Positions 1 to 48,042 of a stretch of DNA of 48,042 nt are shown here, one piece after another. Made by a program: the position numbers and the translations under genes. Within the stretch, counting starts at the first letter, position 1. Every line of letters begins with the position of its first letter. The DNA lies in contig NZ_JASJCS010000032.1 of NCBI RefSeq assembly GCF_030065885.1, positions 1 through 48,042 on the forward strand, in the 5' to 3' direction. This DNA comes from Ilumatobacter sp. Lineage in GTDB: Bacteria; Actinomycetota; Acidimicrobiia; Acidimicrobiales; Ilumatobacteraceae. The notes below the pieces were generated by a model that saw only the letters and a program-made list of their open reading frames with translations, searched no databases and was not told the DNA's origin.

Positions 1-9
1 GTGGTTGGC

Positions 10-1404
10 GTCTCGTGAGGTGGTGGAAGTAGTGGAGGTGGTCCACCGGTGAGGTGGGCCATCGCGTGACCCTTGGTGAGAACGACCAAGAACTCACTGA
101 GGAAGAGGACACGCGATGACCCAACACGATGATGCCCGCCTTGACGCGCTGCTGGCGCAACTCGGCGACGGTGACACCAAGGATCTGTTCCGGCTGCTAC
201 TCGAGCGCGGGATGCAAGAACTGATCGACGCCGAGCTCACCGCCACGATCGGCGCCGAACTCCACGAACGCACCGACACCCGCACGAACCAGCGCAATGG
301 TGGCCGATCGCGCACCCTGTCGACGCCGGCGGGTGACATCGAGCTGCGGATCCCGAAGCTGCGGGTCGGCTCGTTCTTCCCGTCTCTGCTCGAGCCGCGT
401 CGGCGAGTGGATCAGGCGTTGTGGGCAGTGATCATGACCGCGTACATCACCGGCACTTCGACGAGGAAGGTCGATGATCTGGTGCGGGCGTTGGGATGCG
501 AGTCGGGGGTGTCGAAGTCGACCGTCAGCCGGATCTGCAAGGGCATCGACGACGAGGTCGCCGTGTTCCGCACCCGGCCACTCGGCCACATGGCGATGCC
601 CTACGTGTACCTCGACGCCACCTACGTCAAAGCTCGCAACAACCATCGCATCGTCTCCCGAGCGGTCGTGGTCGCCACCGCCGTCACCAGTGATGGGAAC
701 CGTGAAGTGCTCGGCGTCGACGTCGGCGACTCCGAAGACGAAGTGTTCTGGACGGCCTTCCTGCGCAGTCTGCGAGCGCGCGGCCTCGACGGTGTTCGCC
801 TCGTGATCTCCGACGCTCACTCAGGCTTGAAAGCGTCAATCGCCCGTGTGTTCACCGGCGCCACCTGGCAGCGCTGCAAGGTACACCTCGCCCGCAACCT
901 GTTGGCCACGGTCAACCACGCCCACAAAGACATGGTCGCCGCGACGGTGCGCACGATCCATGCTCAACCCGACGCCGACGCGACCAGAGCCCAGCTGCAC
1001 ACCGTGGTCGCCATGCTCGAAGACCGGTTCCCGGCCGCCGCTGAGATCCTCGCCGGCGCCGAAGGCGACGTCACCGCCTACGCCGCGTTCCCACGAGCGC
1101 ACTGGCGCAAGATCTCGAGCACGAACCCACTGGAGCGCATCAACAAGGAACTGAAGCGTCGCTCGAACGTCGTGGGGATCTTCCCCGACGACGCCTCGGT
1201 GATCCGTCTCGTCGGTGCCGTCCTGCTCGAACAACACGACGAATGGGCCGTCGCCGAACGCCGCTACCTCAGCGAAGAATCCATGGCCCGCATCGACCAA
1301 CACCTCCAGGAGGCAACCACCACCGAACAACCCGAACTCCCGGCCGCCTAACATCGGCCAACGAAGCCAAGGGTCAACGACCTACTTCCACCACACCACG
1401 GGAC
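10..1404 (+). mobile_element. IS256-family insertion sequence, complete
   Basis: Imperfect terminal inverted repeats bound the element: left end 10-32 (gtctcgtgaggtggtg...) and the reverse complement of 1382-1404, matching at about 20 of 23 positions. A second, perfect inner inverted pair tgacccttgg lies at 67-76 and 1367-1376. The only gene inside is an intact transposase. IS256 elements usually make 8-9 bp target duplications; bases 1-9 and those after 1404 do not match, so the copy has probably undergone later rearrangement or its flanks have diverged. Confidence 0.9.
116..1351 (+). CDS. IS256-family (mutator-type) DDE transposase
   Basis: A 411-residue transposase, the normal full length for IS256. 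The catalytic acidic residues are visible as D167 (in YLDATY), D233 (in ISDAHSG) and E340 (in NPLERINKE). The family signature WQRCKVH is at 251-257, just after the second D. The start is preceded by an aagagga ribosome-binding site. The frame is intact from end to end, so the enzyme may be active. It lies between the terminal repeats with no accessory gene and sits just inside the right border of a probable integrated element. Confidence 0.95.
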   Translation: MTQHDDARLDALLAQLGDGDTKDLFRLLLERGMQELIDAELTATIGAELHERTDTRTNQRNGGRSRTLSTPAGDIELRIPKLRVGSFFPSLLEPRRRVDQALWAVIMTAYITGTSTRKVDDLVRALGCESGVSKSTVSRICKGIDDEVAVFRTRPLGHMAMPYVYLDATYVKARNNHRIVSRAVVVATAVTSDGNREVLGVDVGDSEDEVFWTAFLRSLRARGLDGVRLVISDAHSGLKASIARVFTGATWQRCKVHLARNLLATVNHAHKDMVAATVRTIHAQPDADATRAQLHTVVAMLEDRFPAAAEILAGAEGDVTAYAAFPRAHWRKISSTNPLERINKELKRRSNVVGIFPDDASVIRLVGAVLLEQHDEWAVAERRYLSEESMARIDQHLQEATTTEQPELPAA

Positions 1405-1572
1405 ACGGCCGCGGCGTGGGAGTGCCGTGGTCCGTACAACACGTGTACAACGCAACGCAGACCGACTTGCGCCGACGAGTGCAGACGAACCCGCGGTTGT
1501 CGTGAGCCTGGAGGCTGGCTGAGCAGGACCGATGCCACCGAGCGCCGACGTGGGCAGACAGCAGACTCGTTT

Positions 1573-1617
1573 CTCATAACCCGAAGGTCGCAGGTTCAAA
1601 TCCTGCCCCCGCCACCA
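1573..1617 (+). other. Displaced 3' half of a tRNA(CAT) gene, a probable integration attachment site
   Basis: The sequence reads as a tRNA from the anticodon loop to the end: loop ctCATaa 1573-1579, 3' anticodon strand cccga 1580-1584, variable loop aggtc, T arm gcagg-ttcaaat-cctgc 1590-1606, 3' acceptor strand ccccgcc 1607-1613, discriminator A and an encoded CCA 1615-1617. The 5' half is absent: 1568-1572 (cgttt) cannot pair with cccga and no ggcgggg acceptor strand occurs upstream. Homology that starts at the anticodon loop is typical of tyrosine-recombinase attB sites. The anticodon fits elongator Met or Ile(CAT). The native terminator follows, so this is the displaced host 3' end and the inserted DNA lies to the left. 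Confidence 0.85.
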
Positions 1618-1633
1618 ACTGAAAGACCAGGTC

Positions 1634-1667
1634 AGAGGCCCTTTCCGAGAGATCGGACGGGGCCTCT
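1634..1667 (+). terminator. Rho-independent terminator behind the tRNA fragment
   Basis: An agaggccc / gggcctct stem (1634-1641 with 1660-1667) encloses an inner ccga/tcgg pair and is followed by ttt and a ttctgtt run. It sits 16 nt after the tRNA CCA and is most likely the original terminator of the tRNA gene. Confidence 0.8.
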
Positions 1668-1807
1668 TTCTGTTGGACCGCGAACACCGCGCGAACAAGC
1701 GAGAGCACGATTTCGCCGGCCAGGACACCCGAGGGGGCGTGTCTGCGTCATCAGGGAAGCCCACACCCTGGGACTTCGCGAATCGACCGTCGTCGCGTGA
1801 GGCCATG

Positions 1808-1918
1808 GCGGGCTGACCTTCGGGTCGACAAACCGCAGCCGGCGGGTGCGCAAAGCGTTGACCAGGGGTGCGTGATCGCGCCCGCCACGTCGGCGACTGC
1901 AGCGGGCTGACCTTCGGG
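1808..1918. repeat. Pair of 17-bp direct repeats
   Basis: The word gcgggctgaccttcggg occurs exactly at 1808-1824 and again at 1902-1918, 94 bp apart. The function is unknown; the repeats lie between the tRNA terminator and the end of the ABC transporter gene. Confidence 0.6.
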
Positions 1919-1941
1919 CGGGGGACCCGACGCTGTCTCGG

Positions 1942-3627
1942 TCAGGCTGCGCAGCCGTCCGTCGACTCGTCGAAACCGAAGAGCGCGGCGGTTCGTGTGC
2001 CGGGACGGAGGAGGTCGCAGCTGGGTCCGTGTTCGATGAGTTGTCCGTTGTCGACGTGCCAGATGAGGTCGGCGGCGGCGGCTCGTTCGGCTCGGTGGGT
2101 GACGATGATGCACGAGCCGTGATGAGCCTCGATGACGCGGTCGACGACGGAGGCGCTGGTGGCGTCGAGGTTGGCGTCGGCTTCGTCGAGGAGCAGGAGC
2201 CGTGGCCGGCCGAGAATGGCTCGGGCGAGCATCAGTCGCTGGCGCTGCCCGGACGAGAGGTTGCTGCCGCTCTCGCTGATGCGGTGGTCGACTCCGGCGG
2301 GGAGTGCTGCGATGAGTGGTCGCAGGTCGCACAGGTCGATGACGTGGTCGATCTCGGTGTCGGAGGCGTCGCGTCGGCGGTAGGTGAGGTTGCGTCGGAG
2401 CGACCCTCGCATGAGCGGGAGGTCGGGTGCGCTGATGCCGACGGCGGTGTGGGCGTCGCTGAAGGTCACGTGGGCGAGGTCGACTCCGTCGAGTTCGATC
2501 GAGCCGCCGTCGACGTCGACGAGCCGGGCGATCGCGGCGAGCAGCGTCGTCTTGCCGGCGCCGTTGGGGCCGACGAGCGCGACGGTCTGTCCTGCGTGGA
2601 GGGTGGCGCTGACGTCGGCGACAGGTCCGATCGACACGTTTCGCAGTGCGAGTTCGCCGGGTCCGTCGGGGAGAGGTCGGGGGTCTGTCGGTGGGGTGAG
2701 CATGGTGGGGCGGTCGACGAAGCGCCCGATGGCGTCGACGGCGACGTTGCGGTGTTGGCGGTACTCCTGCACTCGGGCGAGTCCTCGCAGCTGCGGGACG
2801 AGCAGCCCGACGACGGTCATCGCGGCGGCGACTTGCGGTCCGCCGAGACCGGTGGCCAGAGCGACGACGAGCAGGCTGGCGGTGGCTGCCGATGTCGTGG
2901 CTTCGGCGATCGCCTGGAGGCGGCCGAGACGTTTGGCCCGGTCGATCATCGCGTTGCGGAGCCGTTCGGAGCCTCGTCGGATACGGCGACGCTCTCGGTC
3001 GACGGCGTTGTTGGCGTGGATGGCGCCGACGGCATTGATCGCCTCGGTGACGCGTCCGGCGAGGCGTGCCCGACGTCGTCGCGCCTCGTGGCTCGCTCGA
3101 CGCAGCGCCGGGCCCTGTGCGATCGCGCCGACCCCGCCGAGAACGCAGGCGGCACCGACCGCGACGGAGAGCCGCCGGTCGATCAACGCAAGCGCGGCGA
3201 GGGTGCCCGTGATCATGGTTCCGGCGACGGCGAGGCGTGCCAGGCCGAGGCTGACCCAGTTGCGGATCGCGGTGAGATCACCGACGAAGCGCAGTGCTGT
3301 CGCCCCGGTGCTTCTCAGGTGGAGGGACCGCGGCGACATCGCGGTCAGCCGGTCGACGAGGTGCATTCGCAGGTCGTGGCAGTAGCTCTGGCCGAGTCGT
3401 TCGGCGTCGATACGTTCGCGTCCTCTGAGCGCTGCGGCGATCGTCGCAACACCGAGCAGTGAGGCGGCGACCTGCGCAACGCTTCCAATGGTCTGGGGTT
3501 GACCGAGCTGCGAAAACGCGGACTCGACCACGACCGCGGCGGCGATCGCGGCGGCCGCCTGGCCGATCCCGTTGGCAACGAGGATGGCGAGGAGGCCGAC
3601 TCGGTGTGCCGTCGAAACGCGGATCAC
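1942..3627 (-). CDS. ABC exporter half-transporter (fused membrane and ATPase domains)
   Basis: A 561-residue fused exporter: an N-terminal membrane domain of about 310 residues with several hydrophobic helices, then an ATPase domain. Walker A GPNGAGKTT is near residue 352, signature LSSGQRQ near 456, Walker B LLLLDEAD near 475 and the H-loop THR near 507, all intact. The start is chosen as the GTG that overlaps the stop of the upstream gene in a GTGA, which implies translational coupling; upstream in-frame starts would run far into that gene. The substrate is unknown. It should homodimerise in the cytoplasmic membrane. The tight pairing with the P-loop protein suggests the two serve one pathway. 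Confidence 0.88.
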   Translation of the reverse strand: MIRVSTAHRVGLLAILVANGIGQAAAAIAAAVVVESAFSQLGQPQTIGSVAQVAASLLGVATIAAALRGRERIDAERLGQSYCHDLRMHLVDRLTAMSPRSLHLRSTGATALRFVGDLTAIRNWVSLGLARLAVAGTMITGTLAALALIDRRLSVAVGAACVLGGVGAIAQGPALRRASHEARRRRARLAGRVTEAINAVGAIHANNAVDRERRRIRRGSERLRNAMIDRAKRLGRLQAIAEATTSAATASLLVVALATGLGGPQVAAAMTVVGLLVPQLRGLARVQEYRQHRNVAVDAIGRFVDRPTMLTPPTDPRPLPDGPGELALRNVSIGPVADVSATLHAGQTVALVGPNGAGKTTLLAAIARLVDVDGGSIELDGVDLAHVTFSDAHTAVGISAPDLPLMRGSLRRNLTYRRRDASDTEIDHVIDLCDLRPLIAALPAGVDHRISESGSNLSSGQRQRLMLARAILGRPRLLLLDEADANLDATSASVVDRVIEAHHGSCIIVTHRAERAAAADLIWHVDNGQLIEHGPSCDLLRPGTRTAALFGFDESTDGCAA

Positions 3628-4742
3628 GACGCCAACTTGGCCGGCGACACGCTGACGTTCTCGAGTTTGGTCGCTGCCGGGACGGCCCGGAGCCGATGGG
3701 CCCACGCTGCCCGGTCGAGGAGTGTGTGGTCGGCTGCCCAGAGTTCGGGCAGCGTGAGCACCGGCACATCGACGCATGACTGTGTTTCGCGAACGGCGAG
3801 GGGCGATGCGGTGAGCAGGCCGGAGACGGCGAGCACGTCGTGGCCGAGAGAGCGGAGGAGGCCGACGCCGTTCTGTGCGCCTGCGGCGTCACCGGCGGCG
3901 AAGACGATGCCGTCACAGCGCGCTCGGAGTTCGTCGCTGGCGAGGAGGGCGGCGGTCTCGGAGAGGAACAGTCCGTCGGCGATCTCGATGACAGCGACGT
4001 CGACGCCAGCATCGGCGAGGTGGTGGTGGAGCGACACGAAGGAGTCGACGATGCGTTCGTGTCCCATCATGAACGTGGATGGCATACCGACCGCGGTGAA
4101 GTCGACGACGGGTCGCGCCCCGGCGTCGGCCATCAACCACAGGTCGTTGCCGGCGCCGGTCCCGGTGACCTTCGCCGCTCCGACTGACAACCCGGTCGTG
4201 ACGAGCCCCTTGACGATGCCGGCAGCGGTCGTGGTCTTGCCGGAGTCCATCGATGTGCCCGCGATCACGATCGTGAACGGCCGGGCGGCGGCGTCGCCGC
4301 ACGTGTTCGGCGTCGGCACGGTGCGGTGATCGGCGATGTTGATGCGTCGTCCGTCGTGATCGGTGGCGAAGCCGAGCACGTCGATCGCGGTCGGCTCATC
4401 TTTGGAAGCGTGTCGGCTGAGCGCAGTGGCTGCGACGCCGCCCGCAGCGACGAGATCGCAGCGGCCCAGCGTGGTGGGGACGACTGCTTCGTACTGCGCA
4501 GGCGCGTACCGGTTGGCGTAGCAGACGACGATCTCGTCGCCGGGGAACAACGTCGCCCTGCGGCTGTCGGTGCATTCGAGACGTTGGTGTTGGCCGATCT
4601 CCACCACCCGGGCGATCACGACATCGCCGGCTCGAGGTGACCCCTCGGTCGTCATGCCGGCGACGAGGCCCGGGCGAAGGTGGCGGGTGGTGTAGGCGAA
4701 CTTGAGCTGCGAGATCCTGGCCGGATCGAACACGATGGACAT
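3624..4742 (-). CDS. P-loop NTPase-like protein (DUF1611/BioD-like), unknown function
   Basis: 372 residues from the chosen ATG at 4742, which has a ggag 10-13 nt upstream; an ATG 28 codons further out is possible. Residues 1-140 form a beta-rich domain that I do not recognise. Residues 158-372 are a P-loop domain with Walker A GTSMDSGKT at 162-170 followed by AAKVTGTG, resembling the BioD/DUF1611-C dethiobiotin-synthetase-like fold. The stop overlaps the GTG start of the ABC exporter. Its promoter region is shared with the divergent two-component operon. Assignment to DUF1611 is by motif only; the N-terminal part does not look like the usual DUF1611 Rossmann domain. Confidence 0.7.
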   Translation of the reverse strand: MSIVFDPARISQLKFAYTTRHLRPGLVAGMTTEGSPRAGDVVIARVVEIGQHQRLECTDSRRATLFPGDEIVVCYANRYAPAQYEAVVPTTLGRCDLVAAGGVAATALSRHASKDEPTAIDVLGFATDHDGRRINIADHRTVPTPNTCGDAAARPFTIVIAGTSMDSGKTTTAAGIVKGLVTTGLSVGAAKVTGTGAGNDLWLMADAGARPVVDFTAVGMPSTFMMGHERIVDSFVSLHHHLADAGVDVAVIEIADGLFLSETAALLASDELRARCDGIVFAAGDAAGAQNGVGLLRSLGHDVLAVSGLLTASPLAVRETQSCVDVPVLTLPELWAADHTLLDRAAWAHRLRAVPAATKLENVSVSPAKLAS

Positions 4743-4929
4743 GGGAGGACTCCGTTCTTGACGGATGGTGGTTGGTGGAACGGACGCCAGAGTGCGGTCC
4801 GGCGATGAACCCGCGGTGAAGGTCACGTGAGGGAGCGTTCATCTCGAGACCGGCGGCGCGGGCGGAAGCCCGGCTGACCCACCGACACTCGACAGTGGAG
4901 TCGCCGTCCGTGGTCGGGCAGATGAAAGA

Positions 4930-4953
4930 TTCCTCATCTCTGCTTCATCCTCA
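4930..4953 (+). promoter_or_regulatory. Candidate response-regulator operator in a divergent promoter region
   Basis: The 307-bp gap 4743-5049 separates the P-loop/ABC operon from the two-component operon and contains no gene. Within it TTCCTCATC (4930-4938) and TTCATCCTCA (4944-4953) form a tandem pair of related words spaced about one and a half turns apart, the style of half-sites bound by OmpR-family regulators. No clear -35/-10 pair was identified. This is inference from repeat structure and position. Confidence 0.4.
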
Positions 4954-5049
4954 CTGCGTCGTGGCAGGTCATGCTGGCCGAGTGACGACCTGCGATGGTG
5001 TCGACCGGCGGCCCCGAGACCGTTGGATGGCTCCGGAGAGCGCCCTGCG

Positions 5050-5496
5050 ATGAGTACGGCCGGGCGAGTCGCGCTCGGGCTGCTCATCGCGGGCTCAGCG
5101 TTCGCGATTGGTTGGCTTGCAGCGTCGCTCGGCAGTGATGCGCCGCTGGAACCCATCCCGGCGATCCAACTCGATCCGCAACCACCGACACCGACCCCGA
5201 CCTCGAGTTCTGCGACGACGACGACCGTCGTCGAGCCCGGCGCTTCGGTCGTGCCGCCGCCGATCATCGGCCCGACACCTCCGACCCCAGCAACGACCCT
5301 GCCCCCGCCGAATCAACCTGCCGAGACCACGCCACCGATCTCGACCGCGCCGCCGCCACCACCGACGACGCCGCCAGCAACGACCCCGCCCCCGCCCCCG
5401 CCACCGTCAGCGCCGCCCTCGGACGACGACGGCGACGACGGGGACGACGGGGACGACGACGATCATGATGGGGACGACGGAGGCGACGATGACTGA
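5050..5496 (+). CDS. Membrane-anchored Pro/Thr-rich protein with Asp-rich C-terminus
   Basis: 148 residues from the ATG at 5050, which has ggagag upstream. Three parts are visible: a hydrophobic anchor or signal (about residues 5-27), a long low-complexity Pro/Thr/Ser linker (about 45-120), and a C-terminal tail of about 25 residues made almost only of Asp and Gly with one His. The tail could bind divalent cations outside the membrane, but there is no EF-hand pattern. The last 8 nt overlap the histidine kinase start, so the two are co-translated. The role is unknown; position suggests an accessory or target of the sensor. The reading frame is supported by the SD and overlap rather than by homology. 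Confidence 0.65.
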   Translation: MSTAGRVALGLLIAGSAFAIGWLAASLGSDAPLEPIPAIQLDPQPPTPTPTSSSATTTTVVEPGASVVPPPIIGPTPPTPATTLPPPNQPAETTPPISTAPPPPPTTPPATTPPPPPPPSAPPSDDDGDDGDDGDDDDHDGDDGGDDD

Positions 5497-6916
5497 CCGG
5501 CGCCGTCGGAGTGTCGGGTTCCGGGGACGCGTTCTCGGTGTCGTCGCCGTCCTGCTTGTCGGAGGGACCAGCCTCGCCGTGGTACTGCAGCGCGCCATCC
5601 TCCTGGGCGAACTGGCGAACGAGGTCGAGAAATCGCTGGAACAGGAACGCCAGGAGATCATCCGACTCGCCGACGGTCGCAACCCGCTGACCGGTGATCC
5701 GTTCGGCTCCGACGTCGCTGCGATCTTCGACACGTTCCTCAGTCGCAACGTCCCCGGCGAGGGTGAGGTGTACATCACCCTCGTCGACGGCGAGCCGTAT
5801 CGCACCACGATCGCGCCGGAGGGCGTCCGTCTCGATCAGGACGTCGCGTTGGTCGAACAGTGGGCTGCGCTGACCGAGGGTGAGCGGGGCGCGCTCGACA
5901 CCGACGCCGGCCCGGTCCGCTACCTCGCCGTGCCCCTCGCCGCCAACGGGTCGACCGCCGGGGTATTCGTCGTAGCCAACTTCGAGCGACAAGAACGCGA
6001 GGAGGTCGAGAACTTCATCCGCACCGAGGCAATCGTGAGCGGGCTGGTCATGCTGATCGCACTGTCGACGGCGTGGCTGCTCGCAGGACGCCTGCTGCGA
6101 CCGGTACGTGAGGTGACCGACACCGCGCAGGCGATCACCGAGACCGACCTGTCGCGCCGCATCCCGGTCGAGTCGAACGACGAGATCGGCCGGCTCGCTG
6201 CGACGTTCAACGACATGCTCGATCGGCTCGACACGGCGTTCGCCACGCAACGTCGCTTCGTCGACGATGCGGGCCATGAACTGCGCACCCCCATCACCGT
6301 GGTCCGCGGTCACCTGGAGCTGCTCGGCGACGATCCCGCCGATCGAGCCGAGACCGTTGCGATCGTCACCGACGAACTCGACCGGATGGCGCGCATCGTC
6401 AACGACCTGCTCCTGCTGGCGAAAGCCGAGCAGCCGGACTTCATCACTCCCGAGCCGACCGAGTTGAGCGAACTCACCGCTGAACTCGTGATGAAGGCGC
6501 GAACACTCGGGGACCGGCGCTGGCGGCTCGCGGCCGGCGACGGCATCGTGCAGCTCGATCAGCAGCGCATCACCCAGGCTGTCTTGAATCTCATCCGCAA
6601 CGCTGTCGAACACACCTCACCCGGCGACGAGATCTCCGTCGGAAGCTCCAGCGACGACACGACCGTCAGCCTGTGGGTCGCAGACCACGGACCGGGCGTC
6701 CCGCCCGACGACCGGGAGCGGGTCTTCGAGCGCTTCGATCGCGGTGCAGCCGATCCCCGCACCGAAGGTGTCGGGCTCGGGCTGTCGATCGTGCGCGCCG
6801 TTGTCGACGGTCACCACGGCAGCGTCGAGGTCATCGAGACGCCTGGTGGCGGCGCCACGTTCACCATCACCCTGCCCCGATCCGGTCCCGCACGGCGGGG
6901 CTCGGACCACACATGA
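5489..6916 (+). CDS. Two-component sensor histidine kinase (HAMP type)
   Basis: 475 residues. TM1 at about 14-35, an extracytoplasmic sensor region to about 180, TM2 about 183-203, a HAMP linker, then HisKA with the phospho-acceptor H263 in DAGHELRTP. The ATPase domain shows the N box (NLIRNAVEHT), G1 (DHGPGVP), F box (FERF) and G2 (GVGLGLSIV). The ATG lies within the end of the Asp-rich protein gene. The next gene is its OmpR-type partner, so the pair is a standard system. The signal is unknown; the Asp-rich neighbour makes a cation or envelope cue possible, but that is inference. Confidence 0.92.
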   Translation: MTDRRRRSVGFRGRVLGVVAVLLVGGTSLAVVLQRAILLGELANEVEKSLEQERQEIIRLADGRNPLTGDPFGSDVAAIFDTFLSRNVPGEGEVYITLVDGEPYRTTIAPEGVRLDQDVALVEQWAALTEGERGALDTDAGPVRYLAVPLAANGSTAGVFVVANFERQEREEVENFIRTEAIVSGLVMLIALSTAWLLAGRLLRPVREVTDTAQAITETDLSRRIPVESNDEIGRLAATFNDMLDRLDTAFATQRRFVDDAGHELRTPITVVRGHLELLGDDPADRAETVAIVTDELDRMARIVNDLLLLAKAEQPDFITPEPTELSELTAELVMKARTLGDRRWRLAAGDGIVQLDQQRITQAVLNLIRNAVEHTSPGDEISVGSSSDDTTVSLWVADHGPGVPPDDRERVFERFDRGAADPRTEGVGLGLSIVRAVVDGHHGSVEVIETPGGGATFTITLPRSGPARRGSDHT

Positions 6917-6950
6917 GCCAACACGTCAGTACCCCCGAGAGGACCGTGAC

Positions 6951-7613
6951 ATGACCCGCATTCTGGTGGCCGAAGACCAGGCCCGCATCGCCGCGTTCGT
7001 CCGCAAGGGCCTCGAGGCTGCCGGGTTCACGACGATGGTCGTCGACGACGGTACGACCGCTGCCAGTGTCGCCCGCGACGACAACTTCGACCTGATGATC
7101 CTCGACCTCGGACTCCCAGGGCTCGACGGCATCGAGGTGCTCAACCGCATCCGAGCGCGCGGGGAGCGCATGCCGGTGATCGTGCTGACCGCACGAGACT
7201 CGATCCCCGATCGCGTCCGCGGCCTCGAACAGGGCGCCGACGACTACATCACGAAACCGTTCAGCTTCGAAGAACTGCTGGCCCGAGTCCGAGTGCGACT
7301 CCGCGACACCGGCACCGGCGATGTCACCACGCTCAACGCGGCCGGCGTCGTGCTCGACATCCGTACTCGTCGGGCGAGCATCGCAGGCTCGACCGTCGAG
7401 CTCACCGCCCGCGAGTACCAGGTGCTCGAGTTCCTGATGCGTCACGCCGGACAGGTGATCTCTCGCGAGCAACTGCTGAGTCACATCTGGGGCTACGACT
7501 TCGACCCGGGCAGCAACGTCGTCGACGTCTACATCCGAAACCTTCGCAAGAAGCTCGGTGCCGAGCGCATCGAGACCGTCCGCAACATGGGCTACCGATT
7601 CGGCGATCGGTAG
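6951..7613 (+). CDS. OmpR-family response regulator
   Basis: 220 residues. The receiver domain has the acidic pocket E8-D9, phospho-acceptor D52 (LDLGLPG), T80 and K102 (TKPF). A C-terminal winged helix (about 125-220) ends in the typical VRNMGYRFG. The ATG is preceded by gagagga. It begins 34 nt after the kinase stop in the same operon and probably binds the repeats upstream of that operon, possibly also controlling the divergent exporter genes. Confidence 0.93.
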   Translation: MTRILVAEDQARIAAFVRKGLEAAGFTTMVVDDGTTAASVARDDNFDLMILDLGLPGLDGIEVLNRIRARGERMPVIVLTARDSIPDRVRGLEQGADDYITKPFSFEELLARVRVRLRDTGTGDVTTLNAAGVVLDIRTRRASIAGSTVELTAREYQVLEFLMRHAGQVISREQLLSHIWGYDFDPGSNVVDVYIRNLRKKLGAERIETVRNMGYRFGDR

Positions 7614-7645
7614 CGCGCGTCCGGCCGGGAAAGAACTCGAGCGGA

Positions 7646-7677
7646 CGGACCGGGACGTGGCGTATCCGTCCGGTCCG
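7646..7677 (+). terminator. Possible terminator hairpin after the two-component operon
   Basis: A perfect 8-bp stem cggaccgg (7646-7653) / ccggtccg (7670-7677) with a 16-nt loop lies 32 nt past the regulator stop. No T-run follows, so factor-independent termination is uncertain. Confidence 0.35.
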
Positions 7678-7678
7678 A

Positions 7679-8040
7679 TCAGGCTGCGGTCGTGGACATC
7701 GCTTGCCCGACGAGCACGAGGCGTATCACCTGATCGTTCGCGTCCTCGACGTGCTTCGCGCACTCGGCGATCGCGTCACTCAGGGCCATCGGTCGGTGTA
7801 TCGAGCTGATCCATCCGACGATCCCCGTGTTCAGATTCTCCTCGACGCCCGGCCCGATCGCGAACGCCGGGCGCTCGGCCACGCCGGATCGTTTCGCGCC
7901 CGCCGTGACCACGAATGCGCCGACCAGCAGCCACACCGTCGAGCCCGTGAAGGACACCGTCACATCGGCGAGGCTCGACCCGCCGATCGCCACCAACGCA
8001 GCGAGCGTCGCGGTACAGATGGCGACCTCGTTCAGCTTCG
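7679..8040 (-). pseudogene. Remnant resembling an SLC13/DASS anion transporter fragment joined to unknown sequence
   Basis: An open frame reads from about 8040 downward. Its first ~60 residues (AICTATLAALVAIGG ... STVWLLVGAFVVTAG) look like the early membrane segment of a SLC13/DASS-type permease, which is normally over 400 residues. After AERPAFAIG the protein changes to an unrelated soluble-looking tail (GWISSIHRPMALSD...). No full transporter follows on either side. I read this as a decayed, chimeric remnant; the family link is by eye only. Confidence 0.45.
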
Positions 8041-8043
8041 TGA

Positions 8044-8385
8044 CTCGCCGACGGCGACACCGACGCCGCCTGGACCGCAGCGACCGACGCCGACGCCGAC
8101 GCCGAGGCGATCGGCGATCAGCGGTGGGGGCGCCTCGCCGAGGAACGAGAAGCGACCCACCCGGCCGCAGCGCTCAACGTCTACCTCCGCCTCGTCGACT
8201 CGACCTTGCAGCAGGCCGATCGTCGCAACTACCGCACGGCGGCCAAGCAGCTCGAGCGAGCCCAGAATGCGGCAGCAGCCGCCGACCTCTCCGACGAGTT
8301 CGCCGAACATCTCGCCGCGCTGCGCGAACAACACCGCCGCCGTCCGACCCTCATCGGCATCCTCGACAAGGCAGGCCTGCGGTAG
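8044..8385 (+). pseudogene. C-terminal remnant of a SWIM zinc-finger-like protein
   Basis: A 113-codon stretch opens just after a TGA at 8041 and ends at TAG 8383-8385, with no start codon or ribosome-binding site. It reads ...AALNVYLRLVDSTLQQADR...LIGILDKAGLR and resembles the helical C-terminal end of actinobacterial SWIM zinc-finger proteins. The DNA upstream of 8044 has no continuation in any frame, so the gene is truncated at its 5' end. It abuts the transporter remnant on the opposite strand, consistent with a past deletion joining two broken genes. Confidence 0.5.
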
Positions 8386-8555
8386 CGACGGATCACCTGC
8401 TGTCGTCGACCCCGTCGACGTCAGGCTCACCCTGCGAAAGGGGTTCTCGGAGCTCGGCATGCTTGGTCCGAGTGTGTTCGTCGGTCCAGCGGGTGTCGGT
8501 GCGTGTGGGCCGACCATGCAGTCGAGCAGTGGTGAACCGCTGAGGACACAACTGG

Positions 8556-8582
8556 GTTCAACTTGCAGCGGTGCAGTTGAAC
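8556..8582. repeat. Near-perfect inverted repeat
   Basis: GTTCAACTTGCA (8556-8567) and TGCAGTTGAAC (8572-8582) pair across a gcgg loop with one bulged base. It lies 18 nt beyond the stop of the minus-strand DinB-like gene. It could be a weak transcription terminator for that gene or a protein-binding palindrome; no T-run is present. Confidence 0.5.
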
Positions 8583-8599
8583 TCTGCGAGCGCTTGGGC

Positions 8600-9298
8600 T
8601 CAATTGTACTGAGCTGTGGAATCGGGCTCGGCACCGGTCAGGTCCCGGTCCTCGAGCTCCCAGGCGTGGTCGAGCATGTGCCAGGCACAGCGTCGGATCA
8701 GGAACTGCAACGCCCACGAGCGCGCTGGTTCACCGCGAGCGTGATGTTCGCGGATCGCATCGGCGAAGGCGTCGCGGTAGGCGCGCAGGGCCGTGGGGTC
8801 GTCCCTCGTCTCCAACGGCACCTTCACACCGACCTTCGGCGCGAACTCGTGGATCTCCGCGCCGTTCACGTGCTGGATGATCAGGTCCTTCTCCCGGCCT
8901 CCACCTCGCGGGCCCTTGCGAAGGTCGGACGACACGCGTGCCGCCGTGTCGTCGAAGGAGGTCCACGAGGCCCGAAGCAGCGCGAGCTTTCGGTCGAGCT
9001 CGGCTTCGGTCATGGGACCGCGTTCCGCCGTCGCGGCCCGTCCCGAGACACCGTAGTAGTCGGTCATGCCGATGCCCTCGACCTGCTCGACCACCTCGAG
9101 ATCACCCAGACGCCCGAACTCGTCACCGTAGCCAGCACGTTCGGCGACCTTGGCGAAGCGGTGTCGATAGGAATCCAGCACGGCCAGCACGTCGCCACCC
9201 AACTTGGTGCTGCGGTCCCACCCGGGCCAGTCGAAGGCGCTCGCCACCACACGCTTCTTCTTGCCACTCTCGAGCATCACCCGGACGGGTTCGGTCAT
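8600..9298 (-). CDS. DinB-like protein of unknown function
   Basis: 232 residues from the ATG at 9298, which has a ggttggg purine-rich site just upstream; the frame stays open further 5' but that part lacks coding character. The N-terminal half carries the conserved ASAFDWPGW stretch and the C-terminal half carries FLIRRCAWHMLDHAWELED, in which spaced His residues match the metal-binding helix of the DinB/mycothiol-dependent fold. This is a conserved actinobacterial hypothetical family. The enzyme reaction is not known. It is a single gene between remnants and the next operon. Confidence 0.7.
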   Translation of the reverse strand: MTEPVRVMLESGKKKRVVASAFDWPGWDRSTKLGGDVLAVLDSYRHRFAKVAERAGYGDEFGRLGDLEVVEQVEGIGMTDYYGVSGRAATAERGPMTEAELDRKLALLRASWTSFDDTAARVSSDLRKGPRGGGREKDLIIQHVNGAEIHEFAPKVGVKVPLETRDDPTALRAYRDAFADAIREHHARGEPARSWALQFLIRRCAWHMLDHAWELEDRDLTGAEPDSTAQYN

Positions 9299-9681
9299 GC
9301 CCAACCATACGGCTACCGACGAGCGCCGAACGGCGCACGCGTCGATCCAGTCCGACACCGGCACGCCCTCGTCGCCAGGCGCGAGCACTCGCGAACACGA
9401 GAACACGGCCCCCTCCGACGTGCGCCCATGGAGACGGGCGAGGCATACGGCGACCGCAATGACACCCCCGCTCGCAGGACTGATGCGTCGAACGCCCACC
9501 ATCCAGCACGAGCCTGCCGACAGCCTCCTCCACCACGTGATGGGACGCACCCGCACCGGCGTCGCGATCCCTTGCTGGTGTGCCGGTCGGGAGGCACAGT
9601 GCCAACGGCTCTTGCGGTTCTGCGCCGACGCTCTGATGATGGAGTCGGAGGGAAGTCCTCGCCGGGTGGAAGGAGATGGTC

Positions 9682-10176
9682 ATGAGCACACTGACCCCCG
9701 AGGCCCCCGCATCCGACCGCACCCGTCGTTCCCGCAAGTGGCTGGTGCCACTCGTTGCGACGCTCGCAGTGGTCGCTGTCGCCGTGGGCCTGTGGGGCGC
9801 CACGAGGTCCGACGAGGCCGACGATGAGGCGGTGGCAACCGAACTGGTCGACACGTGGATCCGCACCGGGAACGAGTGGACGGGTGACGAGCAGGACGCA
9901 GAGGAGCTTCGCTCGGTCTTCACGGACGACGCCCGGTTCGTGCTGAGGGCCGCGACCGTGACCCTGGATCAGCACATCGTCGCCATCGCGGCCGGTTGGC
10001 TGACGAACGCAGCCCGCGTCAGCGAGTTGACCCCCACAGGTGACGATGCGTTCACCTTCGTCATCGAGCTCGATCGAGGGGGCAGCCGGTGGACCGGCGA
10101 GCTCGAGGTCGAGCTGGACGGCGATCTGATCTCACGAGTCCAAGAACTCGAGGAGTACACCGAAGTCGTGTCGTAG
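9682..10176 (+). CDS. Membrane-anchored NTF2/SnoaL-like protein
   Basis: 164 residues from the second of two close ATGs, chosen because aaggag (9669-9674) is then correctly spaced; the ATG at 9676 would be too close. A cytoplasmic Arg-rich start is followed by one transmembrane helix (about 21-40). The outer domain (about 50-164) has the helix-then-beta-sheet pattern of NTF2/SnoaL-like Mce-associated proteins. No catalytic residue can be assigned. Monocistronic as far as visible. Confidence 0.65.
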   Translation: MSTLTPEAPASDRTRRSRKWLVPLVATLAVVAVAVGLWGATRSDEADDEAVATELVDTWIRTGNEWTGDEQDAEELRSVFTDDARFVLRAATVTLDQHIVAIAAGWLTNAARVSELTPTGDDAFTFVIELDRGGSRWTGELEVELDGDLISRVQELEEYTEVVS

Positions 10177-10228
10177 CCGGTGTCGCACTCGTGTGCGCGA
10201 AGTGGCGCGGCTCGGCGACCGTCCGGGC

Positions 10229-12655
10229 TCATCCGCGATCGAGCACGTCGATGGCGTAGTCGATGGCCCACGCCGGCGTTCGCGCGGCGCCCTCGGCCAG
10301 CCACGCCTCGACCGGGCCGGCGCCGACACGCTCGACCACCGTCTCGCGAGCGCTCACGAGACGTTCCGACTCGATGCCGTACGTCGACTTCACGTCCGGG
10401 TTCGACAGCGCGCCGAGCAGCACCATCGCCGGCTCGTCGTCGCCCGCTCTGACGAGCAGCCCGATCAGGTTGCGCAACGCCGTGATGCCGTGGGTGAGGC
10501 TGCGCGTCCTGCGGTAGTGGGCGAGCACGGGGACGAACGCGGCCATCGCCGCCTCCGTGTCGCCGGTCCTCGTCAGGGCGGCGAGCGTCGAGACCTGCGC
10601 AACGCTGACGACGAAGCGGCTCCCGACCGATGTGCCCAGCTCGACCGCTCGATCGAATCGTTCGATCGCCTCGGGTTCCCGCTCCGTGGCGGCGAGCACC
10701 TCGGCGTGTGCGTACGCGGCCCAGGCGGCGCTGGTCGGGCTCAAGGCGGCGCCGGTCTCGAGCAGGCCGAGCGCCTCGCCGGCGTCGTCGTGCCGCTCCC
10801 CGTAGAGGTGGGCCAGGATCACGCCCAGGGCACCGGCGATCCGGATCGACGAATCGCCGGTCCGCTCGCCGATCGCGATCAGGGACGATCCGTGCCGCAG
10901 CGTGGCGTCGACGTCGCCGGTGTACATCCCGACGTTGGCCAGCGTGTCGTGTGCGCTGGCGGCAACTCGAGGGTCGTCGCAGTCCTGCGCTGCTGCGGCG
11001 TGGCGAGCCGCTCGTTCGTAGTCGCCGCGGTTCGATGCGTCGGCGGCCAGTGCTGCGTGGGCGGCGAGGGGGACGTCCTGATCGGACGGGTACCGGTCGA
11101 CCAACTCCTGCGCCCATGCTGCCGGTTCGGTCCACTGCCGCTCGTGCGCGTAATGCAGCAAGCCTGCGGTCAGCTCGGCGGCGAGGAGCGGCTCGTGTCG
11201 CCGGGCCCACAGGTGCGCGAGCCGGATCTCGGCGACGAGTCCGTCGAGGCGCCTCGCGCTCGCCAGCTCGTCGGCCGTGCGCAGCGAGATGTCGCTCTGC
11301 GACACGACGTCGGCGACGTGATGGGCGTGTCGGGCGTCGACGTCAGCCGTCCGCCGCTTCGACGCGCTGGCGCGCACCGTGTCGAGCAGCCGGTAGCGGG
11401 TCGGCTGTTCGACCGCCTCGGCCACGACGAGTGACTTGTCGACGAGTGCGGCGAGCGGGCCGACGGACAACCCTGCCGCGTCGGCATCGACCACCGCCGC
11501 GATGTCGACGACCGGCACGGGCCCGGCGAACACCGAGAGTGTCGCGAGCAGCTCGCGCTCGTCCGCCTCCAGGAGATCCTCCGACCAGGCGATGAGCGCG
11601 CTGATCGTCCGGTGCCGGTCGTCGGCGGTTCGGTCGGTCGATCGGAGGAGGTCGAGGCGATCGGCGAGCACGTCGGCCAGGTCGGCGGCACCGATCGACG
11701 GGAGACGGGCGGCCGCCATCTCGATGGCGAGCGGGAGGCGGTCGACCGTACTCAGGATGCGGTCGATGCTCGTCTCGTCCTCGGACGCCCATGAGTACCC
11801 GGGCTGCACCGCCCGCGCCCGCTCGAGCAGGAGACGACGGGCCGGTTCGTCGCCGAGGGGAGCGACCGGCCAGAGCTGCTCGGCGTTGATGCCGAGCCGC
11901 TCGCGGCTGGTCGCGAGGAGACGGACGTTGCCGGCGGCGTCCACGATCTCGGCGATGATCCTGGTCGCCTCGTCGAGGACGTGCTCGCAGTTGTCGACGA
12001 CGACCAGTGCGTCCAGCTCGGCGATCGAGGCGATCAGCCCGTCCCCGTCCCCCGCATCGAGCAGCCCCGTGTCGCGTCGAAAGGCATGGACCACGCCGTG
12101 GTCGTCGCGGATCCGGGCGAGTCGCACCACCTTGACGCCGTCGGCGTGCCGGTCCCGTGCGGCTCGACCGATCTCGCGCGCCAGCGACGTCTTGCCGACG
12201 CCGCCCGGGCCGACGAGCGTGATCAGGCCCGCCGTGTCGAGCAGATCGACGATCGAGCGGATGTCGTCGTCACGCCCGAGCAAGCTGGTGACCACGACCG
12301 GGGATGCAGGCGATGCCGCGGTCTCGCCCGTGGCGGCGCCGGTTGCGGCGGCGGCGTCGACGTCGACGACGAACCGGTAGCCCCGCCCGCGGTAGTTCTT
12401 GACGACCCCCTGCCGGGCGCCGTCGTCCCCGACGGCCTGGCGAACCTCCTTGATGCGCGTGGTGAGGGCCGACTCCGACACGAACTGGTCGCCCCAGATC
12501 TCGTCGAGCAGCTCGGCCTTCGGCACCACGCGGTCCCGATGCGAGATCAGATACGCGAGCACGTCGAAGGCCTGCGGCTCGAGGTGCTGTTCGTGCCCGT
12601 CGCGCACGAGGCTTCGAGCGGCCACATCGACGGTGCACGAGCCGAACCGGAGCAT
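10229..12655 (-). CDS. Winged-helix / NB-ARC-like ATPase / TPR transcriptional regulator
   Basis: 808 residues from the ATG at 12655. Residues 1-97 are an OmpR-type winged helix ending in KNYRGRGYRF. A nucleotide-binding domain follows, with Walker A GPGGVGKTS (149-157) and Walker B LVVVDNCEH (217-225). The second half is helical with TPR-like repeats rich in paired Ala/Leu. The architecture matches SARP/AfsR-like STAND regulators that act as ligand-gated activators. The gene is divergent from the AOC-PhyH-methyltransferase operon, its likely target. The frame stays open far 5' of the chosen start but that part overlaps the divergent gene and is a shadow. Confidence 0.85.
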   Translation of the reverse strand: MLRFGSCTVDVAARSLVRDGHEQHLEPQAFDVLAYLISHRDRVVPKAELLDEIWGDQFVSESALTTRIKEVRQAVGDDGARQGVVKNYRGRGYRFVVDVDAAAATGAATGETAASPASPVVVTSLLGRDDDIRSIVDLLDTAGLITLVGPGGVGKTSLAREIGRAARDRHADGVKVVRLARIRDDHGVVHAFRRDTGLLDAGDGDGLIASIAELDALVVVDNCEHVLDEATRIIAEIVDAAGNVRLLATSRERLGINAEQLWPVAPLGDEPARRLLLERARAVQPGYSWASEDETSIDRILSTVDRLPLAIEMAAARLPSIGAADLADVLADRLDLLRSTDRTADDRHRTISALIAWSEDLLEADERELLATLSVFAGPVPVVDIAAVVDADAAGLSVGPLAALVDKSLVVAEAVEQPTRYRLLDTVRASASKRRTADVDARHAHHVADVVSQSDISLRTADELASARRLDGLVAEIRLAHLWARRHEPLLAAELTAGLLHYAHERQWTEPAAWAQELVDRYPSDQDVPLAAHAALAADASNRGDYERAARHAAAAQDCDDPRVAASAHDTLANVGMYTGDVDATLRHGSSLIAIGERTGDSSIRIAGALGVILAHLYGERHDDAGEALGLLETGAALSPTSAAWAAYAHAEVLAATEREPEAIERFDRAVELGTSVGSRFVVSVAQVSTLAALTRTGDTEAAMAAFVPVLAHYRRTRSLTHGITALRNLIGLLVRAGDDEPAMVLLGALSNPDVKSTYGIESERLVSARETVVERVGAGPVEAWLAEGAARTPAWAIDYAIDVLDRG

Positions 12656-12859
12656 GCCGACATTCTCGCCCGATCCGAGCGCGCCGTGCCGAGGCGTTCT
12701 CGCAACGGGCGGCCGAGCCGCTGGGCGATCTGCCGGGCGATCTCCAGCCAGTCCCCACGTGGCCCCCAAGCTCCTCAGCCGGCGGCTCCGCAGGATGGCT
12801 CGTGTTCGCCAGCAACCGCGAACGACAACCCACCCACACGTTTCACCAAGGAGCACACC
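12656..12859. promoter_or_regulatory. Divergent intergenic region with a direct repeat
   Basis: A 204-bp gap between the winged-helix regulator and the AOC-like gene. GGGCGATCT is repeated at 12723-12731 and 12735-12743, a 12-bp step that would suit tandem binding of a winged-helix protein. An aaggag ribosome-binding site precedes the rightward gene. No sure -35/-10 pair was found. Confidence 0.4.
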
Positions 12860-13447
12860 ATGTCCCCCCGCACCATCGCCGTCGGCGCTGCCGCCGTCGC
12901 AGCCCTCGGAGTCCTCGGCTTCGGCGTCGTGAACGCCGCTTCCGACGACCGCCCCGACGAGACCGCCGAACTCCTCGAGTTCGAAGTCGCCGAAGACGCG
13001 ACGCGCTTCGTCTTCGACGACGCACCGGTCTTCGACGACGGACTCCCGGCGTACGGCAACCCCTTCGTCACGCAGGGCTACATCTACGAGCCCGGCACCC
13101 TTGCAGACGGCGGCGGCGTCAACCCCGACGGCAGCCCGACCCATCCCGACGCGGTCATCGGCACCTGGACCTGTGAGGGCTTCCTCATCGGGGACGGCGC
13201 CCGCACCGAGTCGGGGCCCTGGGTCATCAGCACCCAGGTGTTCGACTTCGGCGAGTTCGACGGCGACGACATCGTCATCAGCCACGGCATCGAGACACCG
13301 GTCGTCGGCGAAGACGTCCAGCGGGCGATCATCGGTGGCACCGGCGAGCACGCGGGCGCCGTCGGCACCCAGACGCAGACCCTCGAGGCGTTCAACGACA
13401 GCGAGGGCGTCAACCTCACCGTCACGCTCGAGCCCGCCGAGAGCTGA
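12860..13447 (+). CDS. Secreted allene-oxide-cyclase-like barrel protein
   Basis: 195 residues with aaggag upstream of the ATG. A signal peptide (1 to about 27, VVNAAS) is followed by an acidic linker. From about residue 105 the sequence (GTWTCEGFLIGDG, STQVFDFG, AIIGGTGEHAGAVGTQ) matches the AOC/dirigent-like beta-barrel fold found in plant cyclases and in uncharacterised bacterial secreted proteins. The cyclase reaction itself should not be assumed. Its stop is 2 nt before the PhyH gene start, so the two are in one operon. Confidence 0.75.
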   Translation: MSPRTIAVGAAAVAALGVLGFGVVNAASDDRPDETAELLEFEVAEDATRFVFDDAPVFDDGLPAYGNPFVTQGYIYEPGTLADGGGVNPDGSPTHPDAVIGTWTCEGFLIGDGARTESGPWVISTQVFDFGEFDGDDIVISHGIETPVVGEDVQRAIIGGTGEHAGAVGTQTQTLEAFNDSEGVNLTVTLEPAES

Positions 13448-13449
13448 CC

Positions 13450-14361
13450 ATGGCCCCGTCACCGACCACCGGCGCGACCGTGCGCCCATGCGTACCGACG
13501 CTCCCGTCGACCGCACGCGTCGCCGACGTGAACACGGCGATCGACGAGGTCGGTGCCGTCATCGTCGCCGACCTCGTCGACCCCGCCGTTCTCGACCGGC
13601 TGCGCTCGGACCTCGCCCCCTGGGTCGAGCGCACGCCGGCCGGGAGCCGGTCGGGCGACCCCGAATGGGAGCTCTTCCACGGCCGCAACACGGTGCGCAT
13701 CAACGGCATCGCCGCGAAGAGCACGGCCTTCCTCGACGTCTGCCTCGACGAGACGGTCCTCGGAGTCGCCGACCGGCGGCTGATCCCCGAGGGCGGCTCG
13801 ACGCAGATCAGCGACACACAGTTGATCGCGATCGGACCGGGCGAGCCGGCCCAGTACCTGCACCGGGACCAGACCGGCTGGCCGTGGTTCAACGGCCTCC
13901 TCCCGGACGGCCCCGAGATCACCGTGATCGCCATGGTCGCAGTCACCGACTGCAGCGACGAGAACGGGGCCACCCGCGTCGTGCCGTACAGCCACCTCCG
14001 CCCCGACACCGACGACCTGTTCGATCCGGCCAACGCCGTCCCGGCCGAGATGTCAGCCGGGTCGGTCCTGTTCTTCAGCGGCAAGACGGTCCACGGCGGC
14101 GGCGCCAACCGAACGGTCGACGAGTGGCGATGCGCACTGCACCTGAGCTACCTCCTCGGATGGCTGCGACCGGAGGAAGCACACGCGTTCGCCCTGCCGC
14201 ATCCCGTCGCCGCTGCGCTCCCGCGCCGCGCCAAGGAGCTACTCGGATTCGCCGAGTACAACCCCGCGCCACACGGTGGCGGACGCCTCTGGCTCGTCGA
14301 CTTCGAGGATCCCGCACGGGTCCTCGAATCGGCGCACCGCGAACCCAACCCGCACCTCTGA
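13450..14361 (+). CDS. Phytanoyl-CoA dioxygenase (PhyH) family Fe(II)/2-oxoglutarate oxygenase
   Basis: 303 residues. The iron triad is visible as H138-x-D140 (LHRDQ) and H215 (VHGGGANR), with R227 a candidate 2-oxoglutarate contact. The double-stranded beta-helix core covers about 100-235. Such enzymes hydroxylate small molecules using O2 and 2-oxoglutarate. The substrate cannot be read from the sequence. The gene begins 2 nt after the AOC-like gene and is followed 46 nt later by a homocysteine methyltransferase, so they probably form one transcription unit. Confidence 0.85.
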   Translation: MAPSPTTGATVRPCVPTLPSTARVADVNTAIDEVGAVIVADLVDPAVLDRLRSDLAPWVERTPAGSRSGDPEWELFHGRNTVRINGIAAKSTAFLDVCLDETVLGVADRRLIPEGGSTQISDTQLIAIGPGEPAQYLHRDQTGWPWFNGLLPDGPEITVIAMVAVTDCSDENGATRVVPYSHLRPDTDDLFDPANAVPAEMSAGSVLFFSGKTVHGGGANRTVDEWRCALHLSYLLGWLRPEEAHAFALPHPVAAALPRRAKELLGFAEYNPAPHGGGRLWLVDFEDPARVLESAHREPNPHL

Positions 14362-14407
14362 CGTACCGACAACAGCAAACGATTCGACACCGAAAGGAAT
14401 CAACACC

Positions 14408-15364
14408 ATGACGTACCACCTGCCCCACCTCGACGGCCCCATCTTCCTCAGCGAGGCCGGGCTCGAGACCGACCTGCTCTTCCACCACGGCATCGACCTG
14501 CCGCACTTCGCCAGCTTCCCGCTGCTCGAGACCGCCGAGGGACGAAGCACGTTGAACGACTACTTCCAATCCGTCGTGGACATCGCCCGGCGTGACCGCA
14601 CCGGCGTCGTCCTCGAGACCCCGACCTGGCGAGCCAACCCCGACTGGGGCGACCTGCTGGGCTACTCCAGCGGCCGGCTCGCCCGAGCCAACCGCGACGC
14701 CGTCGCGTTCTTCGCGCAGCTCCGTGCCGCCAACGCCGACGTCGAGTTCGTCATCAGCGGCAACATCGGGCCCCGTGGCGACGGCTATGCCGTCAACGAC
14801 GCGATGAGCGCCGAGGAGGCCGCCGCCTACCACGCGCCGCAGATCCGATCGTTCGCCGAGGCGGGCGCGGATCTGGTGTCGGCGCTCACGATCAACTACG
14901 CCGCCGAGGCGATCGGCATCGTCGACGCCGCACGTGCCGCCGGCGTCCCCGTCGTCATCTCGTTCACGGTGGAGACCGATGGCGCGCTGCCATCCGGCCA
15001 GTCACTGGCAGACGCCATCGAGGAGGTCGACGCGGCCACGGACGGTGCCGCCGCCTACTTCATGGTGAACTGCGCCCACCCGTCGCACTTCGCCGAGATC
15101 TTCGACGCACGGGGTCCCTGGGATCGCGTTCGCGGCATCCGGGCGAACGCGTCCCGCATGAGCCACGAAGAGCTCGACAACGCCGAAGAGCTCGACCGCG
15201 GCGACGAGGTCGAGCTCGCCGCGGGCTACGCCGACCTCGCCGCGAAGCTGCCGAACCTCGCCGTGGTCGGCGGGTGCTGCGGCACCGATCTGCGCCACCT
15301 CGATCACATCAGCGCCACCGTCGCCGGCAGCCGACGGCCGGTCGCGCCCGCCGGCGCGACGTGA
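14408..15364 (+). CDS. Homocysteine S-methyltransferase family protein
   Basis: 318 residues, with aaagga upstream of the ATG. The zinc ligands of the family are C222 (VNCAHP), C290 and C291 (VGGCCGTD). The barrel starts with LSEAGLETDLLF, typical of the MHT1/MmuM branch that moves a methyl group from S-methylmethionine, SAM or a betaine-like donor to homocysteine. The neighbouring oxygenase and secreted barrel protein suggest methyl-donor salvage or a specialised pathway rather than housekeeping methionine synthesis. The true donor is unknown. Confidence 0.85.
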   Translation: MTYHLPHLDGPIFLSEAGLETDLLFHHGIDLPHFASFPLLETAEGRSTLNDYFQSVVDIARRDRTGVVLETPTWRANPDWGDLLGYSSGRLARANRDAVAFFAQLRAANADVEFVISGNIGPRGDGYAVNDAMSAEEAAAYHAPQIRSFAEAGADLVSALTINYAAEAIGIVDAARAAGVPVVISFTVETDGALPSGQSLADAIEEVDAATDGAAAYFMVNCAHPSHFAEIFDARGPWDRVRGIRANASRMSHEELDNAEELDRGDEVELAAGYADLAAKLPNLAVVGGCCGTDLRHLDHISATVAGSRRPVAPAGAT

Positions 15365-15566
15365 GCCCGACGTCGACGCGAGCCGTGGCCGGTGAGGCGC
15401 TCGCGGTTCACCTCCGTCGACCTGTCGCTCCACGGCGTCGCCGCCCGGTGGGTGCTCCCCGGCACCCCCGGGCGAGCGCGCCGTATCACGCGAGTCATCG
15501 ATCGCGATTGCGTGAGGACCAACGGACCTACCCGGACCACGACGTCGCAGTCATGATGGTCGCGCG

Positions 15567-15923
15567 ATGAACGCTCGTGGCACGGTTCGGGTCAAGGACA
15601 CGGACAAGACGAAGAACCTCGACGTTGCCGTCACCGGTGAGCTGTCGGTCGACGAGATGGAGGCCGTGCTCGACGAGGTCGCTTCGGCGCACGGGTTGCG
15701 GCTCTCCCATGTCACGACGCTGGGCAGGAAGCGCTACCCGGGCAACCGCCACTGGCACTTCACCCAGGACCCGCCCACGGGGGGCTGCCTCGACGTCACC
15801 TACTGGCCCGCGGGCCCGCTGATGTGGATCTCGATGCGGAACATCGAACCCGCCTGGGTCCACGAAGTGGGCCAGCGGCTCGGTCCAGCGCTCGAAGCGC
15901 GGCTGCTGGAACGTCACGGGTGA
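15567..15923 (+). CDS. Small conserved-looking protein of unknown function
   Basis: 118 residues, one domain, no signal or membrane segment. It reads TKNLDVAVTGELSVDEMEAVLDEVASAHGL at the start and RHWHFTQDPPTGGCLDVTYWP in the middle, with strong coding-type codon use. I do not recognise the family. It is convergent with the next gene, whose stop is 8 nt away. The 202-bp gap upstream (15365-15566) holds nothing I can identify. Confidence 0.6.
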   Translation: MNARGTVRVKDTDKTKNLDVAVTGELSVDEMEAVLDEVASAHGLRLSHVTTLGRKRYPGNRHWHFTQDPPTGGCLDVTYWPAGPLMWISMRNIEPAWVHEVGQRLGPALEARLLERHG

Positions 15924-15930
15924 GGATCGG

Positions 15931-16908
15931 TCAGTACGAGGCGTACCGTTCTCGGACGCGCGCAGCTGATCGGCCCGGGAGCGCGCCCGTGTCGAGCAGA
16001 TCCTCGAGCGTCGTGGATGTCCACGTGGACTCGTCGGTGAGCAACGCCCGGTAGCGGGCGCAGGCGTCGGCGACGTCGGCGTTGCCCGCTGGGTACACGA
16101 CGACGGCGCGGCCCCACGTCCAGCGTCCGCCCTCGTGCTGGAGCATCGACAGCAGGAGGAGGTGCTCGAGCCACATCACGCACAGGTCCGAGCGTTCCAG
16201 CAGCGCGTCGACGGCGCCCGGCGCGAACGCGCCGGAACGGCTGGCGACCTCGATGTACCGCCCGCGGTTCTCGGGGCGGGGGGTCTCGGCCTTGTTCCGC
16301 TCGTGGTACCTCACGCCGACGGCGACGATGCCGTCGCCGCCGTCGGGCAGGTCGAGGACGAACGCCGCTGCGAAGGCCCGCAGGCTGCTGAGGTAGCCAG
16401 GGTCGAGCCGTCCGGGGGAGTGGGCGAAGCGCACCTCGCTGACCCGACCGTGGGTCCCGGGGAGCCACCGGCGCAGGGCGTCGTCGGCCAGAGCCGCGTC
16501 GGCGGCGAGGTCGCCGAACAGGTTGAAGGCAAGCGCCTGCGACGAGAGCAGGTCGGCCCACAGCCGTTGATGATCGAAGCTCTGGTGCGGCTCGGGGTGC
16601 TCGGTCCGCCAGTGCGCCGCGTCGACGGCCGCCGGTGTGAGGAAGTTCGCGCCGGTCTCACGGGCGTACTCGAGCGGGAGGCGGCTGCCGACCTCGCGGA
16701 CCTTCCCGCCCGGCTTCGGCACGATCGGCTGGGTACCGATCGGATGCCCGTCCGCCTCGCGCCAGCGGGCCTGCTGCAGACGAGCGCGGCGGCGGAACGC
16801 GGTCATCGCCGGCCGGCGAGGCACGCGGTCGTCGGCCTCCCAGCAGTGCGCACCGAGCAGCTCGTCCTCGGTCGGCTCGGTCGTCGGCCCGGTCATCGGT
16901 TCGGCCAT
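15931..16908 (-). CDS. PGN_0703-family putative restriction endonuclease
   Basis: 325 residues. The central segment FDHQRLWADLLSSQALAFNLFGDL and the later WLEHLLLLSMLQHE are characteristic of the PGN_0703 family, annotated as putative restriction endonucleases. Acidic residues near RYIEVASRSGAF might belong to a nuclease core, but no clear PD-(D/E)xK is certain. No DNA methyltransferase or specificity gene is adjacent, so a classical restriction-modification role is not supported by context. Confidence 0.75.
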   Translation of the reverse strand: MAEPMTGPTTEPTEDELLGAHCWEADDRVPRRPAMTAFRRRARLQQARWREADGHPIGTQPIVPKPGGKVREVGSRLPLEYARETGANFLTPAAVDAAHWRTEHPEPHQSFDHQRLWADLLSSQALAFNLFGDLAADAALADDALRRWLPGTHGRVSEVRFAHSPGRLDPGYLSSLRAFAAAFVLDLPDGGDGIVAVGVRYHERNKAETPRPENRGRYIEVASRSGAFAPGAVDALLERSDLCVMWLEHLLLLSMLQHEGGRWTWGRAVVVYPAGNADVADACARYRALLTDESTWTSTTLEDLLDTGALPGRSAARVRERYASY

Positions 16909-16976
16909 CGCTGCGTGAACCTAGCCCTCGTCCGGATCGGCCAGGTTCCTGAAACTCGCGGCACGCAAGCCTCGCG

Positions 16977-17960
16977 TCAGCCGAGCTCGGCGAGGACGGC
17001 CTCGAAACCTGCTCGGTGCGCCGCGACGGTCTCGGGCGTCGCCGACCACGAGTCGATCTCGATCAGCATCGATGGGCGACCCGCTACGAACGCCGTCCAG
17101 CTCTCGCCGCCGCCGTGCTGCGTCACGCCCGACCGAGCCTCGACGCCCGAGGCCTCGGCCCACGCCCGTTCGAACGCCCGGTCGGTGTCGCCGATCGACG
17201 CCGCGTAGCCGTAGGGCTGGTGCACCCACACGACGAGGTCCGGCTCGAGCCGCTCGACGAGCGCGGTCAGCGCCTGCGTCTCGGGCTCGGAGATCGGACC
17301 GGGCCCGCCGTCGGACGCGCGCCAGTCCCAGCTGAAGTTGCGGTTCAGGTCGACGCTATTGCCGTTCCAGCGCGTGCCGGCGGCGACGCCGTCCGGGTTC
17401 GCCTCCGGGACGAGCCACACGTCGACGTCATCGGCGAGGTCGGCCTCGACGAACCCGCGAACCGTCGGCGGCGAGACCGGCTCGTTGCCGTGGAGCCCGC
17501 CGATCACGAGCACGGTTCGGCGCGGCGCTTCAACGGTGCGGACGAGCGCCCCGATGCTGCGGCCCTGGACCGACGTGCCGATCGCCTCGGTCGTCCAGCC
17601 AGCCGGCAGGGGCGGTGGCTCGATGTCGGACGGCGGCCGGATGTCGTAGATCGACGAGCCCGACGCCGCCTGCGGCGGCGCCGGCGCGGCGACGACCGGG
17701 ATGGTGGTGCTCGTTGTCGTGGATGTGGTGGTCGTCGTCGGGGTCGTCGTGGACGTTGTCGCCGCGCTCGTTGTCGTCGTCGCCGGCAGCGTGGTCGTCG
17801 TGACGGTGGTCGCCGGCTCGGGCACTGCGGACGTGCTGGGGAGGCGCGTGGATTCGTCGGTCGCCGGCGCGGCGTCGGCCCGAGTGCCGTCGGTCGTCGT
17901 CGCGCATCCGCTCAGGGCGAGCAGTGCGACTGCCGCCCACGCGGCGCACATCGTGCGCAT
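16977..17960 (-). CDS. M14-family zinc carboxypeptidase-like lipoprotein
   Basis: About 327 residues from the ATG at 17960; a GTG seven codons earlier has no ribosome-binding site. A lipoprotein signal ends in LSGC. A Thr-rich linker of about 75 residues, probably wall-spanning, follows. The peptidase domain has the metal motif GGLHGNEP (H and E), a substrate-binding NRN (DLNRNFSWDW), the distal metal His in WVHQPYG and the general base Glu in LIEIDSW. It probably trims peptides or peptidoglycan stems outside the membrane. Confidence 0.85.
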   Translation of the reverse strand: MRTMCAAWAAVALLALSGCATTTDGTRADAAPATDESTRLPSTSAVPEPATTVTTTTLPATTTTSAATTSTTTPTTTTTSTTTSTTIPVVAAPAPPQAASGSSIYDIRPPSDIEPPPLPAGWTTEAIGTSVQGRSIGALVRTVEAPRRTVLVIGGLHGNEPVSPPTVRGFVEADLADDVDVWLVPEANPDGVAAGTRWNGNSVDLNRNFSWDWRASDGGPGPISEPETQALTALVERLEPDLVVWVHQPYGYAASIGDTDRAFERAWAEASGVEARSGVTQHGGGESWTAFVAGRPSMLIEIDSWSATPETVAAHRAGFEAVLAELG

Positions 17961-18041
17961 ACCGCCCGTCGCTCCGCCCACGAGGAGAGTGTGGCATCCG
18001 AGGGCGCACCGTCGCCGTCGCTCCAGTGCGCTCGGTGCGGG

Positions 18042-20507
18042 TCAGGCGCCGCCCGCGGGCGCAGCCGCTGCGGTCGGTTCGCCACCGACATCGCCGATGA
18101 CGCCATGCCCGGACTCGGCTCGCCAGCGGTGGTAGGCGGCCCAGACGATCAGCATCGGCGGCACGACGACGATCGCCACGATCAGCGCATACAGGATCGT
18201 GATGCCGGTGACGAGGCCGAACTGCTGCATCGGCGTGAGTGGACTGAACAGCAGGACGGCGAACGCGAGGGCGGTGGTCAGCGCCGACCCGATCAGCGCC
18301 GACCCCGTCGTGGCCAGGGTCGTCGTGGTGGCGTCGATCAGCGATCTGCCGTGCTCGAGCTCCTCGGTGAACCGGTGGATCACGTGGATCGTGTAGTCGA
18401 CGCCGATGCCGATCGACAGCGCCGTGATGAGTGCGGTGATCACGTTGTAGGGGATGCCGAGCAGCGTCATCGTGCCCAGCACCCAGAGCAGCACCAGCAC
18501 GATCGGGAACACGGCGATCACCGCCAGCATCGGCTTGAACTCGGTGACCCAGAAGAACAGCATCAGCACGATCAGGGCGGCGACGATCGTGATGACGATC
18601 GACCCGGTCTGGCTGTCGGTCATCGCCGAGGTGACCTCGAGGCTGATGATCTCGCCTGACGTGACCGTGAGCTGGTCGCGGTCGCCGTACCACAGACCTT
18701 CGATGTCGTCGACCATCTGGGCGGTGCGGTCCTGGTCGCCGGTGAGCGCATTGAACTGCACGAGCGTCCGGTCGATGCCGTTCGAGTCGTTGACCGCGAC
18801 CTGCCCGAACCCGATCGGGTCATCGGCCTCGAGCCGTTCGAGCAGCGCCTGCACGCCGTCGGGGTCGACCGTGATCCCCTGATCGATGCCCGCCGCGATC
18901 TCGGCCAGCCCCGGGTCGTAGTTGTCGCCGGGCTCCCCGCTGTCGGTGTTCCAGTCGGTGAACAGCGTGCCGAGCGACAGCGTGATGTCGCTGGCCGCCC
19001 CGGTCGGTCGTGACAGCTCGTCGGCGAACGACTCGGCGAGCGTCAGCAGGTTCCGGAGCGTCCGGTCGTCGGTGAGCTCTGCCTCGATGAGCACCGTGAC
19101 GATCTCGGTCTGGCCACCCAACGCCTCCTCGAGTGCCTCGAGGTCGGTCAGCGAGTCGCCGCCCGACGGCAGGAAGTCGTTCGAGTCGAACTCGGTGCTG
19201 ATGCCCGCCGCCAGGGCGCCGAGCACGACCGTCACGACGCCGGCGACGCCCAGCACCACCATCGGCTTGATCGCCGCGAAACCGCCGACCCGCTCGACGA
19301 GGTTGCCCGCGCCGGGGATCGCGTCGGTCATCAGCTTGGGTGCCGCCAGCTCGTCGGCGGCCTCCTTGCGCTGGTCGAGGATCGCGCGAGCGGCGGGCAC
19401 GAGCGTCAGCATCGTGAGCAGCCCGAAGAACACGCCGAACGCCGCGACGATGCCGAAGTCCTGATTGGCGGGGATCGGCGATGTGACGTTCGTGAGGAAG
19501 CTGATGATCGTCGTGCCCGATGCCAGCCCGAGCGGCAGGAGGACGCCCCGGAGGCCCCGGCGCGCTGCCTCGGTGACGGTCGCACCTTCGGCCCGGATCT
19601 CGCGGTAGTGGGCGACCGACTGGATCGCGTAGTCGACGACCAGTCCGATCAGCATGATCGGCACCATCGTCGTGATCGAGTTCGGCAGGCCGATGATGCC
19701 GAGACCGTCGGGGCCCATCAGCCCCTGGAATCCGAACGTGCCGAGAATGGTGACGCCCAGGCCGGTCAACGTCAGGGCGACGTCGGAGCCCGACTTGAAG
19801 AAGACGAAGAGCAGCACGGCGATGACGACGAGCGCGACGACCATCAAGATCGACATCGACGACGAGGACGACTCGGCCGACTCGTCGTCGATGGTCGCGC
19901 CCGACAAGCTGCGCACCGTGAGCGGCCCGTTGACGTCCTCGACCAGCCGCGCGACGGTCAGCTCGGCGTCGTCGAGCGCGTCTGCATCGCCGAGCTCGCG
20001 GAGCTTGAGCGACGAGATCGCGAGGCCCTCGCCGTCGGCCTCGCCACTCAGGTTCGCCACGACGGGGGCGACGCGGGGGTCGGCGGTCACCGCGTCGATC
20101 TGCTGCTGGCCGACGCCGGCCAGGTCATCGACGCCGAGGGCACGCTCGTAGACCGCGGCGAGCGACACGACGGGGTCCGTCAGCGCCAGCCGTTCGGCCA
20201 CCTCGGGTGTCGACACCGCAGCAGCGACGACGGCGTCGATCTGTGCGAGACCGGCGGGTGTCAGGACGTCGCCGCGGTGCAGGATCGTGATGTTGGTGAG
20301 CCCCGCCGAGTCCGGGAACGAACCCGAGAGAGTGTCCGCCGCTTCGGCGACGTCGCTGTCGTCGGGCAGGAAGACGGTGTTGTCGGCCTGCTCACCGAGG
20401 ACGAGCATGCCCGATGCCAGAGCAACGGTGATGATGCCCAACCCGATCAGGGCGGCCCTCGGGCGGTCGATGACGAGCCCGGCGATCCGGTCGAAGACTG
20501 CAGACAT
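18042..20507 (-). CDS. MMPL/RND-family (HAE3-like) exporter
   Basis: 821 residues with two homologous halves, each one helix, a large outer loop (about 40-210 and about 430-600) and five further helices, giving 12 membrane segments. Conserved pieces include LIGLVVDYAIQSVAHYREIRAEG in half one and SIGIGVDYTIHVIHRFTEELEHG in half two, with the Asp residues expected for proton relay. Such pumps export lipids or hydrophobic compounds. agggag precedes the ATG. Repeated TCTCAT motifs upstream resemble the promoter of the nearby TetR locus. Confidence 0.9.
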   Translation of the reverse strand: MSAVFDRIAGLVIDRPRAALIGLGIITVALASGMLVLGEQADNTVFLPDDSDVAEAADTLSGSFPDSAGLTNITILHRGDVLTPAGLAQIDAVVAAAVSTPEVAERLALTDPVVSLAAVYERALGVDDLAGVGQQQIDAVTADPRVAPVVANLSGEADGEGLAISSLKLRELGDADALDDAELTVARLVEDVNGPLTVRSLSGATIDDESAESSSSSMSILMVVALVVIAVLLFVFFKSGSDVALTLTGLGVTILGTFGFQGLMGPDGLGIIGLPNSITTMVPIMLIGLVVDYAIQSVAHYREIRAEGATVTEAARRGLRGVLLPLGLASGTTIISFLTNVTSPIPANQDFGIVAAFGVFFGLLTMLTLVPAARAILDQRKEAADELAAPKLMTDAIPGAGNLVERVGGFAAIKPMVVLGVAGVVTVVLGALAAGISTEFDSNDFLPSGGDSLTDLEALEEALGGQTEIVTVLIEAELTDDRTLRNLLTLAESFADELSRPTGAASDITLSLGTLFTDWNTDSGEPGDNYDPGLAEIAAGIDQGITVDPDGVQALLERLEADDPIGFGQVAVNDSNGIDRTLVQFNALTGDQDRTAQMVDDIEGLWYGDRDQLTVTSGEIISLEVTSAMTDSQTGSIVITIVAALIVLMLFFWVTEFKPMLAVIAVFPIVLVLLWVLGTMTLLGIPYNVITALITALSIGIGVDYTIHVIHRFTEELEHGRSLIDATTTTLATTGSALIGSALTTALAFAVLLFSPLTPMQQFGLVTGITILYALIVAIVVVPPMLIVWAAYHRWRAESGHGVIGDVGGEPTAAAAPAGGA

Positions 20508-20551
20508 GGCGAACTCCCTGATGGCGGTGCAGGCGGCTGGTCCCGCTCTTG

Positions 20552-20598
20552 TGAGAACAGTACTCTCATGTCGCGTCTATTGCGAGTGGTAATCTCAT
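20552..20598. promoter_or_regulatory. Repeated TCTCAT motifs upstream of the exporter
   Basis: GTACTCTCAT (20560-20569) and GTAATCTCAT (20589-20598) are 29 bp apart; the first is part of the dyad TGAGA-n7-TCTCA (20552-20568). A related AAACTCTCACG occurs at 22189-22200 in front of the TetR/sulfatase promoters. The spacing and shared word suggest one regulator, plausibly the TetR protein at 21532-22149. Confidence 0.45.
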
Positions 20599-20665
20599 AA
20601 TGTCGGGAGGCGGGCTAGAGTCGGCCCATGGACACCGCAGTACACGACGCCCGGCGAGCACCCTC

Positions 20666-21019
20666 ATGATCGGGCTGATCGCCATCGCACGCACGATCGC
20701 CCGCGGGTGTGGCTCGCTCGTCCGCGATCCTCAGGCGCGGGGTCTGATGTTCGTCGTGCTCGGCCTGGTCTGGGGCGGTGCGTTCTTCTACCGGCAGGTC
20801 GAGGACCTGTCGTGGATCGACAGCTTCTACTTCACGATCGTCACGCTGACCACGGTCGGCTACGGCGACTTCACGCCCGAGACGACCGCCGGGAAGCTGT
20901 TCACGATGGCCTACCTGTTGATCGGCATCGGGATCGTCGTGGCGCTCGCAGGCGAGGTCGCGAGTCACCTGATCCGGGCGAACACCGAGCGTCGCGCCGA
21001 ACGCACCGGCGAGGCCTGA
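20666..21019 (+). CDS. Two-TM potassium channel
   Basis: 117 residues from the ATG at 20666; an earlier in-frame ATG at 20600 would add a non-conserved Ser/Arg-rich stretch and overlap the exporter promoter. TM1 about 28-45, pore helix and selectivity filter TTVGYGDF about 64-71, TM2 about 80-100, KcsA-like in layout. There is no RCK or cyclic-nucleotide domain, so gating must be intrinsic. It stands alone between the MMPL exporter and the TetR operon. Confidence 0.85.
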   Translation: MIGLIAIARTIARGCGSLVRDPQARGLMFVVLGLVWGGAFFYRQVEDLSWIDSFYFTIVTLTTVGYGDFTPETTAGKLFTMAYLLIGIGIVVALAGEVASHLIRANTERRAERTGEA

Positions 21020-21043
21020 CGCAGCGGGGGTGCCGTCGCGCCG

Positions 21044-21535
21044 TCAGGCTGGCTGGGTCGTCTCGGGTGGCCCGAGGCATTCAAGTCGGGCGGTGAAGCC
21101 GATGTACTGCCACATCATGTGCGGGCCGTCGCGCCAGCGCTTGACCTCGATCGGCATGCCGGCCGGACGGAGCACGTGGACCCCATCCTCGTACGTGGCG
21201 ACCACGTGGATCTCGGTGGCCTTGTCGAACTCGGCGACGTCGTGCACGCCGTTGGCCTCGGTGCCGTCGCAGCGCATGTCGTGGATGACGCCACCGCCGG
21301 TGACGACCAAGCGATCGGCCGCCTGCTCGACGCGCTGGACGTGGCCGACGCCGGGATGGCCGGGTTGCAGTTCGCCGTCGACCGTGACGTCGATGGTCCG
21401 CCAGAGCCCTCGGAGGTCGGGCGCACCCTCGACCAGTTCGTCGGCACACCCGGCCAGCACCGGCTCGGGCCACTCGGTCCAGCCGCCCGCCGGCGTGTGG
21501 GCGACCGGAATCTCGTCGACGCGCCGGGTGGTCAT
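21044..21535 (-). CDS. Protein of unknown function coupled to a TetR regulator
   Basis: 163 residues; the ATG overlaps the stop of the TetR gene (ATGA). The sequence alternates short beta-strand pieces (TIDVTVDGEL, DRLVVTGGGVIHDMRCDG, TEIHVVATYEDGVHVL) and ends GPHMMWQYIGFTARLECLG, suggesting a small beta-barrel such as a lipocalin-like fold. I do not recognise a family. Its coupling to the regulator suggests a linked ligand-binding or metabolic role. Confidence 0.65.
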   Translation of the reverse strand: MTTRRVDEIPVAHTPAGGWTEWPEPVLAGCADELVEGAPDLRGLWRTIDVTVDGELQPGHPGVGHVQRVEQAADRLVVTGGGVIHDMRCDGTEANGVHDVAEFDKATEIHVVATYEDGVHVLRPAGMPIEVKRWRDGPHMMWQYIGFTARLECLGPPETTQPA

Positions 21536-22149
21536 GGCGTCAGCAACCTGGTGAGGGCCGTCACCCAGGTGCGGCGGAGCTGGGCCGGGCTCCGCTCGTG
21601 ATCGTGGCGGGCCTGGTCCCACGACTCGAACGAGGTCAGCGTGGCGATGATGGTCACCATGTCGTCCCGGGCTGCGGGCGTGAGACGAGCGAGCTCGTCG
21701 TCGAAGTGCCGGCGCACCTGGTCGGCTCGTTCGGCACGGAGCCGGTGGAGCGTGTCGTCGACCGCAGCAACTTCGGCGGCACGCCAACGAGCCAGCCTCG
21801 CGATCGGCGCGACGGTCTCGTACAGCGTCACACGCGCGTCGACGAACACCGCGATACGGGCGCCGACGTCTCCGTCGCGGGCATCGGGGATGTCGAACAG
21901 GTGGGCGTAGCGCTCGATGTAGCGGTTCGTGGTCTCCTGCCGGAGGTCGTCGAGCGTCTCGAAGTACCGGAACAGCGTGGCCATCGAGATGCCGGCCCGC
22001 TCGGCGACCAGCTCGGCCGGAGGCGGGGAGTGGCCCTCGAAGACCAGGTCGATCATCGCGTCGATCACGGCGACGCGGCCGCGCTCGCGGCGGGCCCGGC
22101 GACCGTCGGTCACCGGGACGTCTGCACTCCTTGCGGCCTGAACGTCCAT
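21532..22149 (-). CDS. TetR-family transcriptional regulator
   Basis: 205 residues. The helix-turn-helix reads VAERAGISMATLFRYFETLDDL at about 48-69, after an Arg-rich extension of 27 residues. The C-terminal ligand domain is helical. It is transcribed divergently from the five-gene sulfatase operon and first in a two-gene operon. The dyad AACTC-TCAC-GAGTT in the shared promoter (22191-22204) is the best operator candidate; related words occur before the MMPL exporter. Confidence 0.88.
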   Translation of the reverse strand: MDVQAARSADVPVTDGRRARRERGRVAVIDAMIDLVFEGHSPPPAELVAERAGISMATLFRYFETLDDLRQETTNRYIERYAHLFDIPDARDGDVGARIAVFVDARVTLYETVAPIARLARWRAAEVAAVDDTLHRLRAERADQVRRHFDDELARLTPAARDDMVTIIATLTSFESWDQARHDHERSPAQLRRTWVTALTRLLTP

Positions 22150-22180
22150 CGCCGATCACCGTACCAAGGTCGTCTCGGTA

Positions 22181-22208
22181 TTGATAGTCAAACTCTCACG
22201 AGTTATGG
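22181..22208 (+). promoter_or_regulatory. Putative promoter and operator of the sulfatase operon
   Basis: TTGATA (22181-22186) and TTATGG (22203-22208) are separated by 16 bp and could be -35 and -10 elements. The perfect dyad AACTC-TCAC-GAGTT (22191-22204) lies between them, where bound repressor would block RNA polymerase. The sulfatase ATG is 25 nt downstream with ggggagg as ribosome-binding site. Confidence 0.5.
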
Positions 22209-22232
22209 TCGCGGCGTCCGAGGGGAGGATGC

Positions 22233-24512
22233 ATGTCAGGACCGAAGTCGACGTTTCACGGAACGATCGGCCGCACGCTCGCGGAGTCCGAGCCGTGGTA
22301 CGACGAGCCGCCGCACCCGGGCGACGACGCGCCGAACGTCGTGCTGGTGCTGCTCGACGACACCGGTTTCGCCCAGTTCGGCTGCTACGGCTCGGACATC
22401 GACACGCCCCACGTCGACGCCCTCGCGGCGAACGGTCTGCAGTTCACGAACTTCCACGTCACGCCGCTGTGCTCGCCGACCCGTGCCTCGCTGCTGACCG
22501 GGCGCTCACAGCACACGGTCGGCATGCGCTCGGTCTCGAACGTCCAGACCGGCTTCCCGCACCAACTCGGCCACATCTCGAACCGCGCCGCGACCGTTGC
22601 CGAGGTGCTCGGCGCCGAGGGTTACGCAACGTTCTGTACCGGTAAGTGGCACCTGGCGCCGATGGAGCACTGCTCGCAGGCCGGACCGTTCGACCAGTGG
22701 CCGCTCGGCCGCGGGTTCGACCGCTTCTACGGCTTCCTCGAGGGCGAGACCGACCAGTTCCACCCCGAGCTCGTCTGCGACAACCACTCGATCGAGGCGC
22801 CCGGCAGGCCCGAGGACGGCTACCACGTCAGCGAGGACCTGATCGACCAGCTGCTGCTGATGATCAGCAACAGCAAGGGCATCCGCCCCGACCGACCCTT
22901 CTTCGCTTACCTGCCGTTCGGCGCCACCCACGCACCGCACCAGGCACCGGCCGACCATCTCGCCAAGTACCGCGGCGCCTTCGACGAGGGCTGGGACGTG
23001 GTGCGGCAGCGCTGGTACGAGCGGCAACTCGAGACCGGCGTCATCCCCGCCGGCACCCAGCTCGCGCCGCGCAACCCCGGGGTCGAGGCGTGGGACGACC
23101 TGCCCGAGAACCAGCAGCGGCTCGCCGCCAGGCTGCAGGAGGCGTTCGCCGCGTTCCTCGACCACACCGACGACCAGATCGGCCGGCTCGTCGAGGGCCT
23201 TCGGTCGCTCGGCGAGCTCGACAACACGCTGATGATCGTCCTCGCCGACAACGGCGCCTCGCAGGAGGGCGGGCCGTTCGGAGTGATGCACGAGATGAAG
23301 TTCTTCAACGGCATCCTCGAGACGCCCGACGAGGCGATCGACCGGATCGACGACATCGGCGGACCGCACAGCCACACCAACTACCCGTGGGGGTGGGCGC
23401 AGTGCGGCAACAGCCCGTTCAAGTGGTACAAGCAGAACACCCACGAGGGCGGTGTGCACGTCCCGATGATCGTGCACTGGCCCGCCCGGATCCACGGTGA
23501 CCATGCCGGCACCAAGCGCGGCCAGTTCGTCAACGTCGCCGACATCGTGCCGACGATCTACGAGTTGCTGGGCGTCACGCCGCCGCAGACGTTCAAGGGC
23601 CTCGAACAGCTGCCCGTCACCGGCCACTCGTTCGTACCGGTCATCGACGACGCCGACGCACCGGCCACCAACACCGTCCAGTACTTCGAGATGGCAGGCA
23701 GCAGGGCGCTCGTGAGCGGCAACTGGAAGGCCGTCTGCAAGCACACCCAGGGCGCCGACTACGACGCTGAACCGTGGGAGCTGTACGACCTGAGCGTCGA
23801 CTTCTCCGAGTGCCACGACCTCGCCGAGGCCGAGCCCGAGAAGCTGCACGAGCTGGTCGACCTCTGGTGGAGCGAGGCCGGGTGGCACGGGGTGCTGCCG
23901 CTCGACGACCGCATGGGCACGCTCTTCGCCAGCCGCTTCCGCGACCGCTCACCACACCCGGCCGGCCGGCGGTACGTGTACCGGCCGCCGATGTCGCCGA
24001 TCGCCACGCAGGCCGCGGCAGCGATCGGTGGCCGCAGCTTCGACCTGACGGCGCAGGTCACCCGCGCTGCCGGTGACGACGGCGTCCTGTACGCCACCGG
24101 GACGCAGAATGCCGGCATCTCGGTCTTCGTCCAGGACGACCGACTGGTCGTCGACTACAACGCGTTCGACGACCACACGATCCTGTCCTCCAACATCGTC
24201 GTGCCCGCCGGCGAATCGGCACTGACGGTGAAGGTCCGCCGTGGCGACGACTGGGCCGGGTCGCTGGCCCTCGAGGTCGACGGGCAGCCCGCCGGCGCCG
24301 CCACGCTGCCGCTGTTCATGCGGATGATGTCGTCGGTCGGCGCCAGCGTCGGCTACGACAACGGTTCGCCCGTCTCGCAGCGCTACAGGGCGCCGTTCGC
24401 GTTCTCGGGCACGCTGCACGAGGTCGTCATCGAGCTGCGATCGCGACAGGACCTCGAGGCCGAGGCGCAGGCGACCGTGGCGACGGCGACCGCGGAGATG
24501 CACCGGCAGTGA
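22233..24512 (+). CDS. Arylsulfatase-type sulfatase
   Basis: 759 residues. Metal ligands D42-D43 (LLDDTGF) and the formylglycine site C80-S-P-T-R84 followed by ASLLTG are intact, so it should be matured by a formylglycine-generating enzyme. Other family blocks: GKWHLAP, ADNGAS, and H/K-containing [10 protein letters not shown]. No signal peptide is seen, so it probably acts in the cytoplasm. The C-terminal 200 residues form an extra beta-rich domain common in long arylsulfatases. First gene of the operon; its end overlaps the MBL gene by 4 nt (GTGA). Confidence 0.92.
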
Positions 24513-25378
24513 TCGCCATCACGCTGCTCGGTACCGGCAGCCCGATCCCCAGCCCCGACCGCGCCGGGCCGTCGACCCTGATCACCGCCGGCAGCGGCAC
24601 CGACGCCGAGCACTACCTCGTCGACGCGGGCCGTGGCGTGCTGATGCGCATGGCGGCCGTCGGTGTCGGTGCACCGAATCTGGCGGCGGTGCTGATCACC
24701 CACCTCCACAGCGATCACATCACCGACCTCAACGACGTCATCACCACACGCTGGGTCATGACGTTCGAACCGACACCGCTCACGGTCGTCGGGCCGGTCG
24801 GCACGCAGGCCGTCGTCGACCATCTCCTCGCATCACTCGGCCCCGACATCGCGTACCGGATGGCCCACCACGACGACCTCGACCACCCGCCGCCGGTGAC
24901 GGTGGTCGAGGTGGCCGACGGGCCGGTCGAGCTGCCCGGTCATGCCGACGGAGCGGTCCGGATCCGCTGCGCGCCGACCGACCACAGGCCGGTCGAGCCG
25001 AGCGTCGGCTACCGCTTCGACCACGCCGGTGCGTCGGTCGTGGCGGCCGGCGACACCGTGCCGTGCGATGGTCTCGACGAGCTGTGCGACGGCGCCGACG
25101 CGCTGGTCCACACCGTCATCCGCAAGGACATCATCGAGAACCTGCCGCTCCAGCGCATGCAGGACACGCTCGACTACCACTCGTCGCCGGCCGAGGCGGC
25201 GCAGACTGCGGCGCGCGGCGGCGTCGCCACGCTCGTCCTGACCCACTACGTGCCACCGATCTCGCCCGGGGACGCCGGCGACGACTGGCGGGGGCTGGCC
25301 GCCGAGCACTTCGACGGCACGGTCGAGATCGGCGACGACCTCCACCGCGTCGAGGTCGCCGGCTCGGGTGCGCTGTGA
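24509..25378 (+). CDS. Metallo-beta-lactamase-fold hydrolase (RNase Z/arylsulfatase-like)
   Basis: 289 residues from a GTG that overlaps the sulfatase stop. The metal motif H65-L-H67-S-D69-H70 is intact, with later ligands in [10 protein letters not shown] (Asp) and VLTHYVP (His). The start [12 protein letters not shown] is typical of the RNase Z/ElaC-like branch, which includes hydrolases of lactones, esters and aryl sulfates. Given the operon, a small-molecule hydrolase is more likely than tRNA processing. It overlaps the next gene by 4 nt. Confidence 0.88.
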
Positions 25379-25845
25379 CCACCGTCGAACGAGCCGCTCA
25401 CCTCGACGCCCCGCCGGCCGAGGTCTGGGGCGTGCTGGCCGACTTCGCCGCGATCAGCTCGTGGGCGCCGAACGTCGACCACTCCTGCCTCCTCACCCAC
25501 CAGGCCGACGGCGTCGGCGCCGTGAGGCGGATCCAGAGCGGCCGGATCACGCTCGTCGAGACGGTGACGGTCTGGGAGCACGAACGGGCGATCGGCTACA
25601 CGATCGACGGTCTGCCGCCGAGGATCCGGTCGGTCATCAACACGTGGCGACTCTCGCCGAGCGGCTCGGGCACCGCGGTCCGACTCACGTCCGAGGTCGA
25701 CGCCGGCCCGCGGCCGCCCCAGCAGCTGCTCGCGCGGGCGGTGGGCCGCCGGCTGGCACGCGCCTCGGATCAGATGCTCACGGGCCTCGCCGTGCGTGTC
25801 GCCGGTGTCGCCGGCAGATCGGCGGCGACAGGGAGCGCGCCATGA
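25375..25845 (+). CDS. SRPBCC (START-like) ligand-binding protein
   Basis: 156 residues from the GTG at 25375, which overlaps the MBL stop (GTGA). It starts [33 protein letters not shown] and later has [18 protein letters not shown], the classic pattern of a polyketide-cyclase/START-like hydrophobic-ligand pocket. No catalytic residues are certain. Position between two hydrolases suggests it binds or converts the pathway intermediate. Its stop overlaps the next ATG. Confidence 0.82.
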
Positions 25846-28412
25846 CACCCGAACGACCCGACGTCGTGATCCTCATGACCGACGAAGAGCGCGCCGCGCC
25901 CCCATACGAGACCGACGAGCTCGCGGCCTGGCGCCGCGAGGCGCTGCCCGGTGCAGCGTGGTTCGACGAGCACGCCGTCAACTTCCAGCGCCACTACACC
26001 GGATCGCTGGCCTGCGTGCCGAGCCGTCCGACCCTCTTCACCGGTCACTACCCCGACCTGCACGGCGTCACCCAGACCGACGGGCTCGGGAAGACCGCCG
26101 ACGACTCCCGCCTCCGCTGGCTGCCGGAGGGCGAGGTGCCGACGCTCGGCAACTGGTTCCGCGCCGCCGGCTACGACACGCACTATGACGGCAAGTGGCA
26201 CATCTCCCACGCCGACCTGCACGACGAGACCGACCGGCGCATCCGCACCAACGACAGTGAGGGCAACGTCGACGCAGCCGCCGTCCAGCGCTACCTCGAC
26301 GCCGACCCGCTCGCGCCGTACGGGTTCTCGGGTTGGGTCGGTCCCGAGCCGCACGGCGGCGCCGTCGCCGACTGCGGACTCCGCCGCGACCCGCTGATCG
26401 CCGCCCGCGTCGTCGACTGGCTGGAGGACCGCTACGCACGCCGGCGTGCCGGCGAGGAGGCGGCCCTCCGGCCGTTCCTGCTGGTCACGAGCTTCGTCAA
26501 CCCGCACGACATCGTGCTGTTCCCGGCGTGGGTCCGCCGGGGCAGCCCGCTCGAGCCCTCACTGCTCGACCCGCCGCCCGTGCCCCCGGCTGCGACGGCC
26601 CACGAGGATCTCGCCAGCAAGCCCGCAGCACAGATCGCCTACCGCGAGACCTACCCCTCTGGCTACGGCGTGGCGCCGGCGGTCGCCCGGGCGTACCGCA
26701 AGAACGCCCAGCGGTATCGCGATCTCTACTACCGGCTCCACGCCGAGGTCGACGGCCCGCTCGACCGGGTCCGCCGGGCGGTCACCGAGCACGGTTCCGA
26801 GTCGGCGGTCGTCGTCAGGACGTCCGACCACGGCGACCTGCTCGGCGCGCACGGCGGCCTCCACCAGAAGTGGTTCACGCTCTACGACGAGGCGACCCGA
26901 GTCCCGTTCTCCATCGCCCGTGTCGGCCGGGCTGCGACGGCGGGCCGCCGCATCGACGGCGCACCCACCTCACACGTCGACGTCGTGCCGACGTTGCTCG
27001 CCGCGGCCGGCATCGACGAGGCCGCGACGGCCGACGTGCTCCGCCGGGACTTCAGTGAGGTGCATCCGCTCCCGGGGACGGACCTGATGCCCGTCGTCGA
27101 CGGCGCCACCGACGCCGACCGCGACCGCGCCGTCTACCTGATGACGCGCGACAACGTCCTCGAGGGCGACTCGGGAGCATCTGCGATGGCCCGCCGCCTC
27201 GGTCGGACCGACAACCCGCCCCCGCCGATGCGGATCCGTGTCCCCGCACACGTCGGCTCGAACTTCGAGGGTCTCGTCCACCGGGTGCCACCCGAAGCCG
27301 GAGGCGCCGGCCACCTGTGGAAGCTGGTGCGCACGTTCGACGACCCGGCCGCATGGACCGAACCGGGGGTGCGCCACCTCGCCGCCAACGGGCCCGGAGG
27401 CGACCGGTACCGGACCGCCGCGCTGCCCGACCAGTGGGAGCTGTACGACCTCGACGACGACCCGATCGAGGCGGTCAACCGTTGGCACGACGAGTCGGCC
27501 CGCGACGTGTTCGACCACCTGCGCGCCGTACTGAAGGAGGAGCGGGCGCGAGCGGTCCCGGAACGCAACACGCCGTGGCCGTACGTCCCGCGCCGACCGA
27601 CCGGGGTCCCACCGTCGAAGCGCCCGCCACCGCCTGCCCGCCTGCTCCGCAAGGTGCTGCAGCGAATTGGGCTGCACCCCGACGACGCCGAAGCGGTCGA
27701 GTTCGATCTCGCCGGCCGGCGCGCCCTCGTCGTCGCCACGAACACGGCGGTGATGGACGTCGGCAAGCCGACCGGCGTGTTCGCCAGCGAGATGACGGTG
27801 CCGTACTACGCATTCCTCGACGCCGGCATGGACGTCGATGTGGCGAGCCCGCTCGGCGGCGTGATCCCCGTCGACCCGATGTCGCTCAAACCCGCGATCC
27901 GCACCGAGCAGGACGACCGGTTCCTCGCCGACGACCGGCTCCGCAACAAGGTGACCGACTCGCTGGCGATCGGCGATCTCGACATGGTCGACTACGACCT
28001 CGTGTTCCTCGCCGGTGGATGGGGCGCGGCGTTCGACTTCGGATTCTCCGAAGCGTTGGCCGAGCAGATGACCGAGGCGAACGCCGTCGGCGCGATCATC
28101 GGCGGCGTCTGCCACGGTCCACTCGGCCTCCGCAACGCGAGGGGAGCGGACGGCGCTGCGCTCGTACGTGGCCGCAGGGTCACGGCGGTGACCGACAAGC
28201 AGGTCCGCGAGCTCGGGATCGATGCGACGCCGCACCATCCCGAGACCGAGCTCCGCGCGATGGGTGCCGAGTTCGAGAGCGAGACCAGGTTCCGCGACCC
28301 GCTCGCCAACCACTGGGTCGTCGACGGCAACCTCGTGACCGGCCAGAACCAGAACGCCGGGCCGATGGTGGCCCGCGAGATGATGCGACGCCTGCAGGAA
28401 GGAACGCCATGA
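25842..28412 (+). CDS. Sulfatase fused to a DJ-1/PfpI-like domain
   Basis: 856 residues. Residues 1 to about 590 are a sulfatase-like domain with D14-E15 near the N-terminus, formylglycine site C58-V-P-S-R62 followed by PTLFTG, GKWHIS, and SDHGDLLGAHG. Residues about 620-856 are a DJ-1/PfpI (class I glutamine-amidotransferase-like) domain with the nucleophile elbow around C757 (GGVCHGPLGL) and late His residues. The joining linker is Pro/Arg-rich (about 580-610). No frameshift or stop separates the halves, so this is a genuine fusion in the DNA. It overlaps both neighbours by 4 nt. Confidence 0.88.
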   Translation: MTPERPDVVILMTDEERAAPPYETDELAAWRREALPGAAWFDEHAVNFQRHYTGSLACVPSRPTLFTGHYPDLHGVTQTDGLGKTADDSRLRWLPEGEVPTLGNWFRAAGYDTHYDGKWHISHADLHDETDRRIRTNDSEGNVDAAAVQRYLDADPLAPYGFSGWVGPEPHGGAVADCGLRRDPLIAARVVDWLEDRYARRRAGEEAALRPFLLVTSFVNPHDIVLFPAWVRRGSPLEPSLLDPPPVPPAATAHEDLASKPAAQIAYRETYPSGYGVAPAVARAYRKNAQRYRDLYYRLHAEVDGPLDRVRRAVTEHGSESAVVVRTSDHGDLLGAHGGLHQKWFTLYDEATRVPFSIARVGRAATAGRRIDGAPTSHVDVVPTLLAAAGIDEAATADVLRRDFSEVHPLPGTDLMPVVDGATDADRDRAVYLMTRDNVLEGDSGASAMARRLGRTDNPPPPMRIRVPAHVGSNFEGLVHRVPPEAGGAGHLWKLVRTFDDPAAWTEPGVRHLAANGPGGDRYRTAALPDQWELYDLDDDPIEAVNRWHDESARDVFDHLRAVLKEERARAVPERNTPWPYVPRRPTGVPPSKRPPPPARLLRKVLQRIGLHPDDAEAVEFDLAGRRALVVATNTAVMDVGKPTGVFASEMTVPYYAFLDAGMDVDVASPLGGVIPVDPMSLKPAIRTEQDDRFLADDRLRNKVTDSLAIGDLDMVDYDLVFLAGGWGAAFDFGFSEALAEQMTEANAVGAIIGGVCHGPLGLRNARGADGAALVRGRRVTAVTDKQVRELGIDATPHHPETELRAMGAEFESETRFRDPLANHWVVDGNLVTGQNQNAGPMVAREMMRRLQEGTP

Positions 28413-29236
28413 GCACCGACGAACCCCGCTACGGCCGAGTCGACCGCGACTACGCGATCAAGCTGGCCACGATGCCACCCGACGACGACGGTCCGGTGTG
28501 GATGGTCAACCTCATGAAGTACCGCGAGATCGCTGCGTACGAGGACGGCCGCGAGGCGACCATCACCGGTCAGGAGGCCGATGACCTGTACTCGCCGACC
28601 GAATCGCTCCGGGCGGTCGGCGCGGAGGTCGTGTTCTTCGGTGACGTCGATCAGCACCTGCTCGGCGACGGTGTCGAGTGGGATCGCGTCGCGGTCGTCA
28701 AGTACCCGACCCGCCGGTCGTTCATCGAGATGCAGTCACGGCCCGACTTCCAGGAGAAGCATCCTCACAAGGAGGCGGGCATGGAACAGACCTTCGTCAT
28801 CGGGTGCCAGCCGATGATGTCGCCCGACCCGCCGGCTGACGTCGAACTGCCCGACTGGGCCGACGTGCCCCACCCGCCCACCGCCGACGACGGCCCGGCG
28901 ATGGTGCTCCACGTCATCCGCTACCACGACACCGAGGCCGCCGACCGGACGCCGCCCCACATGGAGGCGTACCAATCGGCCGCCGCCGAGGTCGCGCTGC
29001 GACACGGCGTGAGGATCTCGGCTTGGTTCGCCGCCGAGGGCACGATCGTCGGCGACGGTCGCCAGTGGCACCAGGTGCGCTGCAACCTGTTCCCGAGCAA
29101 GGCAGCGTTCATGGCGGTCGTCGCCGACCCCGATCGACTCGCAGCTCAGCACGATCACCGTGAGGTCGCGATCGCCGACACCTACGCCATGGTGGTCCGC
29201 CCCACGATCAACCAGCTCGCCGAGTCGTTGGTCTGA
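28409..29236 (+). CDS. DUF1330-like tandem dimeric alpha-beta barrel protein
   Basis: 275 residues; the ATG overlaps the previous stop. Two similar halves are visible: residues about 25-130 (VWMVNLMKYREIAAYEDG ... VAVVKYPTRRSFIEMQSRPDF) and about 165-265 (MVLHVIRYHD ... VRCNLFPSKAAFMAVVADPDR). The NLMKY and YPTRRSF blocks match the DUF1330/EthD ferredoxin-like fold. One chain would form the barrel that other members make as dimers. The role in the sulfatase pathway is unknown. Confidence 0.78.
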   Translation: MSTDEPRYGRVDRDYAIKLATMPPDDDGPVWMVNLMKYREIAAYEDGREATITGQEADDLYSPTESLRAVGAEVVFFGDVDQHLLGDGVEWDRVAVVKYPTRRSFIEMQSRPDFQEKHPHKEAGMEQTFVIGCQPMMSPDPPADVELPDWADVPHPPTADDGPAMVLHVIRYHDTEAADRTPPHMEAYQSAAAEVALRHGVRISAWFAAEGTIVGDGRQWHQVRCNLFPSKAAFMAVVADPDRLAAQHDHREVAIADTYAMVVRPTINQLAESLV

Positions 29237-29254
29237 CGCGCCGGCGTCAGGTGA

Positions 29255-29539
29255 TCAGATTGATGGTGCGAGCCATGCGGCTCGTCGCAGACGCGTTCGC
29301 GCGCCCGTTCGTTCGAGGAGTCGCTCGGCGGGAATCGTCAGCATCAGGTCGACGGCGAACGCGCCGTCCTCGGTCTCGATCCGCCAGGGAAACGGAACCC
29401 CGTCGGGTGGCGCCACGATCTCAGGGGCGACCAGGACGCGGCCGGAGAGCTGTGCGAACCGCGAACTCGATGCGACCATCACGCGGTGCCGCTGCTCGTC
29501 GTTCAGCTCGGCGAGGTAGATGTCGCCGGGCTCGCTCAT
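29255..29539 (-). CDS. MazF/PemK-like toxin candidate
   Basis: 94 residues. It begins MSEPGDIYLAELNDEQRHRV, matching the GDIY/W strand of PemK/MazF endoribonucleases, and has VLVAPEI and a late LMLTIPAERL as in that fold. It follows the antitoxin candidate by 7 nt in the same direction, the usual antitoxin-toxin order. The conserved Arg of the active site is not certain, so it may be a divergent CcdB/MazF relative. Confidence 0.7.
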   Translation of the reverse strand: MSEPGDIYLAELNDEQRHRVMVASSSRFAQLSGRVLVAPEIVAPPDGVPFPWRIETEDGAFAVDLMLTIPAERLLERTGARTRLRRAAWLAPSI

Positions 29540-29546
29540 CGGAGTC

Positions 29547-29759
29547 TCATCTGATGCGGCGGAACGCCCGATCGACCGCCGCTCCGGCCTGTTCGCGTCG
29601 TTCGCGCTCTGCAGCCGGGAGATCCCGCCGCCACGCTGCAGCGGCTTCCGCCTCGGCCCAGAAGCGGTCCGCTTCGAGTGCGTCGAGGGCTTCGACGACA
29701 GTGTCCTCGTAGGTCGCCCCGCCGAGCTCTCGAAGGCGTTCTTGCGTCTCGACGCTCAC
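29547..29759 (-). CDS. Antitoxin candidate of the MazF-like pair
   Basis: 70 residues from a GTG. Short, highly charged and helical (TYEDTVVEALDALEADRFWAEAEAAAAWRR), typical of type II antitoxins with a ribbon-helix-helix-like start and a disordered toxin-wrapping tail. It is encoded just upstream of the toxin candidate. No good SD precedes the GTG, so the transcript may be leaderless. Confidence 0.65.
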   Translation of the reverse strand: MSVETQERLRELGGATYEDTVVEALDALEADRFWAEAEAAAAWRRDLPAAERERREQAGAAVDRAFRRIR

Positions 29760-29856
29760 CTTGATCGTCGTCTACATCTACCCGGAGTATGCCGCTCTCG
29801 CCGACGGCGGCAGGCCCCGGAGGCGTGGCCGCGACCGGGGCCCGTCACCCGTCGGC

Positions 29857-30597
29857 TCAGCTCATGCCGCCGTCGACGACGAGCTCCGTCCCGGTGACGA
29901 AGCTGGCGTCGTCGGACAGCAGGAACGCGGTCGCCGAGGCGATCTCGTCGGCGCTGCCGAAGCGGCCAAGCGGCACCTGGTCGAGGATCTGCTCGGCGAA
30001 CCCCTGGATCTCCTCCTCGCTCAGCCCGGTCGCCGAGAAGAAGCCGGTCTCGATCGGACCGGGGCTCACTGCGTTCACGCGGATCTGGCGCGCAGCGAGC
30101 TCGTTCGAGAACACCTTCATCGCCGAGCGGACCGCTCCCTTCGTCGCCGCGTAGATGCCGGCGCCGGGCATGCCGACGTCGTTCACGATCGAGGTGTTCA
30201 GCACGACCGCACCGCCGTCGGCGACAGCCGGTTCGAGCGCCCTGAGCTGGAGCAACGGTCCGCGCACGTTCACGCCGAACTGGCGGTCGAACTCCTCTGA
30301 CTCCAGCGCCTGGATCGGCTGGAACGCGCCGAGCCCGGCATTGAGGAACACGCCGTCGACGCTGCCGCCGAACACCTCGTCGACCGCAGCACGCAGCGCG
30401 TCTGCGGCGGCAGGGTCTGCCGAGTCGTTGGCGATTGCGGTGACGCCGTCGATCTCGTTGACCTCGGCGAGCCGGGCCTCGTCGCGCCCGGTGACGAGCG
30501 CCTGGCCGCCTTCGGCGACGACCCGCTTCGCGGTGGCGAGCCCGATGCCGCTGGTGCCGCCCGTGATGACGACCTTCTTGTCCTGGAACCTGTTCAT
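29857..30597 (-). CDS. Short-chain dehydrogenase/reductase
   Basis: 246 residues from ATG 30597, chosen because the frame further upstream runs through the palindromic operator. The cofactor motif TGGTSGIG is at 12-19, the NAG motif is FLNAGLG, catalytic Ser is in NTSIV and Y-x-x-x-K in IYAATKGAV. The end TELVVDGGMS is typical of SDRs. The substrate is unknown. The gene is downstream of the perfect palindrome and beside a TetR gene on the same strand, so it is probably repressed until an electrophilic or aromatic ligand appears. Confidence 0.9.
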   Translation of the reverse strand: MNRFQDKKVVITGGTSGIGLATAKRVVAEGGQALVTGRDEARLAEVNEIDGVTAIANDSADPAAADALRAAVDEVFGGSVDGVFLNAGLGAFQPIQALESEEFDRQFGVNVRGPLLQLRALEPAVADGGAVVLNTSIVNDVGMPGAGIYAATKGAVRSAMKVFSNELAARQIRVNAVSPGPIETGFFSATGLSEEEIQGFAEQILDQVPLGRFGSADEIASATAFLLSDDASFVTGTELVVDGGMS

Positions 30598-30630
30598 CTT
30601 GGTGTCACTTTCTGTTGGGGGTGGGTTCAG

Positions 30631-30656
30631 CATTGGGAAACGATCGTTTCCCAATG
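30631..30656. promoter_or_regulatory. Perfect 26-bp palindromic operator
   Basis: Two 13-bp arms cattgggaaacga and tcgtttcccaatg meet with no gap, a perfect palindrome 33 bp upstream of the SDR start and just behind the TetR gene. A TetR dimer is the obvious ligand. A degenerate copy lies in front of the TetR gene at 31299-31319. Confidence 0.85.
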
Positions 30657-30696
30657 AGATCGTGTTGGAGGGAGCGTGCGAGCGTGGTCATGCGGC

Positions 30697-31281
30697 TCAG
30701 CCCGCCCTGTCGAGGGCACTCAGCGCCATGTCGAGGATGTCGCGGGCCTCGTCGCGTCGGATGCCCTTCCGGGCCTCGACCTGCACGCCGTTGACCGCGG
30801 TCGTGAGCAGTCGTGCGCCCCGTTCGGGATCGCAGTCGAGCTGGCCGTCCGCCACCGCGTTGGCGAGTGCCCGGCGGACGGCCGCCCGCAGCTTCCGATC
30901 GTGCGCCCGAAGGCGTCGACGCACCGGCTCATCGGTCGCAGCCAGCTCCATGGCGACACCGACGGCGTAGCAGCCGCGCGTCGGCGAACGATCGCCGGCT
31001 CGGGTCGCAACGACATCGAGATAGGCGTTGATGCCGTCGAGCGGGGTGGGCCCTGACTCGAGCACGTCGATCGTCGCGGCCAGTCCCTCATCGAGGTACG
31101 TGTCGAGGGTTCGATGGCAGAGCGCCGCCTTGTTCTCGAACGCCTTGTAGATGCTGCCGACCGACAGCCCTGTCGCCTCGCTCAGGTCGGAGATCGACGT
31201 GGCGGCGATGCCGTTCGCCCAGAAGGCGTCGCGGGCCAGGTCGACCACCTGCTCCTCGTCGAACTCCCGCGGGCGTCCCAT
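30697..31281 (-). CDS. TetR-family regulator of the adjacent SDR
   Basis: 194 residues. It starts MGRPREFDEEQVVDLARDAF and its helix-turn-helix is about 24-45 (ATSISDLSEATGLSVGSIYKAF), close to AcrR/YxaF-type repressors of oxidoreductases. It is followed at 30597 by the SDR on the same strand, with the perfect palindrome between them, and has a degenerate version of that palindrome at its own promoter, suggesting autoregulation. Confidence 0.9.
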   Translation of the reverse strand: MGRPREFDEEQVVDLARDAFWANGIAATSISDLSEATGLSVGSIYKAFENKAALCHRTLDTYLDEGLAATIDVLESGPTPLDGINAYLDVVATRAGDRSPTRGCYAVGVAMELAATDEPVRRRLRAHDRKLRAAVRRALANAVADGQLDCDPERGARLLTTAVNGVQVEARKGIRRDEARDILDMALSALDRAG

Positions 31282-31298
31282 GTCGGTAGTCAACCCGG

Positions 31299-31319
31299 TT
31301 CGGGAACGAATATTTCCAA
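31299..31319. promoter_or_regulatory. Degenerate second TetR operator
   Basis: ttcgggaacgaatatttccaa, seen on the other strand, aligns with the outer parts of the perfect palindrome at 30631-30656 (shared TTGGAAA and CGTTCCC-like blocks). It lies 18 bp upstream of the TetR start, so it fits weak autorepression. Confidence 0.55.
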
Positions 31320-31369
31320 ACCGCCCGGACTTCTCGGGCTGCTCGAGCTCTGCGGGGTAGCGGGGCCAG

Positions 31370-32212
31370 CTACGGGGTCGCCGACGGGTGGTGCCCTGCG
31401 CCCTCCCACTCGTCCCAGAACTCGGCCGACCGCCGACCGGCGGTCCCGTCGCTGAATGCCGGATCGAGGAGCTTTGCGGGGTGGCGCCCGTCCGCATGGC
31501 CCATGAAGGGCGGGTGGATCGAGTAGCCGAGCAGTTGCTGAACCCGCTCGGAGTAGCGCATCGCCATCTCCCGGCGGACCGACAGCATGAACGTCTCCTG
31601 TGGCCGGGCCCACGGCGCGCAGTACTGGGGCGTGATCGCGAGCCGGTCGCCGGCGGACCGGTTGGCGCCACCTCGGTGGAGCGTCGTGCCGAGAAAGACG
31701 ACCGCCGAACCGGCCGGCATCTCGACCACCACGGCGTCATCGGGGTCGTGCGTCGCCTCGGCGCCCCACTTGTGGCTCCCGGGGATCACCTCGGTGGCGC
31801 CGTTGTCGGCGGTGAAGTCGTCGATCGCCCAGATCGTCGACACCGAGTAGGAGGGCCGCGGCAGCGGGATCGTGACGAACGCATCGTCGTAGTGCCACGC
31901 CTGCGCGGTCTCGCCGGGGTGGAGCTGGATCGCCAGGCACGCCGACAGCAGGTAGTTCGTCTCCATGACCGCATCGAGCAGCGGGAGGATCCGTTCGTTC
32001 GCGACGAGCTCGGCGACGGCGGGCGCCTTGTCGAGGAGTGCATAGACCCGCTCGCTCGCCAGGCCCTCGAACTCGTTGCGGCCGGGATACTCGCCCTGGA
32101 GGTACGGGTCGAGTTGTTCGCGAACCGCCGTGAGCGTGCTCGACGAGATTGCGTTCGGCACGACGACGTACCCCTCGTCACGCAGTTGCTCGAGTTCGGT
32201 AGGCGACGTCAT
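31370..32212 (-). CDS. Second PhyH-family Fe(II)/2-oxoglutarate oxygenase
   Basis: 280 residues. Iron ligands H107-x-D109 (AWHYDDAF) and H179 (TLHRGGANRS), with R190 placed as in PhyH enzymes. It opens with LEQLRDEGYVVVPNAIS, the standard family start. It is only distantly similar to the PhyH protein at 13450, so they are not recent duplicates. It is a single gene upstream of the TetR-SDR pair. Substrate unknown. Confidence 0.88.
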   Translation of the reverse strand: MTSPTELEQLRDEGYVVVPNAISSSTLTAVREQLDPYLQGEYPGRNEFEGLASERVYALLDKAPAVAELVANERILPLLDAVMETNYLLSACLAIQLHPGETAQAWHYDDAFVTIPLPRPSYSVSTIWAIDDFTADNGATEVIPGSHKWGAEATHDPDDAVVVEMPAGSAVVFLGTTLHRGGANRSAGDRLAITPQYCAPWARPQETFMLSVRREMAMRYSERVQQLLGYSIHPPFMGHADGRHPAKLLDPAFSDGTAGRRSAEFWDEWEGAGHHPSATP

Positions 32213-32349
32213 GCGGGAGATCGTCGCGTGATCGCCGGCTCTCCGCCGAGCCGGTCAGCCGGCCGAGCCGCTGATACTCCCCTCGATGCTGAGCGCCCGC
32301 TGACGGTTGAGCCGGTCGATCAATTGCGCGCCCATCGCGGCTGCCGGTG

Positions 32350-33063
32350 TCAGGCGAGCGCCACGATCGCTTCGTGCTCGATCGTCGCCACCGGGGCGTC
32401 GTCGGCGAGGATCCGGATGTCGACGAGTGCCCGCTCGCCGGCGCGGGAGTCGAAGCGGTCGACCAGCGTCGACTCGACGCGGAGCAGCGCGCCGTCGCCG
32501 GCGACGCCCTCGTGGAAGATGCGGCTGCGGGTGTGGACCCACGGCCCGGTCACGAGGTTGTGCTTGAACACGGTGTTCGAGAGGTTGGCCCACACGACTG
32601 GGTGCACGATGTGCTGCTCCGCGTAGATGCCGAGGCCGTCGCCCGCCCGCGTGCCGTAGGTTCGTTGCGCCTCGGTCAGCCGGAGCTCGATGTCGGGGAA
32701 TCGCTCGCCGTCACGAATCGGGGGAGCGTCCGCCCGCTCCCACAGTTCGAGCGACGCCTGCACGTCGTCGCCCACCCGTCCTTCGACGATCGGCCCCGCG
32801 TCGCCTGCGGCGATCACGCAGTCGACGCGATCGCCGTCGCAGACCGGGCGGCGGAGCCGGAGCTCGCCGCCGCCGTGGCCGAGCCACGCCGTCCCCCATG
32901 CCGCCATCGGCGGATGGGTGAGGTAGGCGTACACGGACGTGCCGGCGACGAGGGCGCGCTCGAAGCCGGCGGCCCGCGCACCCGCGTCGGTGTGGACCGC
33001 GTTGTCGCTGTGCTCGGGCAGGTTGATCGCCGTGGTCGACCACGACTGGAGCCCGCTCATCAC
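32350..33063 (-). CDS. MaoC-like hot-dog fold dehydratase/hydratase
   Basis: 237 residues, long enough for two fused hot-dog domains. The first has NAVHTDAGARAAGFERALVAG, matching the catalytic D-x4-H and Gly-rich helix of MaoC-like (R)-hydratases; the second half has IVHPVVWANLSNTVFKHNL. It probably hydrates an enoyl-CoA or related thioester. It is 15 nt upstream of the MDMPI-fold gene in the same direction. Confidence 0.75.
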   Translation of the reverse strand: MMSGLQSWSTTAINLPEHSDNAVHTDAGARAAGFERALVAGTSVYAYLTHPPMAAWGTAWLGHGGGELRLRRPVCDGDRVDCVIAAGDAGPIVEGRVGDDVQASLELWERADAPPIRDGERFPDIELRLTEAQRTYGTRAGDGLGIYAEQHIVHPVVWANLSNTVFKHNLVTGPWVHTRSRIFHEGVAGDGALLRVESTLVDRFDSRAGERALVDIRILADDAPVATIEHEAIVALA

Positions 33064-33078
33064 CCCTCCCGGCGCGGC

Positions 33079-33696
33079 CTACCGCCAGCGCGCCGCACCC
33101 TCGCCCGAGATCTCGTCGAGCGCCACCGGCCGGTCGGCGAGCGCCATCATGATCGCCTCGGCCGGGCCGGTGATCTCGGCGCCGTCGCCGAACGCCCAGT
33201 CGATGTCGGACGGCGCGAGCTTCACGCCGTCGAGCGGCTTGCGATCGACCAGCGTGGTGGCGTGCTTGTGCGTCGTGAGGAAGTCGAGCGCATCGCGCAG
33301 CGTGTCGGGGCTCAGCGAGCCCTCGAGGCCGAGCGGTCGGCGCACGTCCTGCGTGTGGATCGCCATGTCGGTCAGCGTCATCTCTTCGGGGAACATCGGC
33401 AGCGGCGCGGACTTCGTGGCCTTCGCCCGGAGCTCGGCGATGACGTCGGCGACCGGTCGGTCGAGTTGGGTCCGGGCCATCGTCTGCGATGCCCGGCCGA
33501 AGTCGCCGCGGCTTCTGGCGACCGTGAACATGAACCGCGGCAGGCTCGTCGCCACGAAGCTCGTGACGTGACACAGCACGCCGCGCGCCGTCCACGCGTC
33601 GCACAGCGACTGCTGCTCGAGTTGCTCGGGTGAGAGCCCCTCGACCATGTCGGCGAAGTCACGCCGCAGCGCTCCGACGCGGTCCCACTCGGCCAT
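33079..33696 (-). CDS. Mycothiol-dependent maleylpyruvate isomerase-fold protein (MDMPI/DinB)
   Basis: 205 residues from the ATG at 33696. The family metal ligands appear as His in LCHVTSF and His in DMAIHTQDVRRPLG; the start RVGALRRDFADMVEGLSPEQLEQQSLCDAWTARG is characteristic. Such proteins use mycothiol, a thiol limited to Actinomycetota, which supports the host assignment. The exact reaction is unknown. It is co-directional with the MaoC-like gene. Confidence 0.82.
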   Translation of the reverse strand: MAEWDRVGALRRDFADMVEGLSPEQLEQQSLCDAWTARGVLCHVTSFVATSLPRFMFTVARSRGDFGRASQTMARTQLDRPVADVIAELRAKATKSAPLPMFPEEMTLTDMAIHTQDVRRPLGLEGSLSPDTLRDALDFLTTHKHATTLVDRKPLDGVKLAPSDIDWAFGDGAEITGPAEAIMMALADRPVALDEISGEGAARWR

Positions 33697-33795
33697 CTCG
33701 ATCCCCCGATCGTCTCGTCGAACTGATGTGCTCGAACGGGGAGGCACAGTAACCGTCCGATCGGGCGGCTGGAAAGGGCGGCGGCGTCCGCACCT

Positions 33796-34233
33796 TCACT
33801 CGAGGTCGATCGCCGCCGCCTGCAGCCGCTGGATCACCGGCTCCATGGCGCCGCAGTCGCACCGCTCGACGCTCGGGCAGGTGCACACGATCGACGCGGC
33901 CATCATGTCGCGAGCGAGCCCCAGGCGCTCGATCTGCTCGTCGATCGCGGCGACGCGCTGCCGTGCGATCTCGCGGGTCCGCTGCCGCTCCGGACTCGCA
34001 TCGGTGACGACCTCGGCGATCTCGTCGAGGCTCAGACCGGCGACGCGGCAGAAGCGGATGACCATCAACCGCATCAGCACGTCGGGCCGATAGCGGCGCT
34101 TGCCGCCTTCCCGCTCGGGCGGTTCGATCAGGCCGCGTTGCTCGTAGTAGCGCAACGTCGTGATGGGCGTGGTCGAGAGCTGCGCCAGCTCGCCGATCGA
34201 CAGCCGTCCGCCCGTCCCGTCACCGCTCAGCAA
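33796..34233 (-). CDS. MerR-family regulator with a CxC-x5-CxC cluster
   Basis: 145 residues from a proposed TTG at 34233; the frame is open further upstream but that would overlap the divergent promoter. The winged helix starts LSIGELAQLSTTPITTLRYYEQRGLI and continues with the wing GGKRRYRPDVL. A dimer helix follows. The C-terminus has IVCTCPSVERCDCGAME, four cysteines spaced CxC-x5-CxC. SoxR uses CxxCxC-x5-C, so this is related in style but not the same. A metal or Fe-S sensor is likely. It faces the Moco oxidoreductase, whose promoter has the MerR-type long spacer. Confidence 0.82.
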   Translation of the reverse strand: MLSGDGTGGRLSIGELAQLSTTPITTLRYYEQRGLIEPPEREGGKRRYRPDVLMRLMVIRFCRVAGLSLDEIAEVVTDASPERQRTREIARQRVAAIDEQIERLGLARDMMAASIVCTCPSVERCDCGAMEPVIQRLQAAAIDLE

Positions 34234-34262
34234 CTGTTCACCGATTCGTTCGAAACTAGCGG

Positions 34263-34293
34263 TTGACCTTGACCCGGGTCGAGGTCGTACGGT
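34263..34293 (+). promoter_or_regulatory. MerR-type promoter with 19-bp spacer and palindrome
   Basis: -35 TTGACC (34263-34268) and -10 TACGGT (34288-34293) are 19 bp apart, the stretched spacer on which MerR activators act. The spacer is filled by the near-perfect dyad ACCTTGACCCGGGTCGAGGT. The -10 places the transcription start at about the A of the ATG at 34300, so the mRNA is probably leaderless. Confidence 0.75.
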
Positions 34294-34299
34294 CGAGCG

Positions 34300-35367
34300 A
34301 TGACCGAGGTCGCCGAGCAGCAATCGAGGACGACAGCGGGTCGACGTTCGCTCTGGACGCGCACCGTCGGGTCGCTGTCGTCGCGGCAGGTGAACCTGTT
34401 GCTCGCCGCTGCCACGTCCGGCGCCGTTGTCACCGGACTCGTCTCATGGGCGGTCGGCACCGGCTGGAGCCGGTGGTGGACGGCACTGCACGCAACGTGC
34501 GGCGTGCTCGTGGTGGTGCTCGCCCCGGCCAAGGCCCGCCGATCGGTGCGCGCCGGCATGAGGCGCCGCCGCCCGACCCGCTGGATCTCGGTGGCGTTCG
34601 GCGTGATCGTCATGGCGACCGTCGCGCTCGGCTTCGCACACTCGACGGGCGTTTGGACGGGCGTCGGGTACTGGACGTCGCTGTGGACGCACTTCCTGCT
34701 GGCGTTCGCGTCGGTGCCGCTGCTGGTGTGGCATCTCTGGTCGCGGCCGGTTCGCCCGAAGGCGGTCGATCTCGATCGTCGGCTGCTGATCGGCGGTGGT
34801 GCCGCTGCCGCAGCTGCGGCCGTCACCGTCGCAGCGGTCGAGGGCGCCGTCCGTGTGGTCGGTCTCGACGGAGCCGAACGCCGGTTCACCGGTTCCCACG
34901 AGATCGGCTCGTTCGATCCGGACGTGATGCCGACGGTGTCGTGGATCGACGACAGGGCGCCCGCCACACGGCCCGAGGACTGGGAGCTGCGCGTCGACGG
35001 CCTGCTCGTCCCGCTCGACGATCTGCGATCCAGCGCCAGACCGGTCGACGCCGTGCTCGACTGCACCGGCGGTTGGTGGAGCGAGCAGCGATGGGACGTC
35101 GTGCCGATCTCGGAGCTGCTGGCCGGCGATGCGGCGAGCTTCGACGTGATGTCGGCCACCGGCTACGCCCGCCGATTCCCGATGCGCGATGCCGAGTCGG
35201 TCTTCGTGGCGGTTGGCTACGACGGACGTCGGCTCCGCCGCGGCCACGGAGCTCCTGTCCGGATCGTGGCGCCCGGTCGACGGGGGCCGTGGTGGGTCAA
35301 GTGGGTGGTGTCGATCGAGCCGACCGACCGCCCCTGGTGGTTCCAGCTGCCGTTCCCGCTGACCTGA
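34300..35367 (+). CDS. Cytochrome b-like membrane domain fused to a molybdopterin oxidoreductase domain
   Basis: 355 residues. Residues 25-155 form four membrane helices with conserved-looking His residues (ALHATCG, FAHSTG, WTHFLL, VWHLWSR), suggesting b-type haem or quinone contact. A short linker with another hydrophobic stretch leads to a sulfite-oxidase-like molybdopterin domain (about 190-355) with WELRVDGLL, C255 in LDCTGGWWSEQRW as candidate Mo ligand, and GYARRFP. It would work like YedY/MsrP-YedZ in one chain, passing electrons from the membrane to an outer substrate such as an oxidised thioether. Expression is probably under the divergent MerR. Confidence 0.83.
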   Translation: MTEVAEQQSRTTAGRRSLWTRTVGSLSSRQVNLLLAAATSGAVVTGLVSWAVGTGWSRWWTALHATCGVLVVVLAPAKARRSVRAGMRRRRPTRWISVAFGVIVMATVALGFAHSTGVWTGVGYWTSLWTHFLLAFASVPLLVWHLWSRPVRPKAVDLDRRLLIGGGAAAAAAAVTVAAVEGAVRVVGLDGAERRFTGSHEIGSFDPDVMPTVSWIDDRAPATRPEDWELRVDGLLVPLDDLRSSARPVDAVLDCTGGWWSEQRWDVVPISELLAGDAASFDVMSATGYARRFPMRDAESVFVAVGYDGRRLRRGHGAPVRIVAPGRRGPWWVKWVVSIEPTDRPWWFQLPFPLT

Positions 35368-35462
35368 CCTGATCCGAAACGCGCCGGCCAGCGACGGCGT
35401 TCATAGCTGATACGCCGTACAGGGCATAGCGAAGAAGATGTTGTCGCCGCTAGGCTGGCGGG

Positions 35463-35801
35463 ATGGTGAGGTCGACGGCGGTCACCGCCCATCGCAGCCC
35501 GGCGGCCGATCTGATCGTGCGGGCCCGCCGCGACGCCGGGCTGACCCAGACGGCGCTCGCCGCGCAGCTGGGCACCACCCAATCGGTGGTCTCGCGATGG
35601 GAACGTGGCCACGACGAGCCCCGCCTCACCACGCTGGCGTCCATCCTCCAGGCGTGCGGGCTGCGGCTCTCGCTGACGGTCGAACCCGACGACGTCGACC
35701 GGGCCCAGATCCGCCAGCAGCTGGAGATGACGCCGGCACAGCGGTTGGCGTCGGTGGTCAACGTCGGGAGGGCCGTCGCGTCGGCCCGGAAGGTCGGCTG
35801 A
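35463..35801 (+). CDS. XRE-family HTH regulator/antitoxin
   Basis: 112 residues. Helix-turn-helix TQTALAAQLGTTQSVVSRWERG at about 28-49, with a short C-terminal tail. The stop shares one base with the start of the nucleotidyltransferase gene (TGATG), the layout of HTH plus nucleotidyltransferase toxin-antitoxin or abortive-infection pairs. A TAGGCT at 35451-35456 may be the -10, making the mRNA leaderless. Confidence 0.8.
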   Translation: MVRSTAVTAHRSPAADLIVRARRDAGLTQTALAAQLGTTQSVVSRWERGHDEPRLTTLASILQACGLRLSLTVEPDDVDRAQIRQQLEMTPAQRLASVVNVGRAVASARKVG

Positions 35802-36313
35802 TGCCCGCACCGTTCGACCCCTCGTGCATCTTCGGCGTGCTCGCCGAACACGACGTCGACTACGTCCTCATCGGCGGGTTGGCCGCGGTGCTCCGAGGTT
35901 CGACGGCGATGACCAACGATGCCGACATCGTCCCGGCACACGAGCCGGGCAACCTCGAGCGGCTGAGTGCGGCGCTCGTCGATCTTCGCGCACGGCTGCG
36001 CGTCGAGGACACGCCGAGCGGCATCGAGTTCGATCCGCACCCCGCCCTGATCGCCTCGATGGCGATGCTCAACACGACGACTCGGTGCGGCGACCTCGAC
36101 CTCACGTTCGCGCCGCCTGCGCTCGACGACTACGGCTCGCTCGTCGAGAACAGCGACGTGTTCGACATCGAGGGTCGACTCGTTCGGGTCGCCGCGCTCG
36201 CCGACATCATCCGGTCGAAGCAAGCCTCCGGGCGTGCGAAGGATCGGGCCACGCTGCCCGTCCTGCTCGCGTTGCAGGAGGAGATCGACGCACAGGACGA
36301 AGCGCCGAGCTGA
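35801..36313 (+). CDS. DUF6036/AbiEii-like nucleotidyltransferase
   Basis: 170 residues. It starts DYVLIGGLAAVLRGSTAMTNDADIV, the GG...TxDxD core of DUF6036-type minimal nucleotidyltransferases; the metal-binding acidic pair is D-A-D in NDADIV with a third acidic residue in DLDLTF. C-terminal helices include DIIRSKQASGRAKD. In pairs like this the enzyme is the probable toxin or effector and the XRE protein the regulator. Overlaps its partner by one base. Confidence 0.8.
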   Translation: MPAPFDPSCIFGVLAEHDVDYVLIGGLAAVLRGSTAMTNDADIVPAHEPGNLERLSAALVDLRARLRVEDTPSGIEFDPHPALIASMAMLNTTTRCGDLDLTFAPPALDDYGSLVENSDVFDIEGRLVRVAALADIIRSKQASGRAKDRATLPVLLALQEEIDAQDEAPS

Positions 36314-36399
36314 GCTTCCGGGGCGAGATCGACTACACCGGTGCGGATGAGGTTGTCTGACACGTTGCTCGACATGAGGTTGCCCGAGAGGAGCTGGTC

Positions 36400-37719
36400 A
36401 TGAGCCGCCGGATCGAATCCGTCGCCGTCCTCGGTTGCGGCACGATGGGGTCGGGGATCGCCGCCGCCAGCGCCGCGGCCGGCTGCCGGGTGTTGATGCT
36501 CGACGTCGACGCCGAGGCGGTCGAGCGCGGGCTGCAGGCCGTCGATGACGAGCATCGCGCGCTCATCACGACCGGCACGTTCGACGACGATCTCGCCGCC
36601 ATCGCCGACTACGACTGGATCTGCGAAGCGATCGTCGAGGACCTCGACACCAAGCGCCGGCTCTTCGGCGAGGCCGAGCCGCTCCGACGAGACGGGTCCG
36701 TGATCAGCTCGAACACGTCGGGCATCCCGCTGCGCGACATCTCGGAGGGCATGCCCGAGCGATTCCAGCGTGACGTCGCGATCACCCACTTCTTCAATCC
36801 GGTCAAGGTGATGAAGCTGTTCGAGCTGGTGCCGGGCGAGCGCACCGAACCCGACGTGATCGAGGCGTTCGCCGCCTTCGGCGAGGAGCAGCTCGGCAAG
36901 GGTGTCGTGCACGCCAAGGACACGGTCAACTTCATCGGCAACCGGATCGGCTGCTTCTTCATGCTCAGCGGTCTGCACCTCGCCAAGCCGTTCCTCGCCG
37001 AGGGCGTGACGCCCGAGACGGTCGACGCCGTGCTCGGAAAGCCGGTGGGTCTGCCGCCGACCGGCCTGTACGGGCTGATCGACCTGATCGGTCTCGACGT
37101 GATGGATCTCGTCGGCAAGAACCTCGCGGTCAACTTGCCCGACGGCGACGACGGCCACGCCTACACGTCGTTCCCGGATGTCGAGCAGCGGATGCTCGAG
37201 CGCGGCCAGCTCGGCCGCAAGGCGCGGGCGCTCGGTGGCTTCGGCCGGGTGCAGAAGCTCGACGACGGCACGAAGCGCAAGGAGACGTTCGACCTGGTCG
37301 CCGAGGAGTGGCGCGACGCCGTCGAGCCCGACCTCGCTGGCGTCTCGGGCGACGTGCTCGGCGCGATCGGCGAGGTGATGTTCGACGAGTCGCTCGCCGG
37401 ACAGCTCGCGTGGCAGGTCTTCGGCGGCACGCTTCGCTACACAGCAGGGCTCATCCCCGAGATCGCCGACGACGTCGTCAACGTCGACAACGCGATCCGC
37501 TGGGGGTTCAACTGGGCCCACGGCCCGTTCGAGCTGCTCGACGAGGTCGGCCCCGCCCGGGTGATCGAGAGGATCCGCGACGAAGGTGGTGCGGGTGCCG
37601 AGCTGCCGGCGATGCTCCAGGTGCTCGCCGACTCGGGTAGCGAGACGTTCTATCGGGACGGTCCCGATGGTCGTCAGTACCTCGGTCGCAGCGGCGCGTG
37701 GCACGCCGTGCCGGACTGA
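36400..37719 (+). CDS. 3-hydroxyacyl-CoA dehydrogenase
   Basis: 439 residues. NAD-binding LGCGTMGSGI (11-20), catalytic H130 (ITHFFNPVKVMKLFE) paired with E142, and SSNTSG are intact. The C-terminal half has two helical HAD domains (about 185-290 and 340-439, with the repeated NRIG and WGFNWAHGPFELLD pieces), so it is longer than a simple HAD and lacks the enoyl-hydratase part of FadB/FadJ. It oxidises 3-hydroxyacyl-CoA in fatty-acid or aromatic degradation. gagagga precedes the ATG. Confidence 0.92.
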   Translation: MSRRIESVAVLGCGTMGSGIAAASAAAGCRVLMLDVDAEAVERGLQAVDDEHRALITTGTFDDDLAAIADYDWICEAIVEDLDTKRRLFGEAEPLRRDGSVISSNTSGIPLRDISEGMPERFQRDVAITHFFNPVKVMKLFELVPGERTEPDVIEAFAAFGEEQLGKGVVHAKDTVNFIGNRIGCFFMLSGLHLAKPFLAEGVTPETVDAVLGKPVGLPPTGLYGLIDLIGLDVMDLVGKNLAVNLPDGDDGHAYTSFPDVEQRMLERGQLGRKARALGGFGRVQKLDDGTKRKETFDLVAEEWRDAVEPDLAGVSGDVLGAIGEVMFDESLAGQLAWQVFGGTLRYTAGLIPEIADDVVNVDNAIRWGFNWAHGPFELLDEVGPARVIERIRDEGGAGAELPAMLQVLADSGSETFYRDGPDGRQYLGRSGAWHAVPD

Positions 37720-37742
37720 TCTCGCAGCGAGCGCGTCCGCTG

Positions 37743-38516
37743 TCAGATCCTCGTCGCCGACGTCAGCCGGGCGGTGTGGTCGACACGGATGGACCCGTCG
37801 GTGGCGGCCGACAGACCTCGTGCGAGTTCGTCGAAGAGGCGCGTCCGTGTCGACGCAGGCAGCGCGGCGATCGGGGAGTGCGTCGTCGCCTCGTCGATCC
37901 AGGCGTCGATCGTCACTGTCCGGTGGTGATCGAAGGCGTGGGTCTCGGGTGCACTGAACGCCGGTCCGAGCCGCGCGGCCGTCCGGGCCTCGAGCTCCTC
38001 GTGGTCGAGCCGGATGAGTCCGAGCGACACCGCGGCGTCGAGCAGTTCGGGCGCATGGCGTCCGAACACGTCGGCGAAGACCGCTGCAACATCCGCGTCG
38101 TACCCGTACGAGTTCCAGATCATGGCCAGTCGGCCGCCCGGCCGCAGCAGTGACGCAGCCTTGTCGTAGCCGATCGCCGGGTCGATCCAGTGCCATGCCT
38201 GTGCCGACGTGACGAGGTCGAACGGCCCCGTTCCCGACCACTCCTCGAACGCCGCGACCTGGACGTCGATCCCGTGGCCGCGTGCGACGTCGGCCATGCG
38301 CGGGTCGATCTCGACGCCGACGACGTTCCAGCCGGCATCGCGCAGCAGTCGCGACAGCTGACCGGTGCCACATCCGACGTCGACCGCGCGGCCCGGCGTG
38401 TCACCGGTGAGCCAGTCGACGAGTGCTTCGGGATAGCCCGGTCGGGTCCGGTCGTAGCGCTCGGCGTCGGCGCCGAAGCCCTCCGCCCGACCGCGCTCGC
38501 CGTGGATGTCGTCCAT
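37743..38516 (-). CDS. SAM-dependent class I methyltransferase
   Basis: 257 residues from ATG 38516. SAM motif I is VDVGCGTGQLS (about 46-56), motif II VVGVEIDPRM, with the early AERYDRTRPGYPE common to UbiE-like small-molecule methyltransferases. AWHWIDP is the typical motif IV replacement. The substrate is unknown. Divergent from the GNAT gene 72 bp away. Confidence 0.88.
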   Translation of the reverse strand: MDDIHGERGRAEGFGADAERYDRTRPGYPEALVDWLTGDTPGRAVDVGCGTGQLSRLLRDAGWNVVGVEIDPRMADVARGHGIDVQVAAFEEWSGTGPFDLVTSAQAWHWIDPAIGYDKAASLLRPGGRLAMIWNSYGYDADVAAVFADVFGRHAPELLDAAVSLGLIRLDHEELEARTAARLGPAFSAPETHAFDHHRTVTIDAWIDEATTHSPIAALPASTRTRLFDELARGLSAATDGSIRVDHTARLTSATRI

Positions 38517-38588
38517 CGCCGGCAGCGTACGGCCAGGGACCGCCGCCACCGGCGGCCGCTCCGACGGCACGACTAGCGTCGTCCCCGA

Positions 38589-39017
38589 ATGATCCGCCCG
38601 TTCACCGACGCTGATCTCGAGGCGGTGCTCGGCGTCTGGCACCGGGCCTCGCTGGTCGCCCACTCGTTCCTCCCCGACGAGTTCTTCGACCGCGAGCGGC
38701 AGGAGATCGCCGACCTGTGGCTTCCGGCCGCGGAGACGACGGTGGCGACGACCGATGACGACCACGTGGCCGGGTTCGTGTCGATGCTCGGCAACGAGGT
38801 CGGGGCGATCTTCGTCGACCCCGACCGGCAGCGCGAGGGAGTCGGTCGGGCGCTGCTGGACGCCGTGAGCGCCTCGCGGCCGTGCCTCGTGCTCGACGTG
38901 TTCGAGGCGAATGCGATCGGTCGCCGGTTCTACGAGGCGTACGGCTTCGAGGTCGTCGACCGGCACCTGAACGACGAGATCGGACACTGGGAGCTGCGCC
39001 TCCGATTCGAGCGCTGA
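38589..39017 (+). CDS. GNAT-family N-acetyltransferase
   Basis: 142 residues. MIRPFTDADLEAVLGVWHRAS at the start, acetyl-CoA loop DRQREGVGRALLDAV (R/Q-x-x-G-x-G/A) at about 80-93, and RRFYEAYGFEVVDR at the end are classic. The substrate is unknown. It may share a bidirectional promoter with the methyltransferase. Confidence 0.9.
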   Translation: MIRPFTDADLEAVLGVWHRASLVAHSFLPDEFFDRERQEIADLWLPAAETTVATTDDDHVAGFVSMLGNEVGAIFVDPDRQREGVGRALLDAVSASRPCLVLDVFEANAIGRRFYEAYGFEVVDRHLNDEIGHWELRLRFER

Positions 39018-39122
39018 CGCTCCCACCGACCGAGTCGTCGAACTCAGCACGTTGCGCGCTGCCGTCTCCGTGCAGGCCGAGGCCGCCCGAGATCGCTCCG
39101 GGGCCCAGATGCTGCAATGGCG

Positions 39123-39361
39123 ATGGGGCGGCGTGCGTCACGCCGCGGTTCGTCGCCGGTTGCGTGCTGCGCCCGGCGTTGGCGCCGGCCGGCCAGGTCG
39201 GGGCGACATCGGGCGAAGACGTTGCCGTCGGGTTGGTGGATGGAGAGCAGCCGATCGTCGGCCAGCTCGAGTCGCCAGCCGCCTTCGTGGACCACATGGT
39301 GATGCCTCGAACAGAGCGGTATGAGGTTGATCGTCACGCACCACGTGGCCATGTTCGCCAC
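39123..39361 (-). pseudogene. 3'-end remnant of a DUF222-HNH nuclease gene
   Basis: The reading frame NLIPLCSRHHHVVHEGGWRL ... DRLLSIHQPDGNVFARCRPD matches the last 55 codons of the gene at 40004-41260, and similarity continues into the 3' flank (gggcggcg...cgtcacgc...cggttcgtcg at 39125 and 39991). The 5' nine tenths of the gene, including the catalytic HNH start, are missing. It is a broken paralogue. Confidence 0.8.
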
Positions 39362-39484
39362 CTGGCACAGTGCTCCATGACCCGGCGATCAACGGCCGGC
39401 CTTCCGCTGCTACGCGTCCGGTCGGCAGATCGAATGGCTCGCGCGCGGCGCGGACGCACTGTGGTCTCGTGTCACGATGAGGTG

Positions 39485-39898
39485 GTGAGCGGGATGCCGG
39501 GTGCTGAGCAGGCGGGCTCGGCGTTTGGTGTCGCCATCGAGAAGCGCCTTCGGCGGAAGGCGATGGCGGCGCACTGGGGTGGCATTCTGATTCCCTGGTG
39601 GTGGCCGATGCTCGCCCGGCAGAGCCAACCCAGCCCCGGTTTCGTCGACGACCACCGTCGGGTTGCCCAGCGTGTTCAGGGCGCGTACTTGCTGGCGACT
39701 TGGCTGGCGGGCGTCGTGGCCATCGTCGTCCAGTTCCAGCCGGTCGTCTCACTGGTTGCGTTGGCGCTTCTGTTCTTCGCCTTGTGTGTCGTCGAGGTGC
39801 GGTTCGCCCGGCGCGCAGCCCACGGACAATCTGTTCTTCTCGTCGGTTGGCTACGAGTGCGCGTGCTGAGCGGTGCCCAAGACGAGACGACGCACTGA
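39485..39898 (+). CDS. Small two-helix membrane protein, possibly DUF4870-like
   Basis: 137 residues from the GTG at 39485 (an ATG follows at 39494). AMAAHWGGILIPWWWPMLARQ at the start and two hydrophobic helices (about 75-95 and 97-115) recall the small DUF4870 membrane family, but this is by eye. No gene is coupled to it. The 467-bp stretch between the GNAT gene and this gene contains only the HNH remnant. Confidence 0.45.
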   Translation: MSGMPGAEQAGSAFGVAIEKRLRRKAMAAHWGGILIPWWWPMLARQSQPSPGFVDDHRRVAQRVQGAYLLATWLAGVVAIVVQFQPVVSLVALALLFFALCVVEVRFARRAAHGQSVLLVGWLRVRVLSGAQDETTH

Positions 39899-40003
39899 AG
39901 TCCTGGGTTCCAAGGGAGGGCGTCGGAGGCGCAGCCAGCGTCACTCGACCGTGGGCGTGCGAGAGCCCCGGTGGTGTTCAGTTCGGGGCTGGGGCGGCGC
40001 GCG

Positions 40004-41260
40004 TCACGCTGCGGTTCGTCGGCGCGTTCGCTGGTCGGCGATGTCGGGTCGACATCGGGTGAAGAGCGTGCCATCGGGTTGGGTGATGGTCAGCGTCCGA
40101 TCGTCGGACAGCTCGAGTCGCCAGCCGCCTTCGTGAACGACGTGGTGATGTTGGCTGCAGAGTGGCAGGAGGTTGGCCAGATCGGTGGGGCCGCCGAGCT
40201 CCCACGGGAGGATGTGGTGGATCTCGCACCGCTCGAACGCCACGTCGCAGCCGCCGAAGGCGCAGCAGCGGTAGATCGCCCGCAGCGCCCGGCGCTGGCG
40301 ACGGTTGGCGTGGCGGATCGTGCGTCCCATGTCGAACGGCTTGCCGTGCTGATCGACGACGACCGGCGTGACGCGGCCGTTGCAGAGCAGCCGAGCCACC
40401 GAAGCAGGGGGCAACGCCGCGCCGTCGCTCGTCTCGCACACGCCGTGCTCGCGCAGCTCACCGGTCGTGGCGGTCTGGTCGTCGACGACCAACGTGATGT
40501 CGGCCTCGAGGGGGCGCTGCTGCTGATGCCCGCCGGCCACGAGCCGGCCGAGCGCCTCGGCCGCCAGCCGGTTGCGGTCGACCGTTCGATCGACGAACTC
40601 AGCTTCGCCCCGGCGGGAGCCCTCGGCGATCATCGACGCGACCTCGTGGTCGACGGCACCGAAGACCTGGTTGGCGAGCTCGGGATGGAATGCGAATCGG
40701 CCCTCGATCATGCCGGAGGCGGCGTTCAGCTTGCGGGAGAGGAAGGTGTCGCGCCGCTGGCGCCGGTTGCGCTAGATGCCCTGATCGCGTTCGAGCTGAC
40801 GGGCGAGGTCGCGGCACGACCGGCCGAACTGCTCGGGCGTCATGCGGGTCGCGTCGGCGAGCAGGTCGTCCTCGCGGTCGAGCAGACTCGTCTTCACCTC
40901 GTCGTCGAGCTTCGCCGTCACGTTGGCGAGTGCGTCGACGTGCTCGGCCCCGACAGCGCCGGCGGAGAGTGCCTCGCCGAACGACGGCGCGGTCTCGATG
41001 GTCTTCGAGCGCCGCTCCTTGCGCTTCCCCTCGGCCGCCGAGACGCCACCGCACTTCGAGTGCAGGTCGGCCGCCGGCGCTCCGCCCGCCTCGTGCAGCT
41101 CGCCGAGCCGAGTGCTCACCTGCGCCTCGAACGCGTCGAGCCACCCCCGCAGCTGCTTGATGCCGCCGAGCAGTTCGGAACACGCACGAGAGTCGGCACC
41201 CGTGACGACCACGCCGATGAGCGACCGAAGTGTCGCAGCGGGGTCGGGAGCGGGAGACAT
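40004..41260 (-). pseudogene. DUF222-HNH nuclease gene interrupted by one in-frame TAG
   Basis: A single frame of 419 codons encodes DUF222 (residues 1 to about 280) and an HNH nuclease domain (CEIHHILPWELGGPTDLANLLPLC ..., about 350-385). It is broken only by TAG at 40774-40772, codon 163, between RQLERDQGI and RNRRQRRDTF; both sides are in the same frame and typical of the family. No frameshift is present. Likely a recent nonsense mutation, with possible restart or read-through. A SOS box lies 14 bp upstream of the ATG, as reported for mycobacterial 13E12-type HNH genes. Confidence 0.85.
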
Positions 41261-41273
41261 GGAAGCTCTCTAG

Positions 41274-41289
41274 TCGAACATATGTTCGA
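41274..41289. promoter_or_regulatory. LexA SOS box
   Basis: TCGAACATATGTTCGA is a perfect 16-bp palindrome and fits the Gram-positive/actinobacterial LexA consensus CGAAC-n4-GTTCG exactly. It is 14 bp upstream of the DUF222-HNH start, so that gene should be DNA-damage inducible. It is also about 165 bp before the selenoprotein gene, on its other side. Confidence 0.85.
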
Positions 41290-41452
41290 TCAACGTGAAT
41301 TGATCTGAAGACTCGCCAAGATCTGTCCCTGCCGACCGCTGGAGCGATCTGTCCCGATCAGTCGCCGATCGCGTCGAGCTCAGGGCCCGCGGCGTCGGAC
41401 GACATCGATGCCGATCGGAATCATTGCGCTCGCTGAGGGGGTTGGTTCGGTC

Positions 41453-41938
41453 GTGCGCACTCGCCTCGTCATCGCCCTCGGCATCGTGCTGGCTGCGTGT
41501 GGTGGCGCGCCGACGTCGACCGCACCGGAGATCCCGGCCGAGCCGGTCTTCGTCGGCGAGTTCGAGACGCTGGCCGGCGAGACGTTCGAGCTCGGTTCGT
41601 TCGAAGGCCGCGACGTCGTGTTCTGGTTCTGGGCGCCGTGGTGACCGTTTTGACGTCGTGAAGCCCCCACGGTCGTGGAGGTCCAGCAGCACTACGGAGG
41701 CGAGGTCGAGATCATCGGCATTCCCGGCCTCAGCTCCGACATCGGTTCGATGCGCGACTTCGCCGAGGCGACGGGGACCGAGGGCATCACCCACCTCGTC
41801 GACGTCGACGGCGAGCTGTGGGCGCGCTTCGGCGTCACGTCGCAGCGGACCTACGTGTTCGTCAACGACGACGGGTCGCAGCGGCGCAGCGGCTACGGCA
41901 GCCTGCCGCAGGACGTGGAGGAGCTGCTCGCGATGTAG
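41453..41938 (+). CDS. TlpA/DsbE-like thioredoxin-fold lipoprotein with two selenocysteines (UxxU)
   Basis: 161 codons if TGA at 41642-41644 and 41651-41653 are read as Sec (U64 and U67). The start is the GTG at 41453, giving MRTRLVIALGIVLAACGG with lipobox LAAC; an ATG at 41408 is possible. The fold reads in one frame: GETFELGSFEGRDVVFWFWAPW-U-PF-U-RREAPTVVEVQQHY, then IIGIPGL, ITHLVDVDGELWARFGV and YVFVNDDG. Family members have WAPWCxxCRxEAP at this place, as in the WCPFC of M. tuberculosis MPT53, so the two TGA codons replace exactly the two redox cysteines. No other stop occurs. The downstream hairpin fits a SECIS. The cis-Pro site appears to be Arg (SQRTYVF). Probably a membrane-anchored extracytoplasmic thiol/diselenide oxidoreductase. 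The alternative, a pseudogene with two exact Cys-to-stop changes, is much less likely. Confidence 0.88.
41663..41682 (+). promoter_or_regulatory. Candidate bacterial SECIS hairpin
   Basis: 41663-41670 (gcccccac) pairs with 41675-41682 (gtggaggt): four pairs C-G, A-U, C-G, C-G under the loop, one C/A mismatch or bulge, then C-G, C-G and a G-U. The apical loop is GGTC (41671-41674). The loop starts 18 nt after the second UGA; in E. coli fdhF a GGUC also sits in the apical loop about 19 nt after UGA, where SelB contacts it. A competing pairing gaccgt/acggtc (41643-41648 with 41669-41674) would cover the first UGA. Confidence 0.7.
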
Positions 41939-41947
41939 GTGTCGGGT

Positions 41948-42448
41948 TCAGCTCGAGGCCGGGTTGCGGTACGCGTCGTAGAGCTCGCGGGGCCAGTAAC
42001 GGGTCGGCTCGACGTTGTCGGCGTCCACCAGCTCGTCCCGGATCCGGTCGTACTCGTAGCAGTTGAGCTCGTAGACGTTGCCCCACGGGTCCATGAGGTC
42101 GAACGCCCAGCACAGGTCGAAGTCGATCAGGTCGGCTGGCGTCAGGGGTTCGCCGTTCGGGTGATCGATCCCGCACGGGAGCGAGCGAGCGAACGCGACG
42201 AAGCTGTCGGCGTCGACACTGAACGCGACGCCGGTGCGCAGCGGCTCCATCGGGTGGCCGTCGGTGGCCTCGAACAGCGCCAGCGTGGTCGCGCCGTCGT
42301 CGGCCGAGATCTGGAGCGGGCCGCCCTCGAACCCCGTCGCCCAGAAGTCGAACGCCTCCACCGGCTCGAAGCCGAGGTGCTCGGCGTACCAGCGGGCCGC
42401 CTCGGCCCGATCCGGCACCCGGATGTGTACATGGTCGAGCCGCCCCAT
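41948..42448 (-). CDS. VOC (glyoxalase/bleomycin-resistance) family protein
   Basis: 166 residues from the ATG at 42448, preceded by aggggtg. It begins MGRLDHVHIRVPDRAEAARWYAEHLGF, the usual first beta-alpha-beta unit with a metal His (H6 or H8), and ends in DPWGNVYELNCYEYDR, whose Glu is the usual last ligand. One VOC domain pair; the substrate is unknown. It is convergent with the selenoprotein gene, 9 bp apart. Confidence 0.85.
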   Translation of the reverse strand: MGRLDHVHIRVPDRAEAARWYAEHLGFEPVEAFDFWATGFEGGPLQISADDGATTLALFEATDGHPMEPLRTGVAFSVDADSFVAFARSLPCGIDHPNGEPLTPADLIDFDLCWAFDLMDPWGNVYELNCYEYDRIRDELVDADNVEPTRYWPRELYDAYRNPASS

Positions 42449-42543
42449 CTTGAACACCCCTGATCCCACGTCGGCAGCGTAGATGAGGTCTCCGTCGTTC
42501 GATTGCGGTCTCGCCGTCGGAGCGGGGCTGGCAGAATCGTTCG

Positions 42544-42960
42544 ATGGCACCCGACCCGGAGCCCAAGCGCTCGTCGAGCGGCAACCCGATCATCCCGAAG
42601 GGCGAGGGTGACGGGCCCGTGCAGCAGTACATCGCGGCGATGCCCGGGTGGAAGCGTGCCATCGGCGAGCGCCTCGACGAGCTGATCGTGCAAACGGTCC
42701 CCGACGTCCAGAAATCGGTGAAGTGGAACACGCCGTTCTACGGCGTCGAGGGCGACGGTTGGTTCCTCGCGCTGTACTGCTACGCGAAGTACGTCCAGGT
42801 GACGTTCCTCCGCGGCACGTCGCTCGACCCGGCCCCGCCCGGCCCGTCCAAGACGCAGGAGGCCCGCTACCTCAACATCCACGAGGACGACGACCTCGAC
42901 GAAGCCCAGTTCGTCGCCTGGGTCGAACAGGCCAGCGAACTCCCCGGCGAGCACCTCTGA
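42544..42960 (+). CDS. DUF1801-domain protein
   Basis: 138 residues. YIAAMPGWKRAIGERLDELIVQTVPDVQKSVKWNTPFYG is the DUF1801/YdhG-like core, followed by GWFLALYCYAKYVQVTFLRGTSL. Structures of this fold resemble frataxin, but no function is established. Monocistronic. Confidence 0.85.
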   Translation: MAPDPEPKRSSSGNPIIPKGEGDGPVQQYIAAMPGWKRAIGERLDELIVQTVPDVQKSVKWNTPFYGVEGDGWFLALYCYAKYVQVTFLRGTSLDPAPPGPSKTQEARYLNIHEDDDLDEAQFVAWVEQASELPGEHL

Positions 42961-42988
42961 GCCCACAGCCGGGAGGCCGATCCGACGG

Positions 42989-43783
42989 TCAGGCGGAAAC
43001 GGCGTCGAGGATCGCCCGCTTCACGGCCCTCGGGTTCTCGATCATCATCGTGTGGCCGGTGGCGGGCAGTTCGACCACCGTCGCCGACGGCAGTGCCGCA
43101 GCGAGCGCCCGGCCGCTCTTGGCGGGCGTCATCTTGTCGCCGAGACCGATCACGACCGTCGCCGGGCACGACACCGACTTGGCCGCCACCTCGGCGTTCT
43201 CGTAGGCCATGCACGCAGCGAAGTCGGTGCTCAAGACACCCGGCTTGCTGCGCTCGACCAGCGCCCTCGCACCGCCGAGCATCCACAGGCCCGGCGTCGG
43301 GTTGAGGCCGACGTGGGCCGGCTTGGCATGCGCCCACGCCGCCATGAGCGCGGCGGCTCGTGGCAGGTCGTGCTCGGCCGCATCGAGCAGCTCGGGGTGC
43401 ACCGGCATGCCGGTGGCCGTGCCGCACAGCGTGACCGAGTCGACGGCGTCCGGATACCGGCTCGCCAGCTCGAGCGCGATGAACGTTCCCATCGAATGGC
43501 CGGCCAGGTGCACCTGCCCGAACCCCGCCACCTCGACGAAGCGGGCGACCCAGTCGGCCATCGCCTCGATCGAGTCGAGCGCATCACCTCCGGACCGTCC
43601 ATGCGCCGGCAGGTCCACGGCCACCGCCCGGAAGCCTCGGTGGGCCAGGTACCGGGTCTGGAGCTGCCAGACCGTCGAGTCCATCCCGGCACCGTGGATC
43701 AGGAGCACCACCGGATCGTCGCCGTCGAGCTCGACGCCGCCCGTCGATGCGTGCGCCTCGACCCCGTCGACCTCGGCGATCAT
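42989..43783 (-). CDS. Alpha/beta-hydrolase coupled to metY
   Basis: 264 residues. Catalytic triad S97 (GHSMG), D216 (GLGDKMTP) and H244 (ATGHTMM), with the oxyanion HG at 30-31. The lid has AHAKPAHVGLNPTPGLWMLGG. The ATG overlaps the metY stop (ATGA), so both are translated together. A true MetX homoserine acetyltransferase is longer and has a different nucleophile motif, so this is not MetX; an esterase or acyl-homoserine-related hydrolase is possible but unproven. Confidence 0.88.
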   Translation of the reverse strand: MIAEVDGVEAHASTGGVELDGDDPVVLLIHGAGMDSTVWQLQTRYLAHRGFRAVAVDLPAHGRSGGDALDSIEAMADWVARFVEVAGFGQVHLAGHSMGTFIALELASRYPDAVDSVTLCGTATGMPVHPELLDAAEHDLPRAAALMAAWAHAKPAHVGLNPTPGLWMLGGARALVERSKPGVLSTDFAACMAYENAEVAAKSVSCPATVVIGLGDKMTPAKSGRALAAALPSATVVELPATGHTMMIENPRAVKRAILDAVSA

Positions 43784-45072
43784 CGCTGGCTGGCCTTCAG
43801 TGCACGTTCGAGGTCCTCGACGATGTCGTCCGGATCCTCCAACCCGACCGAGAGCCGCACGAGGTCCTCGCTGATGCCCGCCATCTCGAGCTGGTCGGGT
43901 GTCATCTGCCCGTGCGTCGTCGAGCCCGGGTGGATCACGAGCGTCTTGGCGTCACCGACGTTCGCGAGGTGCGACGCGAGCTGAACCGCCTCGATGAACT
44001 TGCGGCCGGCGTCGCGGCCACCCCGCACCCCGAAGCTCAGGATCGCCCCTGCGCCTTTCGGGTAGAGCCGAGCGGCGAGCTCGTGATCGGGGTGTGTCGG
44101 CACCCGCGGGTGCTTCACCCACGTCACGGCATCGTTGGCCTGCAGCATCTCGAGCACGCGGTCGGTGTTCTCGACGTGGCGCGCCATCCGCAGCGGCAGC
44201 GTCTCGATGCCCTGCAGCAGCGTGAACGCATTGTGTGGGCTCATGCACGCACCGAAGTCGCGCAGGCCCTCGGCGCGGGCGCGCATCCCGAGCGCGGCTG
44301 GGCCGAACTCCTCGGCGAACACGATGCCGTGGTAGCCGTCGTACGGCTCGGTCAGCGTCGGGAACTTGTCGGTCGCCGCCCAGTCGAAGCGGCCGCCGTC
44401 GACGACCACGCCGCCGAGCGCGACACCGTGACCCCCGAGGAACTTCGTGATCGAGTGCGTCACGATGTCGGCGCCGTGCTCGATCGGCCGGATGAGGTAC
44501 GGCGTCGAGAACGTCGAGTCGACCATCAGTGGCAGCTCGTTGCGGTGGGCGACGCCGGCCACGGCCTCGATGTCCATGATCTCGATGCCCGGGTTGCCGA
44601 GCGTCTCGCCGTAGACGATCTTCGTGTTCGGCTGGATGGCCGCCTCGAACGCCGCCGGGTCGCGCGGGTCGACGAACGTCGTCGTGATCCCGAACCTCGG
44701 GAACGTGTGCTTCATCGCGTTGTACGAACCGCCGTAGAGGTTCTTCGACGAGACGATGTGGTCGCCGGCGTTCAGCAGCGAGGCGACGGCGAGGTGCAGC
44801 GCGGCCGTGCCGCTGGCGGTGCACACGGCACCGACCCCTCCCTCCATCGCGGCGATGCGCTCCTCGAGCACCGCGACGGTCGGGTTCGAGATGCGGCTGT
44901 AGATGTGGCCGGGCGCCTCGAGGTTGAACAGCGCCGCCGCCTCGTCGGTGTCGGGGAACGAGTACGACGTCGTGAAGTAGATCGGAACCGCTCGTGCGCC
45001 GGTCGTCGGGTCAGGGCGCTGGCCGGCGTGCAGGCTCAGCGTGTCGAAGCGCAAGAAGTCGGGCTCCACCAT
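43780..45072 (-). CDS. metY: O-acetylhomoserine aminocarboxypropyltransferase (sulfhydrylase)
   Basis: 430 residues, full length for MetY. PLP-binding K210 lies in [12 protein letters not shown]. Other family blocks: [65 protein letters not shown] and a C-terminal [20 protein letters not shown]. It forms homocysteine from O-acetylhomoserine and sulfide. It overlaps the hydrolase gene by 4 nt. I looked for a SAM riboswitch in its 284-bp leader and saw none. Confidence 0.93.
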
Positions 45073-45356
45073 GCGGCGACACTACCGCTGACGTCTGGAA
45101 GGTCGCCGAGCCGGCTTCGCCGCGAGCAGCCAGCCAACGACGCCCATCTCGCCGGCCGGCCGCGACGCAGCACTCAGGTGGGCCAGCGTCGAAGCGGTAG
45201 CGGAGGCGGCGAGCTCGGGAGGCGCAGCCAGTCATCTCGCGGGAAGTCGGCCGCGCGCGTATGGGCAGGGAGGCGAGGAGCGCGGCGAGCGAGGCCCGCA
45301 GCTCCCGGTAGGCGAGAGTTACTCGCTCGAGCCCGTGCGCAGCCCGTTGAGAACGG
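45073..45356. other. Intergenic region upstream of metY
   Basis: 284 bp of GC-rich sequence between metY and the beta-propeller lipoprotein gene. No gene, terminator with T-run or riboswitch core was recognised. It should hold the metY promoter. Confidence 0.5.
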
Positions 45357-46736
45357 TCACGTCGGCGACCAGAAGGCGACGTCGCCCTCGACCAGGAAGC
45401 TGGATGCGCCCGACGTGGTGGCGTCGTGGATCCACACCCCGGACTCGCCGGATTGCGACGCTCCGACGTGGGTGAAGTAGCGGCCGTCGGGCGACCACAG
45501 GGTCTGGCTCCGCACGTACTGATCCCAGAACGGGAGGTACCCGGTGAGCAGGGTGTCGTCGACGTCGAACATCGCGGTGCTGGTCCGGTTGCCGTCGAGG
45601 TCGTAGACGTCCCACTGGCCGAGGCCGGCGAACGCAGTCCTGACCAGCACCCGCGAGCCGGTCGGGTCGAACATGGGTGCGACGGTCGGTTCGCCGCTCA
45701 GTCGTCGCGTCGTCCGGTCGGCGGTGTTCACGATCCAGAGCCCGCGCGTCAAGCTCGTGGGCGTCGCCGAGGCCGGGGCACCGCGGAGGGCGTTGACGGC
45801 GTCGGGGTCGACCGGCGCGAACGACGCGACCGCGAGATGATCGCCGGTGTCGGCGATGTCGAAGAGCACGAACTGCTCGAACGACGCCAGCTCGGCGATC
45901 GAGCCGGTCGCGAGGTCGTAGGCGACGAGACCCCTGCGCTCATCGGACTCGGCGGTGAAGTAGACGATGTCGTCGGTCGGATGCCAGGCCGGCGCCTGAT
46001 GCCCGCCGGAGACGAATCCGAGCGGCTCGAGACCGCCGTCGACGTCGACGATCCGCATGTCGGTGGCGACGTGGGAGACCAGCCGGTCGCCCTGGGGTGA
46101 GAAGTCCGAGTAGTACGGCAGGCCGAGATCGATCAGCGCGAACGGCGCGTCCCCGGCGTCGTCCGAATCGTTCGCGAGGTCGACGATCACCACGCCGAAG
46201 CCGTCGGGCGACGGCGTGAGCGCGAGCACGCTCGATGCGGTCGGGTCGAAGGTGATGTAGTCGGGCCGGCCGGGGAGTGGGTGGGTCGAGTGGTCGGCGC
46301 CGTCGACCGAGGCGGTCACGAGCTCCCACGTGGTGCCGTCGGGGCTGCTCGTCCAGGCGAGGCGGCGGCCGTCGGGCGACCAGATCGGCTGCCAGATGAT
46401 CGCGTCCTCGTCGGTGGAGTAGGTGGCGACCTTCGTGCCGTCGGCGCGGTACGACGCGAGCGCGTCGGCGCCGCCGTCGCGATCGTGCACGATCACCAGG
46501 CTGTTCGCTGCGCCGTCGACGATGGGCTCGCCGGAGGGAACCCCGGGCGTCGGCGCCGCCGGGTTGCTGGGTTCGGCGGTGGTCGCCGGGGCGCCGGCGT
46601 CCTCGGCGGCCGCCGCACCGACCTCTGCCGTGGTCGACGGAACCGACCCGACCTCCCGCTCGGTGTAGCCGGCGGAGTCGCTACATGCGGCCGCGACCAC
46701 AGCGGCGGCTGCGAGCAGGATCGATCGGTGCCTCAC
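45357..46736 (-). CDS. TolB/PD40-like beta-propeller lipoprotein
   Basis: 459 residues. A lipoprotein signal ends in VAAAC (Cys18), then an Ala/Thr/Pro linker to about residue 75. Repeats with the PD40 core WSPDGRRLAW, FDPTASSVLAL, FSPQGDRLVSH, WHPTDDIVYF, FDPTGSRVLV and WSPDGRYFTH mark a six-bladed propeller. It is expected outside the membrane and may bind proteins or ligands; function unknown. Confidence 0.88.
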   Translation of the reverse strand: MRHRSILLAAAAVVAAACSDSAGYTEREVGSVPSTTAEVGAAAAEDAGAPATTAEPSNPAAPTPGVPSGEPIVDGAANSLVIVHDRDGGADALASYRADGTKVATYSTDEDAIIWQPIWSPDGRRLAWTSSPDGTTWELVTASVDGADHSTHPLPGRPDYITFDPTASSVLALTPSPDGFGVVIVDLANDSDDAGDAPFALIDLGLPYYSDFSPQGDRLVSHVATDMRIVDVDGGLEPLGFVSGGHQAPAWHPTDDIVYFTAESDERRGLVAYDLATGSIAELASFEQFVLFDIADTGDHLAVASFAPVDPDAVNALRGAPASATPTSLTRGLWIVNTADRTTRRLSGEPTVAPMFDPTGSRVLVRTAFAGLGQWDVYDLDGNRTSTAMFDVDDTLLTGYLPFWDQYVRSQTLWSPDGRYFTHVGASQSGESGVWIHDATTSGASSFLVEGDVAFWSPT

Positions 46737-46803
46737 CGGGGGAGCTTCCCACGTAGCTCGCGGCGATGGCGCCTCGTCCGCCGGTCCGCAGCAACCGCCT
46801 CGA

Positions 46804-48042
46804 TCAGTCGGCCGTCATCCTGTACCTGATCGGCAGCGACTTATGGCCGCCGACGAACGTGGTCTTCATCGTCGCGGGGTCACCTGCGAGCTCGATGTGC
46901 TCGATGCGGGGGACCAGCGCCCCGAACAGGCTCCGCATCTCGTTGCGAGCCAGCTGGGCGCCCAGGCAGAAGTGGATGCCGTAGCCGAAGCTGATGTTCT
47001 TGTCCGCGTTCGGGCGCTCGATGTCGAATCGCAACGGGTCGTCGAACACCTTCGGGTCGAGGTTGGCTGCCTTGTACGACAGGTAGAGCCAGTCCCCCTT
47101 GCGGACCTCCTGCCCGAGGATCTCGGTGTCCTCCTGCGCCGTGCGCATGAAGTGGCGGACCGGCGCCGTCCACCGGATCATCTCCTCGACGGCGTTGTTG
47201 AGCAGATCGGGCTGCCGCCGCAACATGGCGAGCTGGTCGGGGTTCTCGACCAGCGCGTGCATGCCACCCGCCATCGCCGACGACGTCGTGTCGTGCCCCG
47301 CGGTCGCGACGATCACGTAGTACCCCATCGTCTCGAGATCCGGCATCGGGGTGCCGTCGATCTGCCCGTTGGCGATCAGCGTGGCGAGGTCGTCGCCGGG
47401 GTTCGCACGGCGGTCGGCGGTGAGGCCGGTGAAGTACGCGTAGAAGTCGGCGAGGACTTCGGCGATCACCTCCGGGCTGATCTCGTCGCGCTGCAGGTCG
47501 GGATCCTGCCCTCCGAAGAGCTGCTGGGTGAGGGTGAGCATGCGCGGGTAGTCGTCCTCGGGCAGCCCGAGGATCTGCAGGATCACCTGGAGCGGGTAGG
47601 GCAGCGCAATGTCGACGGCGAAGTCGCACTCACCATCCATCGCCTCCATCGTCGCGACCGCCTGGCGGCTGAGCTCGGTGAGCCGATCGTCGAGGCGTTT
47701 GACGCTGGCCGGCTTGAACCAGTCGGCGGTCAGCCGCCTGTACTTCGGGTGCTCGGGCGGGTCCATGTGGATCAGCGTCTTGATGTCGAGCTGGCGGGCA
47801 TCGATGGTCGCCTGGTCCTGCAGCACCGCCTCGGGGCCGTTCGTGAAGAGCCCGGGTTGTCGCTCGATGTCGAGCACTGCGCCATGGTCGATCACCGCCC
47901 AGAACGGCGCGAATCCTTCCCGCTCTATCCGGTGGATGCCGCCCTGTTCGTGCAGCGCGAGCGCGGTTCGGTTCCAGTCGTCCAGGTCGCCCCACCGGTG
48001 GTTGTCCGTGAAGATGTCGTGTGGCGCCGGCGCCCCGACCGT
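46804..48042 (-). CDS. Cytochrome P450, 5' end beyond the window
   Basis: The frame is open to the window edge (413 codons with stop); an internal GTG near 47895 is not the true start because family-like sequence (FTDNHRWGDLDDWNRTAL) continues upstream. I-helix AGHDTTSS, the ExxR as EMIR, and the haem loop FGYGIHFCLGAQLAR with the axial Cys are all intact. The pattern resembles actinobacterial CYP125/CYP142-like steroid or alkyl-chain oxidases, but this is a guess from motif style. The electron partner is not in the window. Confidence 0.92.
   Translation of the reverse strand, partial: TVGAPAPHDIFTDNHRWGDLDDWNRTALALHEQGGIHRIEREGFAPFWAVIDHGAVLDIERQPGLFTNGPEAVLQDQATIDARQLDIKTLIHMDPPEHPKYRRLTADWFKPASVKRLDDRLTELSRQAVATMEAMDGECDFAVDIALPYPLQVILQILGLPEDDYPRMLTLTQQLFGGQDPDLQRDEISPEVIAEVLADFYAYFTGLTADRRANPGDDLATLIANGQIDGTPMPDLETMGYYVIVATAGHDTTSSAMAGGMHALVENPDQLAMLRRQPDLLNNAVEEMIRWTAPVRHFMRTAQEDTEILGQEVRKGDWLYLSYKAANLDPKVFDDPLRFDIERPNADKNISFGYGIHFCLGAQLARNEMRSLFGALVPRIEHIELAGDPATMKTTFVGGHKSLPIRYRMTAD

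Follow-up and report, generated by a model that had tools for sequence, protein, structure and literature searches.

Selenoprotein L, a peroxiredoxin (Prx)-like protein of aquatic animals and some bacteria, contains a UxxU motif (U being selenocysteine, Sec) that is able to form a diselenide. To our knowledge, natural diselenide active sites are few. In the available text of two reviews, Prx-like thiol:disulfide oxidoreductase selenoproteins of Pfam family PF00578 are listed with UxxC or UxxU motifs and one or two Sec residues (PMC13188914, PMC9312934), with WP_010940744.1 given as an example. Excerpts of other papers describe UxxU in the marine Prx-like 2 family (PMC2398784), list a ULPU-containing selenoprotein (PMC5029168), and count Actinobacteria among the phyla rich in selenoprotein families (PMC1794560). 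Since UxxU in the AhpC-TSA family is already found in reviews, the motif class is not new. The cis-proline next to the active site is treated in the accessible part of PMC2757866: it is likely part of the site for the substrate polypeptide, it may keep metals off the CxxC motif (citing Su 2007), and peroxiredoxins have Arg at this position.

The gene described here lies in a window of 48,042 nucleotides (the whole stretch of DNA that was analyzed) and has the following features.

41435 to 41441, plus strand: possible ribosome-binding site GAGGGGG, read from the sequence, 11 nt 5' of the GTG start
41453 to 41938, plus strand: predicted UxxU lipoprotein gene of 161 residues, from a GTG start to a TAG stop, with two in-frame TGA codons
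41453 to 41500, plus strand: predicted lipoprotein signal peptide ending at the lipobox Cys16 (LAAC; Cys16 codon at 41498 to 41500)
41642 to 41644, plus strand: first UGA (UGA1), residue 64, predicted Sec at the N-terminal position of CxxC
41651 to 41653, plus strand: second UGA (UGA2), residue 67, predicted Sec at the C-terminal position of CxxC
41675 to 41938, plus strand: mechanical open reading frame (ORF) of 87 aa with a GTG start, the counterpart of the 86-aa database fragments of relatives
41846 to 41848, plus strand: CGG codon of Arg132, which takes the place of the cis-proline in the thioredoxin fold and is aligned to the Pro of Mt-DsbF

Translation of the frame from 41453 to 41938 revealed only two internal stops (table 11), the TGA codons 64 and 67, in the context WFWAPW-U-P-F-U-RREAP. 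An alternative in-frame start, ATG, lies at 41408; the GTG at 41453 gives a shorter, more usual lipoprotein signal. Among the 31 rows of UxxU homologues described below, the window included, a lipobox-like pattern together with a usable start was present in 23, and several of the other 8 end at contig edges. Read with Cys at both sites, the product matched the Pfam families AhpC-TSA (PF00578, 4.4e-12), Redoxin (PF08534, 1.8e-11), and also Thioredoxin, and an NCBIfam scan gave 16 families at an E value of at most 0.1, none of them over its own cutoff. The best solved relatives by sequence were Mt-DsbF (3ios, 1.8e-24) and MPT53/Mt-DsbE (1lu4, 1.8e-21), and the CxxC motifs of both align with the two TGAs. 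An AlphaFold2 model of the product (pLDDT 90.2) had Mt-DsbF as its best PDB match (TM 0.88, normalized by target). Mt-DsbF and Mt-DsbE were the top structures, and DsbF, DsbE, and ResA lead the best 50 fold matches listed, among which no entry is a peroxiredoxin by title. These results agree with the earlier note on this DNA, which had placed the only two stops at the redox Cys positions of a TlpA/DsbE-type domain behind a lipoprotein signal. In our reading, the gene very probably encodes a thioredoxin-fold, TlpA/DsbF-type predicted lipoprotein in which both UGAs are read as Sec.

We searched one genome per species, from 84,980 species, with the DNA pattern F-W-A-x-W-TGA-x-x-TGA, which by design finds double-TGA genes only. 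The scan gave 73 matches in 72 stretches. True in-frame homologues accounted for 30 matches, all from Acidimicrobiales records and all reading WFWAPW-U-P-[FHTV]-U; the remaining 43, judged by their unrelated frames, were chance matches. On viral contigs, all three matches to the pattern were likewise in unrelated frames. Since two genes straddle contig ends (L061 and L116 are one gene, as are L080 and L090, with identical overlaps of 141 and 112 nt), the 30 matches represent 28 genes in 25 assemblies. One Acidimicrobiales assembly carries tandem UxxU genes (L107), with the two matches 787 bases apart. Within 396 sampled genomes of the phylum, the window was the sole match to the pattern.

A search by protein does not choose the codon. 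In 397 Acidimicrobiales genomes, searched with a query that had Cys at both sites, the 19 best of the 35 matches listed all had exactly two TGAs; in total, 20 of the 35 had two, 11 had one, and 4 had none. A search of 395 genomes from the class gave two TGAs in the three best matches and in no other match listed, many of those below the top three being single-TGA or stop-free relatives. Every stop inside the matches listed in the class and order searches was a TGA, and none was scattered elsewhere in the genes, a point that the earlier note had asked about together with the codons of homologues at the two sites. Two stops in one frame, in a host genome that is a draft of 200 contigs, might instead mean that the gene is a pseudogene, that the sequence is in error, or that UGA has become a sense codon throughout the genome. 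We regard this as extremely improbable. The same two TGAs recur in 28 other genes, which makes sequencing error very unlikely; the stops are of one kind only, and the Sec machinery is present (see below). Moreover, where the 3' end could be read (29 UxxU rows), TGA is itself the terminator in 11.

In a tree of 73 rows built with the two motif residues masked, the 27 UxxU rows formed one clade (100/100). Outside it, the UxxC and CxxC rows were intermixed; the tree is based on few columns and leaves 26 forks open. Four rows truncated at contig ends (L061, L080, L090, and L116) were left out of the tree and of two further alignments (A3 and A4). The set of 19 UxxC loci used below is without L037 (UxxC), and L028 (CxxC) stood outside the same locus reading. 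Downstream of UGA2, six close pairs differed at 71, 47, and 197 sites in codon positions 1, 2, and 3, respectively, which, judged from the sequences, is the pattern of a translated frame. Coding constraint was seen on either side of the two TGAs.

The earlier note had expected standard annotation to split such a gene into two unrelated small ORFs, and for the C-terminal half the database proteins fit this. From two database searches, one of them a profile search of 5.8 billion proteins of which the best 120 of 1892 matches were taken, we examined 138 proteins. Seventeen of these, 86 or 93 residues long, are C-terminal fragments that start shortly past UGA2. The fragment P0050 is identical in every residue to the end of locus L105, in whose DNA both TGAs are present. 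The other 121 are full length.

Downstream of the two UGAs we found a candidate selenocysteine insertion element.

41664 to 41681, plus strand: predicted bacterial SECIS hairpin, from covariation, fold, and group comparison
41664 to 41670 and 41675 to 41681, plus strand: the two arms of the hairpin, with one C.A mismatch, around the loop GGUC at 41671 to 41674

The hairpin (CCCCCAC-GGUC-GUGGAGG; a stem of 4 bp, the mismatch, and 2 bp) has its GGUC loop at a distance of 26 nt from UGA1 and of 17 nt from UGA2. In the 29 UxxU genes, 89.7% of the hairpin cells were paired, compared with 37 to 67% in slid controls. Two-sided changes were seen in 23 cells, a number that none of 500 shuffles reached (mean, 8.3), and they fell in four of the seven pairs. 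Two of the five covariation measures were not clearly above the shuffles, in the UxxU and UxxC sets alike; for UxxU, the number of pairs with a two-sided change was reached in 78 of 500 shuffles and the number of further pair types in 462 of 500. The shuffles leave the relatedness of the sequences in place. RNAalifold, unaided, recovered six of the seven pairs. The same helix was found at the same place in the 19 UxxC genes, with 78.2% of cells paired (slid controls, 37 to 50%) and 21 two-sided cells (shuffle mean, 8.5). The mean number of pairs out of seven was 6.3 in UxxU, 5.5 in UxxC, and 3.0 in the six CxxC rows, and the GGUC loop was present in 31 of 31, 17 of 19, and 2 of 6 rows, respectively.

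According to the available part of PMC13188914, a bacterial SECIS (bSECIS) has a loop of 3 to 9 nt with G in the first two places and a stem of 4 to 16 bp, and lies 16 to 37 nt from the UGA; its energy is at most -7.5 kcal/mol. The hairpin has a loop, stem, and spacing within these ranges for both UGAs. Its energy in the window was -6.6 kcal/mol for the 18-nt hairpin alone and -10.6 kcal/mol for the 36 nt after UGA2. Stretches of 36 nt reached -7.5 kcal/mol in 29 of 31 UxxU and 17 of 19 UxxC rows, but so did those of 4 of the 6 CxxC rows, and folding energy did not single out the hairpin (z of -1.17 and +0.34). Energy was therefore dropped as evidence because it does not discriminate between the groups, and the case for a SECIS is built on the covariation.

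Since the hairpin covaries and occupies the same place in the single-UGA (UxxC) relatives, a single SECIS probably serves both UGA codons. SelB and tRNA-Sec would then decode both from one hairpin, at 26 and 17 nt, and the most economical reading would be that a SECIS first used for UGA1 has come to serve another UGA nine bases downstream as well. The position of the hairpin, where UxxC genes need it for UGA1, could be taken to mean that only UGA1 is read efficiently as Sec, with UGA2 mostly terminating translation or giving another residue and the product thus being short or mixed; the spacing of 17 nt to UGA2 comes close to the minimum of the model of 16 to 37 nt in the part of PMC13188914 available. 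We consider such a product very unlikely. The 17 nt still falls inside the bSECIS model, the second TGA is kept in the 19 best of the 35 matches listed in the protein search, and both the coding constraint and the predicted fold continue past UGA2.

Decoding of both UGAs as Sec would call for the Sec machinery, which the earlier note had proposed to look for and which we found complete in the host genome (5.04 Mb in 200 contigs; 90.7% complete, 5.1% contamination). selB (277 bits, over the cutoff) adjoins selA (402 bits) on contig C12, and a tRNA-Sec with the anticodon UCA scored 66.6 bits. selD (377 bits; L047, contig C37) has one in-frame TGA, read HGAG-U-ACK, so that SelD is, from its sequence, itself a predicted selenoprotein. 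Two single-TGA paralogues of the UxxU gene, WAPW-U-STC (L126, contig C93) and WAPH-U-PFC (L127, contig C118), bring the predicted selenoprotein genes of this genome to at least four. In the WAPH-U-PFC paralogue, the GGUC loop is missing from its usual place. Of the genomes with matches listed in the class search, 72 had TGA-containing matches and 46 had stop-free matches only; selB (E<1e-70) was present in 70 of the former and in 31 of the latter, a comparison that covers these 72 and 46 of 179 genomes. Within Acidimicrobiales, again among the matches listed, it was present in 48 of 48 TGA-form genomes and in 2 of 7 stop-free-only genomes. The two TGA genomes that lack it are 79% (G188) and 82% (G379) complete. 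TGA forms accompany selB, and the presence of selB is insufficient to predict them.

The UxxU proteins differ from their relatives at residue 132. This residue was Arg in 24 of 27 UxxU proteins and Pro in none, the other three having Gln, Ser, and Gly; in the same alignment, 24 of 26 relatives have Pro. Reading of the loci gave Pro in 24 of 29 UxxC (Ser in 3, Gln in 2) and in 9 of 10 CxxC (His in L028), and Arg in neither group. All 17 database fragments have Arg at this position. The 121 full-length database proteins have Ser (65), Pro (47), His (5), Thr (2), or Asp (2), and never Arg. Many of those with Ser are actinobacterial CxxC TlpA-like proteins, such as P0003 of Actinoplanes. No Cys or single-Sec member with Arg132 was seen among the order-wide loci and the 138 database proteins. 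A further reading of the motifs of 26 loci included 13 UxxU loci, with Arg in 11, Ser in 1, and Gly in 1; their species overlap those of the pattern scan and were not added to the counts, and L129, L134, and L142 stood outside this reading, though listed with two TGAs. Three single-Sec relatives (L032, L143, and L150) have GRS(T/V)F in the cis-proline loop, with Ser at 132 and Arg one residue before. Some relatives that have no second Sec lack Pro as well (5 of 29 UxxC, 1 of 10 CxxC, and 74 of 121 full-length database proteins, mostly with Ser), so that the loss of the cis-proline alone is not tied to the double Sec. Furthermore, as all UxxU genes form one clade, double Sec and Arg132 represent a single evolutionary co-occurrence.

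The earlier note had proposed a double-Sec extracytoplasmic oxidoreductase. Its double-Sec part is supported by the results above; the Arg at the cis-proline place points to peroxiredoxin-like chemistry and not to plain disulfide exchange. Because the cis-proline is lost and Arg stands in its place, we favor a Prx-like, diselenide-forming peroxide or thiol reductase. The product would be exported and lipid anchored, and Sec64 and Sec67 would cycle between diselenol and diselenide. Given an Arg at the cis-proline place, as in peroxiredoxins, Arg132 is a probable stabilizer of the selenolate, and Sec67 would be at the place of the peroxidatic Cys of peroxiredoxins. The enzyme would most likely reduce peroxides or other oxidized substrates outside the membrane; the other Sec would resolve the selenenic acid into the diselenide, which a thiol partner would then reduce. 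A peroxidase-like function is thus a tentative assignment, made from residue positions. Still somewhat more speculative is the evolutionary proposal that a thioredoxin scaffold was converted into a Prx-like, envelope-anchored diselenide peroxidase by a change of the cis-proline to the Arg with which peroxiredoxins activate their catalytic residue and, in the same clade, of the second, normally buried Cys to Sec, with one SECIS for two UGAs that lie nine bases apart; as part of this proposal, and with the same reserve, the double-Sec form would be known only in one bacterial order and annotated as half-length fragments.

Alternatively, the protein might use its diselenide as an oxidant to introduce disulfides into exported proteins, as would its nearest likenesses, the actinobacterial DsbE and DsbF. 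Its predicted lipoprotein location and its closest solved structures (Mt-DsbF, 1.8e-24; Mt-DsbE, 1.8e-21), both of which fold hirudin oxidatively according to the excerpt of PMC3853704, would suit such a role, which we nevertheless find rather unlikely. The cis-proline, absent in all 27 UxxU proteins, is likely part of the substrate-polypeptide site as far as the accessible part of PMC2757866 describes it. In addition, a diselenide is normally a weak oxidant.

Loss of the cis-proline could also leave the UxxU site open to a metal (e.g., ionic mercury or copper, or an Fe-S cluster), which would make this a metal-handling protein. This would fit the suggestion that the cis-proline may keep metals off CxxC (available part of PMC2757866, citing Su 2007) and the listing of another bacterial UxxU family as a metal-binding protein (available part of PMC13188914). 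However, the residue at the cis-proline place is Arg, which is no ligand, in 24 of 27 proteins, and when ten ORFs near the window gene were compared with Pfam, seven matched and none belonged to a metal-resistance family, so that we judge metal handling improbable. The same ten ORFs (DUF222/HNH pieces, a VOC protein, DUF1801, an alpha/beta hydrolase, and others) suggested no partner.

Gene neighborhoods were compared in 30 contexts, those of the window and of 29 loci, using ORFs of 90 aa or more; many of the contexts were cut near the gene. No conserved neighbor hinted at a partner or substrate. When frames that overlap the UxxU gene are set aside, the gene clusters found in at least four contexts all came from one four-locus subclade (L085, L094, L100, and L113), in which a conserved series of genes lies behind the UxxU gene. 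Among the products of this series are presumably a CDP-alcohol phosphatidyltransferase-like protein and an acyltransferase-like one. Two other observations concern the window. The adjacent ORFs 40004 to 40711 and 40772 to 41260, both on the minus strand, correspond to two parts of the DUF222 model, the first to its C-terminal part (with HNH) and the second to its N-terminal part, and the DUF222 gene looks split, perhaps by a frameshift. At 26013 to 26057, minus strand, an Rfam match (62 bits) to the Mycobacterium small RNA Ms_AS-5 lies antisense within a long ORF (25368 to 28412, plus strand) and perhaps is merely a conserved coding stretch.

The UxxU clade bears on the question of why an enzyme pays for two Sec residues. 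It comprises 29 genes, has close relatives with a single Sec or with Cys, and shows one clear accompanying change, to Arg, and one hairpin for two UGAs, so that swaps of single residues could test the chemistry as well as the decoding. It also represents selenoproteins that stand in public annotation as C-terminal stumps.

We take the organism of WP_010940744.1, the example of the listed PF00578 selenoproteins, to be Geobacter sulfurreducens. The UxxU lipoprotein predicted here is like that set in its Pfam family and its UxxU motif, one or two Sec residues being present in the listed proteins. It is set apart from them by description, since the available text of PMC13188914 and PMC9312934 mentions neither a lipoprotein nor an Arg at the cis-proline place for them, and the string Actinobacteri- does not occur in the main text of either. 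The best match in both sequence and fold is to DsbF and DsbE (3ios, 1lu4), which share the exported thioredoxin domain but have CxxC and a Pro at the cis-proline place, whereas the UxxU gene has two UGAs and an Arg. The likeness to TlpA/DsbE-DsbF proteins in fold and sequence is therefore accompanied by UxxU in place of CxxC and by a missing cis-proline, and since Pro was found in 0 of 27 proteins, we consider the UxxU group a divergent sister clade and not a canonical member of that family. Peroxiredoxins share with it the AhpC-TSA domain and the Arg at the cis-proline position. They have a TxxC or SxxC motif, however, and because the predicted Sec64 stands in place of this Thr or Ser, we do not class the UxxU protein as a peroxiredoxin. 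In the literature searched, which was without subscription journals and preprints, neither a UxxU protein in Acidimicrobiales nor its Arg was found. The single-Sec UxxC lipoproteins of Acidimicrobiales and the class have the same domain and hairpin position as the UxxU gene, and in the 19 UxxC loci the single UGA is the same codon as UGA1; they differ in having one Sec and in a residue 132 that is never Arg (0 of 29). What appears to be new here is the Acidimicrobiales clade of predicted UxxU lipoproteins with its arginine, the UxxU motif itself being known.
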